Positions 1-64,000 of a stretch of 64,000 nucleotides of DNA are shown in pieces. Source of the DNA: Limnobacter alexandrii (GTDB lineage: Bacteria > Pseudomonadota > Gammaproteobacteria > Burkholderiales > Burkholderiaceae_B); NCBI RefSeq assembly GCF_005871185.1, contig NZ_SWKN01000006.1, positions 372,001 to 436,000 of the forward strand, read 5' to 3'. Every line of letters starts with the position of its first letter. The stretch's first letter is position 1. The notes under the pieces are model-generated. The model did not search any database, was not told the origin of the DNA, and saw nothing but the letters and a program-made list of their open reading frames with translations. The translations under genes and the position numbers were made by a program.

Positions 1-210
1 AGACAGCATAGTAACTTGTTCGCCGTAAACCTGATCGACATCCAGAAGTTCTTTCCCCAAGCTGGCAGCCGCCAAGTTTCTGACGCCTGCCAACGGCATA
101 TTCGGGGTTCTTTTCCTTACTTCTCGAAATAGCATATCCGACCTGTAAGCGATATCTGACAGGTTATGAACTAGACTGGGTGGCAACAGAAGTTGAGAAT
201 GCTGATTCAT
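1..210 (-). CDS. Partial gene, function unknown (continues past left edge)
   Basis: An open frame reads leftward from an ATG at 210 without a stop to the window edge, giving 70 codons that begin MNQHSQLLLPPSLVHNLSD. The ATG follows directly after the TAA of the gene at 211-717, so the two are almost certainly co-transcribed and translationally coupled. No signal peptide is apparent, unlike its upstream neighbours. I do not recognise the family from this fragment. Only the N-terminus is visible, so the length and domains cannot be judged. Confidence 0.6.
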   Translation of the reverse strand, partial: MNQHSQLLLPPSLVHNLSDIAYRSDMLFREVRKRTPNMPLAGVRNLAAASLGKELLDVDQVYGEQVTMLS

Positions 211-717
211 TTATCTAGATGCCCCACTCTTGATTTTTCTAATGTTGCAGTCCAGACTTGGTAAGACTCCGTTGATAAGTTTTCGCGACGAGAGGTCGCA
301 ACTGAATTGAATTTCATCGAAACCAGTTTCAAATCTTGGCTCATATGAACTGCGGGTCTTTGAATACAATATTAATTCTTCAGTAGGCTGTAGCAGAAAT
401 ATTTCCTGGGACACAACTGGCACATGAAATAGCCGTGCCAAGAACCCAAAATCTGCAGCACCCCGTACCTCAGGAAACTGAAACTTGCCATCCGCTTTGG
501 TGGTTGTCATCTCTGTTCTGGCCTCCTGCTCCATATTCCAATGAAGAATTCTTTTTACTCTCGCGCCCGCTATAGGCTTGCCTTGATTAAACAGTTGACC
601 CTCGACTGCTGAGGACAAAATTAAATTGTCTTGCCACACGGCTTGCGCCCCTTGGGAAAGGAAAAGAATAAAAAGAAAGCTTAAGAAGGAAATTGACCGG
701 CGAAGAACTGATTGCAT
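211..717 (-). CDS. Exported DUF6795-like protein (copy 1)
   Basis: A 168-residue protein with a clear N-terminal signal peptide (hydrophobic core about residues 8-26, cleavage likely after AQA). The mature part carries a small beta-sandwich-like domain of the carboxypeptidase-regulatory type: SSAVEGQLFNQGKPIAGARV, then an aromatic WN motif, DGKFQFPEV and a RLFHVPV segment. This resembles DUF6795; no enzymatic residues are evident. The gene at 777-1307 is a paralogue with the same motifs in the same order, and the next gene downstream starts 1 bp after this stop. Role unknown; the domain suggests binding or a structural periplasmic function. Confidence 0.7.
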   Translation of the reverse strand: MQSVLRRSISFLSFLFILFLSQGAQAVWQDNLILSSAVEGQLFNQGKPIAGARVKRILHWNMEQEARTEMTTTKADGKFQFPEVRGAADFGFLARLFHVPVVSQEIFLLQPTEELILYSKTRSSYEPRFETGFDEIQFSCDLSSRKLINGVLPSLDCNIRKIKSGASR

Positions 718-776
718 GCGGCTACGGTGCTTTATGTAAGTGCAAAACTCTTACCCTAACAGAGCAATGCACAGAG

Positions 777-1307
777 TCAAAAATCGACCGAATCGAATAA
801 CCCCAAATGATTAGTTTGCTCGACTTTACAGTCAATAATCGGCAATCGTTCCTCGAACATTTGTCGGTCCTTTAAATCGCAGCTCAAATTAGTTTTCTCA
901 TAACCGTGTTCAACTGCTTGGTTATATGAATTTCTTCCAGTGGCAAACAACGAGGTCGAAGACTGCCCCTCTATCAATTCAACATCAATCGAAATAACAG
1001 GAACATGAAACAGTTTGGCTAATAATCCAAATTCGGCAGCACTCCTTACTTCGGGAAATAAAAATACTCCGTTCCCGTCTGTGAAAGTTATTTCTTTACG
1101 CGGCTCGGCGTCCATATTCCAATAAAGCACTCGAACTACTTTCGCACCCACTAAAGGCACTCCATGGTTTGATAATTGCCCACTGATTACTGAGGACAAC
1201 ATCAAATTATCCTGTCGAACACTGCGAAAAAGGCTCAAGTCCCAGGTTGTTAAAATTAAGTAGGGAACACTGAGAAATCCGAGAAGCGCAAGAGTACGCA
1301 CGCGCAT
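777..1307 (-). CDS. Membrane-anchored or exported DUF6795-like protein (copy 2)
   Basis: A 176-residue paralogue of the protein at 211-717. Shared motifs include RQDNLMLSSVISGQL, the WNM aromatic motif, DGNGVFLFPEVRSAAEFG and AKLFHVPV, while the C-terminal third has drifted. The N-terminus has a hydrophobic stretch at about residues 6-22 without an obvious signal-peptidase site, so it may stay membrane-anchored. It lies 59 bp upstream of copy 1 in the same orientation, consistent with a tandem duplication. The ATG is preceded by AAGGCAGCCTTTCA on the coding strand, a weak ribosome site. Confidence 0.65.
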   Translation of the reverse strand: MRVRTLALLGFLSVPYLILTTWDLSLFRSVRQDNLMLSSVISGQLSNHGVPLVGAKVVRVLYWNMDAEPRKEITFTDGNGVFLFPEVRSAAEFGLLAKLFHVPVISIDVELIEGQSSTSLFATGRNSYNQAVEHGYEKTNLSCDLKDRQMFEERLPIIDCKVEQTNHLGLFDSVDF

Positions 1308-1355
1308 TGAAAGGCTGCCTTCAAGGGGAAAGGCAACACAGTAGCAGAGGAGATT

Positions 1356-1383
1356 AGCGGCTCAAAAAAGCCGCTTTTTTGAG
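1356..1383. terminator. Two nested inverted repeats between copy 2 and the lipase gene
   Basis: On the plus strand AGCGGCT (1356-1362) pairs with AGCCGCT (1369-1375) and is followed by TTTTT. An alternative hairpin pairs CTCAAAAAAG (1361-1370) with CTTTTTTGAG (1374-1383) around CCG. The two folds exclude each other. The position, downstream of the lipase stop and upstream of the DUF6795 copy 2 start, suits a terminator for the lipase transcript or insulation between the units. The U-tract follows the stem on the plus strand, where no gene ends, so the orientation is puzzling. Confidence 0.45.
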
Positions 1384-1458
1384 TCACTCGAAAAGGGTAG
1401 AACCAATGAATCAGGGGCAACAGGCGGCAGTAAGCGAAGTTTCTCGGAATAGACCACA

Positions 1459-2220
1459 TTATTCCTGAAGCAGAAAATCCTTGATCAACGCGACGGCCTC
1501 ATGCACATGTAAAAGTCCAGAATGTGTCGCGCGTAGCTTCGGAAACTGATCTTGCAAATACACATTGGTCACACCTGGCTCATCCAGAAACTGGCTTTCA
1601 ACTGGTGTCACAACCAGATCATCTTTCGTGGCCAGGACAAGCGCCCGCAAACCGCCCGGGTTGAACCTGCCATTCTGCAGATTTTTCATGAACTCAGACT
1701 CACTGCCTAGCTGAGTGCAGGCAGGGCAATGCGCCGAGGATACCTTGGGGGGAACTCGGTCTGTGCCTCTCAAACTGGGTGCGACGGCAACGATCCGGTC
1801 TACCCTGTTAGCAAGCTCTGGCGTATTCGAAGCAAGGAAGGCCAACAGACCGCCTTGTGAATGACCAATCACACTGACCTTTTCGGCACCTGTTTCTTGC
1901 AGAACAGTACCGATAAACTTCGTGACTTCCGAAAGGGAGGATTGAATATCAGCAATCCCGTTGACGCCATAGATACCTTGCTTGCCGTAATTCAGCGCGT
2001 ATAGACAAAAGCCATTTTCCTTAAGCACGGGCGCCACAGTGGAATATGCACGACGGGTGTTTGCAAACGTTCCATGCACCAACACCACAGGTGAATAGTC
2101 AGAGTTTGTGCAGCTAACGTTGACAAGTCCCGGCAAGCCCAGCGAATCGTCTGCAACTGCACCGCCTGACTGCACGAGGAAAAACAAACCCACACTCAAC
2201 GTAAAATTCGACCACCGCAA
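1459..2220 (-). CDS. Exported alpha/beta hydrolase, lipase-like
   Basis: A 253-residue protein with an N-terminal signal peptide (to about residue 23) and an alpha/beta-hydrolase fold. PVVLVHGTFAN supplies the oxyanion-hole HG, GHSQGG is the nucleophile elbow (Ser about residue 121), and a late His (RATHSGLLHV, about residue 233) and an acidic residue in KDDLVV can complete the triad. The pattern fits triacylglycerol lipases of the LipA/EstA group. A Cys pair around HCPACTQ may form a disulphide. The start appears to be TTG, with AGGAG 8 nt upstream. No lipase chaperone (foldase) gene is adjacent. Substrate not determinable from sequence. Confidence 0.8.
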   Translation of the reverse strand: MRWSNFTLSVGLFFLVQSGGAVADDSLGLPGLVNVSCTNSDYSPVVLVHGTFANTRRAYSTVAPVLKENGFCLYALNYGKQGIYGVNGIADIQSSLSEVTKFIGTVLQETGAEKVSVIGHSQGGLLAFLASNTPELANRVDRIVAVAPSLRGTDRVPPKVSSAHCPACTQLGSESEFMKNLQNGRFNPGGLRALVLATKDDLVVTPVESQFLDEPGVTNVYLQDQFPKLRATHSGLLHVHEAVALIKDFLLQE

Positions 2221-2357
2221 GGCGTTCTCCTGTATTCAATCATCCATCAACAGCTTTTTACACGAACTTGATCGCTGGCAGTAGAGGGGTATTCAAAATT
2301 GAACCACCCACCCCACAAACGTCACTCACTCATCGCAGCGCATTGATTAATTTTGCG

Positions 2358-2376
2358 TGTTGCGCAATATGCAACA
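2358..2376. promoter_or_regulatory. Inverted repeat upstream of higBA, candidate HigA operator
   Basis: TGTTGC (2358-2363) and GCAACA (2371-2376) form a perfect 6-bp inverted repeat with a 7-bp spacer, 7 bp before the higB start codon. Type II antitoxins of the HigA family normally repress their own operon by binding such a palindrome. The assignment is inferred from position and symmetry. Confidence 0.5.
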
Positions 2377-2383
2377 TTAACCT

Positions 2384-2662
2384 ATGATCTTGTCTTTTAA
2401 ACACAAAGGACTTCGAAAGTTCTTTGAAACTGGAAGCATTGCTGGCATTCAGGCAAACCATGCCAAACGGCTTCGCTTGCAACTAGCCGCCCTTGATACA
2501 GCGGAAACCATTGACGATATGGATATTCCAGGCTTTTCGCTTCATCCACTCAAAGGCGAAATGCGTGGCCGCTGGGCGATATCGGTTAATGGCAACTGGC
2601 GCTTGACATTTGAGTTTCGTGAGGGCAATGCCAACGTGTTGGATTATGAGGATTATCACTAA
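2384..2662 (+). CDS. higB: HigB-type toxin (RelE superfamily mRNA interferase)
   Basis: A 92-residue basic protein of normal HigB length. It opens MILSFKHKGLRKFFETG and carries the family segments LHPLKGEMRGRWAISVNGNW and RLTFEF. In characterised HigB proteins, conserved basic and aromatic residues cleave ribosome-bound mRNA. The higA start overlaps the stop by one base (TAATG), the standard toxin-first arrangement of HigBA modules. The pair sits between an exported hydrolase and a convergent oxidoreductase operon, as an isolated locus. Confidence 0.93.
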   Translation: MILSFKHKGLRKFFETGSIAGIQANHAKRLRLQLAALDTAETIDDMDIPGFSLHPLKGEMRGRWAISVNGNWRLTFEFREGNANVLDYEDYH

Positions 2663-2955
2663 TGAGCATGCACAATCCACCCCACCCCGGTGAATTCATC
2701 ACTGGTGTTTATCTTGAGCCACACGGAATAAGTGGTCGAGAACTTGCAGAAAAGCTGGACGTGGCCCCCTCTACCCTCAGCCGCATTCTCAATGGCAGCA
2801 GTCGGATCACGCCTGAAATGGCACTGCGGCTTTCCAAGGCAATTGGGCGCTCGCCTGAAAGTTGGCTTGCCATGCAAGACGCTCACGATTTGTGGGTGGC
2901 CCGCAAAAATGTGGATCTACGCCGAGTTGGGAAGCTTCGCCTGGCAAACGCCTGA
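2662..2955 (+). CDS. higA: HigA-type antitoxin, HTH_XRE regulator
   Basis: A 97-residue antitoxin. HPGEFITGVYLEPHGISGRE is the typical HigA opening, followed by an XRE helix-turn-helix (LAEKLDVAPSTLSRILNG, recognition helix around STLSRIL) and SRITPEMALRLSKAIGRSPE. The C-terminal SWLAMQDAHDLWVARK is also typical of the family. It should neutralise the adjacent HigB and repress the operon from the palindrome at 2358-2376. The gene is convergent with the reductase gene starting at 3751, 16 bp apart. Confidence 0.94.
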   Translation: MSMHNPPHPGEFITGVYLEPHGISGRELAEKLDVAPSTLSRILNGSSRITPEMALRLSKAIGRSPESWLAMQDAHDLWVARKNVDLRRVGKLRLANA

Positions 2956-2971
2956 AGCCCCTACCGCATCG

Positions 2972-3751
2972 CTACTTCTCCACAAACGCCCGTTCAATCA
3001 CATAGTCCCCTCGCTCGCCCTGCCTTGGGCTGATTTTCAAACCCTTGGCATCGAGTAGTTTGCAGGTGTCTTCCAGCATGCTGGGGCTGCCGCAAATCAT
3101 GGCGCGGTCTTGCGTTGCATCAAGCGCGGGCAATCCCAAATCCTCAAACAGTTTTCCGCTGTGCATCAGGTCGGTCAAACGGCCACGGTTGCGGTATGGT
3201 TCGCGGGTTACAGTGGGGTAGTACAGCAAGCGGCCTTGCACCAGTTCGCCAATGTATTCCTGCTTGGGTAGTTCTTCGCGAATGTAATCGGAATAAGCCA
3301 GTTCACTGACAGTGCGCACACCATGCACCAACACCACTTTGTCGAATCGCTCGTAGGTGTCGGGGTCGCGAATAATACTCATGAAGGGTGCCAAGCCGGT
3401 GCCCGTGGCCAGCAGGTAGAGGTTGCGGCCATCATTCAGGTCGTCGATCACCAAGGTGCCCACAGGCTTTTGGCCCACAATCAACTGGTCGCCAGGCTTT
3501 AAATGCTGCAAGCGGGAAGTGAGCGGACCATCGGGCACTTTGATGCTCAAAAATTCAAGGTGCTCTTCGTAATTGGCACTGGCAATGCTGTAAGCGCGCA
3601 GCAGTGGTTTGCCTTCGGCCTGCAGACCAATCATCACAAAGTGGCCGTTGTGAAAACGCAGGCTTTGGCTGCGGGTGGTTTTGAAACTGAACAGCGATTC
3701 ATTCCAGTGGTGCACTTCCAGCACGGTTTCAAATGCCAAATTGCTCATCAT
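2972..3751 (-). CDS. fpr: Ferredoxin-NADP+ reductase
   Basis: A 259-residue FAD protein of the bacterial FNR family, usual length. The FAD site motif RAYS appears at about residue 53, the NADP-binding GTGLAPF at about 117, CGSPSM near the C-terminus, and the end ERAFVEK is typical of bacterial Fpr. It moves electrons between NADPH and ferredoxin or flavodoxin. It is the last gene of the minus-strand operon that also encodes two ferredoxins and an AprA-like flavoprotein, so it probably supplies or drains electrons for that enzyme. Its start overlaps the upstream DUF971 stop (ATGATGA), implying translational coupling. Confidence 0.92.
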   Translation of the reverse strand: MMSNLAFETVLEVHHWNESLFSFKTTRSQSLRFHNGHFVMIGLQAEGKPLLRAYSIASANYEEHLEFLSIKVPDGPLTSRLQHLKPGDQLIVGQKPVGTLVIDDLNDGRNLYLLATGTGLAPFMSIIRDPDTYERFDKVVLVHGVRTVSELAYSDYIREELPKQEYIGELVQGRLLYYPTVTREPYRNRGRLTDLMHSGKLFEDLGLPALDATQDRAMICGSPSMLEDTCKLLDAKGLKISPRQGERGDYVIERAFVEK

Positions 3752-4041
3752 TCAACTCCAAGTTCGCGCAGGTAGGCCCAGGGGAAAATTCCGCGTTCGT
3801 GGCCGTCTGCAAATTTAAAGTTCAGGGCGTGCTCACCCACCATTTCAATGCCGGTAATGGCGCTGCCCTGCACCACCGGCTTGCCCGCACGCTGCGCGGC
3901 CACGCATTCTGCACACTTGCAATGTGTACGCAGCAGGCTGTGCGGCAGTTCGCTCACCACCCCGTCGGCCCATTCAATGCGCAGCAGTTGTGAAGCGCGT
4001 TGATCAGTAACCGCCACGGGCTGAGTGGCCATGTTACTCAT
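3748..4041 (-). CDS. DUF971 domain protein
   Basis: A 97-residue single-domain DUF971 (GBBH-like N-terminal) protein. Characteristic segments are LRIEWADGVVSELPHSLLRT, the CKCAEC cysteine cluster that can bind a metal, and the closing FKFADGHERGIFPWAYLREL. In other proteins the domain occurs at the N-terminus of gamma-butyrobetaine hydroxylase or fused to Fe-S assembly ATPases, and its own role is unclear. It overlaps both neighbours by 4 bp (ATGA junctions), so it belongs to the ferredoxin/ABC operon. An Fe-S assembly accessory role for the operon's enzymes is a reasonable guess only. Confidence 0.85.
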   Translation of the reverse strand: MSNMATQPVAVTDQRASQLLRIEWADGVVSELPHSLLRTHCKCAECVAAQRAGKPVVQGSAITGIEMVGEHALNFKFADGHERGIFPWAYLRELGVE

Positions 4042-4768
4042 CGCAAGGTCTCCATGCCCTCTTCGCCCAAGTGCCAGCTTTGGCCCATGGTGGCGGGGTC
4101 AATTTCACCGCCCATGGCGGCCAGGCTTTCCTCGCGAATCAGGCTTTTCAGTTGCCGGTGCAAGGCGGTGAATACTGGCGAAGCTGTCATTGCAGCGTTT
4201 CGCGGGCGTGGCAGGTCGATGGGAATTTCCGCCTTTATTTTTCCGGGGCGGGCTGTCATCACATACACACGATCGGACAGAAAAATGGCTTCCTCAATGT
4301 CGTGCGTAATAAACAGCACCGAGATTTTCCACTGCTGCCACATGTGGGTCAGAATTTCCTGCATCACCACGCGGGTTTGGGAGTCGAGTGCGCCAAAGGG
4401 TTCGTCCATCAGCAACACGCGCGGGCCATGCCCTGTAGCTTCAAACCGAACTCCACGTTTTCGCGCACTTTCAGCCACGGAAACAGGGAGTACTGTTGAA
4501 ACACCACACCGCGTTCGGCGCTGGGGCCATGAATGGCCTGGCCGTCCATGGCAACCACACCGTCGCTGGGTTTCAGAAACCCGGCCACAATGTTCAACAG
4601 GGTGCTTTTGCCGCAGCCCGATGGACCAACCACCGAGACAAACTCACCGGGTTGCACGTTCAGGGAAACGTCTTGCACAGCCGCAAAGCGCGCGCCGTTT
4701 TGAATGAAGTTCACCTGCACATTGCTTAGTTCAATACAGCCCTCAGGCTTTTTCACGGTGCTGTTCAT
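4038..4768 (-). pseudogene. Broken ABC-transporter ATPase (SsuB/TauB/NrtD type), internal deletion and frameshift
   Basis: Two overlapping frames cover one ATPase. The first, from ATG 4768 to a stop at 4409, has Walker A (GPSGCGKST), the Q-loop (VFQQYSLFPW) and ends GLKLQGMARACC. The second frame carries Walker B (RVLLMDEPFGALD), the H-loop (LFITHDIEEA) and a normal C-terminus. About 45 residues, including the LSGGQ-type signature and helical subdomain, are absent at the junction near 4419-4425. There the string CCCGCGC could have been present twice, coding both ...MARA and ...NPRV, so slippage deletion is plausible. The start overlaps the permease stop (ATGA). Without the signature the product should not work; an assembly artefact is the alternative. 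Confidence 0.85.
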
Positions 4769-5754
4769 TTTCCACCTCCGGGCCCGGCAATGTGTTGCCA
4801 AGGCATGAGCAAACGGGCCAGCAGCAAGATGCCGCCACTGCACAACAAGCCCAATACACCAATCACGATCATGCCCAGCACAATGTTGGGGTACTCAATC
4901 AGTGAATACGCTTCCCAGGTGAAGTAACCCACACCAAACTGGCCTGAAATCATTTCCGCTGCAATCAGCGACACCCAAGCCACACCCATGCCCACCGCCA
5001 AACCGGTGAACACATTGGGTAAGGCGGCGGGCAGTATCACTTTGGTCAGCATGGTGAACTCGTTGGCACCCAAACTTTTTGCGGCACGTAACAGCACGGG
5101 GTCAACGCCTTTCACGCCGGCCATTGTGTTGATCAGGATTGGAAAGAATGCGCCAATGAAGGTGATGAAAATAATGCTGCTTTCTGTGGTGGGCCACAGC
5201 ATGATTGATATAGGCACCCAGGCAATGGCAGGAATTGGACGCAACACTTCAAGTGCGGGAAACATCAAGCCGCGTATGACCGCAAAACGGCCGCACAACA
5301 AGCCAAGCGTGACACCCAAAAAAGTGGCCATGGCAAACCCCTGCATAATGCGCACCACGCTTTTCCAAATGTTCGTTTGGAAACGCTGGTTTTGCATCAG
5401 CTCGACCATATTGGTGAACACCTCTCCAGGTGTGGGAATGTTGTTGAAGCGAATGTAAAAGTCGAGCTTGTACAAAGTGGCCACATACCAAAAGGCAACC
5501 AGTGCGCCGATCGATAAAAACGTCATCAATGCGGCCAAGCTGTGCTTCTTCGCGCTGATCAAGAACAGTTCGCGGGCCGGCAACTTCTCGGTCACCTCGG
5601 GTTTCGGCCGCACCGCAAGGCGGGCGGTGTTCGCGGTCGCCTCCACGGCTTGCAAAGCGGGTTCTTTCGCCCCGGGGGCGAGGGTGCTGGCCTTCACCCC
5701 CGGGGCATACGGCTTCGCAGCCGCAGGCATTTGAATTTCAAGAGGTCGTGACAT
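4765..5754 (-). CDS. ABC transporter permease (sulfonate/nitrate/taurine type)
   Basis: A 329-residue inner-membrane permease of the SsuC/TauC/NrtB class. The first ~75 residues are a hydrophilic Ala/Pro-rich cytoplasmic extension that most family members lack. Then come about six transmembrane helices. The cytoplasmic EAA loop, which docks on the ATPase, is recognisable as RAAKSLGANEFTMLTKVILP. The LEVLRPIPAIAWVPISIML segment is typical of the family. It lies between the binding protein (3 bp upstream) and the ATPase (4-bp overlap). Substrate unknown; an anionic sulfur or nitrogen compound is likely by family. Confidence 0.9.
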   Translation of the reverse strand: MSRPLEIQMPAAAKPYAPGVKASTLAPGAKEPALQAVEATANTARLAVRPKPEVTEKLPARELFLISAKKHSLAALMTFLSIGALVAFWYVATLYKLDFYIRFNNIPTPGEVFTNMVELMQNQRFQTNIWKSVVRIMQGFAMATFLGVTLGLLCGRFAVIRGLMFPALEVLRPIPAIAWVPISIMLWPTTESSIIFITFIGAFFPILINTMAGVKGVDPVLLRAAKSLGANEFTMLTKVILPAALPNVFTGLAVGMGVAWVSLIAAEMISGQFGVGYFTWEAYSLIEYPNIVLGMIVIGVLGLLCSGGILLLARLLMPWQHIAGPGGGK

Positions 5755-5757
5755 GGC

Positions 5758-7221
5758 TTATTTCCCCACTACAGCAAGCGCAAGTGCGTCGGTGTACATG
5801 CCCACCTTGCCGCCATTTTTCGCAGCATGGGCCTCAGCGTCTTTTTTCAGTAAAAAGGGCACAATTTCCGGGGTTTTTGCGCCAGCCTTCAGCGAGTAAA
5901 ATGCTTTGTCGGCAAACACCTTGATCTTCATGCTTTGGTCGTACACGTACGCCACGCCAATTTTCTTGCCTTCGCCTTGGGCTTTCTTGATGGCAGCCAG
6001 TGTGCAGTTGGCTGACTTGTAGGCAGTGATTGCGCCGCCTTCGATCCACACTTCGCCGGCTTGCCGGGGCTCGATGATTTTTCCACCACACAGTGGGTCG
6101 GTGCCGGAAATTTCATAGTTGCTGGTGCTTGCCTTTTGCTTGGCATAGTCCAGTCCCAATTCCTTGAAGGCTTGCTTCACATAGGTTTCGTCGACCCAGG
6201 CATCGGCGTCAAAGTCTTTCACGCGGCCCATGCGTTTGAGCACACCATGGTCGTACTTCACGGTTTCAACCCACTTGGGCTTGATGGTGGGGTCTAGTGT
6301 ATGCACACCGCCTGGGCCAAGGAATATGTAAGCCACTTCTTTTTCAATGCGGGTCCACTCTTCAATTTTGGCTGCCGCTTGCACCGGGTTTTTGCGTACC
6401 CATTCGTTGGCTTCCATCAGTGCTTTGATGTAGGCCACCACAAACTCGGGGTACTTTTTGGCGAAGTCTTCGCGCACCACCACGCCGTGGAATGTAGGCA
6501 CTTTGGTTTCAGCGCCATCGAAAATTTTTCGGGCAAAGCCACGGTAAGGCAACAGTTCAGCAAACGGTACAAAGTCAGCATGACCATCAATGCGTTTTTC
6601 CTGAAGACTGGAGGTACCTACTTCCGGGCTTTGGCTTGAAAGTTCGAAGTCTTCGGCAGTCCAGCCACGGTCTTCAAGGGCCTTGAGCAACATACCATGT
6701 GCTGCCGACCCGAAAGGCACGGAGAGTTTTTTGCCTTTCAGGTCAGCCAGCTCATAGTAAGGGGAGTCTTTGTGGACCACCACGCCATTGCCCGCGCCTT
6801 CAGAGTTGTAGGCAATCAGTGCGATCAAGCGGCTTTTGGTTTCATTGCCGTTTTGAAATGTGGCGCCATTCACCAGCAAGGGGTAGTCGCCCATCATGCC
6901 GATTTGCAAAGTGTTGGCCACCATGCCGTTGGTGACGGGTGGGCCCGAAGTGAAGTTTTGCCATTCCAGTTTGAACTGAATGTCTTTGAAGCGAGGCACC
7001 GTGGCCAAATGCTTTTCAATCAAACCCAGTTCTTTCAAGACCACACCCCCAGTAACAGTGTTGGTGGTGGTGTTTTGGGTGCCGATTCCGACTGTGACTA
7101 CTTCGGCCAATGCTGGAAATGAAAGTGTGCAGGCCACCAGCGCGCTGGCTGCGCGAATGCCGATGAACCTGCCTGCTACCTTGCCCTGTGCTGCGATTCC
7201 TTTGAAGATTCCCGTGTTCAT
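5758..7221 (-). CDS. ABC transporter substrate-binding protein with C-terminal NosL-like extension
   Basis: A 487-residue exported binding protein of the SsuA/NrtA/TauA group, starting at ATG 7221, with a signal peptide (about residues 1-38, ending FPALA). Residues ~40-340 form the usual two-lobe fold (VTVGIGTQNTTTNTVTGG, DLKGKKLSVPFGSAAHGMLL). At about 320-340 residues most family members would end. Here a further ~110 residues follow, with Cys at 378 (PLCGGKIIEP) and 406 (SANCTL) and the stretch FYSLKAGAKTPEIVPFLLKK, DAEAHAAKNGGKVG, which resembles the C-terminal half of NosL-type copper lipoproteins. The extension may bind metal or modify substrate choice. Ferredoxin gene lies 90 bp upstream, permease 3 bp downstream. 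Confidence 0.85.
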   Translation of the reverse strand: MNTGIFKGIAAQGKVAGRFIGIRAASALVACTLSFPALAEVVTVGIGTQNTTTNTVTGGVVLKELGLIEKHLATVPRFKDIQFKLEWQNFTSGPPVTNGMVANTLQIGMMGDYPLLVNGATFQNGNETKSRLIALIAYNSEGAGNGVVVHKDSPYYELADLKGKKLSVPFGSAAHGMLLKALEDRGWTAEDFELSSQSPEVGTSSLQEKRIDGHADFVPFAELLPYRGFARKIFDGAETKVPTFHGVVVREDFAKKYPEFVVAYIKALMEANEWVRKNPVQAAAKIEEWTRIEKEVAYIFLGPGGVHTLDPTIKPKWVETVKYDHGVLKRMGRVKDFDADAWVDETYVKQAFKELGLDYAKQKASTSNYEISGTDPLCGGKIIEPRQAGEVWIEGGAITAYKSANCTLAAIKKAQGEGKKIGVAYVYDQSMKIKVFADKAFYSLKAGAKTPEIVPFLLKKDAEAHAAKNGGKVGMYTDALALAVVGK

Positions 7222-7311
7222 GTCAACAATCCTTTTCAATAGACTCGTTTCAAAATGGGTGCCAGGTGGTTGGCTATATTTGACAGTCGGAATATTTGAA
7301 TGCTTTCGGGT

Positions 7312-7653
7312 TCAGGCCTTGTCCGTGCAGGCTTCGTCCAGGTACTGCTTTTTGTTCGCTACATCAACCCAGGCGTCGGCGTCTTCCAGTGGCTCTTTGG
7401 CGCTGTCAATCACCGGCCACTGTTGGGCCAATCGTGCGTTAATCTCAATGAAGTCCCGCTGGTCAGCGGGTACATTGCCTTCTTCGTAGATTGCGCTGGC
7501 GGGGCATTCGGGAATGCACACACCACAATCGATACAACCTTCAGGATTAATCACGAGAAAGTTCGGCCCCTCGTGAAAGCAATCCACCGGGCACACCGAC
7601 ACGCAGTCGGTGTATTTGCATTTGATACAGGCTTGCGTCACCACGAATGTCAT
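7312..7653 (-). CDS. fdxA: Seven-iron ferredoxin (FdxA type)
   Basis: A 113-residue ferredoxin of standard FdxA length. The N-terminal half holds [18 protein letters not shown], the pattern that binds a [3Fe-4S] cluster, and [12 protein letters not shown] for a [4Fe-4S] cluster. The longer C-terminal tail ([20 protein letters not shown]) is typical of the family. It is a soluble one-electron carrier, most likely pairing the NADPH-ferredoxin reductase at 2972-3751 with the AprA-like flavoprotein of the same operon. The gene lies 11 bp after the HEAT-repeat gene. Confidence 0.93.
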
Positions 7654-7664
7654 GGCAATTCCCC

Positions 7665-8612
7665 TTAACTGTGTTTCAGCGTGATGTTGGTCAATGCCAG
7701 GCGGGCCAGCTTGCGCACATCGGGATCGTTGTCTTCCAGCGCTTTTTCAAGCGCAGGAATGGCCCGTTTGTCGCCAATTTCACCCAAGGCAATGGCCGCC
7801 TCTTTTCTCAAATTGCTCACGGTGTCGTTCATGGCTTCCACCAAGGCAGGCAGCGCGGGCAAAGCTTTCATGACACCCAGGGCACGCGCAGCTTTGACAC
7901 GCACTTGCCAGTAATCGTCTTGCATGGCATTCACCAGTTCATCGGTGGCCTGTGCCATGCCCAGCTTGCCAATGGTGGCTGCGGCTTCCTCACGTACCAT
8001 CCACACGCTGTCGTTCAGGGCCCGCATCAGCGAAGGCAGCACGCTGACTTCATTGGTGTAACCCAATGCACCCACAGCAATGCGGCGCACTTCACCATCG
8101 GGGTCGTGGGCAGCCACTTCAGCCAGCTCGCCAACGGCTTCAGCACGCTTTAAGTAACCCAGTACACCCACTGCTTCCCTGCGAACCGCCGGGCTTGAAT
8201 CTTTTAACTGCTTCAAAGCAGGCTCATAAGCCTCGGGCACTCTCAGCGCACGCACTGCTTTCAAGGCCAGCGAACGCACTGTGGCATCGACATGGGTTAG
8301 CAGCGGGATCAATGGCGGGGCTGATTCCGACTCCTTCAGTTCTGCAAGCACCAAACCGGCCGCTTCTTGAACCACTGGTGATGTGTCTAGCAGCATTTGT
8401 GCCAAAGCGGTTACGGTGGTTTGATCCTCAAAGCCCTCCAGTGCACGCACTGCTTCCAGGCGTACATTGGCATCGGCATCTTGCAGGCAGGGCAACAGCA
8501 ACAACTCAATGTCGTCTTCATCGCTGTATGGCAAGTCGATTACTGCCAGGCGGCGCACTTCGGCGTCGGGGCTGTTCAAGCGTTCTGGCAAAGTAGGAAT
8601 TACAATGCTCAT
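7665..8612 (-). CDS. HEAT-repeat protein (PBS-lyase-like)
   Basis: A 315-residue all-helical protein built of about nine ~31-residue HEAT repeats. Repeated units such as [50 protein letters not shown] and [16 protein letters not shown] are easy to line up. ATG 8612 was chosen because a strong AAAGGAGG sits just upstream and the region before it lacks family character. Such proteins are scaffolds or bilin-lyase relatives; no lyase function is implied. It sits between the AprB-like ferredoxin gene and fdxA in the same transcript, so a role in assembling or holding the redox complex is likely, by inference. Confidence 0.9.
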
Positions 8613-8625
8613 GGTGTGCCTCCTT

Positions 8626-8859
8626 TCAGCGCAGCAAGAATGGGATGTCCACGTGCACTGCGCCCGTGGGGCAGTCCTTTTCACAGGGCAGGCAGTACCA
8701 GCATTCATCAAATTTCATGAATGCCTTGCCGGTCACATGGTCAATGGCCAGCACGTCAAGCGGGCATACATCCACGCACACAGTGCAACCTTTCTCGGCA
8801 ATGCATTTCTCGGAATCCACCTTCACGGGGACTTGGGTAATTGTTGCGGCCATGGTCAT
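8626..8859 (-). CDS. Small 2x[4Fe-4S] ferredoxin, AprB-like
   Basis: A 77-residue ferredoxin (start ATG 8859, or 8853 two codons later). It has two cluster motifs: CIAEKGCTVCVDVCP and, after FMKFDE, CWYCLPCEKDCP, ending TGAVHVDIPFLLR. The CWxCxxCxxxCP arrangement matches the second cluster of adenylylsulfate reductase beta subunits (AprB), but the long AprB C-terminal tail is missing. It lies 34 bp downstream of the AprA-like flavoprotein and is presumably its electron-transfer subunit. Confidence 0.88.
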   Translation of the reverse strand: MTMAATITQVPVKVDSEKCIAEKGCTVCVDVCPLDVLAIDHVTGKAFMKFDECWYCLPCEKDCPTGAVHVDIPFLLR

Positions 8860-8893
8860 AGTCAGTACCTCTCGAGTTGAGTGTTGTGGCAAA

Positions 8894-10618
8894 TCAAGCG
8901 GCTTCACCCACCACGCGCAGGCGCTGGTAAGCATCCATTTCCTTTTCGTCAATGGGCACAATGTAGGGCTCGATTTCCTTTTTCTTCATGGCCATCTGGC
9001 CTTGGGCGTTCTTGTACAGCAGGGTGTGGCAGAACCAGTTGGCATCGTCACGCTGTGGGTGGTCTACGCTGTAGTGATAAAGGCCCCAACGGCTTTCAGT
9101 GCGGAACAGGCTGGCGCGCGCAGCCATTTCTGCGCAGTCGATAATGGAATGTGTTTCCATGGCGCGCATCAATTCGTGTGCATTGGTGGCCACCATGTTG
9201 GCTGCATCGGCGCGTACTTCATCCATGCGGCGCAAACCAATTTGGTATTTGCGGGTTACTTTGGGTGGCTGCAAGTAGTCGTTTACCAAGCGACGTGTTT
9301 TGTATTCCACCTGGAAAGGTGTAGGCCCTTCGGTGCGCAACAACGGTGCTTCAATGCGGTCGTGTTCGGCTTGCACCTGGGCTTCGTCCAGCGCGTTCAA
9401 ACTGTTTTCTGCACAATAGGCGGCAGCATTCACACCGCAAATTTTGCCGTACACAAATGCACCCAGCATGTAGTTGTGCGGCACGCTGGCACAGTCACCT
9501 GCGGAATACAAACCGGGTACCGATGTTTCACCTTGCGCATTGATCCAGATTCCCGATGCACTGTGACCACTGCAAAAGCCAATTTCGGAAATGTGCATTT
9601 CGATCATTTCCTTGCGGTAGTTGTTGCCACGTTGCTCGTGGAAACGGCCACGGCTTGGACGCTCGTTGGTGTGCAAAATAACCTCGATTTCGCTGATGGT
9701 TTCTTCAGCCAAGTGATCCAGCTTCAGGAACACGGGGCCATTACCGCTTTGCAATTCGCGGTAAAACTCCATCATCATTTGGCCGCTCCAGTAATCACAC
9801 TCAATGAATCGCTCACCGGCTGCGTTGGCCGTGTAACCTCCGAATGGGCCGGTTACATAAGCACAGGCTGGGCCGTTGTAGTCTTTGATCAGCGGGTTGA
9901 TCTGGTAACACTCCAGGTTGGCCAGTGCAGCACCTGCGTGGTAAGCCATGGCATGGCCATCACCACAATTGGTGGGGTTCTCGTAAGTACCCATCAAGTA
10001 ACCCGATGAAGGCAAGCCCATGCGGCCTGCGGCGCCAGTGGCAATAATGGCTGCCTTGCAGCGAATGACGTAAAAATCTGCTGTGCGGCAATCAAAACCC
10101 ATCACGCCAGTAATCTCGCCGTTTGCACCGGTCAGCAAGCGCGTGCACACCACACGATTGGTTACCTCGACCCGTGTGCGCTTGAGCTGGCGATACAACA
10201 CGCGCTTCATGTTGTGGCCTTCGGGCATGGGCAACACATAGCTGCCCAGGTGGTGAACCTTGCGCACCGAATAGTCGCCGGTTTCATCCTTCTCGAATTT
10301 AACGCCCCATTTGTCCAGTTCCTGAATCATGTCAAAGCTGTTCGCGGCATACGCCATGACAGCCTCTTGATCCACAATGCCATCGTTGGCAATCGTGATC
10401 TCTTTCACATACTGTTCAGCTGTGGCATGGCCGGGAATGACTGCGTTGTTCAAGCCGTCCATGCCCATGGAAATTGCGCCGCTGCGTTTCACGTTGGCCT
10501 TGTCTACCAACAACACGCGCAGCTTGGGGTTTTGTTCTTTCGCTTTCACTGCGGCCATGGGGCCACCCGTGCCGCCACCAATCACCACCAGGTCGTATTC
10601 CAAGTCGATGCGTTTCAT
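8894..10618 (-). CDS. AprA-like flavoprotein (fumarate reductase/succinate dehydrogenase superfamily)
   Basis: A 574-residue FAD enzyme. The dinucleotide fold VVIGGGTGGPMAAVKAKEQN opens the protein. The stretch VDKANVKRSGAISMGMDGLN is closer to AprA (dissimilatory APS reductase alpha) than to FrdA/SdhA, and GHSASGIW plus GLYSAGDCASVPHN provide the later FAD/substrate segments. The usual covalent-FAD His motif of SdhA is not evident. AprA proteins are typically somewhat longer (about 620). No sat, qmo or dsr genes are near, and the partner is a shortened AprB-like ferredoxin, so the substrate may not be APS. The start was moved to ATG 10618, giving MKRIDLEYDLVVIGG. First structural gene of the operon. 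Confidence 0.88.
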   Translation of the reverse strand: MKRIDLEYDLVVIGGGTGGPMAAVKAKEQNPKLRVLLVDKANVKRSGAISMGMDGLNNAVIPGHATAEQYVKEITIANDGIVDQEAVMAYAANSFDMIQELDKWGVKFEKDETGDYSVRKVHHLGSYVLPMPEGHNMKRVLYRQLKRTRVEVTNRVVCTRLLTGANGEITGVMGFDCRTADFYVIRCKAAIIATGAAGRMGLPSSGYLMGTYENPTNCGDGHAMAYHAGAALANLECYQINPLIKDYNGPACAYVTGPFGGYTANAAGERFIECDYWSGQMMMEFYRELQSGNGPVFLKLDHLAEETISEIEVILHTNERPSRGRFHEQRGNNYRKEMIEMHISEIGFCSGHSASGIWINAQGETSVPGLYSAGDCASVPHNYMLGAFVYGKICGVNAAAYCAENSLNALDEAQVQAEHDRIEAPLLRTEGPTPFQVEYKTRRLVNDYLQPPKVTRKYQIGLRRMDEVRADAANMVATNAHELMRAMETHSIIDCAEMAARASLFRTESRWGLYHYSVDHPQRDDANWFCHTLLYKNAQGQMAMKKKEIEPYIVPIDEKEMDAYQRLRVVGEAA

Positions 10619-10629
10619 GTTCACACTCC

Positions 10630-11409
10630 TCAAGTTCGGTTGATGCGCAAGCGATACTGGAATGCATCGCCCCGGTAATACAGGTATTCAAAGTCAACAG
10701 GCTTATCGCCCGCGTAGGTCATTCGCTCCATGCGCAACAGGGGGCAACCCTCATCCACACGAAGTTGTTCGGCCAGCGACTCGTCGGCTGAAATGGCCTC
10801 GATTTGCAGATCGGCATGGGTCAGGTTATAGCCGTGGTCGTTTTCCAGAATTGCGAAAATATCGCGCACGGCCAAATCTTCCTGCACCAACTTTTCGCCG
10901 ATTTCAATCGGGAAGTAACTGACATCCACCGAGATTGGCTCACGGTTCAAGAATCGCAGGCGCTGAATTTCAAACACTGGCTGGCCGGCTTTTACATGCA
11001 GGCGACTCGCCACCTGCGCGGTGGCATCGACGGGCTTGGCGCTGAGCACATTCGAATAAGTTTCGTAACCCGAAGAGGACATGGCTTCACCAAAACCCTG
11101 CAAGCGCGACAAGCTTTGGAAGGCTTTGGGTTTCGATACAAAACTGCCCTTGCCCATTACCTTGAAAATTAATCCTTCTTTTTGAAGGTCACCAAGCGCC
11201 TGTCGAATGGTGATTCGGCTTACACCAAACATGCGGATCATTTGGCTTTCAGATGGCATTTGCGTGTGTGGTGCATACGTGCCATTCAGAATGCTTTTTC
11301 GCAAGGTTTCCCGCACTTGTGTGTACAGGGGCAAGGCTGAAACATTGTTGTCAAACGCCTGCTCGCTTACGATCTGAATATTTGTGTTACCGGTCAACTT
11401 TCCGTTCAT
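10630..11409 (-). CDS. GntR-family regulator, HutC subfamily
   Basis: A 259-residue repressor-type protein. A winged helix at about residues 28-95 (SESQMIRMFGVSRITIRQAL, then GKGSFV) is followed by a UTRA ligand-binding domain (IQRLRFLNREPISVDVSYFP, LRMERMTYAGDKPVDFEYLY). HutC-type regulators usually sense a small metabolite and control adjacent genes. It is the first gene of the AprA-like/ABC operon, 11 bp upstream of the flavoprotein start, so it probably governs its own operon. Confidence 0.9.
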   Translation of the reverse strand: MNGKLTGNTNIQIVSEQAFDNNVSALPLYTQVRETLRKSILNGTYAPHTQMPSESQMIRMFGVSRITIRQALGDLQKEGLIFKVMGKGSFVSKPKAFQSLSRLQGFGEAMSSSGYETYSNVLSAKPVDATAQVASRLHVKAGQPVFEIQRLRFLNREPISVDVSYFPIEIGEKLVQEDLAVRDIFAILENDHGYNLTHADLQIEAISADESLAEQLRVDEGCPLLRMERMTYAGDKPVDFEYLYYRGDAFQYRLRINRT

Positions 11410-11434
11410 GTTTACAGCCTGTTTTAAACTTGTT

Positions 11435-11446
11435 ATGACAGGTCAT
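11435..11446. promoter_or_regulatory. Small inverted repeat upstream of the HutC-type regulator
   Basis: ATGAC-AG-GTCAT is a perfect 5-bp inverted repeat with a 2-bp centre, 26 bp upstream of the regulator start codon. Its size and place fit a GntR-type operator for autoregulation, but the repeat is short and may be chance. The rest of 11410-11557 shows no gene. Confidence 0.3.
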
Positions 11447-11557
11447 GATATGCATAGACCGTGCCAGCTTTTGTTGCACCGTAGCAGTGCCGTTTTCAGT
11501 GTTTTATCCCTTTGTTACAGCAATTTGAATGCAATACACTTAAACATGGCGCCCAAA

Positions 11558-12595
11558 TTAATGCACCGCAGCACCGCCATGAATCACATGCACCAATACA
11601 AACCCTGAGGCCCACAAATGCATGCACAGCGCACCACCCAATACCCACACCCTTAGGCCTGCAGCGCGCAAATCAACCCAGCGGGTACCCACCCCCAAGG
11701 CGGCCAAACCGGCAGCCATGAACAGTTGTGAAAGATCAACCAGCGCGGTTTCGACCTGAATGTTCAATGCGCCAGTGGATTTCAAAACCACGGCCAACAA
11801 GAAACCCCACAAAAACAAAGGGGGTTGCATGGATACGCGGGAAAGATTGCTACCTGCCTCTTGGCGCTGCACACGCAACATGCTCCAGGTCAGCCAAACC
11901 ATGGCCGGAGCCAACAAGGCCACACGCAACATTTTCTCGATCAAGGCAAAGGTTGGCGCTTCGCCACCCACCAGTGCTGCACCCGCCACCACATGCCCCA
12001 GTTCATGCACACTCAAGCCCAACCACAAACCTGTAAAATCAGGCTGCAAATCAAACAGCCATTGAAAGCCTGGAATGGCAAACATGCTGAGGGTGCCAAA
12101 CACCACGGCTGTGCCAAGTGCAGCCGATGTGGCGGCGGGTGGCGCACGCAATACTGAATCAGCCGCTGCAATGGCGGCACCACCACAAATTGCACTGCCT
12201 GCGCCGATCAACAAAAAGCTGCTGGCCTGCAAACCCATTCGCTTGCCCAGCCAGGCCGCCAAGCCCAAAGTGCTGGCCACTACAAACACTGCAGCCAACA
12301 CACCAGCCCAACCCACAGCCAACAAATCGGCAAACCCCAACTGAAAACCAAACAGGGCAATGCCGGTTCGCATGACATGGCGGCGAGCAAAACCAAACCC
12401 GGCCAGCCCGTGGTGCGCCACTGCGGGTGCCAGGTTGCCCAAAGCCATACCGAGGAACATGGCCAGTGGCAACAACCCCAGACCCCAGCTTGCAAGGCCA
12501 CCCGGAACAGCGCCCAGCCAAGCCAGTGCAGCCAGCAGCAAGCTGAGTAGCAAACCAAAAGGCAAGGTGGTGTTGGGGGTTTGAAGAACGCGCAT
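11558..12595 (-). CDS. yeiH: YeiH-family putative sulfate/sulfite exporter
   Basis: A 345-residue integral membrane protein with about ten hydrophobic helices, the usual UPF0324/YeiH length. Recognisable segments are FLGMALGNL, the Gly-rich AGSAICGGAAIAA and the paired GLSVHELGHVVAGAAL. Members are annotated as putative sulfate exporters; in E. coli the gene is controlled by the LysR protein YeiE, which responds to sulfite. A divergent LysR gene begins 94 bp away, reproducing that arrangement. Export of sulfite or a related anion is the best inference, and fits the sulfur-related neighbourhood. Confidence 0.88.
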   Translation of the reverse strand: MRVLQTPNTTLPFGLLLSLLLAALAWLGAVPGGLASWGLGLLPLAMFLGMALGNLAPAVAHHGLAGFGFARRHVMRTGIALFGFQLGFADLLAVGWAGVLAAVFVVASTLGLAAWLGKRMGLQASSFLLIGAGSAICGGAAIAAADSVLRAPPAATSAALGTAVVFGTLSMFAIPGFQWLFDLQPDFTGLWLGLSVHELGHVVAGAALVGGEAPTFALIEKMLRVALLAPAMVWLTWSMLRVQRQEAGSNLSRVSMQPPLFLWGFLLAVVLKSTGALNIQVETALVDLSQLFMAAGLAALGVGTRWVDLRAAGLRVWVLGGALCMHLWASGFVLVHVIHGGAAVH

Positions 12596-12671
12596 GGTTA
12601 TGAAACTAAAAAAGACACCTTATGGTGATGCTTTTTTTCATATATCCATAGACAATGAAATTCCTGTATTG

Positions 12672-12686
12672 ATAACCATGGGTTAT
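12672..12686. promoter_or_regulatory. Palindrome between yeiH and the LysR gene, candidate LysR operator
   Basis: ATAACC-ATG-GGTTAT is a perfect 6-bp inverted repeat with a 3-bp centre, ending 2 bp before the LysR start codon at 12689. It fits the T-N11-A recognition pattern of LysR regulators. The position over the ribosome-binding region suggests autorepression. The ATG inside the repeat is not the start I chose. Confidence 0.4.
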
Positions 12687-12688
12687 GC

Positions 12689-13561
12689 ATGAACCTGCAC
12701 CTGCTTCGAATATTTGTATGCGCCGTGGAAGTAAACAGCTTCACCAAGGCGGCAGAACAACTTGGGATTAGCCAACCCGCTGTGTCCAAGGCAGTGCGTG
12801 AACTGGAATCACAACTGGACACGCTGTTGCTTGAGCGCCAGGGCAAGTATTTCAAACCCAACGAGGCAGGGCAGGTATTGTTCGACTATGGCAAAAGCCT
12901 GTTTGCCATGGAGCGAGAGGCCAGTGAGGTGCTGCGTGCCTTTAAAAACCTGGAACGTGGCCGGCTTATTGTGGGTGCCAGTACCACCGTGGCCAGCTAT
13001 TGGCTCGCGCCTTACCTGAAGAAGTTTTCAGACAAGTACCCCGGGGTGGATGTGCAAGTGGTTGGGGCGAACACTGAGAGCGTCGCTCAACTTTTGTTGG
13101 ACTGCGCAGTGGATGTGGCACTGGTTGAGGGCGCTGTGAATGATGAGCGAATTGAAACCCGCTTGTGGCGCACCGAAGAAATGGTGGCCATTGCGCCCAG
13201 CTTTGAGAACAGCGCACGCAAGCGTGACCTTGAGCAACAGGTTTGGATTTTGCGCGAGCAAGGTTCGGGCAGCCGCAATGTGGCTGAACAACTGTTGATG
13301 AACAAGGGCATACAAACGCTTCGCACACTGGAAATGAACAGCAACGAGGCGATTATTCAAGCGGTGGCTGCGGGGTGCGGCGTGGGCATCGTGCCCAAAA
13401 TTACCGCACGCGATCAACTTGCCTTGCGGCGAGTGAAACGCTTTGCACTGGGATCTGGAAAAATGGAACGGCCGTTGTTCAGGCTGCGCTTGCCACACAG
13501 ACCGCTGAGCAATGCGGCGCTTGCATTTGAAGCCTTGTTGGGGGCAACAGTGGCGACATAG
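12689..13561 (+). CDS. LysR-family regulator (YeiE/CysB-like)
   Basis: A 290-residue LysR regulator. The N-terminal winged helix begins LHLLRIFVCAVEVNSFTKAA and continues EQLGISQPAVSKAVRELESQ (recognition helix around QPAVSKAVREL). The ligand domain follows (LIVGASTTVASYWLAPYL, then the REQGSGSRN loop and AAGCGVGIVPK). These last two motifs are typical of members that bind oxyanions or sulfur compounds. Divergence from a yeiH-type exporter argues that it controls the exporter in response to sulfite or a similar anion. Confidence 0.9.
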   Translation: MNLHLLRIFVCAVEVNSFTKAAEQLGISQPAVSKAVRELESQLDTLLLERQGKYFKPNEAGQVLFDYGKSLFAMEREASEVLRAFKNLERGRLIVGASTTVASYWLAPYLKKFSDKYPGVDVQVVGANTESVAQLLLDCAVDVALVEGAVNDERIETRLWRTEEMVAIAPSFENSARKRDLEQQVWILREQGSGSRNVAEQLLMNKGIQTLRTLEMNSNEAIIQAVAAGCGVGIVPKITARDQLALRRVKRFALGSGKMERPLFRLRLPHRPLSNAALAFEALLGATVAT

Positions 13562-13577
13562 CCCCCAAGGGGCTTTC
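13560..13577 (+). terminator. Hairpin after the LysR gene
   Basis: AGCCCC (13560-13565) pairs with GGGGCT (13569-13574) across a CAA loop, followed by TTC. The repeat begins inside the TAG stop of the LysR gene. The T-run is short, so it is a weak intrinsic terminator; it may serve the convergent DUF3455 gene too. Confidence 0.4.
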
Positions 13578-13579
13578 TA

Positions 13580-14131
13580 TCAGTTCGTCTTCCAGAACCG
13601 ATACTCCGCGCTGTACTTCACCTCGGCTTTGTCACCTTCATTCTCGGCTGAACATTTTTTTGATGGTGCAACACCGCCCTTGGTGTTCACACGCTGAACG
13701 TAGCTGATTGCAGTCAATGCGCCCAAGCCGCCAGACACATCGGCCTTCACCAGTTGCAAAGGAATGTTTTTATTGCCATTGGGTGACACGGCCACTTGCG
13801 AACCTGTGACGAAGGAACCATCCTCATGCGCCCAACGCGCTGGCGGGCCTGTATAGTCGCCAACTTTGTCACCTTCCTTGTCCATTAGCTCGGCCTTGGG
13901 GCCAGCCATTGTCCATTTGTAAGTGGTCAGGGGGGCTTTTTCTTTGCTGCATTGGTATTCAATTGTGCCGCTGGCTTTGGTTTCCAGCACCAGGCTGTTG
14001 CCAGTGGCCACCTGGATTAGCGCTGGCAAATCCTTCTGGGCGGCATCCGTTTGTGCAAGTGCCGTGTTCTGCGTCAACAACACGCCGGGTACGCAGGCCA
14101 CGACGATGTTCAACCATTTCTTGGGGATCAT
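13580..14131 (-). CDS. Exported DUF3455 protein
   Basis: A 183-residue secreted protein. A signal peptide (hydrophobic core about residues 6-20, ending TALA) precedes a DUF3455 domain with the hallmark EYQCSKEKAPLTTYKW, GPPARWAHEDGSFVTG and IPLQLVKADVSGG segments. Function unknown; relatives are found in fungi and bacteria as small secreted proteins. I chose ATG 14131; a GTG three codons earlier (14140) is also possible. It stands alone, convergent with the LysR gene, and is not part of the malonate operon on its other side. Confidence 0.82.
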   Translation of the reverse strand: MIPKKWLNIVVACVPGVLLTQNTALAQTDAAQKDLPALIQVATGNSLVLETKASGTIEYQCSKEKAPLTTYKWTMAGPKAELMDKEGDKVGDYTGPPARWAHEDGSFVTGSQVAVSPNGNKNIPLQLVKADVSGGLGALTAISYVQRVNTKGGVAPSKKCSAENEGDKAEVKYSAEYRFWKTN

Positions 14132-14226
14132 GTAATTCACTCCATTTTTTTGTGCCTGACCAAGAGGGACTATCCCGAACCATGAAAGTTCTAACGATTA
14201 CACCACCCCGGTGGCTGACAAGCGCT

Positions 14227-15054
14227 TCAGAACACGCCGCGCATCATGTTCCCCGCAATGGCGAACACCACCACGGCAAACACCTTTCGCAGCAGTGGTG
14301 CAGGCAATATGTGGGCTGCCTTGGCGCCCGAGGGTGCCAACAACACACTGGCCACCACAGTGAACAACAAGGCAGGCAGGTACACAAACCCCAGGCTGCC
14401 CGTGGGCAGGCCGGGTGCGGTCCAGCCATTGAATACAAATCCAAGGGTACCGCCCAAAGCAATTGGAAAGCCCATGGCCGATGCAGTACCAATCGCATTT
14501 TTGATCGATACATTGCACCACACGAGAAACGGCACTGTGAGTGCACCACCGCCCACTGCCACCAGCGAAGAAGCAGTACCAATGAAGGTGGCCACACCCA
14601 TTTGCCCGTTGCGCCCCGGCAAAACCCGGCCGGGTTTGGGTTTGTATTCAAAAAACATTTGAAAGGAGGCAAGCCCCATGAACAGGGCAAAAAATACAAT
14701 CAGAAAGGTGGTGGAAACATGCCGCGCCAGGAAGGTACCAAACAGGGTGCCCAACAAAATGCCGGGAATGAAATTCTTCACAACGTCCCAACGCACCGCA
14801 CCGTGCAGGTGGTGCGAACGCACGCTGGACACAGAAGTAAAAAGAATGGTGGCCATGGAAGTGCCCAACGCCAAACGAAAAGTCCATTGCCCTGGCAGGT
14901 CTGCCAGCTTGAAGGCCCACACCAGTGCCGGCACCAGCACGCTGCCCCCACCTACGCCCAAAAGACCCGCCAGAAAACCGGCAACCACGCCAATTGCAAT
15001 GTAGGCAGCAACAGCCTGTACCGTGAAAATTTCAGCAAACAGTTCAGCGCCCAA
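14227..15054 (-). CDS. TauE/SafE-family sulfite/organic-anion exporter
   Basis: A 275-residue membrane protein with about eight helices. The first repeat contains GVVAGFLAGLLGVGGGSVLV and the second VAVGGGALTVPFLVW, the duplicated signature of TauE/SafE permeases. Start is TTG at 15054, preceded by GAGG at a good distance. It lies 15 bp downstream of mdcH as the last gene of the malonate operon. Family members export sulfite, sulfoacetate or other small anions; here its place suggests transport of malonate or a by-product. Confidence 0.88.
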   Translation of the reverse strand: MGAELFAEIFTVQAVAAYIAIGVVAGFLAGLLGVGGGSVLVPALVWAFKLADLPGQWTFRLALGTSMATILFTSVSSVRSHHLHGAVRWDVVKNFIPGILLGTLFGTFLARHVSTTFLIVFFALFMGLASFQMFFEYKPKPGRVLPGRNGQMGVATFIGTASSLVAVGGGALTVPFLVWCNVSIKNAIGTASAMGFPIALGGTLGFVFNGWTAPGLPTGSLGFVYLPALLFTVVASVLLAPSGAKAAHILPAPLLRKVFAVVVFAIAGNMMRGVF

Positions 15055-15069
15055 TTCGGCCTCGTGAGT

Positions 15070-15987
15070 TTAGGTAGTCTGTGAGCGCAACCAGCTCAAC
15101 GCGCCATCAAAACTTTGGAATTCGGAGAATGAACGTGCCTGAACATTGGGGAACCGCTCACGCACCATGCGGGTGAGGGTGTTGCCAGGCCCCAATTCAA
15201 AGTACACCGTGGCCCCCATTTCTGCTGCCAGATCAAGCGTGCGTGCCCATTGCAAAGGCTCGGAAATTTGGCGGGCGAGACAATCAATTGCGCCTGCGCT
15301 CGACTCGACCGGGCTGCCATCCAGCGCACTGAGCACCGGACAATCGAAAGGCGCCCAACTTGCAGATTCCAGTGTGCGGCGATAGGCCACCGTGGCATCG
15401 ATCAACCAAGGTGTGTGCGAGGGCACTTGCACGTTCAGGTGCACCACATGCGCGCCCAGTTCGCGTTCCATGCCTTTGCAAATCGACTTCATCACGGCCG
15501 TGGGGCCAGCCAATACCGCGTGCTGCTCATCATTCACAATCGCAACCGCCAAGCCATGTTCTTGTGCAAGGCCATGCAGTTTTTCAAGCCGAATGCCTTT
15601 CACCGCCATCATGCCGTGGGCAGGTGGTGCAGCCTGGTCCATGCATTGCGCGCGCTCTAAAGCCAGCGCAATTCCTTCCAAAGGCCGTACGCTCCCAGCC
15701 ACCACATGGGCAGTCAGTTCGCCAATGCTGTAGCCTGCGCTCAAGTCAATGTGAATTCCCTGTGCTTTCAAGGCCTGCGCCACTGCGGTGCCAGCGGCCA
15801 CAATCAGGGGTTGTGCGTGGGCATTGGCAAAACATTCATTCGGATTTTGCGACACGGCCATTGCATCGAAAGGCATGGCATGAAGCAAGGGTTCAAGATG
15901 CGGCTTGATCAGGGGCTCAGCCAACAAACGCGGCAGCATGTCCAGTGTTTGGCTGCCCTGCCCGGGGCACAAAATACAAAGGCTCAT
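15070..15987 (-). CDS. mdcH: Malonate decarboxylase epsilon subunit (malonyl-CoA:ACP transacylase)
   Basis: A 305-residue FabD-like acyltransferase. It begins CILCPGQGSQTLDMLPRL, has the nucleophile Ser87 in GYSIGE and the catalytic His191 in VPSHTPW, with family-typical spacing. It loads malonyl (then acetyl) onto the MdcC prosthetic group to start the catalytic cycle. The start overlaps the mdcB stop by 4 bp (ATGA), giving translational coupling. Length and motif order match MdcH rather than the housekeeping FabD. Confidence 0.93.
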   Translation of the reverse strand: MSLCILCPGQGSQTLDMLPRLLAEPLIKPHLEPLLHAMPFDAMAVSQNPNECFANAHAQPLIVAAGTAVAQALKAQGIHIDLSAGYSIGELTAHVVAGSVRPLEGIALALERAQCMDQAAPPAHGMMAVKGIRLEKLHGLAQEHGLAVAIVNDEQHAVLAGPTAVMKSICKGMERELGAHVVHLNVQVPSHTPWLIDATVAYRRTLESASWAPFDCPVLSALDGSPVESSAGAIDCLARQISEPLQWARTLDLAAEMGATVYFELGPGNTLTRMVRERFPNVQARSFSEFQSFDGALSWLRSQTT

Positions 15988-16862
15988 TGGCGGGCCACCA
16001 TGAAGTTGGGCAACTCAGAATTGACCTGCACCAGTGCCTGTACAAACAGCGCAGCTGACAACAAATCGGCACTTCCGCCCGGGCTTAACCACTGTGATTC
16101 AAACTGCGCACACAAGTGTTGTGCCCTGCTTTTCCAACCGGGTGCGAACACACCGCCTTCTGACAGAAATTGATCAACCCGGCCTTGGGCCCACTGCAAA
16201 CCTTTCAAGCCACCACGATGCGCAAGGTTGGTGTCGGGCAACTTGCCAATGGTGCACACCAAAGCGTGCAACTGGGCCTGCTCTTGCGAAATACCCTCCG
16301 ACAAGGCCCAGCGCAATTGCGGCACAGTGGTCCAAAACAGAACCGGAAAGCCTTCCGCCGCCTGTTCGCGGGCACCCGGCAGGCCGAAAGCGTCCCTGAC
16401 CCGCCGCCCATGCGTGGGGGTGTCTGCATGCTGAACCTGATCCTGAACACCTGCCAGCAAAATATTCACACCCCATTTGGCTGCAACCAATCGGCCCAAG
16501 CTGATCGGCTCAAAGCAACCATGCTCACGAAACTGCGCACCCGCCGCACCGGCCAACAAACCCATCAGGAAAATGGCGCCTTTGTGGGTGTTCACCCCAC
16601 CAGTGGCCTTGAACATGGCCCGCTCTGCGGACAAACCCAGGCCTTGCAAGGCTCGAAATTCCGCGCCTTGAATGCCCGCGGCAAAGCATTCGCCAAAGTA
16701 ACCCCGCAAAGCCTGAATGCTGCTGTAAAAGGTGGCTGCATTCATGTCAGCGTGGCTGCCATTGCGGCTTGGGCACACCAAGCCAGGCTTGTATTCCAGT
16801 TCCACTTCCTGTCGAAGGGCTTCGCAAGCGGCATCATCAATTCGCGCGATCAGTTCTTTCAT
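15984..16862 (-). CDS. mdcB: Triphosphoribosyl-dephospho-CoA synthase
   Basis: A 292-residue enzyme of the CitG/MdcB family. The segments ELEYKPGLVCPSRNGSHADMN (split around the PG-V-P motif) and ATGGVNTHKGAIFLMGLLAGAAG are the family hallmarks; the latter holds the conserved TGGVNTHKG. It condenses ATP with dephospho-CoA to make the precursor of the MdcC prosthetic group. It overlaps mdcG upstream and mdcH downstream by 4 bp each. Confidence 0.94.
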   Translation of the reverse strand: MKELIARIDDAACEALRQEVELEYKPGLVCPSRNGSHADMNAATFYSSIQALRGYFGECFAAGIQGAEFRALQGLGLSAERAMFKATGGVNTHKGAIFLMGLLAGAAGAQFREHGCFEPISLGRLVAAKWGVNILLAGVQDQVQHADTPTHGRRVRDAFGLPGAREQAAEGFPVLFWTTVPQLRWALSEGISQEQAQLHALVCTIGKLPDTNLAHRGGLKGLQWAQGRVDQFLSEGGVFAPGWKSRAQHLCAQFESQWLSPGGSADLLSAALFVQALVQVNSELPNFMVARQ

Positions 16863-17557
16863 GCTGCACTCCCAACCGGGCAGGCAAATCCAGACCGATA
16901 ATCCGCAAGCGACATCAGATTGACTTCAAGATTGGTCTTGCTCAGTAGCTGTGCATGCGGTTCAAACAAAGCCCGACTCAGTTCACGCCATTGCACGGCG
17001 TTGCCGCTCGGGTTGAGCACCTCGCCATCCACTTTGAATTCGGGGTATTTGTTTTGAAGTGCATGGAGAAAACGACACAACTTTTCCGCAGTGGGCCAAT
17101 TCAATGGCTTGAACAACATGTCCAAATCAGAGTGTTCAGTAACGCAGGGCAAACCGCTCAGTGCCTGCACCGCGCTGGAACCATACACATGGGCGTCAAT
17201 ATCCTGTTCAAGCAAGAAACCGCGCAAGGCGGTAGCACCTGCCTGCCAGTGCTGCGGCAATTGCGCCAACACACCACCCAGGTTGGGGCCCTGCTGGTGC
17301 TGTTGAATGTCGCACCTGTTGACCAAAAATGACAAGCGCCGCTTGCCCCAGGAGGCTGGTTCAGCAAGCCCTACTCGCAAGCCGTTGGATTCAACATCGT
17401 TCTGACGCGCAACAATCAACGGGTAGCCCCCAAGCACCCAGCGGTGCAACAGCGACAAGGCGCTGATGGGTTCGATGGGTGCAGGCCCGGCATACTCAGC
17501 CTGCTTCACTGCATCCAGTTTCAACCACACGAAATCATGGCGATTGAACAGGTTCAT
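16859..17557 (-). CDS. mdcG: Phosphoribosyl-dephospho-CoA transferase
   Basis: A 232-residue protein of the MdcG family, which transfers the prosthetic group from MdcB's product to the serine of MdcC. The N-terminus FNRHDFVWLKLD and the central VYGSSAVQALSGLPCVTEHS, with the nucleotidyltransferase-like GSS and SDLDML motifs, identify it. I moved the start to ATG 17557, 11 bp after the mdcE stop, because the longer frame only overlaps mdcE and lacks family character. The stop overlaps the mdcB start. Confidence 0.9.
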   Translation of the reverse strand: MNLFNRHDFVWLKLDAVKQAEYAGPAPIEPISALSLLHRWVLGGYPLIVARQNDVESNGLRVGLAEPASWGKRRLSFLVNRCDIQQHQQGPNLGGVLAQLPQHWQAGATALRGFLLEQDIDAHVYGSSAVQALSGLPCVTEHSDLDMLFKPLNWPTAEKLCRFLHALQNKYPEFKVDGEVLNPSGNAVQWRELSRALFEPHAQLLSKTNLEVNLMSLADYRSGFACPVGSAA

Positions 17558-17567
17558 GGCCTGCTCC

Positions 17568-18293
17568 TCATTGCGGGCCAAGCACGCGCTCGATGACCAG
17601 TCCTGCAGCCTGTCGGCCACCACGTTCAACGCCACGCGCAATGCGAGAGTCTTTCGCAATCTCCTCCCGCGACTTGCCCTGCAAATGCGCAATTGCCTGA
17701 ACCAGGTTTGCGGCATAATCGCTTTGCCACACGGCATCCAGGTGACCCATGCGCAAATAATTTTCCACCCCGGGTGAGAACACAGGCGACTGCTTGGCCA
17801 GCTCTTGCAAATGGTCCAATGGAATTTTCGTGATACGCGACATGGCAGGCAGGTTCATCACTTTGATTTCTGCGTCGGCCAGGGCGTAGCAGGCATCGGC
17901 CATCATGCCGGTGCTGATGTAACCACCACTGACTGCCTCGCCATACACCACACTCAAAATCACATGACCGCGCTGGCGTGCCAGCTCAACTGCCTTGGCC
18001 AGGTGCGCCATATAGCCGTTCAGGCCCATTAACTCATCCCGGCGACGAAGGCGCTGGCCTTGCGTGTCGAGCAAAAATACAATGGGCTCTCCGGGGCGTT
18101 GCTTGATGGTTTCAATCACCACACGCGCCATGGTCAAGGCCATGTCGGCACCCACCTCGGCTTTTTCGGATGTACCAATGACAGTCACTTGCTGATTGCC
18201 CGCCGTTGCGCGGCCATAGAAATGATCTGCCTCTACATGGCTTGCTTTCCAGCTTTGACCAAACAGGGCGTTCAATACCTGATCCCGATTCAT
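17568..18293 (-). CDS. mdcE: Malonate decarboxylase gamma subunit
   Basis: A 241-residue carboxyltransferase-like subunit. FLLDTQGQRLRRRDELMGLN and VIHSVVYGEAVSGGYISTGM-like text (here VILSVVYGEAVSGGYIS) contain the oxyanion loop of the crotonase-related fold. With MdcD it forms the malonyl-S-ACP decarboxylase. The gene overlaps mdcD by 4 bp, fitting equimolar production. Confidence 0.93.
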   Translation of the reverse strand: MNRDQVLNALFGQSWKASHVEADHFYGRATAGNQQVTVIGTSEKAEVGADMALTMARVVIETIKQRPGEPIVFLLDTQGQRLRRRDELMGLNGYMAHLAKAVELARQRGHVILSVVYGEAVSGGYISTGMMADACYALADAEIKVMNLPAMSRITKIPLDHLQELAKQSPVFSPGVENYLRMGHLDAVWQSDYAANLVQAIAHLQGKSREEIAKDSRIARGVERGGRQAAGLVIERVLGPQ

Positions 18294-19189
18294 GCTGCCC
18301 CCCTGGCCACATTGCGCGCATTGGCTGTGGCATTCACAAATTCATCTGCGGGCATCAAGGCCAATTCCTCTGCTGTGGGCAAACCCAAGCGTTGCCAAAT
18401 TTCCTTGGCATCGCGGCAGTCACCAAACTGCTCAAGCCGCTGGGTCAACATGGCATGCTCGGCTTCCAGGTTTTCAAGATCGAAATTCACTTTGCCTGAA
18501 TCAAGCGCTTTTAAAGCGGCATTGCGAAATGCATCAACCTCATCGGCCACCAAGGCTTGAATGTCGCCCATCACATAGCGATGCTTGCCGCCGCTGACGC
18601 GCCACACCAAGGCACGGTCGCGTGAATCAAATTCTTCCACGCCGTACACGGTTTCAATCACCTCGGGACCTGACATCGCCAAGCGCCCCTCTTCCGACAT
18701 GATCAGCACATCGCAGCAGCGTGCTATCAAACCAGTGCCGCCAAAGCAGCCTGCCTTTCCGCCAATCAAACCGATGAATTGAATGCCTTGCGCACGCGCT
18801 GCACACACCGCACGCATAATTTCAGACACGGCAATCAAGCCCGCATTGGCCTCGTGCAAACGCACGCCGCCACTTTCAAAAATCAGCAGCACTGCACGGG
18901 GTTTTTCTTGCACGGCTTTGGCAATGAGTGCAGTGATTTTTGCGCCATGCACTTCGCCAATGGCACCGCCCAGAAACTCACCTTCCTGGGCGGCCACCAG
19001 CACAGGTGCACCACCCAAGGTGGCTCGCCCAATGACCACACCATCATCAAATGCAACCGGTTGTTCAAGCAACGCCATGTGTGGGCTGCTGATGCGATCA
19101 GACGGTTTCAGGATTTCCTGAAAGCTGCCTTCATCGCACACGGCCTGCACACGCTCTCGTGCGCTGGCTTCCAGAAAACTATTGGCCAT
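18290..19189 (-). CDS. mdcD: Malonate decarboxylase beta subunit
   Basis: A 299-residue carboxyltransferase-like protein starting MANSFLEASARERVQAV. LLIFESGGVRLHEANAGLIA, GGKAGCFGGTGLIA and LAMSGPEVIETVYGVEEFDS are diagnostic of the acetyl-CoA carboxylase/MdcD superfamily. It decarboxylates malonyl-S-MdcC to acetyl-S-MdcC together with MdcE. ATG 19189 was chosen; it sits inside the last codons of mdcC, overlapping by 11 bp, and the upstream extension is non-homologous in look. Confidence 0.94.
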   Translation of the reverse strand: MANSFLEASARERVQAVCDEGSFQEILKPSDRISSPHMALLEQPVAFDDGVVIGRATLGGAPVLVAAQEGEFLGGAIGEVHGAKITALIAKAVQEKPRAVLLIFESGGVRLHEANAGLIAVSEIMRAVCAARAQGIQFIGLIGGKAGCFGGTGLIARCCDVLIMSEEGRLAMSGPEVIETVYGVEEFDSRDRALVWRVSGGKHRYVMGDIQALVADEVDAFRNAALKALDSGKVNFDLENLEAEHAMLTQRLEQFGDCRDAKEIWQRLGLPTAEELALMPADEFVNATANARNVARGAA

Positions 19190-19502
19190 GCTGGTTCTCC
19201 CATGCCTCAATGGCTTGGTCCAGGCGCAGGCTGACCACAGCCGGTGTAGCGCCCACATCGTGAATTTCAATTTTCAAACCACCCGCGTTTTTGCGTTCAG
19301 CAAAATCGGTCAACACAGCTTGCCAAATTTGCCCGAAACCACGCGCCGAGGTTTGAATATCCACGGCGCAATGCGCGCCATCGCTGCCTTTCTCCAGCAA
19401 CACTTCGCAATTGCCACTGGCGGTAACACCCACCAGCACTGCATCACGCTGTGCCTGCTGGGCCTTGCTGGGCAAGTTGTATTTCAGTTGTTCCATGCTC
19501 AT
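19179..19502 (-). CDS. mdcC: Malonate decarboxylase acyl carrier protein (delta subunit)
   Basis: A 107-residue carrier protein. Its N-terminal VGVTASGNCEVLLEK contains Ser29, the probable attachment site for 2'-(5''-phosphoribosyl)-3'-dephospho-CoA, installed by MdcG. The remainder (VDIQTSARGFGQIWQAVLTD, then LRLDQAIEAWEN) matches MdcC/CitD-like carriers. It lies 12 bp after mdcA and overlaps mdcD. Confidence 0.93.
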   Translation of the reverse strand: MSMEQLKYNLPSKAQQAQRDAVLVGVTASGNCEVLLEKGSDGAHCAVDIQTSARGFGQIWQAVLTDFAERKNAGGLKIEIHDVGATPAVVSLRLDQAIEAWENQHGQ

Positions 19503-19514
19503 GATGAAAACCCC

Positions 19515-21179
19515 TTACCAGTTGCGGAAACGGCTGGGCGGGTTATACAAACCACCCGAAGCACGCACCAAATCTTTCACGGTTTTCGCGGCCAGCAAAT
19601 CGCGGCTGGCATCGCGCCGGGCAATGCCCAAATCTTCTGCCCGTTTGATCACGCCGCGTGCCCGCAATTCCTCTACCTTTTTCTTGTCGCGGGCCATGCC
19701 CACTTCGGTGTAACCGGCCACGCCGCGAATGGCTTGCTCACGTTCTTCCTCGCTGCGGCACAAGAGCAAGTTCGCAATGCCTTCTTCGGTCACAATGTGC
19801 GTGACATCATCACCAAAAATCATCACAGGCGGGTTGTTCAAACCCATGCTGTCGGCGAGGTCCCAGGCGTCCAGGCGTTCTACAAATGCTGGTGCCATGT
19901 GCTCGCGAAATGTTTCAACCATTTGCACCACCAGCTTTCGGCCACGCGGCATGTGCTTGGGGTTGGCCTGTGCTTCACGCCCAGCCTTGACCCAGGCTTC
20001 GCTTTCATGCCTGCGCCCGCGTGCATCCGCGCCCATATTGGGTGCACCGCCAAAGCCAGCGATGCGGCCTTTGGTGGCTGTACTGCTGTTGCCATAGGTG
20101 TCAATTTGCAGCGTAGAACCGATGAACAGGTCGCAGGCGTAATGCCCTGCTGCCTGGCAAAATGCGCGGTTGCTGCGCATGCTGCCATCATTGCCGGTGA
20201 AGAACACATCGGGCCTTGCTGCAATGTATTTTTCCATGCCCAGTTCACTGCCAAAACTGTGCACGCTTTGAACAAAGCCAGCTTCAATGGCGGGTATCAA
20301 CGCTGGGTGGGGGTTCAGTGCCCAGTTGGTGCAAATTTTTCCTTTCAGGCCCAATTGTTCGCCGTAAGTGGGCAACAGCAATTCAATGGCTGCCGTGTCG
20401 AAGCCAATACCGTGGTTCAAACGCTTCACGCCGTACTCGGCATAAATGCCCTTGATCACCATCATGGCCATCAACACCTGAATTTCAGAAATTTGCGCGG
20501 GGTCGCGTGTAAACAGCGGTTCAATGTAATTCGGACGGGGCGCGTGTATTACAAAATCGACCCAGTCCGCAGGCACATCCACACGCGGCAGTGTGTCGCG
20601 TATTTCGTTGACCTGCACAATCACAATGCCGTTTTTGAAAGCAGCAGCTTCAACAATGGCAGGTGTGTCTTCCGTGTTGGGGCCTGTGTACAAATTGCCC
20701 TGGGCATCTGCAGCCTCGGCTGCAATCAAGGCCACATTGGGCGTTAAATCGACAAAGTAACGGCCAAACAATTCAAGGTAAGTGTGAATTGCATTGATCT
20801 TGATTTTACCGGCCGCCACCAGGTTGGCCAGCCTCGCACCTTGAGGCCCTGAGAAAGAAAAATCAATTTCCTTGGCAATGCCTTTGTCGAACAAGGCCGT
20901 GTGTTCAGGCAAGGCCACCACCGATTGCAACAAGTGCAAATCATGCACCTGTTGCGGGTTCACCTTGGCCAAACATTGCGCCAAAAAATCGGCCTGCTTC
21001 TGGTTGTTACCTTCCAGGCAAACACGGTCACCGGGTTCAATCACACTTTCCAGCAAAGCCACGGTTTGCTCTGCTTTTACCACCTTGCCGGAATTACCCC
21101 CGGCAAGGTGGGCAGCGCGACCCAACCGGGCCGCCTTGGATTGTTGCCCTTGGCGCCACGTTGTGTTGGTCATACTCAT
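19515..21179 (-). CDS. mdcA: Malonate decarboxylase alpha subunit
   Basis: A 554-residue acetyl-S-ACP:malonate ACP transferase of the CoA-transferase superfamily and full family length. Segments such as VCLEGNNQKQADFLAQCLAK, VNRGIGFDTAAIELLLPTYG-like text (here LNHGIGFDTAAIELLLP), FFTGNDGSMRSNRAFCQAAG and FGGAPNMGADARGRRHES are typical of MdcA. It swaps acetate for malonate on the carrier. It follows the TRAP permease gene by 14 bp, so uptake and degradation are on one transcript. Confidence 0.95.
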   Translation of the reverse strand: MSMTNTTWRQGQQSKAARLGRAAHLAGGNSGKVVKAEQTVALLESVIEPGDRVCLEGNNQKQADFLAQCLAKVNPQQVHDLHLLQSVVALPEHTALFDKGIAKEIDFSFSGPQGARLANLVAAGKIKINAIHTYLELFGRYFVDLTPNVALIAAEAADAQGNLYTGPNTEDTPAIVEAAAFKNGIVIVQVNEIRDTLPRVDVPADWVDFVIHAPRPNYIEPLFTRDPAQISEIQVLMAMMVIKGIYAEYGVKRLNHGIGFDTAAIELLLPTYGEQLGLKGKICTNWALNPHPALIPAIEAGFVQSVHSFGSELGMEKYIAARPDVFFTGNDGSMRSNRAFCQAAGHYACDLFIGSTLQIDTYGNSSTATKGRIAGFGGAPNMGADARGRRHESEAWVKAGREAQANPKHMPRGRKLVVQMVETFREHMAPAFVERLDAWDLADSMGLNNPPVMIFGDDVTHIVTEEGIANLLLCRSEEEREQAIRGVAGYTEVGMARDKKKVEELRARGVIKRAEDLGIARRDASRDLLAAKTVKDLVRASGGLYNPPSRFRNW

Positions 21180-21193
21180 TCTTGATTTCCTGC

Positions 21194-22537
21194 TTAGTAG
21201 TCGTACAACATTTCTGGCAAGAAAAGCACCACGTCCGGGAATGCTGACAAGAAGGCAATGTAGCCCGCAATGATCAGAATGAACGGAACAATGCCACGGA
21301 AAATTTCACCGAACTTGATGTCAGGCGCAATGCCGTTAATCACGAACAGGTTCAAGCCCACGGGCGGTGTAATCAGCCCCAGTTCCATGTTGATGGTCAA
21401 AATAATGCCGAACCAGATTGGATCGAAACCTGCAGCCAGAATGGGCGGCAAAATCACCGGCGTGATCATCAAGATAATCGCCACTGGCGGCAGGAAGAAA
21501 CCCAGCACCAGCAACAGCATGTTCACCCAGAACAGCAAAGCCCACTTGGACATTTCCAAGGCAACCAGCCATTCCGCCATGCTTTGGCTAATGCGCAGGT
21601 AGCTCATCACATAGGTGAACAGGAAAGACATGGCGATGATCATCATGACCATGCAACTTTCTTTCGCAGTGCCAGTGAAAATGGCGCGAAGGTCGGTCCA
21701 CTGGTAGCACTTGTACAGTGCAATCACCAAAATAAGCGCAGCCACTGCACCCACACCCGCCACTTCAGAAGGCGTACCAAAGCCGCCGTACATGGCGCCC
21801 ATGATCAAGCCAATCAGGAACAGGAAAGGCAGCAGACGCGGCAGCGACTCCATCTTTTCCTTCCAGGTGAAGTGTTCTTTCTTGCTGACCTCGGCAATTT
21901 CTGCAGGGCTGGCAGTCTTCATCCATTCATGACGATCACGAATGTACTTGATCACCACCCACACAGAAAACAGCACCGCCAACAGGAAGCCCGGAACAAT
22001 ACCGGCCACAAACAGCTTGCCGATGGATTGCTCGGCCATCACGCCATAAATAATCAGCGTAATGCTGGGCGGAATCAAAATGCCCAAAGTACCACCCGCA
22101 GCAATCAGGCCAGAAGCCAAGGCACCGGTGTAACCACGTTTGCGCATTTCCGGAATACCCATGCCGCCAATGGCTGCACAGGTTGCAGGGCTTGAACCAC
22201 ACAAGGCTGCGAAAATGGTACAGCCCATGACGTTGGCCACACCCAGGCTACCGGGCATGCGGTACAACCAGCGGTAAGCCGATTCATACAAATCAACTGC
22301 CGCTCGGGTTTTGCCAATGGCAGCCCCCATGAGAATAAAGAGCGGAATGGTCAACAAGGTGAAGTTTTCAAGTTCACCGAAAATGGTTTCTGCAATCAAA
22401 TGAATGTTGGTTGCAGGCATGAAAAAATACATGATGATGACTGCTGAGCTTCCCAGTGCAAACGCAATGGGCATGCCCGAGAACAGCAACACCAAGGTAA
22501 GGGCCGTGTAAATCAGGCCAATTTCGACGACGCCCAT
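21194..22537 (-). CDS. dctM: TRAP transporter large permease
   Basis: A 447-residue DctM-type inner-membrane protein with about 12 helices. FSGMPIAFALGSSAVI, the TIPLFILMGAAIGKTRAA loop, CGSSPATCAAIGGMGIPEM and GLITPPVGLNLFVINGIA are hallmark segments. It forms the sodium-driven channel with DctQ. I start it at ATG 22537, one base past the dctQ stop; the earlier frame start only overlaps dctQ. Lying directly before mdcA, it most likely imports malonate or a malonate precursor. Confidence 0.94.
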   Translation of the reverse strand: MGVVEIGLIYTALTLVLLFSGMPIAFALGSSAVIIMYFFMPATNIHLIAETIFGELENFTLLTIPLFILMGAAIGKTRAAVDLYESAYRWLYRMPGSLGVANVMGCTIFAALCGSSPATCAAIGGMGIPEMRKRGYTGALASGLIAAGGTLGILIPPSITLIIYGVMAEQSIGKLFVAGIVPGFLLAVLFSVWVVIKYIRDRHEWMKTASPAEIAEVSKKEHFTWKEKMESLPRLLPFLFLIGLIMGAMYGGFGTPSEVAGVGAVAALILVIALYKCYQWTDLRAIFTGTAKESCMVMMIIAMSFLFTYVMSYLRISQSMAEWLVALEMSKWALLFWVNMLLLVLGFFLPPVAIILMITPVILPPILAAGFDPIWFGIILTINMELGLITPPVGLNLFVINGIAPDIKFGEIFRGIVPFILIIAGYIAFLSAFPDVVLFLPEMLYDY

Positions 22538-22538
22538 A

Positions 22539-23090
22539 TCAGCCCCCTTGTCCGCTGGTTGTAGTAGCGTGCCCATGCTTTGGCAGTTCGGGCGCTTTGC
22601 CCATCAAGCCTTCAACAATTTGCACAATGAATTGCAGCGTCAGCAACAGCATGCCGAATGCCATGAAGAAATACGGAATCCACAACTTGGGCCCCCAGGT
22701 TGAGCTGGTGGTCCAGCCCTGGTCCCAGGCCTCGTGGCAATACACTGCCGACAGGTAGGCCACCAAACCACAAAACAGCATCGACAGAATATCGCCGAAC
22801 AACAGGCGAATTCGGGATGCTTTCTTGGACATGATCTCGTCCAGGATTTCAATGCCCACGTGGCCGCGCTCGCGCTGCGTGTGCGCGGCGGCCAGAAAAG
22901 TGGCTGCAATCAACATGAAAATACTGAGCTCGATGACCCAGTCATTTGAAATATTCAGGATGTATCGTGTTACAACTTCGTACACCAGTACGAGCGAACA
23001 AATCAGAATCAAGAGTGCGGACAAATAGGCCATGGCTTGATTGAAGCCGCGTACCGTGCCGCTGAACAGTCGCCACAATGGGTTGTTCAT
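22539..23090 (-). CDS. dctQ: TRAP transporter small permease
   Basis: A 183-residue DctQ-type protein with four transmembrane helices. The motif VIELSIFMLIAATFLAAAHT followed by RGHVGIEIL is diagnostic. ATG 23090 is preceded by GGAGACTATT and gives MNNPLWRLFSG. It partners the DctM homologue 1 bp downstream. An intercistronic hairpin (23115-23149) separates it from the binding-protein gene. Confidence 0.92.
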   Translation of the reverse strand: MNNPLWRLFSGTVRGFNQAMAYLSALLILICSLVLVYEVVTRYILNISNDWVIELSIFMLIAATFLAAAHTQRERGHVGIEILDEIMSKKASRIRLLFGDILSMLFCGLVAYLSAVYCHEAWDQGWTTSSTWGPKLWIPYFFMAFGMLLLTLQFIVQIVEGLMGKAPELPKHGHATTTSGQGG

Positions 23091-23114
23091 AATAGTCTCC
23101 GAGTGGAACTTGAA

Positions 23115-23149
23115 CACCAAGCCCGCCCTACGTTGGACAGGGCTTGGTG
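23115..23149 (-). promoter_or_regulatory. Strong hairpin between dctP and dctQ
   Basis: CACCAAGCCC (23115-23124) and GGGCTTGGTG (23140-23149) are perfect 10-bp complementary arms around a 15-nt loop. In the transcript it lies just after the dctP stop and before dctQ. No T-run follows. Such hairpins after solute-binding-protein genes often protect the upstream mRNA so that more binding protein than permease is made. Confidence 0.6.
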
Positions 23150-23176
23150 CGCCTTACAGAACTGCCTTGACTGGTA

Positions 23177-24196
23177 TCACTTCACGGCAGTGGCCATGTC
23201 CAACCACTTCTGGCCGTCTTTCACTTCTTCAGCGAAATCTTTCCACGCAGACTTCTCTGCAACAGCACGCCACTTGGCAAATGTTGCATCGTCCATGGCA
23301 TAGGCTTTCTTGCCTGCTTTCTTCCACACTTCGGCGGCCATCTGGTCGTCTTTCTTGGACTCTTCAATCGAGAACTTTTCCAGACTTGCACCCACTTCCA
23401 TTACAGCCTTTTGCTGGGCTGGTGTCAGGCGGTCAAATGTTGACTTGGCCATCAAGAGGGGCTCAAACATGAACCAGAAAGAATTCTGGCTGGCGTCGGT
23501 CAAGTGGTCGCCCACTTCTTCCAAGCGGAAAGAAATGATGGACGTGCTGGATGTGACAGCGGCGTCCAACACGCCAGTTTGCATGGCGCTGTAAACTTCG
23601 TTGGATGGCACGTTGGTGATTGAGCCACCTGCACCTTTCAACATCAAATCCATGTGCTTGGAGGCACCGCGAATTTTCACGCCCTTCACATCATCGGGAG
23701 CCAATACTTTTTTCTTGGATGCGATACCGCCTGCCTGCCAAATCCAGGTAACTACTTTCACGCCTTTGCTTTCCAGCAGCTTTTCCAGCTCGTTACCAAT
23801 GGGCTGGCCTTTCCAGCGGTGGCCTTGTTCGTAGCTGGTGATCATGCCGGGCATCAGCGTGATGTTCACTTGTGGAATCTTGCCGCCTTCGTAAGCCAAT
23901 GGGTACAAAGTCATGTCGACTGAACCGTTTTGCAGGGCGCCAAACTGCGCGAAAGTTTTGACCAGCGAGCTGCCTGGATAAATTTCAAACTTCAGGCTGC
24001 CATTGGTTTTCTCGGCCACTTCGCGTGCAAATTTGCGCACCAGGCGATCACGGAAATCGCCCTTTTCTTCGGTGCCACCTGGGAACTGGTGCGACACCTT
24101 GATGGTCGTGGTTTGTGCCGACGCTGTGTTGGCGAAACCAAATGTGATTGCTGCTGCGGCCATACCGGCCACCAGGGGTTTGATCATGAACTTCAT
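23177..24196 (-). CDS. dctP: TRAP transporter substrate-binding protein
   Basis: A 339-residue periplasmic DctP-family protein. The signal peptide (about residues 1-28, ending ASA) is followed by TTIKVSHQFPGGTEEKGDFR and the family core VKIRGASKHMDLMLKGAGGS, NVPSNEVYSAMQTGVLDAAV, where the conserved Arg contacts a carboxylate. ATG 24196 has GGAGACTTACT upstream. Context points to a dicarboxylate ligand, probably malonate. Confidence 0.93.
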   Translation of the reverse strand: MKFMIKPLVAGMAAAAITFGFANTASAQTTTIKVSHQFPGGTEEKGDFRDRLVRKFAREVAEKTNGSLKFEIYPGSSLVKTFAQFGALQNGSVDMTLYPLAYEGGKIPQVNITLMPGMITSYEQGHRWKGQPIGNELEKLLESKGVKVVTWIWQAGGIASKKKVLAPDDVKGVKIRGASKHMDLMLKGAGGSITNVPSNEVYSAMQTGVLDAAVTSSTSIISFRLEEVGDHLTDASQNSFWFMFEPLLMAKSTFDRLTPAQQKAVMEVGASLEKFSIEESKKDDQMAAEVWKKAGKKAYAMDDATFAKWRAVAEKSAWKDFAEEVKDGQKWLDMATAVK

Positions 24197-24271
24197 GAGT
24201 AAGTCTCCTCTCTTGCTTCTAATTGAACGCTGTTGAATCAGGTGAGTGATTCGCAAACGCTTTCCACATCC

Positions 24272-24294
24272 GAACGAAATTTCTGGGTTCGTTC
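24272..24294 (-). promoter_or_regulatory. Inverted repeat after the isomerase gene
   Basis: GAACGAA and TTCGTTC (24272-24278 and 24288-24294) are perfect 7-bp arms with a 9-nt loop, touching the stop codon of the maleate-isomerase-like gene. It could attenuate or stabilise the transcript ahead of dctP. Short, so uncertain. Confidence 0.3.
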
Positions 24295-25045
24295 AATAGT
24301 TCCCGGACAACAGCGAGCCGAAGCCCGGGGCATAGGTCTTAAGACCCAATTTCTTTAACATCATGTAAGTCGTTGCGACCGATGAAGACAATACGGGCAT
24401 ACCCGCGCGGTCTTCAATCGGCTGAATGGAACCCAGCGACGGCATTTGTACGCAGGCGGATGCCACAATTGCGTCCACATTGGCTGTGTTCAGTTTTTTG
24501 GTATGTTCAATTGGGGCAAGCGGATTCAACAGACCCACTTCCAGGTTGTTCGACACTTCCAGCGAAATGCTGTCGAGCACTTCAATGCCTTCGTTCTCGA
24601 TGTAATCAATCACCAGGCAAGTCAGTGGTTTCATGTAGGGGGTGAGAATGGCCACCTTTTTTGCACCAATGGCTTTCAGGCCATCCACCAGGGCACCTGC
24701 ACTGGTCACCACGGGCGCCGGGCCACCGGCTTCCACGGTGCGGCCATGCAAACGTTCTTCCGATTTTTTGTGATAGCCCAAACCCATGCTCATGATGGCC
24801 ACCAGGCAGGCATAACCCAGCACATCCACGCGGGCATCGGCCAGTTCAAGCGCACAGCGATCGGAATCGGCGTCCATCTTGGCCAGTTCCTCTTTGGTCA
24901 CATGCTGCATGCGCATGCGGCTGGAATGAAAGGTAAAACGCTCGGCTTCCACGGCTTCACGCGCGCGCAAAATTGCGGGGATTTCCGTTTCCATGGTGGT
25001 GTTTGAACTTGGCACAATTTGGCCAATCCGGTAAATCTTGCTCAT
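24293..25045 (-). CDS. Maleate cis-trans isomerase/Asp-Glu racemase family enzyme
   Basis: A 250-residue enzyme starting MSKIYRIGQIVPSSNTTMET. The two active-site cysteines expected of maleate isomerase are present: Cys80 in LGYACLVAI and Cys198 in VASACVQMPS, with the Asn of SSNTTMETE near residue 15. Arylmalonate decarboxylases of the same fold keep only the second Cys, so a decarboxylase role is less likely. It lies 22 bp after the HAD gene and upstream of the TRAP genes in the malonate operon. Actual substrate unknown: maleate or a substituted malonate/dicarboxylate. Confidence 0.85.
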   Translation of the reverse strand: MSKIYRIGQIVPSSNTTMETEIPAILRAREAVEAERFTFHSSRMRMQHVTKEELAKMDADSDRCALELADARVDVLGYACLVAIMSMGLGYHKKSEERLHGRTVEAGGPAPVVTSAGALVDGLKAIGAKKVAILTPYMKPLTCLVIDYIENEGIEVLDSISLEVSNNLEVGLLNPLAPIEHTKKLNTANVDAIVASACVQMPSLGSIQPIEDRAGMPVLSSSVATTYMMLKKLGLKTYAPGFGSLLSGNY

Positions 25046-25067
25046 TGAATACTCCGTGTACGTAAAC

Positions 25068-25787
25068 CTAGTTCGCCAACTGGCGGGCCAGGTCCACAAA
25101 ATCCTGGGCTACAAAATCGAACTCGCCCGCTTCCACTTTGGGAAGTGGCACATGTTCACCAAACTCAAAAGGGCGCATCACATAGGCAGTGCGCATGCCT
25201 TGCGCTTTGGCCGCGCGCAAATCGCTTGGGTGTGAAGCACACAACATGACCTGCTCAATGGGCAAGTTCAGCAAACCGGCTACGCCGTGATAGGTTTCGG
25301 GGTCGGGTTTGTAATGCTTGAACAGTTCAGCCGACACAATGCAGTCCCAAGGCAAACCGGCGTTTTTGGCCATGGCGGTGAGCAGGGAAAAGTTGCCGTT
25401 AGACAGGGTAGTAATGGTGAATTGTTTTTTCAGGGCATGCAGACCAGCAACCGTGTCAGGCCAAGGGGTGAGGCGGTGCCATACCTTGTTGAGGTTCTCG
25501 CGCTGCTGATCGGTCAGACCAGCCAAACCAAATTGCCCAACGATGGAGTCGAGAATCATGCGGTGCAGGCTGTCAATGTGCATCCAGGGCAATTCGCCTT
25601 TGCGCACCTTGTCCATGGCAGGCGCATAACCGGCACGCCAAGCGTCGGCGAAGGCCAAGGCATCTACTTGAATGTTCAGGTGTTTGGCAATCATCGCGAC
25701 CTCGCGGGCAACACTGCCACGCCAGTCTACGACCGTGCCAAAAACATCAAATGCAAGTGCTTTAACAGCACTGGCTGCATGACTCAT
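25068..25787 (-). CDS. HAD-superfamily protein, type II haloacid-dehalogenase-like
   Basis: A 239-residue hydrolase. Motif I is FDVFGTVVDW (nucleophile Asp14), motif II LSNGN, motif III the Lys of FKHYKPDPETYHG, motif IV CASHPSDLRAAK. In true L-2-haloacid dehalogenases motif IV reads S-x-N-x-x-D; here His replaces the Asn, as in many uncharacterised relatives, so dehalogenation is not assured. First gene of the malonate/TRAP operon, divergent from the FadR-type regulator. It may cleave a halogen or phosphate from a small acid feeding the pathway. Confidence 0.85.
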   Translation of the reverse strand: MSHAASAVKALAFDVFGTVVDWRGSVAREVAMIAKHLNIQVDALAFADAWRAGYAPAMDKVRKGELPWMHIDSLHRMILDSIVGQFGLAGLTDQQRENLNKVWHRLTPWPDTVAGLHALKKQFTITTLSNGNFSLLTAMAKNAGLPWDCIVSAELFKHYKPDPETYHGVAGLLNLPIEQVMLCASHPSDLRAAKAQGMRTAYVMRPFEFGEHVPLPKVEAGEFDFVAQDFVDLARQLAN

Positions 25788-25888
25788 CCTTGTCTCCTCG
25801 TTGCTGCCCCCGAAACTGATTGTGTTTGGGGCTGTGCTCTCTTATGATTGTATGTAGAGCATCGCATTTTGCATGCGTTATTGAATTT

Positions 25889-25921
25889 CTTGTATACAAG
25901 ACTAATTGCGCTCGTATACAT
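25889..25921. promoter_or_regulatory. Paired GTATAC operators between the malonate operon and its regulator
   Basis: CTTGTATACAAG (25889-25900) is a perfect 12-bp palindrome. A second GTATAC core, TCGTATACAT (25912-25921), lies with its centre 22 bp away, about two helical turns, so two dimers could bind on one face. TTGTATACAA is the type of site bound by FadR-subfamily GntR proteins, and one is encoded from 25957. The pair sits between divergent starts at 25787 and 25957. Confidence 0.6.
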
Positions 25922-25956
25922 TGTCAATAACGTTGATTCATTTTTTTTATCGCCGC

Positions 25957-26628
25957 ATGAAGAAAAAACTGTCAGAAGACGTACGGGACCAAATCGAAGA
26001 GTTGATCGCTTTCGGGAAATTGCCGCCCGGCGAGCACTTGGATGAAACCGAGCTGGCAGAGCGATTTGGCGTGTCTAGAACCCCCATTCGTGAAGCGTTG
26101 AACCAATTGGCCACCGCTGGTTTGGTGGAGCTTCGCGCACGTCGTGGTGCCGTGGTGGCGCAGTTCAGTGCCCAACAATTGGTGGAAATGTTCGAGGTGA
26201 TGGGCGAATTCGAAGGTATGTGCGGCCGCCTGGCCGCCCGTCGCCTGACCGATGAGGAACAAAAGGAATTGGTGGCCACGCATGAAGAATGCAAAGCCGC
26301 CATGGAAAAAGGCGGCGACCCGGATGAGTACTATCAACTCAACGACAAATTCCACGGTGTAATTTACCGCGGCAGCCACAACGAGTTTTTGATGGAACAG
26401 GCCTGGGGTTTGCGCAGAAGGTTGCGGCCTTATCGCCGTTTGCAATTGCGGGTTCGTGGTCGCATTCCCACTTCACTGGATGAACACGATGCAATCGTGA
26501 AAGCAATTTTGAGCGGTGACGGCGACACCGCCAACGAATTGCTGCGCAGCCATGTCATGGTGCAAGGCCAGCGCTTTGCCGATTTGGTGGCTTCACTGCC
26601 TTTGTTGAAAGTCAAGGCAGTGGCCTAG
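25957..26628 (+). CDS. GntR-family regulator, FadR subfamily (FCD domain)
   Basis: A 223-residue regulator. The winged helix holds LPPGEHLDETELAERFGVSR then TPIREALNQLATAGLVELRA; the C-terminal FCD domain (MFEVMGEFEGMCGRLAARRL, NDKFHGVIYRGSHNEFL, LDEHDAIVKAILSGDGDTAN) carries the His/Asp residues that bind metal in this group. ATG 25957 was chosen because MKKKLSEDVRDQIEELI is the natural start of the HTH. Divergence from the TRAP/malonate operon and the paired GTATAC sites argue that it represses that operon until a carboxylate ligand is bound. Confidence 0.92.
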   Translation: MKKKLSEDVRDQIEELIAFGKLPPGEHLDETELAERFGVSRTPIREALNQLATAGLVELRARRGAVVAQFSAQQLVEMFEVMGEFEGMCGRLAARRLTDEEQKELVATHEECKAAMEKGGDPDEYYQLNDKFHGVIYRGSHNEFLMEQAWGLRRRLRPYRRLQLRVRGRIPTSLDEHDAIVKAILSGDGDTANELLRSHVMVQGQRFADLVASLPLLKVKAVA

Positions 26629-26637
26629 TCGCACAAG

Positions 26638-27246
26638 TTAAAGCTTCGGTCTTGCCAATTCAAAATTGCTGCGGGTGGTGCAATACCCATCGCCCGCCAG
26701 TTTGCCAACTGCGTCCAGCAATTCATTGGCGATCTTTCCCTCTCGCATCGCGGCCTCGTTCACCTCAACACCCAGCACATCCAGCAGCATCATTGAGCCC
26801 CCCATGGGTCCCTCGCCAATCAGTTTCACTTCGCGCAAATTGCACTCGAAACGCACCAGTGCTTCTTCTACACCCGGTGCTGCCACCGCTTTGCTCAATG
26901 ATTTTTTCAAGCCAGCTTTCTCAAACTCATCCACCTCGGGTGGGTAGTCGCCACAACTGGTGTTCATTTCATCCACCAGTACATGGCTCACAATATTCAC
27001 CACGCATTCGCGTGTGCTTTGCAAATTGCTCAGCGTGTCCTTTTCGGCGCGGTCGCGCGGATTCACCTGCACCACGCACAACACAGGTGGCTTGCAACTG
27101 GCCACAGTAAAAAATGAATAGGGTGCCAAATTCGCAATGCCGTTTTCACTCAGTGTACTAACCCACGCAATGGGGCGCGGCACCACAGCACCCGTCAACA
27201 GTTGGTAGTTTTCTCGGGGGCTGATTTCAGAGGCGTTGAAGTACAT
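26638..27246 (-). CDS. Flavin reductase-like FMN-binding protein
   Basis: A 202-residue split-barrel flavoprotein. It opens MYFNASEISPRENYQLLTGA, then VVPRPIAWVSTLSENGIANL and APYSFFTVASCKPPVLCV, the FMN-binding core of the flavin reductase/DIM6-NTAB family. These enzymes reduce flavin for a partner monooxygenase or act on small molecules; no partner is adjacent. Convergent with the GntR regulator, 9 bp between stops. Confidence 0.9.
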   Translation of the reverse strand: MYFNASEISPRENYQLLTGAVVPRPIAWVSTLSENGIANLAPYSFFTVASCKPPVLCVVQVNPRDRAEKDTLSNLQSTRECVVNIVSHVLVDEMNTSCGDYPPEVDEFEKAGLKKSLSKAVAAPGVEEALVRFECNLREVKLIGEGPMGGSMMLLDVLGVEVNEAAMREGKIANELLDAVGKLAGDGYCTTRSNFELARPKL

Positions 27247-27319
27247 GGGGCGGGTCCAAAGTTCGAAGTTTTTTGACTGCTGTTATAGTTTAGCCTGAAC
27301 AAGCAAGTGGAGTGGGCAC

Positions 27320-28657
27320 ATGAACCTGACAGTGAAAGTGATCGTGGGCATGGCGCTGGGCATTGTAGTTGGCCTGGCCATCAACTTTTCTGGCCTTAAT
27401 TCAGAGGGCAGTTTCGTACAGGAATTCATTACAGCAGGGCTGTTTCACGTGGTGGGCAAAATGTTCATCAATGCCTTGAACATGATGGTGGTTCCACTTG
27501 TGCTGTTCTCTCTTATTTGCGGTGTGTGCGGCATTGGTGATGTGAAACTGCTTGGAAAAATTGGCAGCAAATCGTTTGGTTTTTATATTCTTACCACCGC
27601 CGTGGCCATTGCCAGTGCAATTTTGATCGCAGGCGGAATCGGCATTGGCGAAGGCATGAACGCCAGCAGCGAAGCCAACTTCTCAGGTCGAGAGGCCCCG
27701 CCCCTGAGCGATGTGCTCATTAACATCATTCCCACCAACCCCATCAATGCCATGGCACAAGGGGAAATGCTGTCGATTATTTTCTTTGCAATTTTATTTG
27801 GCATCAGCTTGCTTCTGGTGGGCCGAAAAGCCACCAAGCTGATTGAGCTGATCGAAATTCTGAACGAAGCGATGATGAAAATGGTGACCATCATCATGGC
27901 GCTGGCCCCTTACGCGGTGTTCTGTTTACTGGCCAAAGCCATGGCCGAACTGGGCGTTGAATTGTTCGCCCAGTTGATCGGTTATGTTGTTGTGCTGGCC
28001 GGTGTGCTGCTGTTCCATTTGTTTGTAACCCTGCTGTTCTTCCTCAAGGTTTTTTCAGGCCTTAGCCCAACAATTTTCTTGAAGAAAATTCGCAATGTGC
28101 AAGTGTTTGCGTTCAGCACGTCCAGCTCCAATGCCACCATTCCGGTCACGTTGCGAACAGTCACCGAGCGCATGGGCGTGAACAATTCAGTGGCTTCGTT
28201 CACGGTGCCCTTCGGTGCCACCATCAATATGGACGGCACCGCCATTATGCAAGGCGTGGCCACGGTGTTCATTGCCAATATGTATGGGGTAGAACTGGGT
28301 ATTGCCGGCTACCTGACCGTGATCATGATGTCGGTGTTGGCATCGATTGGTACGGCCGGCGTGCCAGGTGTGGGACTGATCATGCTGTCCATGGTGTTCG
28401 CCCAGGTCGGCTTGCCATTGGAAGGCATTGGCTTGATTCTGGGTGTAGACCGTTTGCTGGACATGCTGCGCACCGCAGTGAATGTCAGCGGTGACGCCGT
28501 GGTGTCGCTGGTGGTTGCAAAAAGCGAAGGCAAGCTGGATGAAGAGGTGTTCAACAATGAAAACCTGGAGGACAGCGACACAGGCGACATTCATGTCAGC
28601 AGCGAAATAGGCCGCGATTTTGCACAGGCCATTTCAACGGCTTACAAAGGCAAATAA
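27320..28657 (+). CDS. Dicarboxylate/amino acid:cation symporter (DAACS, GltP/DctA type)
   Basis: A 445-residue glutamate-transporter-fold protein with about eight helices and two hairpins. FSTSSSNATIPVTLR is the serine-rich HP1 motif; PFGATINMDGTAIMQGVATVF is the TM7 NMDGT motif that binds sodium; GVPGVGLIMLSMVFAQVGLP lies in HP2 and GVDRLLDMLRTAVNVSGDAV in TM8, with the Asp and Arg that select amino-acid or dicarboxylate substrates. GTGGAG upstream of ATG 27320. Stand-alone gene; imports a C4 dicarboxylate or acidic amino acid. Confidence 0.93.
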   Translation: MNLTVKVIVGMALGIVVGLAINFSGLNSEGSFVQEFITAGLFHVVGKMFINALNMMVVPLVLFSLICGVCGIGDVKLLGKIGSKSFGFYILTTAVAIASAILIAGGIGIGEGMNASSEANFSGREAPPLSDVLINIIPTNPINAMAQGEMLSIIFFAILFGISLLLVGRKATKLIELIEILNEAMMKMVTIIMALAPYAVFCLLAKAMAELGVELFAQLIGYVVVLAGVLLFHLFVTLLFFLKVFSGLSPTIFLKKIRNVQVFAFSTSSSNATIPVTLRTVTERMGVNNSVASFTVPFGATINMDGTAIMQGVATVFIANMYGVELGIAGYLTVIMMSVLASIGTAGVPGVGLIMLSMVFAQVGLPLEGIGLILGVDRLLDMLRTAVNVSGDAVVSLVVAKSEGKLDEEVFNNENLEDSDTGDIHVSSEIGRDFAQAISTAYKGK

Positions 28658-29182
28658 TCAAGGCTTTAAGGTGACCGGCTGCACCGCAGCCTCGCCCAAA
28701 TACACCATGCCTTCCTGAATGGTGCAGGCCAGGCTCATATTGCGCTGGGCCAGGCCTGCCAATGTTACGCCGTCTTCGACACTCAGTTGCAGCACCTGTA
28801 CTTTGTCCAATTTGTTCAACCAGTCCTGGTTTTGCCTCCACCACACCTCGGCTGATCGTGTGTAGCAGTAAATTACCACGCGGTCTGAACGGCCGCAGGC
28901 TTTGCGAATTCGGCTTTCGTCGGGCTGGCCCACATCAATCCACACCTTGATTTGCCCCGTGGGGTCGACTTCCCACACCGCAGCCTCTTCTTCTGCGGAA
29001 AGGCCTTTGCCGAATTGAACGTCTTGCCCGGCGTGCATGGCAAAAGCCAATAGCCGAACCATCATGCGCTCTTCAGTTTCAGAGGGGTGCAAGGCAAGCG
29101 TGAGGGGGTATTGGGCAAAGTGGTTGCGGTCCAGGTCGGACACATCCAGTTGAACTTTGTAGACAGTGGCTCGAAGGGCCAT
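28658..29182 (-). CDS. yaeQ: YaeQ family protein
   Basis: A 174-residue YaeQ protein (PD-(D/E)XK-like fold) of family length. The start MALRATVYKVQLDVSDLDRN matches E. coli YaeQ closely, so I use ATG 29182 and not the ATG eight codons earlier. HPSETEERMMVRLLAFAMHA and EDGVTLAGLAQRNMSLACTI follow. Cellular role uncertain; early genetic reports on RfaH compensation are disputed. The stop abuts that of the convergent symporter gene with no gap. Confidence 0.93.
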   Translation of the reverse strand: MALRATVYKVQLDVSDLDRNHFAQYPLTLALHPSETEERMMVRLLAFAMHAGQDVQFGKGLSAEEEAAVWEVDPTGQIKVWIDVGQPDESRIRKACGRSDRVVIYCYTRSAEVWWRQNQDWLNKLDKVQVLQLSVEDGVTLAGLAQRNMSLACTIQEGMVYLGEAAVQPVTLKP

Positions 29183-29238
29183 GGGGCGACTCGCGGTTTG
29201 AAACATTCAAACCGCGATTATCGCTGATTACTGCGTCA

Positions 29239-30576
29239 TTAACGACCCATGCGGCGCAAGGCTGCTGTGGAGAAGTCCGCAGGCGAGTACTTCTTGCCAA
29301 ACTCGGCAAACTTTTCTTCGTTGGTCAAACCACCCACCAGGTAACGGCGTGACTGCAGGTCATACAACACTTCGCCGGTGCCCGCAAACGCAGGAACATG
29401 GTAGGCCTGTACGCCGTAAACTTCACGGACGCGCCACAATGTGTTGCGGCTGTCATATTGGTCGGCATGCAACACTGCCCAAGAGTCTTCATCAATATAG
29501 AACACACGCTTGGCGTAAATGTGGCGTTTGCCGGGTTTCAGTGTGGCCTCCACCACCCAAACACGATGAAGCTCATAGCGAATGTACTCAGGGTTCACAT
29601 GATTCTTCTGAATAATTTGCTTGTACTTCAGGTTGCGATCAGCGATTTGATAGTTGTTGTAAGGCACGTACATTTCTTTCTTGCCCACCAGCTTCCACTC
29701 GTAACGGTCGGGAGAGCCATTGAAACCGTTCAAGTCGTCGTTGGTGCGCAGGCCGTCTGCGCCAATACCCGGTGAGTCGTAGGCCAATTCAGGCGCACGA
29801 ATCACGCGGCGCTGCCCGGGGTTGTACTGCCAGGCCAATCGGGGTTCTGCAACCTGGTTAATCGGCTCGTGCACCAAAGCCACTTCACCTGCAGAATTCG
29901 CTGGCGCTGTGATCTGGTTCATGAAGTACAAGATGCGATTGTCTTCCGGATTGTCCATGTACGAAGCCAGCGCCACGGTTTCAATACGCTTGCCCACCGT
30001 GAACGAACCATCGGACTGAACGGGGAAGTCTGCCGAGTAACGTGTCACCGAGCCGCCCAAATCGCGGAAGTTGTGATTCCAGATCACTTCAACACCACTC
30101 TTGGGCACGGGGAATGGGATGTTGGATTTCTTGATGCCTTCCACACCGTTGCCGCCGTCCACCAGTTTTACCTTGGGCGCTTCAGCCTTGGCCGCATCGT
30201 AAACACTTTGACGGTAAGCCGCAGTGCGGTGTGTTTTGTACACATTCATTTTGTAAGTGGGGTAACGCTTCATCATTTCCATCTGACCAGGGGTCAAGTT
30301 GGCCGCGTACTGCGCCATATTGGCCGAGGAAATAGTGAACAAGGGCTTCTCGCCAGCGAAGGGATCGACGTAACCGGTTTCAGGATCAAAACCCTTGGGC
30401 ACGGTGTTCAAACCCCCAGTCCAGTCAGGAATGGTGCCCGCGGCGTTGCCTTTTTTCTCGGCGCCCACGGGGGTCAGGCTTTTGCCCAATTCAGACAGGT
30501 CATTGGCCAGTGCTGCGCCACTCCCCAAAACGATTGCTGCGGCCAGCAACCCGTGTTTCAACTTTTGCACTGCCAT
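29239..30576 (-). CDS. Exported DUF1329 (LolB-like) protein
   Basis: A 445-residue secreted protein. The signal peptide ends GAALA at about residue 24. The mature part has the DUF1329 hallmarks: LGKSLTPVGAEKKGNAAGTI, PDWTGGLNTVPKGF, YKIQ-type central strands and the C-terminal HIYAKRVFYIDEDSWAVLHA, then DQYDSRNTLWRVREVY. The fold resembles LolB, and genes are usually paired with a DUF1302 outer-membrane protein in degradative clusters. That partner is absent; instead a lipoprotein gene lies 26 bp upstream. Regulation probably by the divergent TetR protein. Confidence 0.9.
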   Translation of the reverse strand: MAVQKLKHGLLAAAIVLGSGAALANDLSELGKSLTPVGAEKKGNAAGTIPDWTGGLNTVPKGFDPETGYVDPFAGEKPLFTISSANMAQYAANLTPGQMEMMKRYPTYKMNVYKTHRTAAYRQSVYDAAKAEAPKVKLVDGGNGVEGIKKSNIPFPVPKSGVEVIWNHNFRDLGGSVTRYSADFPVQSDGSFTVGKRIETVALASYMDNPEDNRILYFMNQITAPANSAGEVALVHEPINQVAEPRLAWQYNPGQRRVIRAPELAYDSPGIGADGLRTNDDLNGFNGSPDRYEWKLVGKKEMYVPYNNYQIADRNLKYKQIIQKNHVNPEYIRYELHRVWVVEATLKPGKRHIYAKRVFYIDEDSWAVLHADQYDSRNTLWRVREVYGVQAYHVPAFAGTGEVLYDLQSRRYLVGGLTNEEKFAEFGKKYSPADFSTAALRRMGR

Positions 30577-30602
30577 TTCATAGTCTCCTCAAAAACGAGT
30601 GG

Positions 30603-32060
30603 TTATTGATTGGTGTTTTGATCTTGTTCACACAGGGCGAACACCTCGCCACTGCGCATGCTTTGTGTAAAAACGTTTGGGTCGCAATAAATGCCGACAG
30701 GCGCGAAATCTTTCATCACATCTGCCAGTGCATCGCCCTTCTCTACGTTTTGAATGGCCTCTGCAAACTCCGGGTTGTGAAGCATGTGCCGGTACAACAG
30801 CAGTTGATCAGGATATGGCCCCCATGGCAACCACAAGAATCCGTTCTCGGCAGTGGCATTGGCAGGCCGGTCAGCAGGGTCAGAAATGACCACCGTGAAA
30901 AATCCTTGATCATCCAGCGGCACTTGAAAGTCAGCTGCGCAATCGGTGAAACGTTGGGTTGCAAACTCATTGCCGCACAACGACCAATAACGCAATTGCT
31001 CTTGCCCAAACTCAACACCGGGCTGGCCACGGTAAGTGGGGGCTTTGGCACGCACCATGGCGATGCTGCCGTAGCGGCGCGCAAAACCGGTGCTGGTGTA
31101 GGCATTGTGTACATTGCTTAGAAAGCCGCCAGAGCCTGAATCAACCCGGCCACCCAGCATGCTGGTATCTTGCCCAGTGATGTTGCCCAAAATTCGAAAT
31201 GCCGTGTCGCCGAGACTGAAAAACTTCAAGGTGTTGGGTGGGTTGGTGGCAGTTGGAAAAGGCAAGGCCAACTGGTTGGGGTAATCAAGGCTCAGCAGCA
31301 GTTCATTCAACCCAAGGGGCGGTAGTGTCCCACCTGCATTGGGCAGCAGCGGCTCGGCACAGTTCGGCAGCGTGCCCAATTCACGGCCTCCATCAGCAGT
31401 TTCAAGCGTCAATGTGGGCAGGCCAACCCCACCATCAAAAAACTCGCCTGTATTCGACACATACACCCGGTATATGAACACCGCCAAGGCATTCGGAATA
31501 TTCAAAGGCCCCAAGCCAATTTCGCCGGTGTAAAACGTATTGGGTTTGCGTGGCACATCGGGGTTTTGAACCGGGGAAGGACCATATTCCAGATAAGCCG
31601 TGTAAGCACCGCCAGGCTTTGCGCCCTTACGGGCAAACGGATTGCCCTCGCGGCCGTTGTCAGTGGGTGCCAATTCGAAGTCGGCTACTGCATCGGTTGG
31701 GCGAAGAGCAGCATCGTAAGCGTTGTAGGAAAAATAACGTGCATCGGGGTAACGGCCATCAATTCGCAAACGGGTTTGTGGTGACACCGGCGCGGCAGCC
31801 ACCCAGTACTTGGCTTCGCTGTCGGGAAACGCAATATTGGCTTTGTCGGGGTCGCTGGCCGCAATCCAGCCACAACCCAAACCCAAGGGTGTTTCGCCAC
31901 CCATGGCTTGAGCCAGCGACTCACTGCTCAGCACATTGCCACTGGCGGCGGGTGTGGCGGCGGGGCTGGCTGTGGTGCGCGCGTCTTCAGACGAGCAGGC
32001 ACCCAGCAGGGCGAACGCCGAGCCAGCAATTGCGGCCGTGAATACTTTTGAAAGTTTCAC
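30603..32060 (-). CDS. Secreted lipoprotein of unknown function
   Basis: A 485-residue protein with a lipobox (LLGACS, Cys about residue 22) after a hydrophobic signal, so an outer- or inner-membrane lipoprotein. Start is GTG at 32060 with GGGAGA upstream. The N-terminal linker is Ala/Pro/Thr-rich. The domain beyond has TRLRIDGRYPDARYFSYNAY and LGPLNIPNALAVFIYRVYVS, which recall large periplasmic DUF1214-like proteins, but I cannot name the family. It precedes the DUF1329 gene in one unit; both are envelope proteins and may act together on a hydrophobic compound. Confidence 0.82.
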   Translation of the reverse strand: MKLSKVFTAAIAGSAFALLGACSSEDARTTASPAATPAASGNVLSSESLAQAMGGETPLGLGCGWIAASDPDKANIAFPDSEAKYWVAAAPVSPQTRLRIDGRYPDARYFSYNAYDAALRPTDAVADFELAPTDNGREGNPFARKGAKPGGAYTAYLEYGPSPVQNPDVPRKPNTFYTGEIGLGPLNIPNALAVFIYRVYVSNTGEFFDGGVGLPTLTLETADGGRELGTLPNCAEPLLPNAGGTLPPLGLNELLLSLDYPNQLALPFPTATNPPNTLKFFSLGDTAFRILGNITGQDTSMLGGRVDSGSGGFLSNVHNAYTSTGFARRYGSIAMVRAKAPTYRGQPGVEFGQEQLRYWSLCGNEFATQRFTDCAADFQVPLDDQGFFTVVISDPADRPANATAENGFLWLPWGPYPDQLLLYRHMLHNPEFAEAIQNVEKGDALADVMKDFAPVGIYCDPNVFTQSMRSGEVFALCEQDQNTNQ

Positions 32061-32105
32061 GCATGTCTCCCGAATTTGTCGTTATAGTGTATTTAATCAC
32101 TCTAG

Positions 32106-32125
32106 ATTAATACCAAGGTATTAAT
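32106..32125. promoter_or_regulatory. 20-bp palindrome, candidate TetR operator
   Basis: ATTAATACC-AA-GGTATTAAT has perfect 9-bp arms, lying 36 bp before the TetR start and 46 bp before the divergent lipoprotein start. Size, symmetry and location match a TetR-family operator controlling both directions. Confidence 0.7.
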
Positions 32126-32161
32126 TCAGGCAAGCGGGAAATTACTCACAAAAACAAGTAC

Positions 32162-32827
32162 ATGAACAACACAGCCCCCTCAGCCCACATCATTGATACT
32201 CGCGAACAGCTGTTACGGATTGCATTGAATGAATTTGCGCAGCACGGCATTGAAGGCGTGACACTGAGCAAAATTCGGCAGTTGTCAGGTCAGGGCAATC
32301 GCTCGGCGGTTCACTATCACTTCAAAACCAAAGACCGCCTGGTGGAAGAAGTGGTGGATTTTGTGACAGGCCAACTCGATGTGCACTGCAAGCAGGCGCA
32401 TGCCGAATTCGCGCGCAGCCTGTCCGAACACAGGGAATGGTCCAATCTTTGCGAACTGATTTTTGATCCTTTTGTGCAACTGTTTTCAAGCGGTGAAACT
32501 GGTGCAGTGTGCATTCAGTTTTTATCACGCCTGACCTGGCAAACCGGTGAGCAGGGACAGCGGTTTTTGACCCGCTACTTCAACCCCTACATGGACGTGT
32601 TTGCGCCCGCTTTACAACAGTTTTTCCCGCAATATTCCGAAGCACAACTGCGCTTTAAAGTGCACTTGGCAGTGAACACGGCCATTCACGGCCTGGCTGA
32701 CTTTTCAATGGTGATGCATGACGAAAGGCTGCTGCCTTTGGTGAACCAAAGCGGTGGCTTGAAAGAAATGCGCAGGCTGTTTCACGACTACATCAGTGCC
32801 GGGCTTCGCGGCAATGTGCATTCATAA
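32162..32827 (+). CDS. TetR-family regulator
   Basis: A 221-residue regulator. The HTH occupies about residues 12-58 (LLRIALNEFAQHGIEGVTLS, then KIRQLSGQGNRSAVHYHFKT). The C-terminal all-helical domain binds an unknown ligand. It is divergent from the lipoprotein/DUF1329 pair with a perfect palindrome between, so it very likely represses them. Its stop overlaps the convergent photolyase stop by 6 bp. Confidence 0.9.
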   Translation: MNNTAPSAHIIDTREQLLRIALNEFAQHGIEGVTLSKIRQLSGQGNRSAVHYHFKTKDRLVEEVVDFVTGQLDVHCKQAHAEFARSLSEHREWSNLCELIFDPFVQLFSSGETGAVCIQFLSRLTWQTGEQGQRFLTRYFNPYMDVFAPALQQFFPQYSEAQLRFKVHLAVNTAIHGLADFSMVMHDERLLPLVNQSGGLKEMRRLFHDYISAGLRGNVHS

Positions 32828-34183
32828 CAAGCGGTTCTGGCGCATGGCATGCAAGCGTGCTTTGCCTTGCTTCAGAGATTCCGTGTTGTCGACTATGGGT
32901 GCAGGATAATCGGCTGTGCCAAATTCTGGCAACCAACGTTTTACAAACTCCCCCTTGGGGTCTTGCTCGGCCTGCTGTTTTAGGGGGTCGTACACCAGCA
33001 TTTGTGAAAAGTGACTGGTGCCCGATGCAATGCGCACTTGCCCGTAGTGAATGGCAGGCTCGAAATCCAGAAACTGCTGGGCCAAATACAAGGCCACGGG
33101 CTGCCAAGGCAGACCCAACTGCACACAAGCAAACGACACCAGCGTGGCCCGCGCCCGCATATTCAGCCAGCCGGTTTGCTGTAAGTAGCGCTGGCAGGCA
33201 TCCACATAAGCAAAGCCGGTGCGGCCTTGCTGCCACGCCGCAAGAAACTCATGCTTGGTTTCTGAAGGTTCATTGCTGTAAAACGCATCAGTTTCCAGCA
33301 CCACGTGGTTCTCGAATTGCTGCAAATAACCCTGCCGCCAAATCAGCCTGTCCACATAAAACCGGGCGGCGTCTTCCACTTTTGCAATCAGCCCCGCATC
33401 GCCCTGCCCGTGCACAGTATTCACCAGCGCGTTCAGTTTCTGTAGCACTTCGCGATCACTGACCACGCCATACGCCAAATAAGGCGACAGGCGTGAACAA
33501 CCATTCCATGCTTTCAAGGGGCTGGAAATTGAGAAGGGGTAACTTTTCAGTTTTGCCGGAGTGAAAAATTGTGTTGCCACCGCGCGGGCCTGCACGCGAC
33601 CACCTTTCATGCGCAAGGGTTTATCAACGCCAGCGGCATGCGGTACGGTGGCTCGGTTCAATTCAACCGGGGGCTTGGGTGCGAAAAATACGTTCAAATT
33701 TCGCCCGGTCGGGTTTTTGATTTCTTCTTGCGCCGCTCGGTCCAGGTAGGTTTGAAAGTTCAGTTTCTCTCCGCCTGCACGCTGTACATTGTTCTGTGGC
33801 AACTCTGTAAACACAACGCCCATGCTTTTGCACCAAGCAGCCACGGCTTGGTCGCGTTGGTATTGTGTAAGTTGTGTGGTTTCCTGGTGGGCCCACAGGT
33901 GGGTGAATTTGAATTGCGCATGCAGTGCGGCCAACACCTCCACCGCCTCGCCCAGTTCCTCGTGCAGGTAACCGCCCACATCGACAAGCTGTTGCTGCAA
34001 ATCATCCAGGCATTCATGCACAAACAACTGGTGCTGGCGTGCCGTGTGCGCATCTGCAATTTGGCTGGGTTCATGAATGTACAGGGGCAACACCAGGCCA
34101 TGGTGTTTGGCGTTGCGCATGGCCTCGAACAGCGGCAGGTGGTCGCTTAAACGCAAATCCCGTTTGAACCACAACACCTGCAT
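32822..34183 (-). CDS. phrB: Cryptochrome/DNA photolyase family protein
   Basis: A 453-residue flavoprotein starting MQVLWFKRDLRLSDHLPLFE, the standard photolyase opening. The N-terminal alpha/beta domain would hold the antenna cofactor; the C-terminal FAD domain has SPYLAYGVVSDREVLQKLNA, LIWRQGYLQQFEN and a late NMRARATLVSFACVQLGLPW. These match light-driven pyrimidine-dimer repair enzymes, though a cryptochrome or 6-4 photolyase role cannot be excluded. ATG 34183 was chosen because the upstream frame runs back into uppP without family character. Confidence 0.88.
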   Translation of the reverse strand: MQVLWFKRDLRLSDHLPLFEAMRNAKHHGLVLPLYIHEPSQIADAHTARQHQLFVHECLDDLQQQLVDVGGYLHEELGEAVEVLAALHAQFKFTHLWAHQETTQLTQYQRDQAVAAWCKSMGVVFTELPQNNVQRAGGEKLNFQTYLDRAAQEEIKNPTGRNLNVFFAPKPPVELNRATVPHAAGVDKPLRMKGGRVQARAVATQFFTPAKLKSYPFSISSPLKAWNGCSRLSPYLAYGVVSDREVLQKLNALVNTVHGQGDAGLIAKVEDAARFYVDRLIWRQGYLQQFENHVVLETDAFYSNEPSETKHEFLAAWQQGRTGFAYVDACQRYLQQTGWLNMRARATLVSFACVQLGLPWQPVALYLAQQFLDFEPAIHYGQVRIASGTSHFSQMLVYDPLKQQAEQDPKGEFVKRWLPEFGTADYPAPIVDNTESLKQGKARLHAMRQNRLL

Positions 34184-34202
34184 GCCACTTCCTTGAACAA
34201 CT

Positions 34203-35060
34203 TTAAAGGGGTTGCAACACCCCGGCGGCCAACAGTGCCAACACCACAATGCCCAGCACCACACGGTACACCACGAACAGGCCGTAGCCACGCGTGCTGA
34301 CAATTTTCAGGAACCACACAATGACCGCATAGCCCACAAAAAAGGCAATGAAAGTGGCCAGCGCGGTATTGGCTGGGCTGACCGGGCCAGCCACACCCCA
34401 GCTTTTGTACAACTGGTAAAAGCCGGAAGCAAACACTGCGGGCACAGCGAGCAGGAAGGAATAGCGGGCGGCGGCCTCGCGGGTGTAGCCCATCAGCAAA
34501 CCTGCGGTAATGGTGCCGCCTGAACGGCTGACACCGGGAATCAGAGCCAAGGCCTGCGCAAAACCAAACACAATGCCGTCGCGCCAGGTCATTTCCCTCA
34601 GCTCGGTTTGGCGTTTGCCCACCTTGTCGGCAAAACCCAGAATGAGACCAAACACAATCAACATGATGGCAGTGAGGTACAGGTTGCGCAGGTAGGTTTC
34701 AATCATGTCTTGAAACAACAGGCCCAAACCAGCGATGGGCAAGGTACCCACAATCACCAGCCAGCCCAGGCGGGCATCGGGGTTCATGGGCACACCACTG
34801 GCGGCATTGCGTTTGAACGACCCGCACCACGCCATGAATATTCGGGCAATGTCGTGGCGGAAATAAACCAGCACCGCGAGTTCAGTGCCCAGCTGGGTAA
34901 TGGCGGTGAAGGCCGCGCCGGGATCCAGCCCCGAAGGCAACATGGGGCCGATAATTCGCAAGTGCGCACTGGATGAAATAGGCAAAAATTCGGTCAAGCC
35001 CTGTATCAGCCCCAAAATTACGGCCTCAAGCCAACCCACACCGTTGCCGGCAACAAACAT
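34203..35060 (-). CDS. uppP: Undecaprenyl-diphosphatase
   Basis: A 285-residue membrane enzyme of BacA/UppP length with about eight helices. [20 protein letters not shown] followed by SSSAHL gives the (E/Q)xxxE-type active-site segment, and [20 protein letters not shown] the second catalytic motif. It recycles undecaprenyl pyrophosphate for peptidoglycan and other envelope glycans. Located 19 bp upstream of the photolyase gene and divergent from the glycan cluster at 35238, though it is an essential housekeeping function. Confidence 0.95.
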
Positions 35061-35237
35061 GGTGAATTCCCGGTAAATAGATCAATAAAGGCCGTTTTCA
35101 GGCCAAATTCAATGCGAACTATAGCAAGCCTGAATGGGGGAAAACATTTTTCTGAAGGGGAAAGAGGCCTGATATTTAACAAATGATTGTGCGACACGGC
35201 CGGGATAATGAGGAAAATCAAATAGAAAGGCTTGGGT

Positions 35238-36356
35238 ATGGACCATCGGAAAATTTATGTGACGCAGCCAGCGCTGCCGCCGCTTGCGGAGTTCATACCC
35301 TATCTGGAACAGATTTGGGACAGCAAAACCCTGACCAACAATGGCCCTTACCACCAGCAACTTGAAAAAGCGCTGTGTGAGCACTTGGGTGTTCCATTCA
35401 TTTCCCTGTTTTGCAACGGCACCATTGCCCTGATGACCGCGCTGAAAGCCTTGCGCATTCAAGGCGAGGTGATCACGACTCCCTATTCATTTGTGTGCAC
35501 CAGTCACTCCTTGTTGTGGAACGATTTGCAACCTGTGTTTGTGGATGTAGACCCGGTGACATTGAACCTGGACCCACGCCGCATTGAAGAAGCCATTACC
35601 CCGCAAACCAGCGCAATATTGCCGGTGCACTGCTACGGCTTGCCTGCCAACACCGATGAAATTCAGCGCATTGCCGATGTATACGGCCTGAAGGTGATTT
35701 ACGACGCAGCCCACGCATTTGGGGTGAAACAAAACGGCGAGAGTATTTTGAATGCGGGTGATTTGTCGGTGCTTAGCCTGCACGCCACCAAAGTGTTCAA
35801 CACCTTTGAAGGTGGTGCAATTATTTGCAAAGACGCCAAAACCAAGCAGCGCATTGATTACCTGAAAAACTTCGGCTTCGCCGATGAGGTCACCGTGATG
35901 GCCCCCGGCATCAACGGCAAGATGAGCGAGCTGAATGCCGCCATGGGCATGCTTCAATTGAAGTACGTAGACCAGGCCATTGAAAAGCGCCACCGCATTC
36001 AAGCCCTGTACCGTGAGCTGTTGGCCAATGTACCCGGCATTGAACACATGGCTGTGCCCGAGAATGTGGAATGGAACGGTGCTTACTTTCCGATCTTCGT
36101 GAACGCCCACTACCCCATTACACGCGATGCACTGTACGCCCGCCTGCAAGAACACGGCGTGAACGGGCGTCGATATTTTTTCCCATTGATCAGCAGCATG
36201 CCCATGTACCGAGGCCTGCCCTCCGCCGCACCACGCAATTTGCCCAACGCCCACAAAGCCGCAGAACAGGTGCTGTGCCTGCCCATTTATCCCGACCTGC
36301 CACTGGAAGACGTGGCCCGCATTTGCGTAATTATCGACGAGGCCAGCCGTGGCTAA
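35238..36356 (+). CDS. DegT/DnrJ/EryC1/StrS-family PLP aminotransferase
   Basis: A 372-residue sugar aminotransferase, normal length. PLP residues are visible: Asp156 in IYDAAHAFG and the Schiff-base Lys185 in SLHATKVFN, followed by TFEGGAI. The family converts a keto-sugar nucleotide into an amino sugar; the LTNNGPYHQQLEKAL opening is like VioA/FdtB-type enzymes. Start ATG 35238; a TTG two codons earlier also exists. First gene of a four-gene set: the next gene (ATP-grasp) overlaps by 8 bp. The product may be the amino group later acylated by the ATP-grasp ligase. Divergent from uppP across 177 bp in which I see no clear promoter. Confidence 0.9.
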   Translation: MDHRKIYVTQPALPPLAEFIPYLEQIWDSKTLTNNGPYHQQLEKALCEHLGVPFISLFCNGTIALMTALKALRIQGEVITTPYSFVCTSHSLLWNDLQPVFVDVDPVTLNLDPRRIEEAITPQTSAILPVHCYGLPANTDEIQRIADVYGLKVIYDAAHAFGVKQNGESILNAGDLSVLSLHATKVFNTFEGGAIICKDAKTKQRIDYLKNFGFADEVTVMAPGINGKMSELNAAMGMLQLKYVDQAIEKRHRIQALYRELLANVPGIEHMAVPENVEWNGAYFPIFVNAHYPITRDALYARLQEHGVNGRRYFFPLISSMPMYRGLPSAAPRNLPNAHKAAEQVLCLPIYPDLPLEDVARICVIIDEASRG

Positions 36357-37494
36357 GGTGCTGTTGGTTGACACCAATTTTTCCTCAGGGCCTATCCTGA
36401 ACACCCTGCGCAATGCCGGGCATTCGGTGATGTTTGCGGGTGGCAAGCCCAACGATTTTTTGGCCAAAGCCACACCGGGTTACCAGCCACTGGATTACTC
36501 CGACCCCGCAGCGCTGGCCGATTTGTGCACCCGCATGGGTATTGAATATTTGGTGCCCGGCTGCAACGACCGCTCGTATTATTCCTGCGCAGAAGTGTCG
36601 GAAACCTTGCACTTTCCCGGCATTGATCGCCTGGAGGCAACCGAGACCATCAACCACAAACAGAAATTCCGAAGCTATGCGCAGCGCGAGGGATTGTCGG
36701 TACCGCGTGTATTTGGCAACGATGAAACACCTGCTTGCGCCGTGATCGTGAAACCAGTAGACGCCTACAGTGGCCGAGGCATCACCGTGGTGCAGGCTGG
36801 CGAAACCACACAGCTACACAAGGCCATCAATACTGCCAAAGCGGAATCGAAAAGTGGCGATTGTTTGGTTGAAGAATACGTGGAAGGCCAGCTGTACAGC
36901 CACTCTGCCTTTGTGGTGAACGGCCGTGTAGTGCAAGACTTTGTGGTGATTGAGCATGGCTCTGCCAACCGCTTTGTAGTCGACACCAGCCACATTGCAA
37001 TCGACTTCCCTCCCGAAATACACACCCGCATTCGCCGTGAAATTGAGCACCTCGCCCAAAGCCTGCGTTTGTGTGATGGCCTGGTACACACCCAGTTTTT
37101 GCTCAAGGGCGATGAATTCTGGTTGGTTGAAATTACCCGCCGCTGCCCCGGCGATTTGTACAGCCAGTTGATTGAACTTTCAACTGGCTATCCTTATGTG
37201 GCCAGCTACACCAAAGGATTTTTGGGCCAACGTGCAGCACCTGGCCCCTTGAAGCAACATTTTATTTTGCGCCACACACTCACCCTGCCACACGAAGGTT
37301 TGTTACAACACCTGCACTTTAACCACCCGGTGCACATGGAACGTTGGGTGCCCATTGCCGCCACTGGCGACCACATTGCGCCCAGCCCGGTGGGCCGCAT
37401 CGCCCTGCTGTTTGCACGCTGCACCAGTGCAGCCGAACTTCAAACGCTGGCCAGCCATGCCACACAGCGCAGGCTTTACACCTTCAATGGTTAA
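36349..37494 (+). CDS. ATP-grasp ligase
   Basis: A 381-residue ATP-grasp protein. An N-terminal Rossmann-like domain (VLLVDTNFSSGPILNTLRNA) leads to IVKPVDAYSGRGITVV (the ATP-binding Lys and glycine loop), CLVEEYVEGQLYSHSAF and LVEITRRCPGDLYSQLIEL, whose Glu and Arg match the metal site of biotin-carboxylase-like ligases. It would join a carboxylate to an amine using ATP. GTG start at 36349 inside the aminotransferase gene implies coupling, so it probably acylates the amino sugar or an amino acid linked with it. Partner substrate unknown. Confidence 0.88.
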   Translation: MAKVLLVDTNFSSGPILNTLRNAGHSVMFAGGKPNDFLAKATPGYQPLDYSDPAALADLCTRMGIEYLVPGCNDRSYYSCAEVSETLHFPGIDRLEATETINHKQKFRSYAQREGLSVPRVFGNDETPACAVIVKPVDAYSGRGITVVQAGETTQLHKAINTAKAESKSGDCLVEEYVEGQLYSHSAFVVNGRVVQDFVVIEHGSANRFVVDTSHIAIDFPPEIHTRIRREIEHLAQSLRLCDGLVHTQFLLKGDEFWLVEITRRCPGDLYSQLIELSTGYPYVASYTKGFLGQRAAPGPLKQHFILRHTLTLPHEGLLQHLHFNHPVHMERWVPIAATGDHIAPSPVGRIALLFARCTSAAELQTLASHATQRRLYTFNG

Positions 37495-37518
37495 AGCCAC
37501 ACGCACAGGAGATTGAAC

Positions 37519-38634
37519 ATGAACAAACCCATCAAGGTAGCCATGATTGGCGGCGGCGTGAATTCAGCCGTGGGCCGTGTGCATGAAATTGCCATGAAAA
37601 TGGACAATGAATTCGACCTGGTGGCTGGCTGCTTTAGCCGCAATCCGGAATTCAATGCCGAGTCGGGCCGCCAATACAATGTGCCCGCGGGCAAGCTTTA
37701 CCCCAGCGCAGAAGCCTTGATCGATGCTGTGGCCAATGAGGTGGACGCGGTAGTGATTGCCACACCCATCAAGTCGCATGCGCAGTACATTCATTTGGCA
37801 CTGGACCACAACTTGCGGGTTATTTCCGACAAACCCTTGCTGGCCAATGTGCAGGAATGCAAAGAACTGCTCACCCGTGTGAAACCCGACAACACCCAGG
37901 TGTTTTCAATATTCAATTACACCGGCTACCCGGCCGTGCGCGAAATGAAACGCCGCGTAGAAAGCGGTGCCATTGGCAGCGTGTTCAAGGTGATGGTGGA
38001 AATGCCGCAAGATTCGTACATGCGGCTGAGCAACCAGAACAAAACCCATGCCATTCAGGCCTGGCGGCTTGAAGACGGCGACATCAGCTGTGTGTCGCTC
38101 GACCTGTTCGTACACCTGCACAGCCTGGTGAATTTTGTGTGCGGCAACACCCCTCAAGCTGTTACAGCTTGGCAACGTGCCATTACCAACGTAGCGCCCG
38201 GGCTAATTGATGAAGTGGATGCTGTTATTCAGTACAGCAACAATCTGATGGTGAACGCCTGGTACGGCAAGGCTGTGTTGGGTTACCGCAATGGCTTGCG
38301 CATTCGTGTGTTTGGCACCAAAGGCAGTTTGCAATGGCACCAGGAAAGCCCGGAACTGATTGAGGCTGCCGACGAAGTTGGCAACCGCATGCTGCTGGAT
38401 CGAATTTCAACAGGCAGCGAAGTAACCGCACAGCCCCGCTACAACCGCTTTAAAGCTGGACACCCGTCCGGCTTTATCGAGGCTTTTGCCAACTACTACG
38501 CCGACATTGCACAAGCCATGCGCGATGAACAACTGAATGCCTACACCTTGTCGACCGGCGTTGCTGCTGAAGGCTTGGCCCTGAGCCAGGCCATTGCGCA
38601 AGCCTCGGCCACAGGCCGCACCGTTCAACTTTAA
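37519..38634 (+). CDS. Gfo/Idh/MocA-family NAD(P)-dependent oxidoreductase
   Basis: A 371-residue sugar or inositol dehydrogenase. The Rossmann motif is MIGGGVNSAVGRVHE, the conserved catalytic Lys lies in ISDKPLLANVQE, and the C-terminal beta-sheet domain (WRLEDGDISCVSLDLFVHLH) holds the substrate His. AGGAGATTGAAC precedes ATG 37519; a TTG two codons upstream is less likely. Third gene of the glycan cluster, 24 bp after the ATP-grasp gene. It likely oxidises a sugar-nucleotide hydroxyl to give the keto intermediate for the aminotransferase. Confidence 0.9.
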   Translation: MNKPIKVAMIGGGVNSAVGRVHEIAMKMDNEFDLVAGCFSRNPEFNAESGRQYNVPAGKLYPSAEALIDAVANEVDAVVIATPIKSHAQYIHLALDHNLRVISDKPLLANVQECKELLTRVKPDNTQVFSIFNYTGYPAVREMKRRVESGAIGSVFKVMVEMPQDSYMRLSNQNKTHAIQAWRLEDGDISCVSLDLFVHLHSLVNFVCGNTPQAVTAWQRAITNVAPGLIDEVDAVIQYSNNLMVNAWYGKAVLGYRNGLRIRVFGTKGSLQWHQESPELIEAADEVGNRMLLDRISTGSEVTAQPRYNRFKAGHPSGFIEAFANYYADIAQAMRDEQLNAYTLSTGVAAEGLALSQAIAQASATGRTVQL

Positions 38635-38652
38635 GTTAGAGACTTATTCAAC

Positions 38653-40551
38653 ATGACCACAGCAAGCCTGGAAGAACAACTACAACCGCTGTTTGAAGAA
38701 ATTGATGCCAAGCTGCAAGCCATTGAAAACGGTGTGTACTTGCAGCGTCAAGATGCTGAAAAAACAATCAATCAACTGGCTGTGTTGGTGAACGAATGCC
38801 AGAACAAACCCTATGCCAGTTTGATGCAGTTGAGCATTGTGGGCACCACAGAACTGTGTACCCGCTTTGCTGCGCTGTACGTGAATGTGCTCACCGATCT
38901 GAAACACACCTTGAGCCTGAACAGCCTGCTGGTACTGACCAAGCAAAAGCGCTTCATGAGCCATGTGTTCGAAGTATCGGGCTACGGCAACAACCGCGCC
39001 GTACTCAAACTGTTGTTGAACAAAGCCCACGAACGCAAAGCCAAGCAACTGACGGACAACCCGGCACTGGTGCGCGCACTGCTGCTGGCCAGCGTGGGTG
39101 ACCTGGACCCTGCCGACCTGGTAGAACTGACACTGGAAAGCACGGAAACTTCGGCCTTGCTGGCCATTGGTTTGCTCCTCGATCGCCTGCCCTTGACACT
39201 GACGGGCGACGCTGGCCGCACCTTCCTGCTGGAAGAATACAACCCCTACAGTGCGCTTCGCCCGCTGGATCAATACCGTGCCTTGATTTCCAATATCTGG
39301 ATGCTTTGCAGCTACAGCACCAGCCCGCGCAAACATGAAATCAAAAAGCATCTGAACCAGTGGTTCAAGCGGGTGCTCAAAGCCAAAGGCATTCAGGCCA
39401 AGCCTGCGGGCAGCGTGCGGCATGCGGGCAACATCGACAACAAACCCGTAATGGCTGTGATCGCAGAAACATTCAAATCAGTGCATGCCATGTACCGTTG
39501 GTATGCGCCCATGATCAAGCGCCTGAAACGCGACTACTACATGGTGATGGTGTCGATGAAAGCCGATGTGGATGAACAGTCCATGGGCCTGTTTGATGAA
39601 TTCATTGAGGTGCCCGACGAAGAAATGAACCTGCAACCCGTGCTGAACCAGTGCACCCCGGACATTGCCTGGTTCATGAGCGTGGGCATGCGCTCTTGGG
39701 GAATTTCACTGGCCAACTTGCGCTGGGCACCACTGCAAACCATGAGCTTTGGGCACCCGGCCAGCAGCTTTAGCACTGAAATGGATTTGGCATTTGTCAC
39801 CAGCCGCGTGTTCGGCGGCCCAGGTGTGGTGAATGAAAACATGCTGATTCTGGAAAGTGAAATTGGCAATGTGGCCGAGGCCCACAAAGACCTGAAACTG
39901 CCACCACCCCCGGTACTGGATGACTCCGTGGTGTCGATTGCAGTGCCTTGCAACACCATGAAAATCAATTTGGGATTCATTACCGCATTGAAGGAAATTG
40001 AACGCCTGTCGGCCAAGCCGGTGCGCTTCACTTTCTTCCCCAACGAGTATGGCGTGGGGCATTTGTCGACCGAAAAACGTCTGTGCAGTTTCTTCCCCAC
40101 TGCGGTGGTGGCCCGCCGCACCGGCTACGAAGCGTATTTGAACCTGTTGAACCAACACCACCTGGCACTCAGCCCGTTTCCGTTTGGCAACGCAACCAGC
40201 ACCATCGATTGCATGGTGTTGGGCCTGCCTGTCATCAGCTTGATTGGTGCTGAGCCGCATTCACGCAGTGACTACGACATTCTGGCCTCACTCGGCCTGG
40301 CTGAATACTGCGTCGCCGACTCGGTAGAAAACTATGTGCACGGCGTGGTGCGCTACATCAATGAACCAGGTTTGCTGGAAGAGCTGCGCGCCATGGTGGC
40401 CTCCAAACAATTCATGGACTTGCACCAGCAAAACGAGAATGAGTTTTCCGATGAAATGTGCAAGGCATTGAACTGGGCCTATGCGAACCAAGAAGAAGTG
40501 CGTGGGCCAAAGGGATTGGTGCTTGAAGGAAAAGGCAAGTGGTTACCGTGA
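38653..40551 (+). CDS. HMW1C-like glycosyltransferase (GT41)
   Basis: A 632-residue cytoplasmic protein, close to HMW1C size (about 620). The N-terminal ~260 residues are helical and poorly conserved. The GT-B part matches HMW1C in order: KPVMAVIAETFKSVHAMYR (about 264-282), APLQTMSFGHPASS (359-372), CNTMKINLGF with the UDP-contacting Lys437, SPFPFGNATSTIDCMVLGLP (507-526) and HSRSDYDILASLGLAEYCVA (536-555). HMW1C enzymes put hexose on Asn of adhesins or flagellins in the cytoplasm. No adhesin or two-partner secretion gene is adjacent; instead it ends a sugar-modifying operon, 18 bp after the dehydrogenase. Acceptor and donor sugar unknown. Confidence 0.85.
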   Translation: MTTASLEEQLQPLFEEIDAKLQAIENGVYLQRQDAEKTINQLAVLVNECQNKPYASLMQLSIVGTTELCTRFAALYVNVLTDLKHTLSLNSLLVLTKQKRFMSHVFEVSGYGNNRAVLKLLLNKAHERKAKQLTDNPALVRALLLASVGDLDPADLVELTLESTETSALLAIGLLLDRLPLTLTGDAGRTFLLEEYNPYSALRPLDQYRALISNIWMLCSYSTSPRKHEIKKHLNQWFKRVLKAKGIQAKPAGSVRHAGNIDNKPVMAVIAETFKSVHAMYRWYAPMIKRLKRDYYMVMVSMKADVDEQSMGLFDEFIEVPDEEMNLQPVLNQCTPDIAWFMSVGMRSWGISLANLRWAPLQTMSFGHPASSFSTEMDLAFVTSRVFGGPGVVNENMLILESEIGNVAEAHKDLKLPPPPVLDDSVVSIAVPCNTMKINLGFITALKEIERLSAKPVRFTFFPNEYGVGHLSTEKRLCSFFPTAVVARRTGYEAYLNLLNQHHLALSPFPFGNATSTIDCMVLGLPVISLIGAEPHSRSDYDILASLGLAEYCVADSVENYVHGVVRYINEPGLLEELRAMVASKQFMDLHQQNENEFSDEMCKALNWAYANQEEVRGPKGLVLEGKGKWLP

Positions 40552-40658
40552 AGGTCAGGTTCTTACTGTTAAACTGGAATCACAAGCAAACTGGGTTTTA
40601 AAATTTTAATTCATTTAAAACAATAAGTTATAAAATTCAAAACACATTTCATTTTTGA

Positions 40659-40694
40659 TTTACAATATTGAGTAAATTTACTCAATATTGTAAA
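40659..40694. repeat. Perfect 36-bp palindrome abutting a start codon
   Basis: TTTACAATATTGAGTAAA is followed directly by its reverse complement, making an uninterrupted 36-bp palindrome that ends 1 bp before the ATG at 40696. There is no Shine-Dalgarno sequence between it and the start. As DNA it would be an exceptionally strong dimer operator; as RNA an 18-bp hairpin would bury the ribosome-binding region. The stretch 40552-40658 upstream is AT-rich and has no gene. Confidence 0.95.
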
Positions 40695-40695
40695 A

Positions 40696-41964
40696 ATGTA
40701 CAGTCGCCATCAAATTTCCACGCTTCGGCAAAGGCTTCAGGAAACACCCAAGTTCATGATTGCCGTCACTGGCCCACGGCAGGTGGGAAAAACCACCATG
40801 GTCAATCAGGTTCTTGACGAACAGCCAGCCGCGCACAGGTTTTTTGTATCAACAGAACAACGGGAAACCTTTTCCACCAACCTCACCACGTTCGACTTCG
40901 ATTCAAATGAGGAGTCAGATTACACCCCCCCCCCAAGGTCAGAAGAATGGCTTGTTCACACATGGAACAAAGCGAGAGCCCAAGCTCTGCGGATCACCAA
41001 CGGCACCCATTACATTTTGGCGATTGATGAAATACAGAAAATTCCGAACTGGTCAGAAGTAGTAAAAGGCCTGTGGGATAAAGATCGAATTGAACGACTG
41101 CCCATGCATGTGGTGTTACTTGGATCGTCGCCCTGGCTGATGCAAAAAGGCCTGACAGAAAGCCTTGCAGGTCGCTTTGAGCGCATTCATTTAAGCCACT
41201 GGTCTTTTCGTGAAATGCAAGAAGCATTCGACTTCACGCTGGATCAGTATATTTATTTTGGTGGATACCCGGGCTCAGCCAGCCTAATAGGTGACGAACA
41301 ACGCTGGCGAGCTTATGTACAGCATTCATTGATTGACCCCATCATCAACAAAGACATTCTTGAACATAACCGCATTCACAAACCGGCACTGCTCAAACAA
41401 CTTTTTGAACTGGGTTGCGGTGCCTATTCAGGTCAAATTCTGGCACTCAGTAAAATTGTTGATGGGGGGCTTCTGCAAGAAGCCGGTAACACAACAACAT
41501 TGAGCGATTATATTAGCCTGCTATCCGCTGCAGAACTGCTCAGCGGGCTTCAAAAATACGCCAATAAAGAACATCGCAAGCGAGCCTCTGCTCCCAAATT
41601 CAATGCGCACAATACCGCGCTGATGTCTGCACTAGCGGGGTATACCTTTGCTGAAGCTAAGGCCGATCGAAGCCACTGGGGACGACTTGTGGAAACTTGT
41701 GTGGGGGCGCATCTGATGAATACTGCACAAGGCGAATGCGACATTCACTACTGGCGCGAGGGTGGCGACGAAGTGGACTTTGTGTTGAGCAAAAATTCCA
41801 AACTCTTGGGTATTGAAGTAAAAAGCGGAAAAACAGGAATCGCGCATAAAGGACTGCAAGCATTTAGTCAAACCCACACAGGATCAAAAACACTGCTGGT
41901 TGGGGATGCTGGAATTCCTGTTTACGATTTCTTAAGTGCGCCCGCAAGTCACTGGCTGGGGTAA
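40696..41964 (+). CDS. AAA-type ATPase with DUF4143 domain
   Basis: A 422-residue P-loop ATPase of the AAA_14/DUF4143 group. Walker A is GPRQVGKTT (26-34), Walker B YILAIDE (106-112), with a later FGGYPGS and GRLVETCVGAHL. The C-terminal DUF4143 half ends in a PD-(D/E)XK-like motif: Asp361 (EVDFVLS), then Glu374 and Lys376 (GIEVKSG). The family is widespread, often linked to defence or mobile DNA, and has no proven role. The coding frame contains a run of ten C (40925-40934) between Walker A and B. A giant NTPase gene follows 8 bp later. ATG 40696 directly follows the 36-bp palindrome. Confidence 0.9.
   Translation: MYSRHQISTLRQRLQETPKFMIAVTGPRQVGKTTMVNQVLDEQPAAHRFFVSTEQRETFSTNLTTFDFDSNEESDYTPPPRSEEWLVHTWNKARAQALRITNGTHYILAIDEIQKIPNWSEVVKGLWDKDRIERLPMHVVLLGSSPWLMQKGLTESLAGRFERIHLSHWSFREMQEAFDFTLDQYIYFGGYPGSASLIGDEQRWRAYVQHSLIDPIINKDILEHNRIHKPALLKQLFELGCGAYSGQILALSKIVDGGLLQEAGNTTTLSDYISLLSAAELLSGLQKYANKEHRKRASAPKFNAHNTALMSALAGYTFAEAKADRSHWGRLVETCVGAHLMNTAQGECDIHYWREGGDEVDFVLSKNSKLLGIEVKSGKTGIAHKGLQAFSQTHTGSKTLLVGDAGIPVYDFLSAPASHWLG
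40925..40934. repeat. Run of ten C inside the ATPase gene
   Basis: The run reads in frame as T-P-P-P (residues 77-80) in the ATPase, between the Walker motifs. Homopolymers of this length are prone to slipped-strand mispairing; a gain or loss of one base would truncate the protein at about residue 80. This can make a reversible on/off switch (phase variation). It is by far the longest G/C run I noticed in the window. Confidence 0.92.
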
Positions 41965-41972
41965 GAAACCAC

Positions 41973-44900
41973 ATGCTCATTCCTCGCAAAGTCACCGAGT
42001 ATCAGTTAACCGACTACTCTCCGCATTTACAAGGCAAGGCCATACCGCTTGCCGAACTTCGAGAGGTGAAGTCGTGGGTTCTTCTGGGCGAGCCGGGCTC
42101 TGGCAAAAGCACGGTATTCGAAGAAGAGTGCAAAAGAACAGGCGGTAAAGTAATACGAGTCAGTGAGTTTCTCGATGAAGAGCTTGCCGATTTAACTGAA
42201 GAACCTGTCATTTATCTGGACGCCTTGGACGAAGCGCGCAACACAACAAGCAATGCTGGAAAGCTACTGTGGCAAGTTGCAAAAAAACTGAGGCAATTGG
42301 GCCACCCACCATTCAGAATTTCATGCCGGGCTGCGGACTGGTATGGTGATCTGGATCATAATGATTTAAAACGAGTTGATCCGGCTCTTCGGATTTTCAA
42401 GCTTGATGAACTCTCAATCGATGACAGGTTTGTGCAGCAATACATCAAGGAGCAGTTGAATGCCAGGCCGGGCAATATGCCTGCCGCGGAATTTTTGAAC
42501 CGGGTAGAACAACAAAACCTGAAGGCCTTGCTAGCTAATCCCTTATTGATCAGGCTGCTGATCGACTCAATTCACAACCATCAGTTTCCCGAGTCGCGGC
42601 GTGAGGTATTTGAATTTGCTACTCAAAAGCTGGCTAAAGAACACGACAAGCACTATCAAAAGTACGCCCCGGATGAAAAATATTCGATTGACGACATCGT
42701 GGATCGAGCGGGCTACTTGTGCAGCATCATGTTGTTCAGCAACCGCTTGGGCTTCGCTTTAAGCGATGGGAATGCACACAGCAATACTCATTTACAATCC
42801 GATGAATTGGGCGGGCTAAACTCCCTAAGCCTGCGCGCACTGCGAAGTACACTTTTCCGACCATCCCATTTACCAGACACTGCCGAGCCTTTTCACCGAA
42901 CAGTTGCAGAATTTTTGGCTGCAAAATGGATCGCAAAACAGATTGAACAACACACTTTGCCAATCGGTCGAGTACTGCGCCTGTTCGAAGGTTTTGACAA
43001 AAAAACAGTGGCTAGTTTAAGGGGACTATTCGCCTGGGTAGCCACCCTTAGCCTTGGTGCTTTTCAGCGTATGGTTGAAATTGATCCGCTTGGCATTGCA
43101 ATTTATGGCGATGCCGCCTACCTAAGCACGACACAAAAAAAACAAGTGATTCTTGCGCTTCAAAGGGAAGCCAAAACTTATTTCGGTTTTAGCTGGCAAG
43201 TTCCCTTCAAAAGCCCGCTTCACGCACTTTGGGACCCAGCGTTTGAATCGTTTTTTATCGAAAATTTCACCAACGTATCCAGAGAAAAACCTCACCAAGC
43301 TTTCATGCGTGAACTGCTGTGCATATTGCAAGGTAACAAGGCAAGTGATCAATTAGCATTTGCTTTAGAAAAAATTGTTGCAGACCACAGTTTCTGGGAC
43401 AGTGTTCGAAGCGCCGCGCTTGATGTACTTCTGGTTGCGCCCGAACAGCAAAGTCATATTTTGTCATTGCTTGATCAAATTAAGAACGATGAAATCGAAG
43501 ACCCAGAAGACCAATTGTTGGGCGCATTGCTAAGCACACTCTACCCCTTGGCAATATCCACAACATCGATTCTTCGCTACCTTCATCGCGCCAAGAATCC
43601 AAATTTAATCGGCGACTATCTTTATTTTTGGGAACATGAATTACCAAAACGTGTGCCGAAAGGTGATCTTCCAGTTTTGCTGGATCAACTGGCCAAAAGA
43701 CTTGATTTGCCATGGCCGAGAACGGAAAGTCTTAATTTGCAAAGAATGATCGGCAAGTTGGTTCTACGCGGCCTGAATGAGCTGGGCGATGAAGCACATG
43801 ATGAGCAGTTGTTCACATGGCTTGGTATTGGCCAAGATGAATATGGCCATGTCGACCGAACTGCAGAACATCAACAACAAATTGGCACGTGGTTTGGTGA
43901 ACGGGAAGGTCGATACCTTTCATTCCTTGAAAAAGCCGTTGAGAAATCACTTTCAAAAAAAAATCCATACTATGCCTACCACACAACGAAGGAATGGATT
44001 TTTGTCAATAAATTGCCGGTCCAACTGGGCTTGTGGCATTTGAAAAAAGCGGATTCAGCAACTACCCACACTGCCGTGGAAATTCATGTGGGTGAAGCCA
44101 TACGCTATCTTTCATTTCAACAGGGAAATGAAGGACTTTCGCTGGAGATGATCGACGAATTTTCATTAAAACACCCGGAGCACAGCGACTACATTCAAGC
44201 GCACTTTTTTCATGAACTCTCTAACGATGAACTTGAACTAGCCAAACACCGAAACAATTCAATACAGATAGCCAATCAAAGAAAAACTGAAACCACGAAA
44301 ACGCTTTCAAACAATTTAGACGCGATTAAAGCTGGCACAGCCAGTTTGGGAATATTTTATAAGCTCGCAATTGTTTGGCTGGACCTTGCCACCGACATAA
44401 GTGGAAGTAATCCACAACAACGATTCGACAGCCTTTGTTTCAACGGCACAGAAGTTTATCAGGCAGCCAGAGCGGGATTTGCAAAATTCATTCTGTTGTC
44501 TGCTTTTGCAAACCACACCGAAATTATCGAATCCTATACAAACAGCAAAAGACCCTGGAATCACTTCCCTGCAATTATTGGCCTGGAGGTTCTTTTCGAA
44601 GAAAACCCGAATGCTTTTACATCAATCGATGAAAACCGGTTGAAAAGTTTTGTTGCCACGCAACTGGCTTATGGCCTGGAAGAAAAGCCGAAGTGGCTTG
44701 AGTATGTCGCCCAAATTAAGCCACTGCCGGTTTCAGAAGTTTGGGTTCGGTTTGTGCTGGCCACCTTCAAGAAGGTTCAGCTTCATGGAGCAAACATTTC
44801 CGGGATTTGCGATTGGCCTGAGTATCTTGAAGTTGCATTGATTGGCGTGCCCCGAGTGCTTGAAAAATATCCAGTTCGCAGCCGCTCGGATCAACTGGGT

Positions 44901-46022
44901 AATTTACGGCGCTTGCTTTACTTTGCCATACAAAATCTGCCTGAAAAGTTGCAGCCCATGGTCAAGAAAAAGTTGAACAATAAAAGTATGGACGCTGCCC
45001 AGCGTGTGTACTGGATCACGACTGGCTTGGCGATTGATTCGTCTGCTTATGAAAGCCAGTTGATTACCGAGTTGGTAAATTCAGAAACCAAAGCGAATTA
45101 TTTTTTCCAGTTTATTGAACACAGTGCACGTGAAAACAATTATATATCCAGCACATCAGCCCTGTTTTTATCTCGATTGATTGAGGTGATTGCACCGAAT
45201 GCAAACCCTGGCATTGAAAATATGGAGAATGCAGTTAGTCGTTCTGGTGAATTGTGGCGGAGCCTGCGCCGCTTGATCACCCAGCTCGGTGAAAGCGAAG
45301 ACCCTGACGCACTGACAGAACTTCGACGACTTCAGCAATTGCCCGAACTGGAAAAAATCAATTTTCTACTTGAACACACTGCTTATGATGTGCAAATTCG
45401 CGTTCGGGAAAAGTCGTTTGCATTCCTGAAACCAGAAGGTCTAATCAAGGTTCTAAACAATCGCGAGCCTGTTGATGTAAAAGACCTGCAGCAATTGATT
45501 GTTGAACATCTTGACGACTACGCTGAGATGATTCACAAGAACAAGGCAAATATCTATGCCTTCTTTTGGGATAAAAACAAAACACGTCGCCCCGCAGATG
45601 AAAATTATTGTCGGAATATTATTCTCCACGAGTTGGAAAACAAACTTTCACGACACGGCATTGGATTTGAACCTGAGGCCCAGCATGTCAACAACAAACG
45701 GGCAGACATTAAGGCATTATTCAGCAACAAGTTTTCTGTTTCTATGGAATTCAAATGCGACTGGAACAAGGATCTTTGGAAAGGCCTGCCTGAACAGTTG
45801 ATCAACCAGTATTCCATTGAGCCTAATGCGAATAGGCATGGAATTTATGTCGTGCTGTGGTTTGGAAAACATGACCGTGGGCCTATTCCTGAAACGCTGG
45901 ACGGCTCACCCAAACCCCAAACACCCAAGCAACTTGAAGAGTATCTTTTGAGTTTACTGAACCCGGAAGAAAAACAACGAATACTTGTTCGGGTTATCAA
46001 CCTTGAATGGACTGGTGCCTGA
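41973..46022 (+). CDS. Giant STAND-like NTPase with C-terminal PD-(D/E)XK-like domain
   Basis: A 1349-residue protein. Near the N-terminus are Walker A GEPGSGKST (39-47), Walker B VIYLDALDEA (79-88) and a sensor-like FRISCRAADWYGD, the order seen in STAND/NACHT-type signal NTPases. A long helical middle (about 400-1150) has HEAT/ARM-like character without a clear repeat. At the C-terminus, a helix (CRNIILHELENKLSRHG), RADIKAL (Asp1245), SMEFKC (Glu1259, Lys1261) and LPEQLINQY match a PD-(D/E)XK nuclease. Sensor-NTPase-nuclease layouts are typical of anti-phage proteins. Starts 8 bp after the ATPase gene; stop abuts the convergent cobalamin operon. Family not recognised by name. Confidence 0.85.
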   Translation: MLIPRKVTEYQLTDYSPHLQGKAIPLAELREVKSWVLLGEPGSGKSTVFEEECKRTGGKVIRVSEFLDEELADLTEEPVIYLDALDEARNTTSNAGKLLWQVAKKLRQLGHPPFRISCRAADWYGDLDHNDLKRVDPALRIFKLDELSIDDRFVQQYIKEQLNARPGNMPAAEFLNRVEQQNLKALLANPLLIRLLIDSIHNHQFPESRREVFEFATQKLAKEHDKHYQKYAPDEKYSIDDIVDRAGYLCSIMLFSNRLGFALSDGNAHSNTHLQSDELGGLNSLSLRALRSTLFRPSHLPDTAEPFHRTVAEFLAAKWIAKQIEQHTLPIGRVLRLFEGFDKKTVASLRGLFAWVATLSLGAFQRMVEIDPLGIAIYGDAAYLSTTQKKQVILALQREAKTYFGFSWQVPFKSPLHALWDPAFESFFIENFTNVSREKPHQAFMRELLCILQGNKASDQLAFALEKIVADHSFWDSVRSAALDVLLVAPEQQSHILSLLDQIKNDEIEDPEDQLLGALLSTLYPLAISTTSILRYLHRAKNPNLIGDYLYFWEHELPKRVPKGDLPVLLDQLAKRLDLPWPRTESLNLQRMIGKLVLRGLNELGDEAHDEQLFTWLGIGQDEYGHVDRTAEHQQQIGTWFGEREGRYLSFLEKAVEKSLSKKNPYYAYHTTKEWIFVNKLPVQLGLWHLKKADSATTHTAVEIHVGEAIRYLSFQQGNEGLSLEMIDEFSLKHPEHSDYIQAHFFHELSNDELELAKHRNNSIQIANQRKTETTKTLSNNLDAIKAGTASLGIFYKLAIVWLDLATDISGSNPQQRFDSLCFNGTEVYQAARAGFAKFILLSAFANHTEIIESYTNSKRPWNHFPAIIGLEVLFEENPNAFTSIDENRLKSFVATQLAYGLEEKPKWLEYVAQIKPLPVSEVWVRFVLATFKKVQLHGANISGICDWPEYLEVALIGVPRVLEKYPVRSRSDQLGNLRRLLYFAIQNLPEKLQPMVKKKLNNKSMDAAQRVYWITTGLAIDSSAYESQLITELVNSETKANYFFQFIEHSARENNYISSTSALFLSRLIEVIAPNANPGIENMENAVSRSGELWRSLRRLITQLGESEDPDALTELRRLQQLPELEKINFLLEHTAYDVQIRVREKSFAFLKPEGLIKVLNNREPVDVKDLQQLIVEHLDDYAEMIHKNKANIYAFFWDKNKTRRPADENYCRNIILHELENKLSRHGIGFEPEAQHVNNKRADIKALFSNKFSVSMEFKCDWNKDLWKGLPEQLINQYSIEPNANRHGIYVVLWFGKHDRGPIPETLDGSPKPQTPKQLEEYLLSLLNPEEKQRILVRVINLEWTGA

Positions 46023-46571
46023 TCATCCAGAAATTTCAACACCGTACAACCCACCCGGCTCTAACACCGTGGCAGGCCAGTTTGCAGCCTGTTGAACTGG
46101 CACCAGGCCGCGTTCAACAATCCACTGCACTGCGCGAATAACGCCTGCGTGGGTAATCCACAGTTCCTCACCTTGCATGCCCTGCAAAGCCTGCCCCACG
46201 CGCTGCAACACCGTTTGCGTGCTTTCAATTCCACCAAAACAATGGTGATCAAAGTCGGCCAGCCAGGCATCGAATGCGGGTTTTGGCACAGCATCCCATG
46301 GCTGCATCTCCCAGCAACCGAAATTCATTTCATTCAGGCGCGTGTCTACTGTGGCAGCAGGAAGATCGGGCCGCAACACCGCCAAATGATTTGCAAGTTG
46401 CTGCGCACGTATTAAACCGGAAACCCGCAGCACCAAACCCTGTGGCAATTGTTCAGCGGCCAACTTGGCAGCCAACAGGCTTGCAGCATCATCGGCGGGC
46501 ACATCGCTTGCGCCATAGCAAATGCCGGAAGGCAGTAACACCGGCGCATGGCGAATCAGCCAAAGCTTCAT
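46023..46571 (-). CDS. cobC: Alpha-ribazole phosphatase-like histidine phosphatase
   Basis: A 182-residue histidine-phosphatase-superfamily protein. It starts KLWLIRHAPVLLPSGICYGA, where the RHAPV variant replaces the common RHG, as is usual in CobC. MNFGCWEM carries the catalytic-site Trp/Glu, and LWITHAGVIRAVQ the second His. It dephosphorylates alpha-ribazole-phosphate or cobalamin-phosphate in lower-ligand assembly. Last gene of the cobalamin operon; its start overlaps the cobS stop (TGATG). Confidence 0.87.
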   Translation of the reverse strand: MKLWLIRHAPVLLPSGICYGASDVPADDAASLLAAKLAAEQLPQGLVLRVSGLIRAQQLANHLAVLRPDLPAATVDTRLNEMNFGCWEMQPWDAVPKPAFDAWLADFDHHCFGGIESTQTVLQRVGQALQGMQGEELWITHAGVIRAVQWIVERGLVPVQQAANWPATVLEPGGLYGVEISG

Positions 46572-47401
46572 CAGGCGTGTGCCAATGGCAAGGCCACAAC
46601 AAAACCAAGATAAAACGCGACTTCACACAATTGCTGTGTGGCGCCCAAACCGTCGCCCGTAAAACCAGCCAACCTGCGTTTGAGCAAACGGAACATGTAG
46701 CCCAGTGCTATCACTGCACCTAACAGGCCAGCCCACCACGGCATGCCGGGCGCAAGCATATGCAGCGGGCCCAATGCCAAACCTGTCCACAGCGCAGCCG
46801 CCCACAAACTGCTGTTGCCAATTTGATCCGCCAAGGGCTTGGATTTTGATTGCTGTGTGTCGCCCACATGCGGCAAGCTGCGAATAATGAACAGCGGCAA
46901 AAAGCGGGAAAACACATGCGCGGCAAACACCGCCACAGCGACCACCAGCGTTGTGGCAAGTTGCAGCAAGGTTGCCAACAAGCCCACTTTAAGCAAGATG
47001 ATCAGCACCAGCGCCAGTGCGCCGTAAGTACCAACCCGTGAATCTTTCATGATGTCGAGTGCGCGTTCGCGATCCAGGCTGCCACCCAAGCCATCGGCCG
47101 TGTCGGCCAAACCATCTTCATGAAATGCACCGGTCAACATGACACCAAACACTGTGCACAACACCGCAGCCACCCAGCTTGCGGCGGGCACTTCGGGCAA
47201 AGCCCACAACAGCCCCCACAATACCCCTGCACTGCTGGTACCAAGCAGCCAGCCCACACCGGGGAAGTGTGCCGCACTGGCACGCAACATGGCCGGCGAG
47301 AAACCCACCCATTCAGCCAGCTTGCCGGTTACAGGAATGCGTGTAAAAAACTGCACGGCCAGCAGGTAGTGGCGAATGAATTGCAAGAGGTGATGGATCA
47401 T
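46571..47401 (-). CDS. cobS: Adenosylcobinamide-GDP ribazoletransferase (cobalamin synthase)
   Basis: A 276-residue membrane protein with about six helices. The signature FHEDGLADTADGLGGSLDRE, then RALDIMKDSRVGTYGALALV, is that of CobS; the Asp-rich motif binds metal and the GDP leaving group. It joins adenosylcobinamide-GDP with alpha-ribazole-phosphate, the last-but-one step. Overlaps cobT by 4 bp and the phosphatase gene by 1 bp. Confidence 0.95.
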   Translation of the reverse strand: MIHHLLQFIRHYLLAVQFFTRIPVTGKLAEWVGFSPAMLRASAAHFPGVGWLLGTSSAGVLWGLLWALPEVPAASWVAAVLCTVFGVMLTGAFHEDGLADTADGLGGSLDRERALDIMKDSRVGTYGALALVLIILLKVGLLATLLQLATTLVVAVAVFAAHVFSRFLPLFIIRSLPHVGDTQQSKSKPLADQIGNSSLWAAALWTGLALGPLHMLAPGMPWWAGLLGAVIALGYMFRLLKRRLAGFTGDGLGATQQLCEVAFYLGFVVALPLAHA

Positions 47402-48477
47402 TCCGACGGTGCTTGTGTTGATGTTGTGGAAGCGGAATTGTCCGCACGCGACACACTGGCTGAATCAAAACTGGCCATGTCGCGCAGCAAAGCGCAGGCC
47501 GACACCAGCAGTGGCCAGGCCATGGCAGCGCCAGAACCTTCGCCCAAACGCATCCCCAGATCAAGCAGGGGCTGCGCGTTCAAGTATTTCAGCATGTTGC
47601 GGTGGCCCTGCTCGCCCGATTGGTGCGCGAAAACACAATACGCCAACACATTGGGGCACATTGCGTGGGCAAGCAACACCGCCGCCGTGGCAATAAAACC
47701 ATCCACCACCACCACACGGCGTTCGCTGGCCGCTTGCAACACAGCACCCACCATGGTGGCAATTTCGAACCCGCCCAGGGCAGCCAGAATTTCCATGGGC
47801 GATTCAACATTTGTATGGCGATGCAGCACCTCTCGCAAAATATTCGCCTTGCGCTGAACAGCCTCGGCATTCAAGCCGGTGCCTGCGCCTGTGCATTCGG
47901 CAATGTCGTGCCCGGTAAAACGGGCCATGAGCAGAGAAGCTGCCGAGGTATTGCCAATGCCCATTTCTCCCAGCAACAGCACATTGCCGGGCAGGCTGCG
48001 AAGCAATTCAATGCCGTTGTTCATGGCCTGTTCGCATTGCTCAATGGACATGGCGGGCCCTTCAAAACTGTTGGCTGTGCCATGGGCAATTTTGCGGATG
48101 TACAGGCCGTTGCGTGCGGTGAAGTCGTGCTGAACACCGCAATCCACCACACTCAAATTCAAACTGTGTTGGTGCGCCAATACGCTGACAGCCGCACCAC
48201 CCGCCAGAAAATTTTCCACCATTTGCCAGGTCACATCGCTGGGGTAAGCCGACACCCCACCCTGCCGCGTCAAACCATGGTCGCCCGCAAACACGATCAG
48301 CTGCGGTTCTTCAAGCACAGGGCTTTCAGTGCCCAGCAACATGCCAATTTGAATGGCCAGTGTTTCAATTCGGCCCAGAGAACCGACGGGTTTTGTTTTG
48401 TTGTCGATCTTTGTTTGAAGCCGTGCTTGCAGCAATGGGTTGTGCAGGCTTTCAATGGCAGGCAAATTCAAAAACAT
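47398..48477 (-). CDS. cobT: Nicotinate-nucleotide:dimethylbenzimidazole phosphoribosyltransferase
   Basis: A 359-residue CobT. DNKTKPVGSLGRIETLAIQI is the N-terminal hallmark, VFAGDHGLTRQGGVSAYPSD follows, and GMRLGEGSGAAMAWPLL contains the catalytic Glu near the C-terminus. It makes alpha-ribazole-5-phosphate from the base produced by BluB. ATG 48477 gives the standard MFLNLPAIESLHN start; the longer frame is non-homologous. Confidence 0.95.
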   Translation of the reverse strand: MFLNLPAIESLHNPLLQARLQTKIDNKTKPVGSLGRIETLAIQIGMLLGTESPVLEEPQLIVFAGDHGLTRQGGVSAYPSDVTWQMVENFLAGGAAVSVLAHQHSLNLSVVDCGVQHDFTARNGLYIRKIAHGTANSFEGPAMSIEQCEQAMNNGIELLRSLPGNVLLLGEMGIGNTSAASLLMARFTGHDIAECTGAGTGLNAEAVQRKANILREVLHRHTNVESPMEILAALGGFEIATMVGAVLQAASERRVVVVDGFIATAAVLLAHAMCPNVLAYCVFAHQSGEQGHRNMLKYLNAQPLLDLGMRLGEGSGAAMAWPLLVSACALLRDMASFDSASVSRADNSASTTSTQAPSE

Positions 48478-48506
48478 AATCAGTGGTACCCGCGAATAAA
48501 TTTCAA

Positions 48507-49970
48507 TCAAGTTTCAATCAGCGCATTCAACACGCCTGGCTCTACATGGCGCTCCAGAAAATCGGCCAATCCGTTGAACACGCTTTCCAGCGTGGGGGCA
48601 TGCGCACCAAACAATGCAGCCAGTACAGCAGGGTCTTCAAACAGGCCATGCACATACACACCCAATACATTGCCAGTGGCATTTTGCCAGCCCAAGCCGG
48701 GCAACACCTCGTGGGCCAATTGCCCAGCCTCGGCCAGTGCGGGGTGTTGCATTGTGCGGCCATGGTGAATTTCATAACCGTTCACCGGCTGTTGCGCCAA
48801 CGCAGCCCAAGGCCCTTGCACGCCCCCAAAACGCAGGTGGGCGCGGCGCACGGTTTTGTCGGGCTCAAAACAGGTGACCAAGGGCAAAAGCCCCAGCCCC
48901 GGTGCATTGCCGTCAATGCCATGTGAATCGACCAAGGCTTCGCCCAGCATTTGCAGGCCGCCACAAATGCCCAAAACTGGCTTGCCTTGACCTGCGTGGC
49001 TTGCCACAGTTTGATCAAGCCCCTGTTCACGAAGCCATGCCAAATCGGCTGTAGTGTGTTTGGAACCCGGCAAGACAATCCAGTCTGCACCTGCGCAATC
49101 GGCCGGGGTGCGGGCCCACACCAAACGCACGCCGGGCATGTTTTTCAAGGGCTGGAATTCATCCAGATTGCTGATGCGGGGAAGCGCCACCACTGCAATC
49201 GTGGTGTGCACCGCGCCCGTGGCCTTGCTTCGGTCATCGAACACGCCGTCTTCTTCGGGCAAACCATGCTGAAACCACATGGGCAAGGTCGCCACCGTGG
49301 GCACGCCAGTCAACTGGTGTAACTGTTCCGGCGCAGGGGCCAACAAGGCGGCATCACCCCGAAATTTATTCAACACAAACCCACGGATCAATGCACGTTC
49401 CTCAGCGGGCAACAAAGCCCAGGTGCCGTACAGGTGCGCAAAGGCACCGCCACGATCAATGTCGCTAACCAGCAGGCAACGTGCCTGTGCATGCACAGCC
49501 ACCCGCATGTTCACAATGTCGCTGGCATGCAGGTTGATTTCAGCAGGCGAACCTGCACCCTCGATAACCACCACATCGTTTTCAACGCGCAAGGTGTCGA
49601 GCGCTGCCGCAATGTGTGGCCACACCTGTGCGCTGCGTTCACGCCAAGGTGTTTTGCTCAGTGCCGGGTCTACTTGCCCCAGCACCACCACCTGGCTTTT
49701 GGTGTCGGCTTCGGGTTTCAACAACACCGGGTTCATGTTCACACTGGGTTCGCAACAGGCGGCCAGCGCCTGAAAATACTGGGCCGAACCAATCTCACCT
49801 TCACGTCCATTCAGGCCAGCCACCACACGGGCATTGTTGCTCATGTTTTGTGCCTTGAATGGGGCTACTTTCAAACCCATGCGTGCGTAATGGCGGCACA
49901 GTGCGGTGGTTACCCAACTTTTGCCTGCGCCACTGCTGGTGCCCAACACCATGACACACACTGCGGTCAT
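48507..49970 (-). CDS. cobQ: Cobyric acid synthase
   Basis: A 487-residue glutamine amidotransferase. N-terminal MVLGTSSGAGKSWVTTALCR is the dethiobiotin-synthase-like ATP domain; KAQNMSNNARVV, VIEGAGSPAEINLHASDIVN and LPGSKHTTADLAWLREQGLD follow; PVLGICGGLQMLGEAL holds the class I amidotransferase Cys. It amidates four side chains of adenosylcobyrinate diamide. Its presence is notable, as no earlier corrin-ring genes are in the operon. ATG 49970 overlaps the cobD stop. Confidence 0.95.
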   Translation of the reverse strand: MTAVCVMVLGTSSGAGKSWVTTALCRHYARMGLKVAPFKAQNMSNNARVVAGLNGREGEIGSAQYFQALAACCEPSVNMNPVLLKPEADTKSQVVVLGQVDPALSKTPWRERSAQVWPHIAAALDTLRVENDVVVIEGAGSPAEINLHASDIVNMRVAVHAQARCLLVSDIDRGGAFAHLYGTWALLPAEERALIRGFVLNKFRGDAALLAPAPEQLHQLTGVPTVATLPMWFQHGLPEEDGVFDDRSKATGAVHTTIAVVALPRISNLDEFQPLKNMPGVRLVWARTPADCAGADWIVLPGSKHTTADLAWLREQGLDQTVASHAGQGKPVLGICGGLQMLGEALVDSHGIDGNAPGLGLLPLVTCFEPDKTVRRAHLRFGGVQGPWAALAQQPVNGYEIHHGRTMQHPALAEAGQLAHEVLPGLGWQNATGNVLGVYVHGLFEDPAVLAALFGAHAPTLESVFNGLADFLERHVEPGVLNALIET

Positions 49971-50938
49971 GGCTGCAAAGCCTTTGAAAGTGCAGCCATG
50001 GCTTGCGGCCCTTGCGCGCACAAACGCCACCAACCGGGCAAGCCAAAGGAAGTGGCATCACGCAGCTTGATGCCATGTACACGCAGGTGTACTTCACCAA
50101 TTTCACGGGGTGCCCTGGCACACACAAACGAAGCAATGCTGGGCTGAATTTCCCAACCGTTCTCGTGAAGGCAATCCAGCAAATCCAGCTTCCACTGCGC
50201 CAGCACACCGCGACTTTCCGCCAGCCAACTTTGTGTTTCGGGCAGGGTCCAAGCCTGCAGCATGGCTTGGGCATGCGTGCCAATTGGCCAGGAAGGAGCA
50301 AGGCTGTTCAAGGCGCACACCGCTCGGCTTTCGCCCAAGGGTGCGATCGCGTAGGCGCCACGAATACCTGTCATGCCCAAGGCCTTGTTGGGTGACCACA
50401 ATTGCCACAAGTGATCTCGCTGTTGCAGGCTTGCGCGTGCCTGTTCATCCAGGCACAAAGGTTCATAAGCACAATCGAGTACGGCAACCACATCGGGATG
50501 ATTCGCCACAAGCTTCAATATCTCAGGCGATTCAGCTTGCCCCAAGGGGCTGGAAGGGTTGCACAACCAAACCAATCCTGCCCGGTTTGCGTCATCAACG
50601 CGTTCCATGTCCCACACCTGCGCGGCGTGGGCATAATCGCCGTAGGCATGTTGCGGTACCCAGTATGAACTGCAGCCTTTGCGCCACTGGCAAGTGGTCA
50701 GGCGTTGAATGAATTCGCTGGCACTGCCCGCAACCACAATTCTGGACTCGTCCACTTGGTGAAAGCGGGCCAATGCAGCGCGCAAAGTTGTGTAATTCGG
50801 GTCGGGGTAGCGCAGTGCGTCGGCCTGTTGAACCGCATTCAACACCGCAGGGCAAGGCCCCACCGCATTGGCATTGCTGGAAAAATCGAAGGGCACAGGC
50901 CCATGCTCATCGGTACCGCCATGTATGCGTGTGTTCAT
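49967..50938 (-). CDS. cobD: Threonine-phosphate decarboxylase (CobD/CobC type)
   Basis: A 323-residue PLP enzyme of the histidinol-phosphate aminotransferase fold. DFSSNANAVGPCPAVLNAVQ and ALRYPDPNYTTLRAALARFH open it; LWSPNKALGMTGIRGAYAIA has the Schiff-base Lys. It makes (R)-1-amino-2-propanol phosphate, the linker used by CbiB. Overlaps cbiB by 4 bp. Slightly shorter than typical (about 360). Confidence 0.9.
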   Translation of the reverse strand: MNTRIHGGTDEHGPVPFDFSSNANAVGPCPAVLNAVQQADALRYPDPNYTTLRAALARFHQVDESRIVVAGSASEFIQRLTTCQWRKGCSSYWVPQHAYGDYAHAAQVWDMERVDDANRAGLVWLCNPSSPLGQAESPEILKLVANHPDVVAVLDCAYEPLCLDEQARASLQQRDHLWQLWSPNKALGMTGIRGAYAIAPLGESRAVCALNSLAPSWPIGTHAQAMLQAWTLPETQSWLAESRGVLAQWKLDLLDCLHENGWEIQPSIASFVCARAPREIGEVHLRVHGIKLRDATSFGLPGWWRLCAQGPQAMAALSKALQP

Positions 50939-51894
50939 GCCAAGCCCCACAAAACAGCTGCCATGCAAAAAACTGCAATGAATACCACCACTTGTGCACA
51001 AGCATGCAAGGCGACTTCGGTGTGCGCACTGCGCGGGTCATCCCCTTGTGCATTCAAACAATACACCCCTTCCTTTTCAAGACGAATATTCATCCCCAAA
51101 GCCAATGCCCCCATGGGCCAGCCTCCGTTCGGTGATGGGGTTTGTTGTGCCACAGCGGGCAACTGCGGCAACCGTCGCCCTTTGAACCACAGGGCAATCA
51201 GCAAGGCAGTGATGCGGGCGGGTACCCAGGACAACACATCGTCTGCGCGCGCAGCCCACTTGCCGGCCCAGGTCCAGTCGCGCCCGGCACGTTCGCCCCG
51301 GTAGCCCCACATGGCATCGGCGGTGTTGGCAAAGCGGTAAACCGCAGCACCGGGCAAACCAAACAGCACAAACCAGAACAGCGGGGCCACCACCGAATCA
51401 TTCAAATTTTCTGCAAGCGTGGAAATGGCCGCTTGCCGAACCTGCGCTTCATTCAGGGTATTCACATCGCGGCTCACCAAGCGCGCCACCTGTTGCTGGC
51501 CTTCGGGCAGCGAGCGTTGCAAGGCGTGTTCAACATCGCGCACTTCATCGCGCAGCACCCGCCAGGCCAGCATGGGTTTAAGCAGCAAGCCCACAAGCGC
51601 CACCTGAACCAGCCAATGCATTGTGGCCACCCACATTGAAATGGCCACAGCCAGCATGCACACAACAGCAACGCCCACCCACCAGGCCAGCGCACCGGCG
51701 GTAAATTCACGCAGCGGGTTTCGAGACAGCTTTTCAATCTCAGGTGCAAACAATCGCCCCGCCCACGCAAGGTAGTTGCCCATCCACACCACTGGGTGCC
51801 AGCGTGCGGGGGGTTCGCCAAAGCAATAGTCCAACAGCAAGGCGACCAGCATGGCAGCGGCCAGAATGTTGATTGGGGTGCTGTCAAACCACAT
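50935..51894 (-). CDS. cbiB: Adenosylcobinamide-phosphate synthase
   Basis: A 319-residue membrane protein with about five helices. ALLLDYCFGEPPARWHPVVW and MGNYLAWAGRLFAPEIEK are the CbiB start, followed by STLAENLNDSVVAPLFWFVL, GLPGAAVYRFANTADAMWGY. It attaches the aminopropanol arm to cobyric acid. The BluB gene lies 2 bp upstream and cobD overlaps by 4 bp. Confidence 0.95.
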   Translation of the reverse strand: MWFDSTPINILAAAMLVALLLDYCFGEPPARWHPVVWMGNYLAWAGRLFAPEIEKLSRNPLREFTAGALAWWVGVAVVCMLAVAISMWVATMHWLVQVALVGLLLKPMLAWRVLRDEVRDVEHALQRSLPEGQQQVARLVSRDVNTLNEAQVRQAAISTLAENLNDSVVAPLFWFVLFGLPGAAVYRFANTADAMWGYRGERAGRDWTWAGKWAARADDVLSWVPARITALLIALWFKGRRLPQLPAVAQQTPSPNGGWPMGALALGMNIRLEKEGVYCLNAQGDDPRSAHTEVALHACAQVVVFIAVFCMAAVLWGLA

Positions 51895-51896
51895 GG

Positions 51897-52598
51897 CTAG
51901 TGGTCCTCGTTGGCAGGCGGCGAACCGGCTTGGCTCGCAAATACGGCACTGGCTTTGCCCCAGGTGTCGTCAAACACCAAACCCGACAAGGCCTCGCATT
52001 GGGCCCAGTGCTGTTGCGCCAGCATGGGTTCTGCGTAATAGCCCTCGACCGGTCCCAGGCACAGCACGGCAATCGGGCTTGCGCCTTCGGGCAGGCCCAA
52101 CACTACAGCCAGTTCAGCAGGTTCAAACAGCGACACCCAACCCATGCCCAGCCCTTCAACCCTTGCGGCCAGCCACAGGTTTTGAATGGCACAGGCGGCC
52201 GATGCCAAATCCATTTCAGGCATGGTGCGCCTGCCAAAAACATGGCGCTCACGGCCATCGGCCAGCGCAACCACCAGCACCTCGGCTGCATCCAGAATGC
52301 CCTGTACTTTCAGCTGCATGAATTCGCTTTCGCGTTGTCCAAGTGCACGTGCAGTTTCAATACGTTCAGCCTCGACCAGCGCATGCAAGCGCACACGGGT
52401 GTCGTGGTTCTGAATGCGCAAAAAACGCCAGGGCTGCATGTAGCCCACACTGGGTGCCTGGTGGGCCGCCTGCAACAATCGCTGCAACACATCGCTAGGC
52501 ACCTGCCCGCCACAAAAGTGGCGCATGTCGCGCCGCTCGCGAATGGCGCGGTACACTGCCGCCGATTCACGTGGGGAAAAAGGCGTGGCTTTTTTCAT
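51897..52598 (-). CDS. bluB: 5,6-dimethylbenzimidazole synthase
   Basis: A 233-residue FMN enzyme of the nitroreductase fold. RAIRERRDMRHFCGGQVPSD and AHQAPSVGYMQPWRFLRIQN are the BluB hallmarks, the second forming the FMN site; GWVSLFEPAELAVVLGLPEG follows. It cleaves reduced FMN with oxygen to give the base, so the host makes its lower ligand aerobically. ATG 52598 chosen as MKKATPFSPRESAA; it is 10 bp after cobO. Confidence 0.94.
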   Translation of the reverse strand: MKKATPFSPRESAAVYRAIRERRDMRHFCGGQVPSDVLQRLLQAAHQAPSVGYMQPWRFLRIQNHDTRVRLHALVEAERIETARALGQRESEFMQLKVQGILDAAEVLVVALADGRERHVFGRRTMPEMDLASAACAIQNLWLAARVEGLGMGWVSLFEPAELAVVLGLPEGASPIAVLCLGPVEGYYAEPMLAQQHWAQCEALSGLVFDDTWGKASAVFASQAGSPPANEDH

Positions 52599-52608
52599 CA
52601 CGGCCGGT

Positions 52609-53190
52609 TTAATCCTCAATGCCGCGTTGGGCTGGAATTCCAGCCTTGAATGCATGTTTGATCATGGCCATTTCGGTCACAGTGTCGGCCAGGTCGATCA
52701 CCTCTTGCGGGCAGCGCCGCCCGGTGATCACCACATGCACATCCTTTGGCCTGTTGCGCAAGGTTTGTAACACGTCATCCAACGGTATCCAGCCGTAAAT
52801 CAAACCGTAGGTCAATTCATCCAGCACCACCATGAAATGTTCGCCGCCCAGAATGGTGTCGCGAGCTTTGGCCCAGCCATCGCGGGCCAGTTTCGCCGAA
52901 TGTTCAATGTCTTTACTTTTCCAGCTAAAGCCATCGCCCAGCCCTTCAATGGACAAGCCCAGTTGCTCAAGCGCACGGTGCTCACCAAAACGCGCACTGG
53001 GTACCTTCATGAATTGGTAAATTTTTACCAGCTTGCCGTGCACATGGGTGCGGCCAAAGGCACGCATGGCCAAACCAAATGCGGCGGTGCTTTTGCCTTT
53101 GCCATCGCCGGTGTTCACAATGATCAAACCACGCCGTTCGCCTTCGGGGCGGTCGTAGCGTTTTTCAGTGGGGGGCGTTTCAATTTGCAT
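52609..53190 (-). CDS. cobO: Cob(I)yrinic acid a,c-diamide adenosyltransferase (CobA type)
   Basis: A 193-residue CobA/CobO/BtuR ATP:corrinoid adenosyltransferase. The P-loop is NTGDGKGKSTAAFGLAMRA; FMKVPSARFGEHRAL and MVVLDELTYGLIYGWIPLDD follow, then VVITGRRCPQEVIDLADTVT. It adds the 5'-deoxyadenosyl group. ATG 53190 has AGAGAAAACCC upstream; the frame upstream of it lacks homology. Confidence 0.95.
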   Translation of the reverse strand: MQIETPPTEKRYDRPEGERRGLIIVNTGDGKGKSTAAFGLAMRAFGRTHVHGKLVKIYQFMKVPSARFGEHRALEQLGLSIEGLGDGFSWKSKDIEHSAKLARDGWAKARDTILGGEHFMVVLDELTYGLIYGWIPLDDVLQTLRNRPKDVHVVITGRRCPQEVIDLADTVTEMAMIKHAFKAGIPAQRGIED

Positions 53191-53206
53191 GGGTTTTCTC
53201 TCGCGG

Positions 53207-54001
53207 TCAGGTTGGCAACACAAGCCAACGGTTGTTCACCTGGTGAATGGAAAGCCGGTGGTCGAATACAGTTTGCAAGGCGTGGTGTGCGGCCGCATCA
53301 TGGCTGGGGCCTGCGTATTGCAACTGGCCTGCTTGCATCACCAGCAGGTCGTCGGCCAGCAAGGCCAGGGAAATTTCATGCAACACAGTGACCACGGTTC
53401 GGCCCTCTGCCACCAGTCCACGCACCAGCGCTATCCAGTCAGCCTGGTGCGGCGGGTCCAGGTTGGCCAAAGGTTCGTCCATCAACACCATGTCGGCTTG
53501 AACAGCCAGTAACCTTGCCAGCAATACGCGCTGGCGTTCGCCACCGGAAAGGCTGCCCAGAAGACGGTCTCGCCATTCCCACACCCGGGTTTGTTCCATG
53601 GCCCGTTGCACGGCGGCGTGGTCGGCCGGGCCGGGCGGGCTTAGCCAGGGCAAGTGGGGAAAGCGGCCCAGCATCACAATGTCGTAGGTGCTTAAATCAT
53701 CGGCGGCCTGGTCGGCCCCGCCTTGCGCAAGCCACGCCACTGTTTTGGCGCGTTCGCGGTGTGCATAGGCTTGCAAGTCTTGTCCATTCACTTTGACATG
53801 GCCTTGCCGGGCAGGCACAAGCCCCGCAAGCGCGCGCAACAATGTGGATTTGCCCGCACCGTTGGGGCCCACCACACAGGTCCAACGGCCCCGCGTAATG
53901 GTGGCATTCAAGTGGTGCAGCACAGGGCGTACCTGGCGTGCAGCGCCCAGCGACACGCACAAATCATTCACTTCAAATGCAGCAGCTTTGTTCACGTTCA
54001 C
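53207..54001 (-). CDS. btuD: Vitamin B12 ABC transporter ATPase
   Basis: A 264-residue FecCD-type importer ATPase. Walker A GPNGAGKSTLLRALAG, signature LSGGERQRVLLARLL and Walker B MVLMDEPLANLD are intact, as is the H-loop TVLHEISLALL. It powers import with BtuC. Start is GTG at 54001, 1 bp from the btuC stop. Context with BtuF, BtuB and the riboswitch makes cobalamin/corrinoid the substrate. Confidence 0.93.
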   Translation of the reverse strand: MNVNKAAAFEVNDLCVSLGAARQVRPVLHHLNATITRGRWTCVVGPNGAGKSTLLRALAGLVPARQGHVKVNGQDLQAYAHRERAKTVAWLAQGGADQAADDLSTYDIVMLGRFPHLPWLSPPGPADHAAVQRAMEQTRVWEWRDRLLGSLSGGERQRVLLARLLAVQADMVLMDEPLANLDPPHQADWIALVRGLVAEGRTVVTVLHEISLALLADDLLVMQAGQLQYAGPSHDAAAHHALQTVFDHRLSIHQVNNRWLVLPT

Positions 54002-54002
54002 C

Positions 54003-54989
54003 TTACCCCGCCCTTCGGTGCATCAGCCACAGCAAATAGCCACCGCCCAGTGTGGCGGTCAGCACACCCACCGGAATTTCCTGGGGTGCAATCAAACCGC
54101 GGGCCAGAATGTCGGCGGCCAACAGCAGCACGCCACCCATCAGGCTGGCCAACACCACCAACTGCGCATAAGTTGTTCGCACAGCGGCGCGCACCAAATG
54201 TGGCGCTGCCAAACCCACAAAGGCAATCAGGCCGGTGTGGGCCACTGCTGTGCCAGTGGCCAAAGCCACCACGGCAATCAGCGCCATGCGGGCCGGGCGC
54301 AGCGGCATGCCCAGGCTTTGGGCCGTGTGCTCGCCCAGGGTGAGCGCATCAAGCGTTCGGGAAAAGGCCCAAGCCACACCCAGGCACAACACGCCGACAA
54401 GCAGCATGATGCCCAGCGACTGCCAACCCACAAAACCGGTAGAACCGAGAATGAAGGCTTGCATGGCCTGCAAGGTTTGCGGAACCGCAATGGTGATCAG
54501 CGATGTCAGCGCACCCAACACCATGCCCACCACCACACCGGCCAACAGCAAACGCAATGTGTGTTGCACACCTTTGGCCAAGGTGAGGGTTAACAGCACT
54601 GCACCCACTGCGCCCAGAAACGCAGCACCGGTCAAGCCCAACCGCACCACCCAGGCCTCGGCAAACGGCGAAACACCCAGCGTGGCCAGCGACACCGCCA
54701 CCGCCAGCGAGGCTCCCGACGCACTGCCCAGCAAAAACGGATCGGCCAAAGGGTTTCGAAACAAGCCCTGCGCCACGGCACCAGCCAGCCCAAGCAGCGC
54801 ACCTACAGCCCATGCACCCAGTGTGCGGGGTGCGCGAATGTCCAACACAATTTGACTGGCCACCGGATCGGCCCACATGTGCCACACCGATTCAAGGCCA
54901 GTGCTGCCCACGCCCAAACCAAGGGCGCTTAGCAACAGGCTTAAGACCAGCAAAAAAATTCCCCATGCAAGGCTTGCCCGTGTATTCAT
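54003..54989 (-). CDS. btuC: Vitamin B12 ABC transporter permease
   Basis: A 328-residue FecCD-family permease with about ten helices. RAPRTLGAWAVGALLGLAGA, VAQGLFRNPLADPFLLGSAS and GLIAFVGLAAPHLVRAAVRT are diagnostic. ATG 54989 overlaps the btuF stop by 4 bp. The last part (RGLIAPQEIPVGVLTATLGG) is the conserved cytoplasmic loop region. Confidence 0.94.
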   Translation of the reverse strand: MNTRASLAWGIFLLVLSLLLSALGLGVGSTGLESVWHMWADPVASQIVLDIRAPRTLGAWAVGALLGLAGAVAQGLFRNPLADPFLLGSASGASLAVAVSLATLGVSPFAEAWVVRLGLTGAAFLGAVGAVLLTLTLAKGVQHTLRLLLAGVVVGMVLGALTSLITIAVPQTLQAMQAFILGSTGFVGWQSLGIMLLVGVLCLGVAWAFSRTLDALTLGEHTAQSLGMPLRPARMALIAVVALATGTAVAHTGLIAFVGLAAPHLVRAAVRTTYAQLVVLASLMGGVLLLAADILARGLIAPQEIPVGVLTATLGGGYLLWLMHRRAG

Positions 54990-55822
54990 GGCGCACCTGC
55001 ACTGTGTTTCAGAATGCACTGCGCCAGCAAGCGGGCACCTTCGGCCATGCGGGGGCCGGGGCGCACAATGGCGTCTTCATCGTCGCTGTTGAAAATGCAA
55101 ATGCGTTGTTCACGCACAGCCCGCAGGCGCTGCCAACCGGGGCGCTCAGTCATGCCTTGCACATTGCGTTGCCCCACCATGATCAAATCGGGGTTGGCAC
55201 GCACCACAAATTCCGGGTTCAGTTTTGGAAATGGGCCCAGTTCAGCAGGCACCACATTGCCCACACCCAGGCGCTTAAGCGTTTGGCCGATAAAAGAAGA
55301 TTCACCGGCAGCATAAGGTGCACGGTTCACTTCAAAGTACACACGAATGCCGCGCGCATGTTGCGGCAAGGAACTGGCAGCTGCTGACACACCGGCGTCC
55401 ACCTTGCGCCATACCTGCTCGGCTTTTGCTGGCGCAAGGCCCAAGGCCTGCGCAACCTTTGCAATGACCACCTGCACCTGTTCGTGGGTTTTGGGTTCAA
55501 GCATCAGTACTTTCAGGCCCAGTGCCTGCAAACGTTCTGCTGCACGTGACGATTCTGCCATTAACACCAAGTCTGGTTTCAAGGCCACAATGGCTTCAAT
55601 ATTGGGATCAATACCACCGCCCACGCGTGGCAGCTGTTGCACAGAAGCAGGCCAGTTGGAATAACGGTCCACACCCACCAAACGGCTGCACTCGCCAAGC
55701 GCGCACACACTTTCAGTGAGCGAGGGCAACAGGCTAACGATGCGTTGTGGGGCAGCATGCGCAGCCCAAGTGCAACACGCCAACAACATGGCCAACACAT
55801 TGCGCAGGCAAAGCAGCTTCAT
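54986..55822 (-). CDS. btuF: Vitamin B12 ABC transporter binding protein
   Basis: A 278-residue periplasmic protein with a signal peptide (residues about 1-23, ending AHA). PQRIVSLLPSLTESVCALGE and RLVGVDRYSNWPASVQQLPR match BtuF, and GGGIDPNIEAIVALKPDLVL-type text (here VGGGIDPNIEAIVALKPDLV) follows. It delivers corrinoid to BtuCD. Overlaps cobU by 4 bp. Confidence 0.93.
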   Translation of the reverse strand: MKLLCLRNVLAMLLACCTWAAHAAPQRIVSLLPSLTESVCALGECSRLVGVDRYSNWPASVQQLPRVGGGIDPNIEAIVALKPDLVLMAESSRAAERLQALGLKVLMLEPKTHEQVQVVIAKVAQALGLAPAKAEQVWRKVDAGVSAAASSLPQHARGIRVYFEVNRAPYAAGESSFIGQTLKRLGVGNVVPAELGPFPKLNPEFVVRANPDLIMVGQRNVQGMTERPGWQRLRAVREQRICIFNSDDEDAIVRPGPRMAEGARLLAQCILKHSAGAP

Positions 55823-56388
55823 TGTGAAGTTCCTTTGACAGGCACCGCCTGCCCGGCCACCATCAAGGTAACCCGTTCACAAACGTTGGCGATGGCTTGG
55901 TTCAAACGCCCCAGTTCGTCCACATAATCGCGAACCTCTTTGCCCATGGGCACCACACCCAAACCAATTTCATTGCTGACCAACACCACAGGGCCGGGCA
56001 AATTCGCCAATGTGTCCAGCAAGCCGCTGACTGAATCTTGAAAATTTCCAGTGGGTACAGGCAAGCCGGGCGGCGGCATCAGCCAATTCACCAGCCACAA
56101 GGTTAAACAATCAACAAGCATCAAAGTGTTGGGTGCGCTGTGTTGCTTCAGCACTGAAGTCAAATTCAAGGTTTCTTCAACTGCCACCAAACCGGGTACA
56201 CGCAAGGCGCGGTCAAGCTGATGTTGCACAATGCGTTGCCTCATTTCGGAATCGCCCGCATAGGCTGTGGCCACCAGCACAGCGTGCCGCTGCGGGCCGG
56301 CTGCCAGCCATTGCATGGCCAGGTTCTCAGCGCGGCGCGATTTGCCACTGCGCTGACCACCCAATATCAATTCAGAACGGGCAAGCAT
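55819..56388 (-). CDS. cobU: Bifunctional adenosylcobinamide kinase/guanylyltransferase
   Basis: A 189-residue CobU/CobP. The P-loop is LILGGQRSGKSRRAENLAMQ, then TLMLVDCLTLWLVNWLM and VSNEIGLGVVPMGKEVRDYV. It phosphorylates and GMP-modifies adenosylcobinamide, giving the substrate for CobS. ATG 56388 is preferred over a TTG three codons earlier. It lies 22 bp after btuB. Confidence 0.94.
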   Translation of the reverse strand: MLARSELILGGQRSGKSRRAENLAMQWLAAGPQRHAVLVATAYAGDSEMRQRIVQHQLDRALRVPGLVAVEETLNLTSVLKQHSAPNTLMLVDCLTLWLVNWLMPPPGLPVPTGNFQDSVSGLLDTLANLPGPVVLVSNEIGLGVVPMGKEVRDYVDELGRLNQAIANVCERVTLMVAGQAVPVKGTSQ

Positions 56389-56410
56389 GTGCTTCAATCA
56401 GGTTTCACCC

Positions 56411-58270
56411 TTAAAAAGACCAATTGGCCGACACAAACAGGTTTCTGCCCGGTGTGGTAAAGCCATTGGCCAGTGAATAGGTTTTGTCGGTGAGGTTATT
56501 CAAGCGGGCCGACACGGACAAGTCCTGATTCACCTTGTGGCTTATACCCGCGTTCAGCAAACCATAACCGCCCAGCTCAATATTGGGATCACTGGAGCGA
56601 ATTGCTCTGTCTTCCCGGTCGCTGGCCAGCTTTAGCTCCCCATAGTACTGCCAGGGACCGGTTTCACGGCTCAAGTTTAAATTGAATACATGGCGTGCAA
56701 TGCGAACAATGCGTTTGTTGTCGGGTTCGGTTTTTGGGTCGGTGTAATCGTAAGACGCTTTCACTAATATTGTTTCAAACTGGCGATCCACTGCAAAGGT
56801 GGCACCCTGCAAGGTGGCACGCGCCGACTGCACTGCCGTAGACGGTGTGATGAAACCCTGCACCCTGTTGTGATACACCACGGCACTGGCTGCAATGGCC
56901 GGGGCTGCGTATTTCACACCCAGTTCTTTGGAACGACTGCGCTGGGGTTGCAAATTCGGATTACCAAACCCCGGGAAATACAGCTGGTTGAATGTGGGGG
57001 CCTGAAAACTGCTGCCTGTGCTGCCCACCAGGCGCCATTGCGAATTCAGCTTGTAACCCGCAGACACTGCATAGTTGTTGAAACGCCCAAACTGCGAATT
57101 GTCGTCGCTTCGCAGCACACCCAGCGCGTCCCACTGCGTGCGATTCAAGGCATACGCGGCCATAAAACTGTCGATGCTTCGGGCCTTCACCGCATAATCG
57201 GTTTCGCTGTCCACTTCTTCGTTGCGCTGTTCTGCAAGCAAGGTCAGTACATCTTTGTCAAAGCTGATGTCGTTTTGCCAGCTGTATTGATCGCGCTTGG
57301 TGTTGAACCGTGCACGGCCAGCGTCTGCACCATCCGACAAACGGCGATATTCACTCAACGATTTGTCATCGGCCTGCGCCAGCAGCACAGTCGACTTCCA
57401 GCGCGGTGCGAATTTGGCCACCCATTGCAGGCTGGACTGATTCAGTTCCGGTTTTGCAATCGCTTCGCTGGTTTGTGAATTCAGGGCCAACGGGTTTGGA
57501 AAGGGGTTGCCGTCGAAACCGTACTCGCCTTCGCTGTACAAGGTTTGAAATTTCAATTGGTGATTGGTGTGCACATCGGCCACCAAACTGAAATTCAGGC
57601 TGCTGCTTTCAAACGGATCTTCGTCCGGGTTCAAACCCGACGCGGCAGGTGTTTTGGCATCAATGCCTGTGCCCCGCTCATGGGAAAAACCCAGGCTGTA
57701 GCCAAACATGCCTGTTTTGCCACTGAAGTGCGCTGCGCCCAACCGTTGACCATCGCTGCCCACACCCACGCTAACGGACCGCCGGGGTGTACCCGCTTGC
57801 CGCGTGATGATTTGAATGACCCCGCCCACCGCATCAGGACCATACAGGGCCGAAGCGGCGCCACGCAAAATCTCGATGCGCTCGATTGATTCAAGCGGAA
57901 TGGTTTCCAGAGAAAAACCGCCACTGGTGGCCGAACCCACCCGCACGCCATCGACCAGCAAAATGGTTTGTGTGGCCGATGCACCACGCAGAAACAAAGT
58001 GGTGTTGGACCGGTAACTGCCGTTGGACGAAATTTGTACGCCCGGCTGTTGGGCCAGCACTTCGCGCAGCGAGGTTTGCCCGGCACGGCTCAGGGTTTCA
58101 CGGTCGATTACCGTGACATCGGCCAACACTTCTGTGATGGCTTGCTCGGTGCGGGTGGCAGTAACCACCACAGAATCGAACAGGGGATTTGTTTGTGCAA
58201 ATACAGAACCGGTCGCCGGGAAGGCAACGGACATGGCAAGACAAAGCTTGCCCAAACGAATTGAGTGCAT
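56411..58270 (-). CDS. btuB: TonB-dependent B12 receptor
   Basis: A 619-residue outer-membrane receptor. A signal peptide (about residues 1-25) precedes the plug domain with TonB-box-like DSVVVTATR, VTVIDRETLSRAGQTSLREV, LRGASATQTILLVDGVRVGS and LRGAASALYGPDAVGGVIQI. The beta-barrel follows and ends in the terminal aromatic NLFVSANWSF required for assembly. Size and plug motif sequence match BtuB, and the gene is the first after a cobalamin riboswitch. Confidence 0.95.
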   Translation of the reverse strand: MHSIRLGKLCLAMSVAFPATGSVFAQTNPLFDSVVVTATRTEQAITEVLADVTVIDRETLSRAGQTSLREVLAQQPGVQISSNGSYRSNTTLFLRGASATQTILLVDGVRVGSATSGGFSLETIPLESIERIEILRGAASALYGPDAVGGVIQIITRQAGTPRRSVSVGVGSDGQRLGAAHFSGKTGMFGYSLGFSHERGTGIDAKTPAASGLNPDEDPFESSSLNFSLVADVHTNHQLKFQTLYSEGEYGFDGNPFPNPLALNSQTSEAIAKPELNQSSLQWVAKFAPRWKSTVLLAQADDKSLSEYRRLSDGADAGRARFNTKRDQYSWQNDISFDKDVLTLLAEQRNEEVDSETDYAVKARSIDSFMAAYALNRTQWDALGVLRSDDNSQFGRFNNYAVSAGYKLNSQWRLVGSTGSSFQAPTFNQLYFPGFGNPNLQPQRSRSKELGVKYAAPAIAASAVVYHNRVQGFITPSTAVQSARATLQGATFAVDRQFETILVKASYDYTDPKTEPDNKRIVRIARHVFNLNLSRETGPWQYYGELKLASDREDRAIRSSDPNIELGGYGLLNAGISHKVNQDLSVSARLNNLTDKTYSLANGFTTPGRNLFVSANWSF

Positions 58271-58326
58271 GATAAGTTGATTGGATAAGTACCCTCACCG
58301 CCTTCCCCGACAGTGCATGGGACACA

Positions 58327-58343
58327 GTGCGCCATTGGCGCAC
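58327..58343 (-). promoter_or_regulatory. Hairpin following the riboswitch, likely expression platform
   Basis: GTGCGCC (58327-58333) and GGCGCAC (58337-58343) form a perfect 7-bp stem with a 3-nt loop, immediately downstream of the riboswitch aptamer and before btuB. No T-run follows, so translational control of the btuB start, rather than termination, is favoured. Confidence 0.5.
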
Positions 58344-58353
58344 CCCGTTGTTG

Positions 58354-58521
58354 GCCGGTATCCGGGCTGGCAGACTTACCCTCACCACCTTCTCAGGCGT
58401 TTGAAAACACCCAATGGTTTTTGATGAGAGCCAAGCTAGACGCTTGTCTGCGTACCGTTGCGGGGGCAGCGCTAAAGAGCTTCCCGTTTAACTTCAGAAC
58501 AGGGACTGTTCCGAGAGCACC
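58354..58521 (-). promoter_or_regulatory. Cobalamin riboswitch
   Basis: Reading the minus strand, the aptamer opens GGTGCTCTCGG (58521), then carries AAACGGGAAGCTC, the conserved core GCTGCCCCCGCAACGGTA, and the closing B12 box AGTCTGCCAGCCCGGATACC. These are the diagnostic elements of the AdoCbl riboswitch in the right order. It lies 84 nt upstream of btuB and should switch off the whole 13-gene operon when cobalamin is plentiful. The stretch 58271-58580 holds only this element and its platform. Confidence 0.95.
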
Positions 58522-58580
58522 AACAAACCAGATTGTACAGCAGCACAGCGCAATTTTTGGGGATTCAAACGGCGCATGGT

Positions 58581-59126
58581 TTAATTGACTTGTGGTGAGA
58601 GCTCAAGCTTGTTCAAGTCGAAGCCCTTGGCGTTCAGCCGTTGCAGCAGCGCCTCATATTTGGCTGGGTTCACCTGTTGGGTGCGCGACAACACCCACAA
58701 AAATTCTCGCTTGGGCTCGCTAACCGCAACCAACTGGTACTCGGGGTCAATGTCAATCACCCAGTAATCACCCCACACCATTGGCAGCCAACTTAACCAG
58801 GCAGGCGCAAAGCGTACCTCAAGCTTGGGCGATTTCAAACCGCCAATTTGACGGGCCTGCCCCTCAACTTCCTCCATCTCGCTGTTGGCCAACTGGCAGC
58901 GATTCAGCACTTTCACTGTGCCGTCCTTTCGCAAAGAATAGGCTGCGCTGGTGTTGGCCACACATTGCTTCTGGAAGCGGTTGGGGTACTTGGCGATTTC
59001 AAACCAGGTGCCCATGTAACGGGGTAAATCCAGGGACTGAATGGTTTGAAGCGGTTGAGGGGGTTCGGCTGCAAAAATTGGAAAAGCCGCATGGATAAAA
59101 AACAAGAAAGAAAGCAGCAACTTCAT
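58581..59126 (-). CDS. blc: Lipocalin family protein (Blc-like)
   Basis: A 181-residue exported protein. Signal peptide of about 20 residues (LLLSFLFFIHAAFPIFA), then the lipocalin motif LDLPRYMGTWFEIAKYPNRF with the invariant G-x-W. FAPAWLSWLPMVWGDYWVID and YQLVAVSEPKREFLWVLSRT follow as in Blc. No lipobox Cys, so soluble periplasmic. Blc-type lipocalins bind lysophospholipids or fatty acids. ATG 59126 gives MKLLLSFLFF. Confidence 0.92.
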   Translation of the reverse strand: MKLLLSFLFFIHAAFPIFAAEPPQPLQTIQSLDLPRYMGTWFEIAKYPNRFQKQCVANTSAAYSLRKDGTVKVLNRCQLANSEMEEVEGQARQIGGLKSPKLEVRFAPAWLSWLPMVWGDYWVIDIDPEYQLVAVSEPKREFLWVLSRTQQVNPAKYEALLQRLNAKGFDLNKLELSPQVN

Positions 59127-59209
59127 TGCAAGCCCCTGAATCAAATGAGAAAGGAGTTTGGCACAGTTCTGATTAAAATGGGGCGCGGGTATTTTCAGTG
59201 ACACACACT

Positions 59210-59599
59210 TTAAATCCAGCGCTTCACAGCCTCGGCTGTGTCGCCTGGGTTGGTGTTGAAGCAGATTTTCGCGCCCGGTGCATGCGTGTGAATAGTATTG
59301 ATGATTGTCTCGAACAATAGAAAATGGGTGGGCACAGTACGCACCCCGGCACCGACAAGCACACAATCAAACTGTTTCTGACTCAGTGCATTCCGAAGCA
59401 CCATGTCAGCCGTCGCACCAAAGTCGGTCAAGCAAATTTGTGCGTCATAACCCTGCGCTTGTAAGCTGGCTGCGCCTGCGTTCAAACCTTGGAGTATCTT
59501 CTCAGCAGTCAGTCCGGGAAATGCCGCGTATTCCGGACTGGAAAAATCTATCAGCTCAGGCTGAAGGCCCACAATCAAAACCTGCTTGCGTGTTTCCAT
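59210..59599 (-). CDS. Conserved hypothetical protein, Rossmann-like
   Basis: A 129-residue protein. METRKQVLIVGLQPELIDFS starts a possible nucleotide-binding beta-alpha unit; FDCVLVGAGVRTVPTHFLLF and TINTIHTHAPGAKICFNTNP follow. I do not recognise the family by name. No signal peptide. It lies between the lipocalin and the chlorite-dismutase-like gene in the same direction, gaps 83 and 33 bp. Confidence 0.7.
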   Translation of the reverse strand: METRKQVLIVGLQPELIDFSSPEYAAFPGLTAEKILQGLNAGAASLQAQGYDAQICLTDFGATADMVLRNALSQKQFDCVLVGAGVRTVPTHFLLFETIINTIHTHAPGAKICFNTNPGDTAEAVKRWI

Positions 59600-59632
59600 G
59601 CTTTTCTCCCACTGAATACTTGCCTTTGACTG

Positions 59633-60187
59633 TCAGAAGTTGTCCTTCATCAGTCGAATATCAATCTCGCGCTCCACATACTTCCATTCTTCCGAGGTCC
59701 GCAGTTTGACAAGCAACGCATCAAACGCATCTGTGTGCTCAGGCGCAAATTCAAACCAGGTTAAAAAATCAAACGGCTCGCCCAGGTCGCGAGAGTGGTG
59801 AAGCTGCCGGGCAATTTCAGGCAAGTAGGCCAAGCCAATTTCAGTGTGATGCGACTGCGCCTCGAAAATGGCCCGACGCTCGTCTTGTGACAAAGCCCAC
59901 CACTGCGCATTTTTCTTGATTGGAATCAGTGCAGCACAGGTGGAGGCAGTTCGATTCAATCCCTCTTGCCTTGCACGCAGCTGGGTAATTTCATGCCGTT
60001 CGGCATAGCGCACATTGCTGGTAAAACCTTGAAGTACCCAAGTGCTAACCTGGCTTAGCTGGCTTGCCGGGGTATTCACTACATTCAGCCTTGGCACGGT
60101 TTCAATAGGTTCACCAACAATGGCCTCGCAGCGGGTAACACGCCATTGGCCCTCGGGGCCGCCGATGAATGAGTAGTGGTTGTTCAT
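59633..60187 (-). CDS. Chlorite dismutase family protein
   Basis: A 184-residue protein of the dimeric alpha/beta-barrel heme superfamily. The C-terminal half HHTEIGLAYLPEIARQLHHS, RDLGEPFDFLTWFEFAPEHT, LRTSEEWKYVEREIDIRL matches small chlorite-dismutase-like proteins. Whether it binds heme or degrades chlorite is uncertain; family members also include coproheme decarboxylases, but those are larger. ATG 60187 (MNNHYSFIGGPEGQW) was chosen over a TTG 28 codons upstream that overlaps the SRPBCC gene. Confidence 0.75.
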   Translation of the reverse strand: MNNHYSFIGGPEGQWRVTRCEAIVGEPIETVPRLNVVNTPASQLSQVSTWVLQGFTSNVRYAERHEITQLRARQEGLNRTASTCAALIPIKKNAQWWALSQDERRAIFEAQSHHTEIGLAYLPEIARQLHHSRDLGEPFDFLTWFEFAPEHTDAFDALLVKLRTSEEWKYVEREIDIRLMKDNF

Positions 60188-60267
60188 GTGGGGAGCGGGG
60201 TATCGGTTTGAGTCACCAATATCCCAGCTTGCCCGACGCCGGTCAAGCGTCTTGACAACAACTTTGG

Positions 60268-60726
60268 TCAACCATGGTCTGGAATATCAGGCTCCACCAA
60301 CTTGGCCAATTGCTCAAGCGATTCCTGCCAACCTAAATAACACATTTCAACAGGTATGACCGAAGGGATTCCTTCCTGAACAATCCGCAATGCCGTCCCG
60401 CAGACCACCGTTTCAAGATCCACAGTCACGACCATTTCACCAGGTAAGTTGGGGTCATCAAATTGATCTGTGCTACGAATACGCTGGTTGGTTACAAGCT
60501 CCAGATACTTCACTTCGAACGTGTGGCTGCTGCCGGTGCTGAAGTTGGTAAATGACATGCGATAGCCACCGCCCTCCCGCACATCCATTTCATGGATGGT
60601 ACCTGTGAAGCCGTAAGGTGGGCTCCAATACTCCAACGCACTTTTATCAGTAAACGCCTTGTATACCCGCTCTGCTGGGGCGCGCAGTACCCTGTGCAAC
60701 TTCACTGTTCCTGTGCTGTTCGACAT
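60268..60726 (-). CDS. SRPBCC/AHSA1-like domain protein
   Basis: A 152-residue START-like protein. TVKLHRVLRAPAERVYKAFT, then YWSPPYGFTGTIHEMDVREG and GGYRMSFTNFSTGSSHTFEV, is the AHSA1 pattern of an N-terminal strand, a W-x-x-P motif and a hydrophobic cavity. Such genes are often regulated by ArsR-type repressors, and a 12-bp palindrome lies upstream. Ligand unknown. Confidence 0.9.
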   Translation of the reverse strand: MSNSTGTVKLHRVLRAPAERVYKAFTDKSALEYWSPPYGFTGTIHEMDVREGGGYRMSFTNFSTGSSHTFEVKYLELVTNQRIRSTDQFDDPNLPGEMVVTVDLETVVCGTALRIVQEGIPSVIPVEMCYLGWQESLEQLAKLVEPDIPDHG

Positions 60727-60749
60727 CGTAGTCTCCTTGAAAGTTGTGC

Positions 60750-60761
60750 CTACCTAGGTAG
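60750..60761. promoter_or_regulatory. Perfect palindrome upstream of the SRPBCC gene
   Basis: CTACCTAGGTAG is an uninterrupted 12-bp palindrome 23 bp before the start codon at 60726. It could be an operator for an unlinked regulator; no regulator gene is adjacent. Confidence 0.3.
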
Positions 60762-60805
60762 TCGAATGGGGTATGGTGAAATCGACAGTTGTACGGAAAA
60801 CTTAT

Positions 60806-61429
60806 TTATCGGGTATCGATTGCCCAATATGCCTGGCCTTCAAGGGAAGCCAGTACCAGAAACAAAGCTACGTTCAAGAAAACTGTTACCCAGAAAACAA
60901 ACCGAAACGGAGCCTTGCTTGATTTGTGCCTAAGCATGTGTTGAGCAATCAAGGCTCCCGGCCAACCACCCAGCAAAGACAAGCAGTGCAGGGTGCTCTC
61001 AGAAGTTCGCCAGCGCCCTTTCCTGGCAGCTGATTTGTCCATGGCATAAGTGACATAAGTCAAAGTGCTGGCAAGCACATAGATCAAAGCCAACAACAAT
61101 GGTGGCCTCCAGAGCAAGCTAACCACACCAAACAAAAACACAAAAGCGGGAATCGCTAAAAATGATCCGGTCTGCCACTGCGCGGGGTTATCTGTGCGTT
61201 CACGGTTGTTTCCAGAAACGGGGCGCGAGAAATGGACATTCTTGGCTCTTGGTTTTCCCTCAGGGCTTAGTTCGAGGTCGAAATAAACACGTTGGTTTAC
61301 ATGGGGACGAATGTGCCGAGAATTGAATGCGGTGGCATGAACAAACACCTCGATTTGACCTTCATTGGACCGAATAAAACCAAACCCACGGTCATCATTC
61401 CAGGTTTTTATGGTGCCTTCGATATACAT
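60806..61429 (-). CDS. Cold-shock domain/DUF1294 membrane fusion protein
   Basis: A 207-residue fusion. Residues 1-65 are a cold-shock OB fold (GTIKTWNDDRGFGFIRSNEG with RNP1-like RGFGFI, and VFVHATAF with RNP2). A short linker leads to a DUF1294 part with about four membrane helices (YVTYAMDKSAARKGRWRTSE, LHCLSLLGGWPGALIAQHML). This arrangement is common in proteobacteria. Nucleic-acid binding at the membrane is expected; role unknown. Located 5 bp upstream of nothing it overlaps. Confidence 0.9.
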   Translation of the reverse strand: MYIEGTIKTWNDDRGFGFIRSNEGQIEVFVHATAFNSRHIRPHVNQRVYFDLELSPEGKPRAKNVHFSRPVSGNNRERTDNPAQWQTGSFLAIPAFVFLFGVVSLLWRPPLLLALIYVLASTLTYVTYAMDKSAARKGRWRTSESTLHCLSLLGGWPGALIAQHMLRHKSSKAPFRFVFWVTVFLNVALFLVLASLEGQAYWAIDTR

Positions 61430-61434
61430 AAAAT

Positions 61435-62022
61435 TTAACGAGTTGATGATTGGTCAAAATGCCCCGCAACCCATTCTCGCGCAAGCGTCCAAAGAACGGG
61501 GGCTCCACGTTGAATCGCAGGACCATACCGCTCCAATACCTGTTGATACTGAACTTTGCCCTCAACCCATGTACCACCACCGGTGAACACATTAATCAAC
61601 AGCGGTTGAAACCGATCCAGGGCCTTTGCAAATTGGGCATCATCGCTTTGCCCTTCTTCAAACTCATGCCACAGGGCGCTAAGCGCATCGCCTTGCGTAT
61701 CCGGCAACAGGCCGAACAGGCGTTTGGCCGCTTGTTGTTCCCGTTCAAACTGCTTGCCGTCTTGTTGACCATGCAAGGGGGTGTCGCCCGCATCAATTTC
61801 CACAATGTCATGAATCAAAAGCATCTTGATTACCCTGGCCACATTGACATGGACAGCAGCATGCTCGGAAAGAATAAACGCGTACATGGCCAAGTGCCAT
61901 GAATGCTCCGCTGAATTTTCTTTGCGGCTTTGATCCAGCAAAGGAGACTGTCTAAGCACTCCCTTGAGCTTGTCTATTTCCCGCAGGAAGTGAATTTGCT
62001 GTTGAAGCTCGCTGGAAATCAC
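61435..62022 (-). CDS. HD-domain hydrolase (YfbR/HDDC2-like)
   Basis: A 195-residue metal-dependent phosphohydrolase. The HD pattern is HSWHLAMYAFILSEHA, LLIHDIVEIDAGDT, then a later Asp, as in HDDC2/YfbR nucleotidases. It may act on deoxynucleoside monophosphates. Start is GTG at 62022. The preceding 150 bp hold no gene. Confidence 0.9.
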   Translation of the reverse strand: MISSELQQQIHFLREIDKLKGVLRQSPLLDQSRKENSAEHSWHLAMYAFILSEHAAVHVNVARVIKMLLIHDIVEIDAGDTPLHGQQDGKQFEREQQAAKRLFGLLPDTQGDALSALWHEFEEGQSDDAQFAKALDRFQPLLINVFTGGGTWVEGKVQYQQVLERYGPAIQRGAPVLWTLAREWVAGHFDQSSTR

Positions 62023-62172
62023 GGTTGCACCTTCAGTTAATAGGTAATTTTACCTTGCCAACTCCAATTTACACACAAAATCCAAGCCTTCGCCTTCACC
62101 CGAATCTCCAACGCTCGCAAGTTGAAAATGCAAACTCGAGGGGGTCTTTGGCAAGGTACCTTGCACGCTGCA

Positions 62173-62574
62173 TCATCTTTCAGATTCAAGAAGTGTTTTT
62201 AAGGAGTGAAGATCTGCTGCAACTGCTTGCGCGTCTTCCTCGAATTGCTGTTGCGGCATACCCGGTTGCTGGAACAAGGTGAAAGTGAATTCACTGCCGG
62301 TGCCATTGGGCACCACACGCATGGGGTTGTGCACCACCACGCCCGATTCAAGCTGCACATCGTGATCGAGAACACCCAGCGTGTTCGCAGGTGCGAACCC
62401 GATCCTCACCTTGCCAAAGGGCGCTTCGGCCACCCAGGCATCTCCTTGTTTGCTGACTTGAGATTGGGCCAGGCCAGCAGCCCATGCGGGGAGGTTTTGG
62501 GGGTTTGAGGCGAAGGCATACACATCGGCCGAAGTGCGGTTGATAAAGATGGTGATGTGTTTAACAGCATTCAC
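62173..62574 (-). CDS. SRPBCC family protein (polyketide cyclase-like)
   Basis: A 133-residue single-domain START-like protein. ITIFINRTSADVYAFASNPQ, then LPAWAAGLAQSQVSKQGDAW and EFTFTLFQQPGMPQQQFEED, fits the polyketide-cyclase/dehydrase group. GTG start at 62574. Unrelated in detail to the AHSA1-like gene at 60268-60726. Ligand unknown. Confidence 0.88.
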   Translation of the reverse strand: MNAVKHITIFINRTSADVYAFASNPQNLPAWAAGLAQSQVSKQGDAWVAEAPFGKVRIGFAPANTLGVLDHDVQLESGVVVHNPMRVVPNGTGSEFTFTLFQQPGMPQQQFEEDAQAVAADLHSLKTLLESER

Positions 62575-62629
62575 TTAATTTGCCCTCAGCAATTTATTGA
62601 CAAACCACGTCAAGTTAACAAGAAGCCTT

Positions 62630-63550
62630 TTACTGCTGAAGAATGGCGGCAAGGTATGCAATGTACAGCGCCAGCAAAAAGACACCCCGCTTTCGTTGAA
62701 TGAAGCCGTTGCGCGGAGGATAAGTGAACACCACCGCCACAACGCCGAACACCAGGGCAATGGCTACTTCATGCCAAGGAACGATGATGGGATGAATCAT
62801 GGCTGCAACAGCGACGATGAAAATGCCGTTGAAAATATTGCTGCCCAGAATTGTGCCCAAGCCAACTTCATCATGACCTCGAATTTTGGCCATAAAAGTT
62901 GTTGCAAGCTCGGGCACCGATGTGCCAATGGCCACAATGGTTGCGCCAATGATGAACTCATCGACACCAAAGGCAACCGCGATGCCTCTTGCCCCGGTGA
63001 CAATCAAGTTTCCGGCCGCCACCAGAAATGCGAAACCGGCAATGCAGGAGAGAATCACCAGCCACCTTCGCTGTTCGGCAAGCACCTCCTCTGCTGCGCT
63101 TCGCTGCTTTCTTGCTTCGACTATGGCCGCCACGATCCAGGCAATGAACATGCTGATCATCAAGAATCCATCGACCTGGGAAAGCTCGCCATCGAGAAAC
63201 AAAACAGCTGTAAAAACAGGGATCAGCAAGGCCACGGGGAAGTCCCGCTTGACGCTGTCGCGAGGACTTTGTATTCCGGAAATAACCAATGCCAGCCCAA
63301 GAATGAGGGCTACGTTCACCACATTACTGCCCAACGCATCGCCCAAAGCGATTTGCGGCTTTCCGGCCAAGGCTGAGCTGATAGAGACCGACAATTCCGG
63401 GCTTGATGTGGCAAATGCAGCAACCGTTGCACCAATGATGCCCGGAGACACCCTCGCCCAGTGGGCAAGGCCGACTGCACCGCGAACGAACAGCTCACCA
63501 CCAAGGCCTGCGCAAATAACACCAAGAAGTAAAGCTGTGTAGTCGTTCAT
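62630..63550 (-). CDS. Calcium/sodium antiporter (CaCA family, YrbG type)
   Basis: A 306-residue membrane protein with about ten helices and two inverted repeats. The alpha-1 repeat is VAAFATSSPELSVSISSALA, GDALGSNVVNVALILGLA; the alpha-2 repeat is VAIGTSVPELATTFMAKIRG, GTILGSNIFNGIFIVAVA. The acidic residue in each is the ion site. It exchanges Ca2+ for Na+ (or K+) across the inner membrane. Confidence 0.92.
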   Translation of the reverse strand: MNDYTALLLGVICAGLGGELFVRGAVGLAHWARVSPGIIGATVAAFATSSPELSVSISSALAGKPQIALGDALGSNVVNVALILGLALVISGIQSPRDSVKRDFPVALLIPVFTAVLFLDGELSQVDGFLMISMFIAWIVAAIVEARKQRSAAEEVLAEQRRWLVILSCIAGFAFLVAAGNLIVTGARGIAVAFGVDEFIIGATIVAIGTSVPELATTFMAKIRGHDEVGLGTILGSNIFNGIFIVAVAAMIHPIIVPWHEVAIALVFGVVAVVFTYPPRNGFIQRKRGVFLLALYIAYLAAILQQ

Positions 63551-63775
63551 GACAGTGTCGGAATTTAAATCATCAACAATTCAACGATCAGCCATTCGAT
63601 CAAATTGACGTATAGCTTGCTTAATCGACAAAACCCGAAAACCACGATCAATCTTATTTTGAGCAACAAGCGACGAAACACCACCCTGCATTTGAGGGGG
63701 CCGGTGATCCACGGCATTTTCGAATGAATGACAAAACTTCTCGCGAGCAATTATCTATTCCGCCAATTCCCCAGC

Positions 63776-63803
63776 TTGTAATAATCACAAAGTATGTTAT
63801 TAC
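63776..63803 (+). promoter_or_regulatory. Possible sigma-70-like promoter before the ovoA-like gene
   Basis: TTGTAA (63776-63781) and TATTAC (63798-63803) are separated by 16 bp and lie 37 bp upstream of the start codon at 63840. Each box matches the consensus at four of six bases, so this is a weak suggestion. The remainder of 63551-63839 is AT-rich and I see no gene in it. Confidence 0.25.
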
Positions 63804-63839
63804 AGTAACTCATCATCCAGTCACTTCAGGTTTGCGCTT

Positions 63840-64000
63840 ATGAACTCCCCTTTACGTAACATGCACACCCAGGGTGAACATTTCCTGCGCACGCCTTTTC
63901 TGGCGGGCAACGACATCGAATCCAAACGAGGTGAATTGCTGCAGTACTTTCACGCCAGCTTTGACCGATATGAATCGCTGTTCGAATTGCTGACCTGCGA
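63840..64000 (+). CDS. ovoA: OvoA-like 5-histidylcysteine sulfoxide synthase (partial)
   Basis: The first 53 codons of a gene cut by the right edge, starting at ATG 63840. RTPFLAGNDIESKRGELLQY, then FHASFDRYESLFELL, matches the N-terminal DinB-like region of OvoA, the iron enzyme that starts ovothiol synthesis. Related enzymes (EgtB, SenA) share parts of this pattern, so the name rests on a short fragment. Confidence 0.65.
   Translation, partial: MNSPLRNMHTQGEHFLRTPFLAGNDIESKRGELLQYFHASFDRYESLFELLTC

Follow-up and report, generated by a model that had tools for sequence, protein, structure and literature searches.

The window, a stretch of 64,000 nucleotides of Limnobacter alexandrii DNA, contains a 36-bp palindrome that precedes two genes designated here gene A and gene B (Table 1). 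The palindrome, TTTACAATATTGAGTAAATTTACTCAATATTGTAAA, is identical to its own reverse complement, with arms of 18 and 18 bp and a spacer of 0, and a single base (40695) separates its end from the ATG of gene A (40696), just as the initial annotation had described it. The second-longest perfect palindrome within the window measures 16 bp, and at the base composition of the AT-rich leader (40552–40695, 77% A+T) approximately 9e-5 palindromes of this kind are expected by chance per 64 kb. It is unique in its own genome (3.49 Mb, 14 contigs) at up to 3 mismatches, while its 18-bp core, TTGAGTAAATTTACTCAA, has one further site there, at 3 mismatches; the exact core is present in this genome alone among 274 genomes of the class. 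What is conserved is the half-site TGAGTAA/TTACTCA and not the perfect 36-bp symmetry. In an alignment of relatives' palindromes, the bases themselves are retained at positions 2–8 to each side of the dyad, and in Limnobacter sp. 130 (locus L011), whose gene A is 95% identical, 2 of the 18 palindrome pairs are broken.

Table 1. Features at the palindrome locus, numbered by position in the 64,000-nucleotide window.
Feature	Position	Strand	Remarks
AT-rich leader	40552..40658	.	Missing along with the operon in three same-genus genomes
Palindrome, proposed promoter-operator of the two-gene operon	40659..40694	.	Counterparts in 63/81 upstream regions, window included
Outer element TTTAC	40659..40663	+	Mirror GTAAA at 40690–40694
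TACAAT, tentative -10-like hexamer in left arm	40661..40666	+	No good -35 in the window
Conserved core, inner half-sites TGAGTAA / TTACTCA	40668..40685	.	63/81 regions
Gene A, 422 aa, AAA_14 ATPase + winged helix + DUF4143 (nuclease-like end)	40696..41964	+	PADLOC candidate PDC-S01
Winged helix of gene A, proposed palindrome reader	41383..41607	+	About residues 230–304, read from the predicted model
Gene B, 1349 aa, EruA-like NACHT-type NTPase	41973..46022	+	NF058535, 806 bits

The identification of gene A as an AAA/DUF4143 ATPase was borne out by Pfam, in which PF13173 (AAA_14; E 5e-24, 85.1 bits, gathering threshold 27) and PF13635 (DUF4143; E 4e-22, 79.2 bits, gathering threshold 28.1) both exceeded their cut-offs. 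Residues 1–420 also matched, over the full length, the PADLOC model PDLC04791 (546 bits, E 9e-165) of PDC-S01. An AlphaFold2 model of the protein (pLDDT 88.6) contains, within domain limits that are our own reading of the model, an AAA domain at about residues 1–222, a winged helix at about 230–304 and then a nuclease-like end. A Foldseek search with this model returned the Pyrococcus abyssi ATPase 2qen first, followed by ORC/Cdc6 (some of them DNA-bound), Apaf-1 and Avs3, all with low TM-scores, and a sequence search of the PDB gave 4 matches, the best two of which were local P-loop stretches of RecA. Across 41 gene A sequences, residues S245, K253, G258, G264, N265, T268, Y272 and L275 are invariant and the winged-helix stretch AGNTTTL is near-invariant. 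Where the half-sites are different (TTGAACATTTT or TTTTGAGAATTTT; three loci, L088, L097 and L138), AGNVTTL or VGNVTTL replaces AGNTTTL, a suggestive pairing of half-site variants with an altered recognition helix that may go back to one event. A run of ten C inside the gene (40925–40934, about residues 77–80) adjoins a low-confidence stretch of the model and is absent from L011; it is a possible slippage site.

Gene B resembles the family that NCBI names EruA (NF058535, NACHT domain-containing antiphage protein), with residues 25–1344 aligning to positions 17–1317 of the 1318-position profile (E 9.8e-242). Its score and that of its counterpart in L011 (822 bits) lie below the equivalog cut-off of 1000, and gene B is therefore called EruA-like, not EruA. 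That cut-off was passed by one of eight gene-B-type proteins scanned (L012, 1079 bits). The score against HyoA (NF058534) was 121 bits, below the cut-off of 1200, and no Pfam family was found in gene B above cut-off.

The absence of any similar palindrome before close homologues of gene A was one half of what the initial annotation had named as refuting its reading. Of 123 gene A relatives found by scanning GTDB genomes, the best 80 were used, and the 150 bp before each match were scored together with the window, giving 81 regions. The core was present at ≤3 mismatches in 63 of them, at ≤4 in 77 and at ≤5 in 80; because the relatives were picked by similarity to the window, these figures measure conservation within its clade. 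The best site had 0 mismatches in 7 regions, 1 in 14, 2 in 23, 3 in 19, 4 in 14, 5 in 3 and more in a single one (L067), which yet carries a pair of half-sites spaced by 22 bp. When the regions of the 80 relatives were shuffled, ≤3 mismatches occurred in 0.075%, ≤4 in 0.3% and ≤5 in 1.8%, and elsewhere in the 80 loci only 4 core-like sites (≤3 mismatches) were found in 849 kb. A whole-genome search of 229 genomes of the class added 8 relatives of gene A (40–55% identity); the core was found at ≤3 mismatches in four of their loci (L003, L004, L005 and L008) and not found at that level in the other four (L006, L007, L009 and L010). This comparison did not refute the reading.

A tree of 80 gene A proteins, from which L049 (broken frame) was excluded, spans 11 phylum-level groups and comprises 50 rows of about 420 aa and 30 of about 394 aa. 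The branch of ~420 aa has a single dyad, and a relative of gene B (~1350 aa) follows in 49 of its 51 loci, several of these relatives being broken or cut by contig ends; the exceptions are L055, in which a different gene follows, and L064, in which the contig ends. No gene-B relative was found in the 30 loci of the ~394-aa branch, of which L074, L076 and L090 end <200 bp after the gene and are uninformative on this point. This solo branch has the same half-sites in phased arrays. With four plasmid or phage records (L093–L096) added to the 30, the 34 solo-type loci contain 139 half-sites, against 29 expected. Writing F and R for the two half-site orientations, F-F pairs are spaced by 22 bp (44 pairs), 44 bp (14) and 66 bp (6), R-R by 22 bp (17), F-R by 9 bp (27) and R-F by 13 bp (42). 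A period of 22 bp corresponds to about two turns of DNA. Several loci depart from the two-gene layout. In the Dadabacteria locus L055, gene A and the motif are kept and gene B is absent, and the ORFs directly after gene A are sized like those that follow gene B in L053 (a comparison of sizes, unaligned). In L038 and L048, gene A continues in frame into a part resembling the later half of gene B; these reading frames extend 846 and 873 aa from the match, reflecting fusion, deletion or assembly error.

The position of the dyad relative to the gene is as regular as its sequence. With the nearest in-frame ATG taken as the start codon (in some loci another precedes it by a few codons), 28 of the 51 single-dyad loci have their dyad centre exactly 26 nt ahead of the ATG. 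These 28 share a TTGAGT-like -35, 17 bp, a TAATAT-like -10, exactly 6 unconserved bases and the ATG, and the right-hand counterpart of the outer element TTTAC also serves as the beginning of the -10 box. TTGA is present at -35 in 28/28, TA at -12/-11 in 27/28 and TAnnnT in 23/28, conservation that is partly built in, since TTGAGT falls within the half-site. TAnnnT, seen at offset 6 in these 23, also occurs in the 28 loci at other palindrome offsets (21 at 11, 19 at 24 and 20 at 36), so the case for a promoter is based on the constant distance and on the T at -7, which is conserved in 25 of the 31 loci with a spacing of 25–28 nt and at which conservation ends. No Shine-Dalgarno-like stretch was found in the last 16 bases before the ATG in any of the 51 single-dyad loci. 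Judged by these sequence features, the palindrome in the 28 relatives is probably the promoter of a leaderless message.

The hint in the initial annotation that the transcript might be leaderless fits these relatives, while at the window itself a sigma70 scan of positions 40500–40800 found no promoter. The -35 opposite the window's TACAAT is poor (3/6 matches). A left-arm TAnnnT is no peculiarity of the window-like group, occurring in 14 of its 17 loci and also in 22 of the 33 others. In 9 of the 17 (L012, L015–L019, L021, L023 and L048), a hexamer 17 bp upstream agrees with a -35 at 4 or 5 of its 6 bases; the window and L011 have none at that spacing.

Which of the two genes the motif accompanies was apparent from loci of the EruA family. 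Matches at E ≤0.001 were obtained in 53 of 299 genomes, and the best 30 places were taken as loci. Gene A lies within 1.5 kb in three of these, L108, L115 (the window's own locus) and L117, where the core has 2, 0 and 2 mismatches, respectively. In the 27 loci without gene A, 11 of them strong (>500 bits) and the others partial or weak, the best site anywhere has ≥5 mismatches. The motif is thus present in 3/3 loci with gene A and 0/27 without it, and the solo branch has no gene-B relative, yet the same half-sites; the motif goes with gene A, not with gene B. No other neighbour family (ORFs ≥90 aa, ~6–7 kb on each side) is shared by more than 5 of 86 loci, which argues that the reader of the motif should be the product of gene A itself.

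Conservation, half-site and promoter-like geometry, inheritance with gene A, and the winged helix of the predicted model together make it likely that the palindrome is the autoregulatory promoter-operator of a candidate phage-defence operon, bound and repressed by the ATPase. The operon would combine a PDC-S01-type ATPase with an EruA-like NTPase. Copies of the ATPase would bind the paired TGAGTAA half-sites through the winged helix and, once bound, would cover the core promoter and keep expression of the operon low. If infection were to draw the ATPase away or change its nucleotide state, repression would lift. The same arrangement could explain why the palindrome abuts the gene: an operator must sit on its promoter, and transcription in many relatives probably begins with the ATG itself, so that no ribosome-binding site is needed. 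Repression is the sign of regulation that we infer, although activation may apply instead. The initial annotation had offered three ideas for the palindrome, of which a dimer operator for autoregulation is the best supported, as the site accompanies the ATPase gene from phylum to phylum and through changes of partner; the near-invariant residues of the modelled winged helix add to it, with binding by the ATPase as the inferred step. That reading was right in kind, and what had been a local guess is now a cross-phylum pattern. Copies of this switch appear to travel with one phage-defence ATPase family across many phyla, and they are most likely bound by that ATPase.

The proposed operon resembles several known systems and differs from each. 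PDC-S01 is a PADLOC candidate for single-gene defence, an AAA ATPase fused to PD-(D/E)XK, which gene A matches over its whole length; the clade of the window, in contrast, is a two-gene unit. One paper places PDC-S01 among the most widespread candidate defence systems and describes antiphage validation as pending for most PDCs (PMC12988326). In a search of open papers, no operator, promoter or regulation of PDC-S01 was found. Open papers also included none that combined DUF4143 with palindrom* or contained the literal core TGAGTAAATTTACTCA, and none was found that combined NACHT, antiphage and DUF4143; the one open paper found to mention DUF4143 deals with Thermus Argonaute. Gene B aligns over nearly the whole EruA profile, but 27 of 30 EruA-family loci are without a DUF4143 partner, whereas gene B of the window has one; no paper on an antiphage protein named EruA or HyoA was among the matches listed. 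BrxR and CapW are WYL repressors of BREX and CBASS, in which a DNA-binding protein of the defence operon acts at a site that precedes the operon. Both are transcription factors of the WYL type with no other role, whereas the repressor proposed here is the ATPase, and neither gene A nor gene B has a WYL domain according to Pfam. The operators of self-regulating toxin-antitoxin and restriction control systems are short inverted repeats over the promoter that are bound by the operon's own product. They involve a different protein family; here the arrangement appears leaderless, and the operator is kept at the base level across phyla. An operator that travels with its gene across phyla would offer a first handle on the control of PDC-S01, supplying both a ligand (the 36-mer) and a domain (the winged helix), and the two-gene unit links PDC-S01 to a family, EruA-like, that NCBI names antiphage.

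The half-sites might instead be bound by some other widely shared regulator, encoded elsewhere, for which the ATPase gene is merely a target. Such a regulator would accommodate the same arrays in phage contigs, where gene A was found in none of 80 loci and none of 9 records, as detailed below. It is unlikely, as the site is kept with one gene across 11 phylum-level groups and has no other recurrent neighbour. The site is moreover single in its own genome, and the exact core occurs in one of 274 class genomes, the organism's own, which is not like the site of a regulon.

The phage-borne arrays turn a question of regulation into a possible one of recognition or decoy. An exact F-R-N6-F array (24 fixed bases) was found in 5 IMG/VR contigs and R-N6-F-R (21 fixed bases) in at least 120 IMG/VR stretches, while reversed-pattern controls for the two gave 0 and 0 in IMG/VR. 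The contigs that bear these 22-bp phased TGAGTAA/TTACTCA arrays (L168, L172–L174, L201–L204, L206 and L218–L293) are fragmentary records. Among 80 phage arrays analysed, 76 fall within no ORF of ≥80 aa, and tblastn detected gene A in none of the 80 array-bearing stretches; a gene A profile likewise matched 0 of 9 array-bearing viral records, which are fragments, in a search run without a positive control. In 10 of the 80, the next ORF encodes 378 aa and lies 238–301 bp downstream; a scan of one such ORF, that of L251, over its first 220 residues identified a terminase large subunit. The arrays are thus not exclusive to gene A, and a recognition role beyond autoregulation, such as the self/non-self mark that the initial annotation suggested, is conceivable. 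That the array is a recognition site beyond regulation, with the ATPase sensing the phage array or being decoyed by it, is nevertheless quite improbable: it would fit the array counts with their empty controls, the location outside ORFs and the tblastn result, but shared genes connect 74 of the 80 loci with one another (the remaining 6 form four groups), the records are fragmentary, and a 301-bp array region found no isolate-phage match. Array queries of 31 and 35 bases gave partial, weak matches to isolate phages. Some viral hits were set aside or were of another kind. The exact 18-mer is present in 9 viral contigs, 5 of which were discarded because it lies inside a gene as codons for LSKFTQ, and the F-F-F pattern, seen in 5 viral contigs, comprised one true array (L206), one other repeat (L205) and three 11-bp repeats. 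In the phage contigs L207, L208 and L209, TTACTC recurs in 11-bp tandem repeats, five or six in register.

Start-proximal repeats also occur before DUF4143 genes of other clades. The loci examined were drawn from L176–L200 and L139–L166 and amounted to 49, namely 25 plus 24 of 28 distant viral loci (L142, L165 and L166, near-copies, and L149, cut short, were excluded). Ten were dropped because their start was ambiguous, and 2 that belong to the window's clade were left uncounted, which gave 37 genes. An inverted repeat near the start (p ≤0.02 against shuffles) was present in 12 of these 37 and in 14 of 200 control starts drawn from 449 (Fisher 8e-5), a lenient test, since 7% of the control starts pass at p 0.02, and one in which genes and controls were unmatched in composition. 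Strong repeats (score ≥9) preceded 6 DUF4143 genes and 2 control starts (2e-4). The repeats of other clades differ in sequence from the window's, with long examples in L182 and L153, and a self-specific start palindrome may, on this sequence comparison, be common across the DUF4143 superfamily. The window's own genome has three further DUF4143 matches (G000:C1:182240, 187158 and 218071); at 182240 (L188), an inverted repeat of 14 bp with 2 mismatches lies 3 bp before the ATG. It is conceivable, though doubtful, that the proposed operator doubles as a sensor input, the ATPase being titrated or switched by phage arrays, or the arrays serving as phage decoys, with differently spelled palindromes playing this part elsewhere among DUF4143 ATPases. 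If this were true, these ATPases would form a family of sequence-addressed defence switches.

An RNA hairpin in a 5' leader that controls translation, another idea of the initial annotation, would be suggested by the perfect 18-bp stem adjoining the ATG. Complementarity between the arms was examined at positions 5–19 in 49 sequences (L024, whose site was picked too far away, and L060, of the array type, were left out), and 551 Watson-Crick cells were counted against 462 expected from column shuffles, with positions 9, 13, 14, 17 and 18 of the outer arm standing out. Over the same positions and sequences, however, G-U mismatches (32) are not commoner than A-C (39), so there is no strand-specific RNA signature. 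Among 16 close pairs of relatives, positions 9–19 changed on one side 44 times and on both sides 14 times, and only 2 of these 14 double changes restored pairing; for 23 independent pairs the numbers were 79 and 24 (15.9 expected), with 5 of the 24 restoring pairing. In addition, the inferred start coincides with the ATG in 28 of the 51 loci, in which the palindrome would stay untranscribed, and the 22-bp phasing of half-sites in the solo branch is a DNA geometry. Control by an RNA hairpin is therefore very improbable. Some symmetry of the palindrome is kept or restored at the DNA level, and either quasi-palindrome correction or the needs of a binding protein may account for what remains of it. 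No RNA family was found at the palindrome when the 64-kb window was compared with Rfam at gathering thresholds; the sole match in the window is a cobalamin riboswitch at 58336–58539 on the minus strand (70.8 bits).

The least probable reading, that a mobile element brought both genes in and the palindrome is its end or its target site, would suit the absence of the operon and its AT-rich leader from three (L100, L101 and L102) of the four same-genus genomes in which the gene after the operon was found and the presence of gene A within unrelated gene clusters such as that of Thermus pTHEOS01, but it is opposed by the single copy of the palindrome in its own genome, the lack of a matching downstream copy, the scarcity of core-like sites outside leaders (the 4 in 849 kb noted above), the lack of any third gene family that neighbours the pair at more than 5 of 86 loci, and half-site numbers and spacings that differ by clade. 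The insertion target proposed initially is likewise not supported, there being one site, on one side only. As a candidate transposon inverted repeat the palindrome was rejected, its own genome holding no matching repeat at the other end and the 849 kb of flanks only the 4 core-like sites. Among the other same-genus genomes searched, the gene that follows the operon was found in four (L099–L102). In L100–L102 the genes flanking the operon stand side by side with 23–52 bp of unalignable sequence between them, in L099 the alignment runs on into gene B, and in Limnobacter sp. 130 the whole unit lies between the same flanking genes as in the window.
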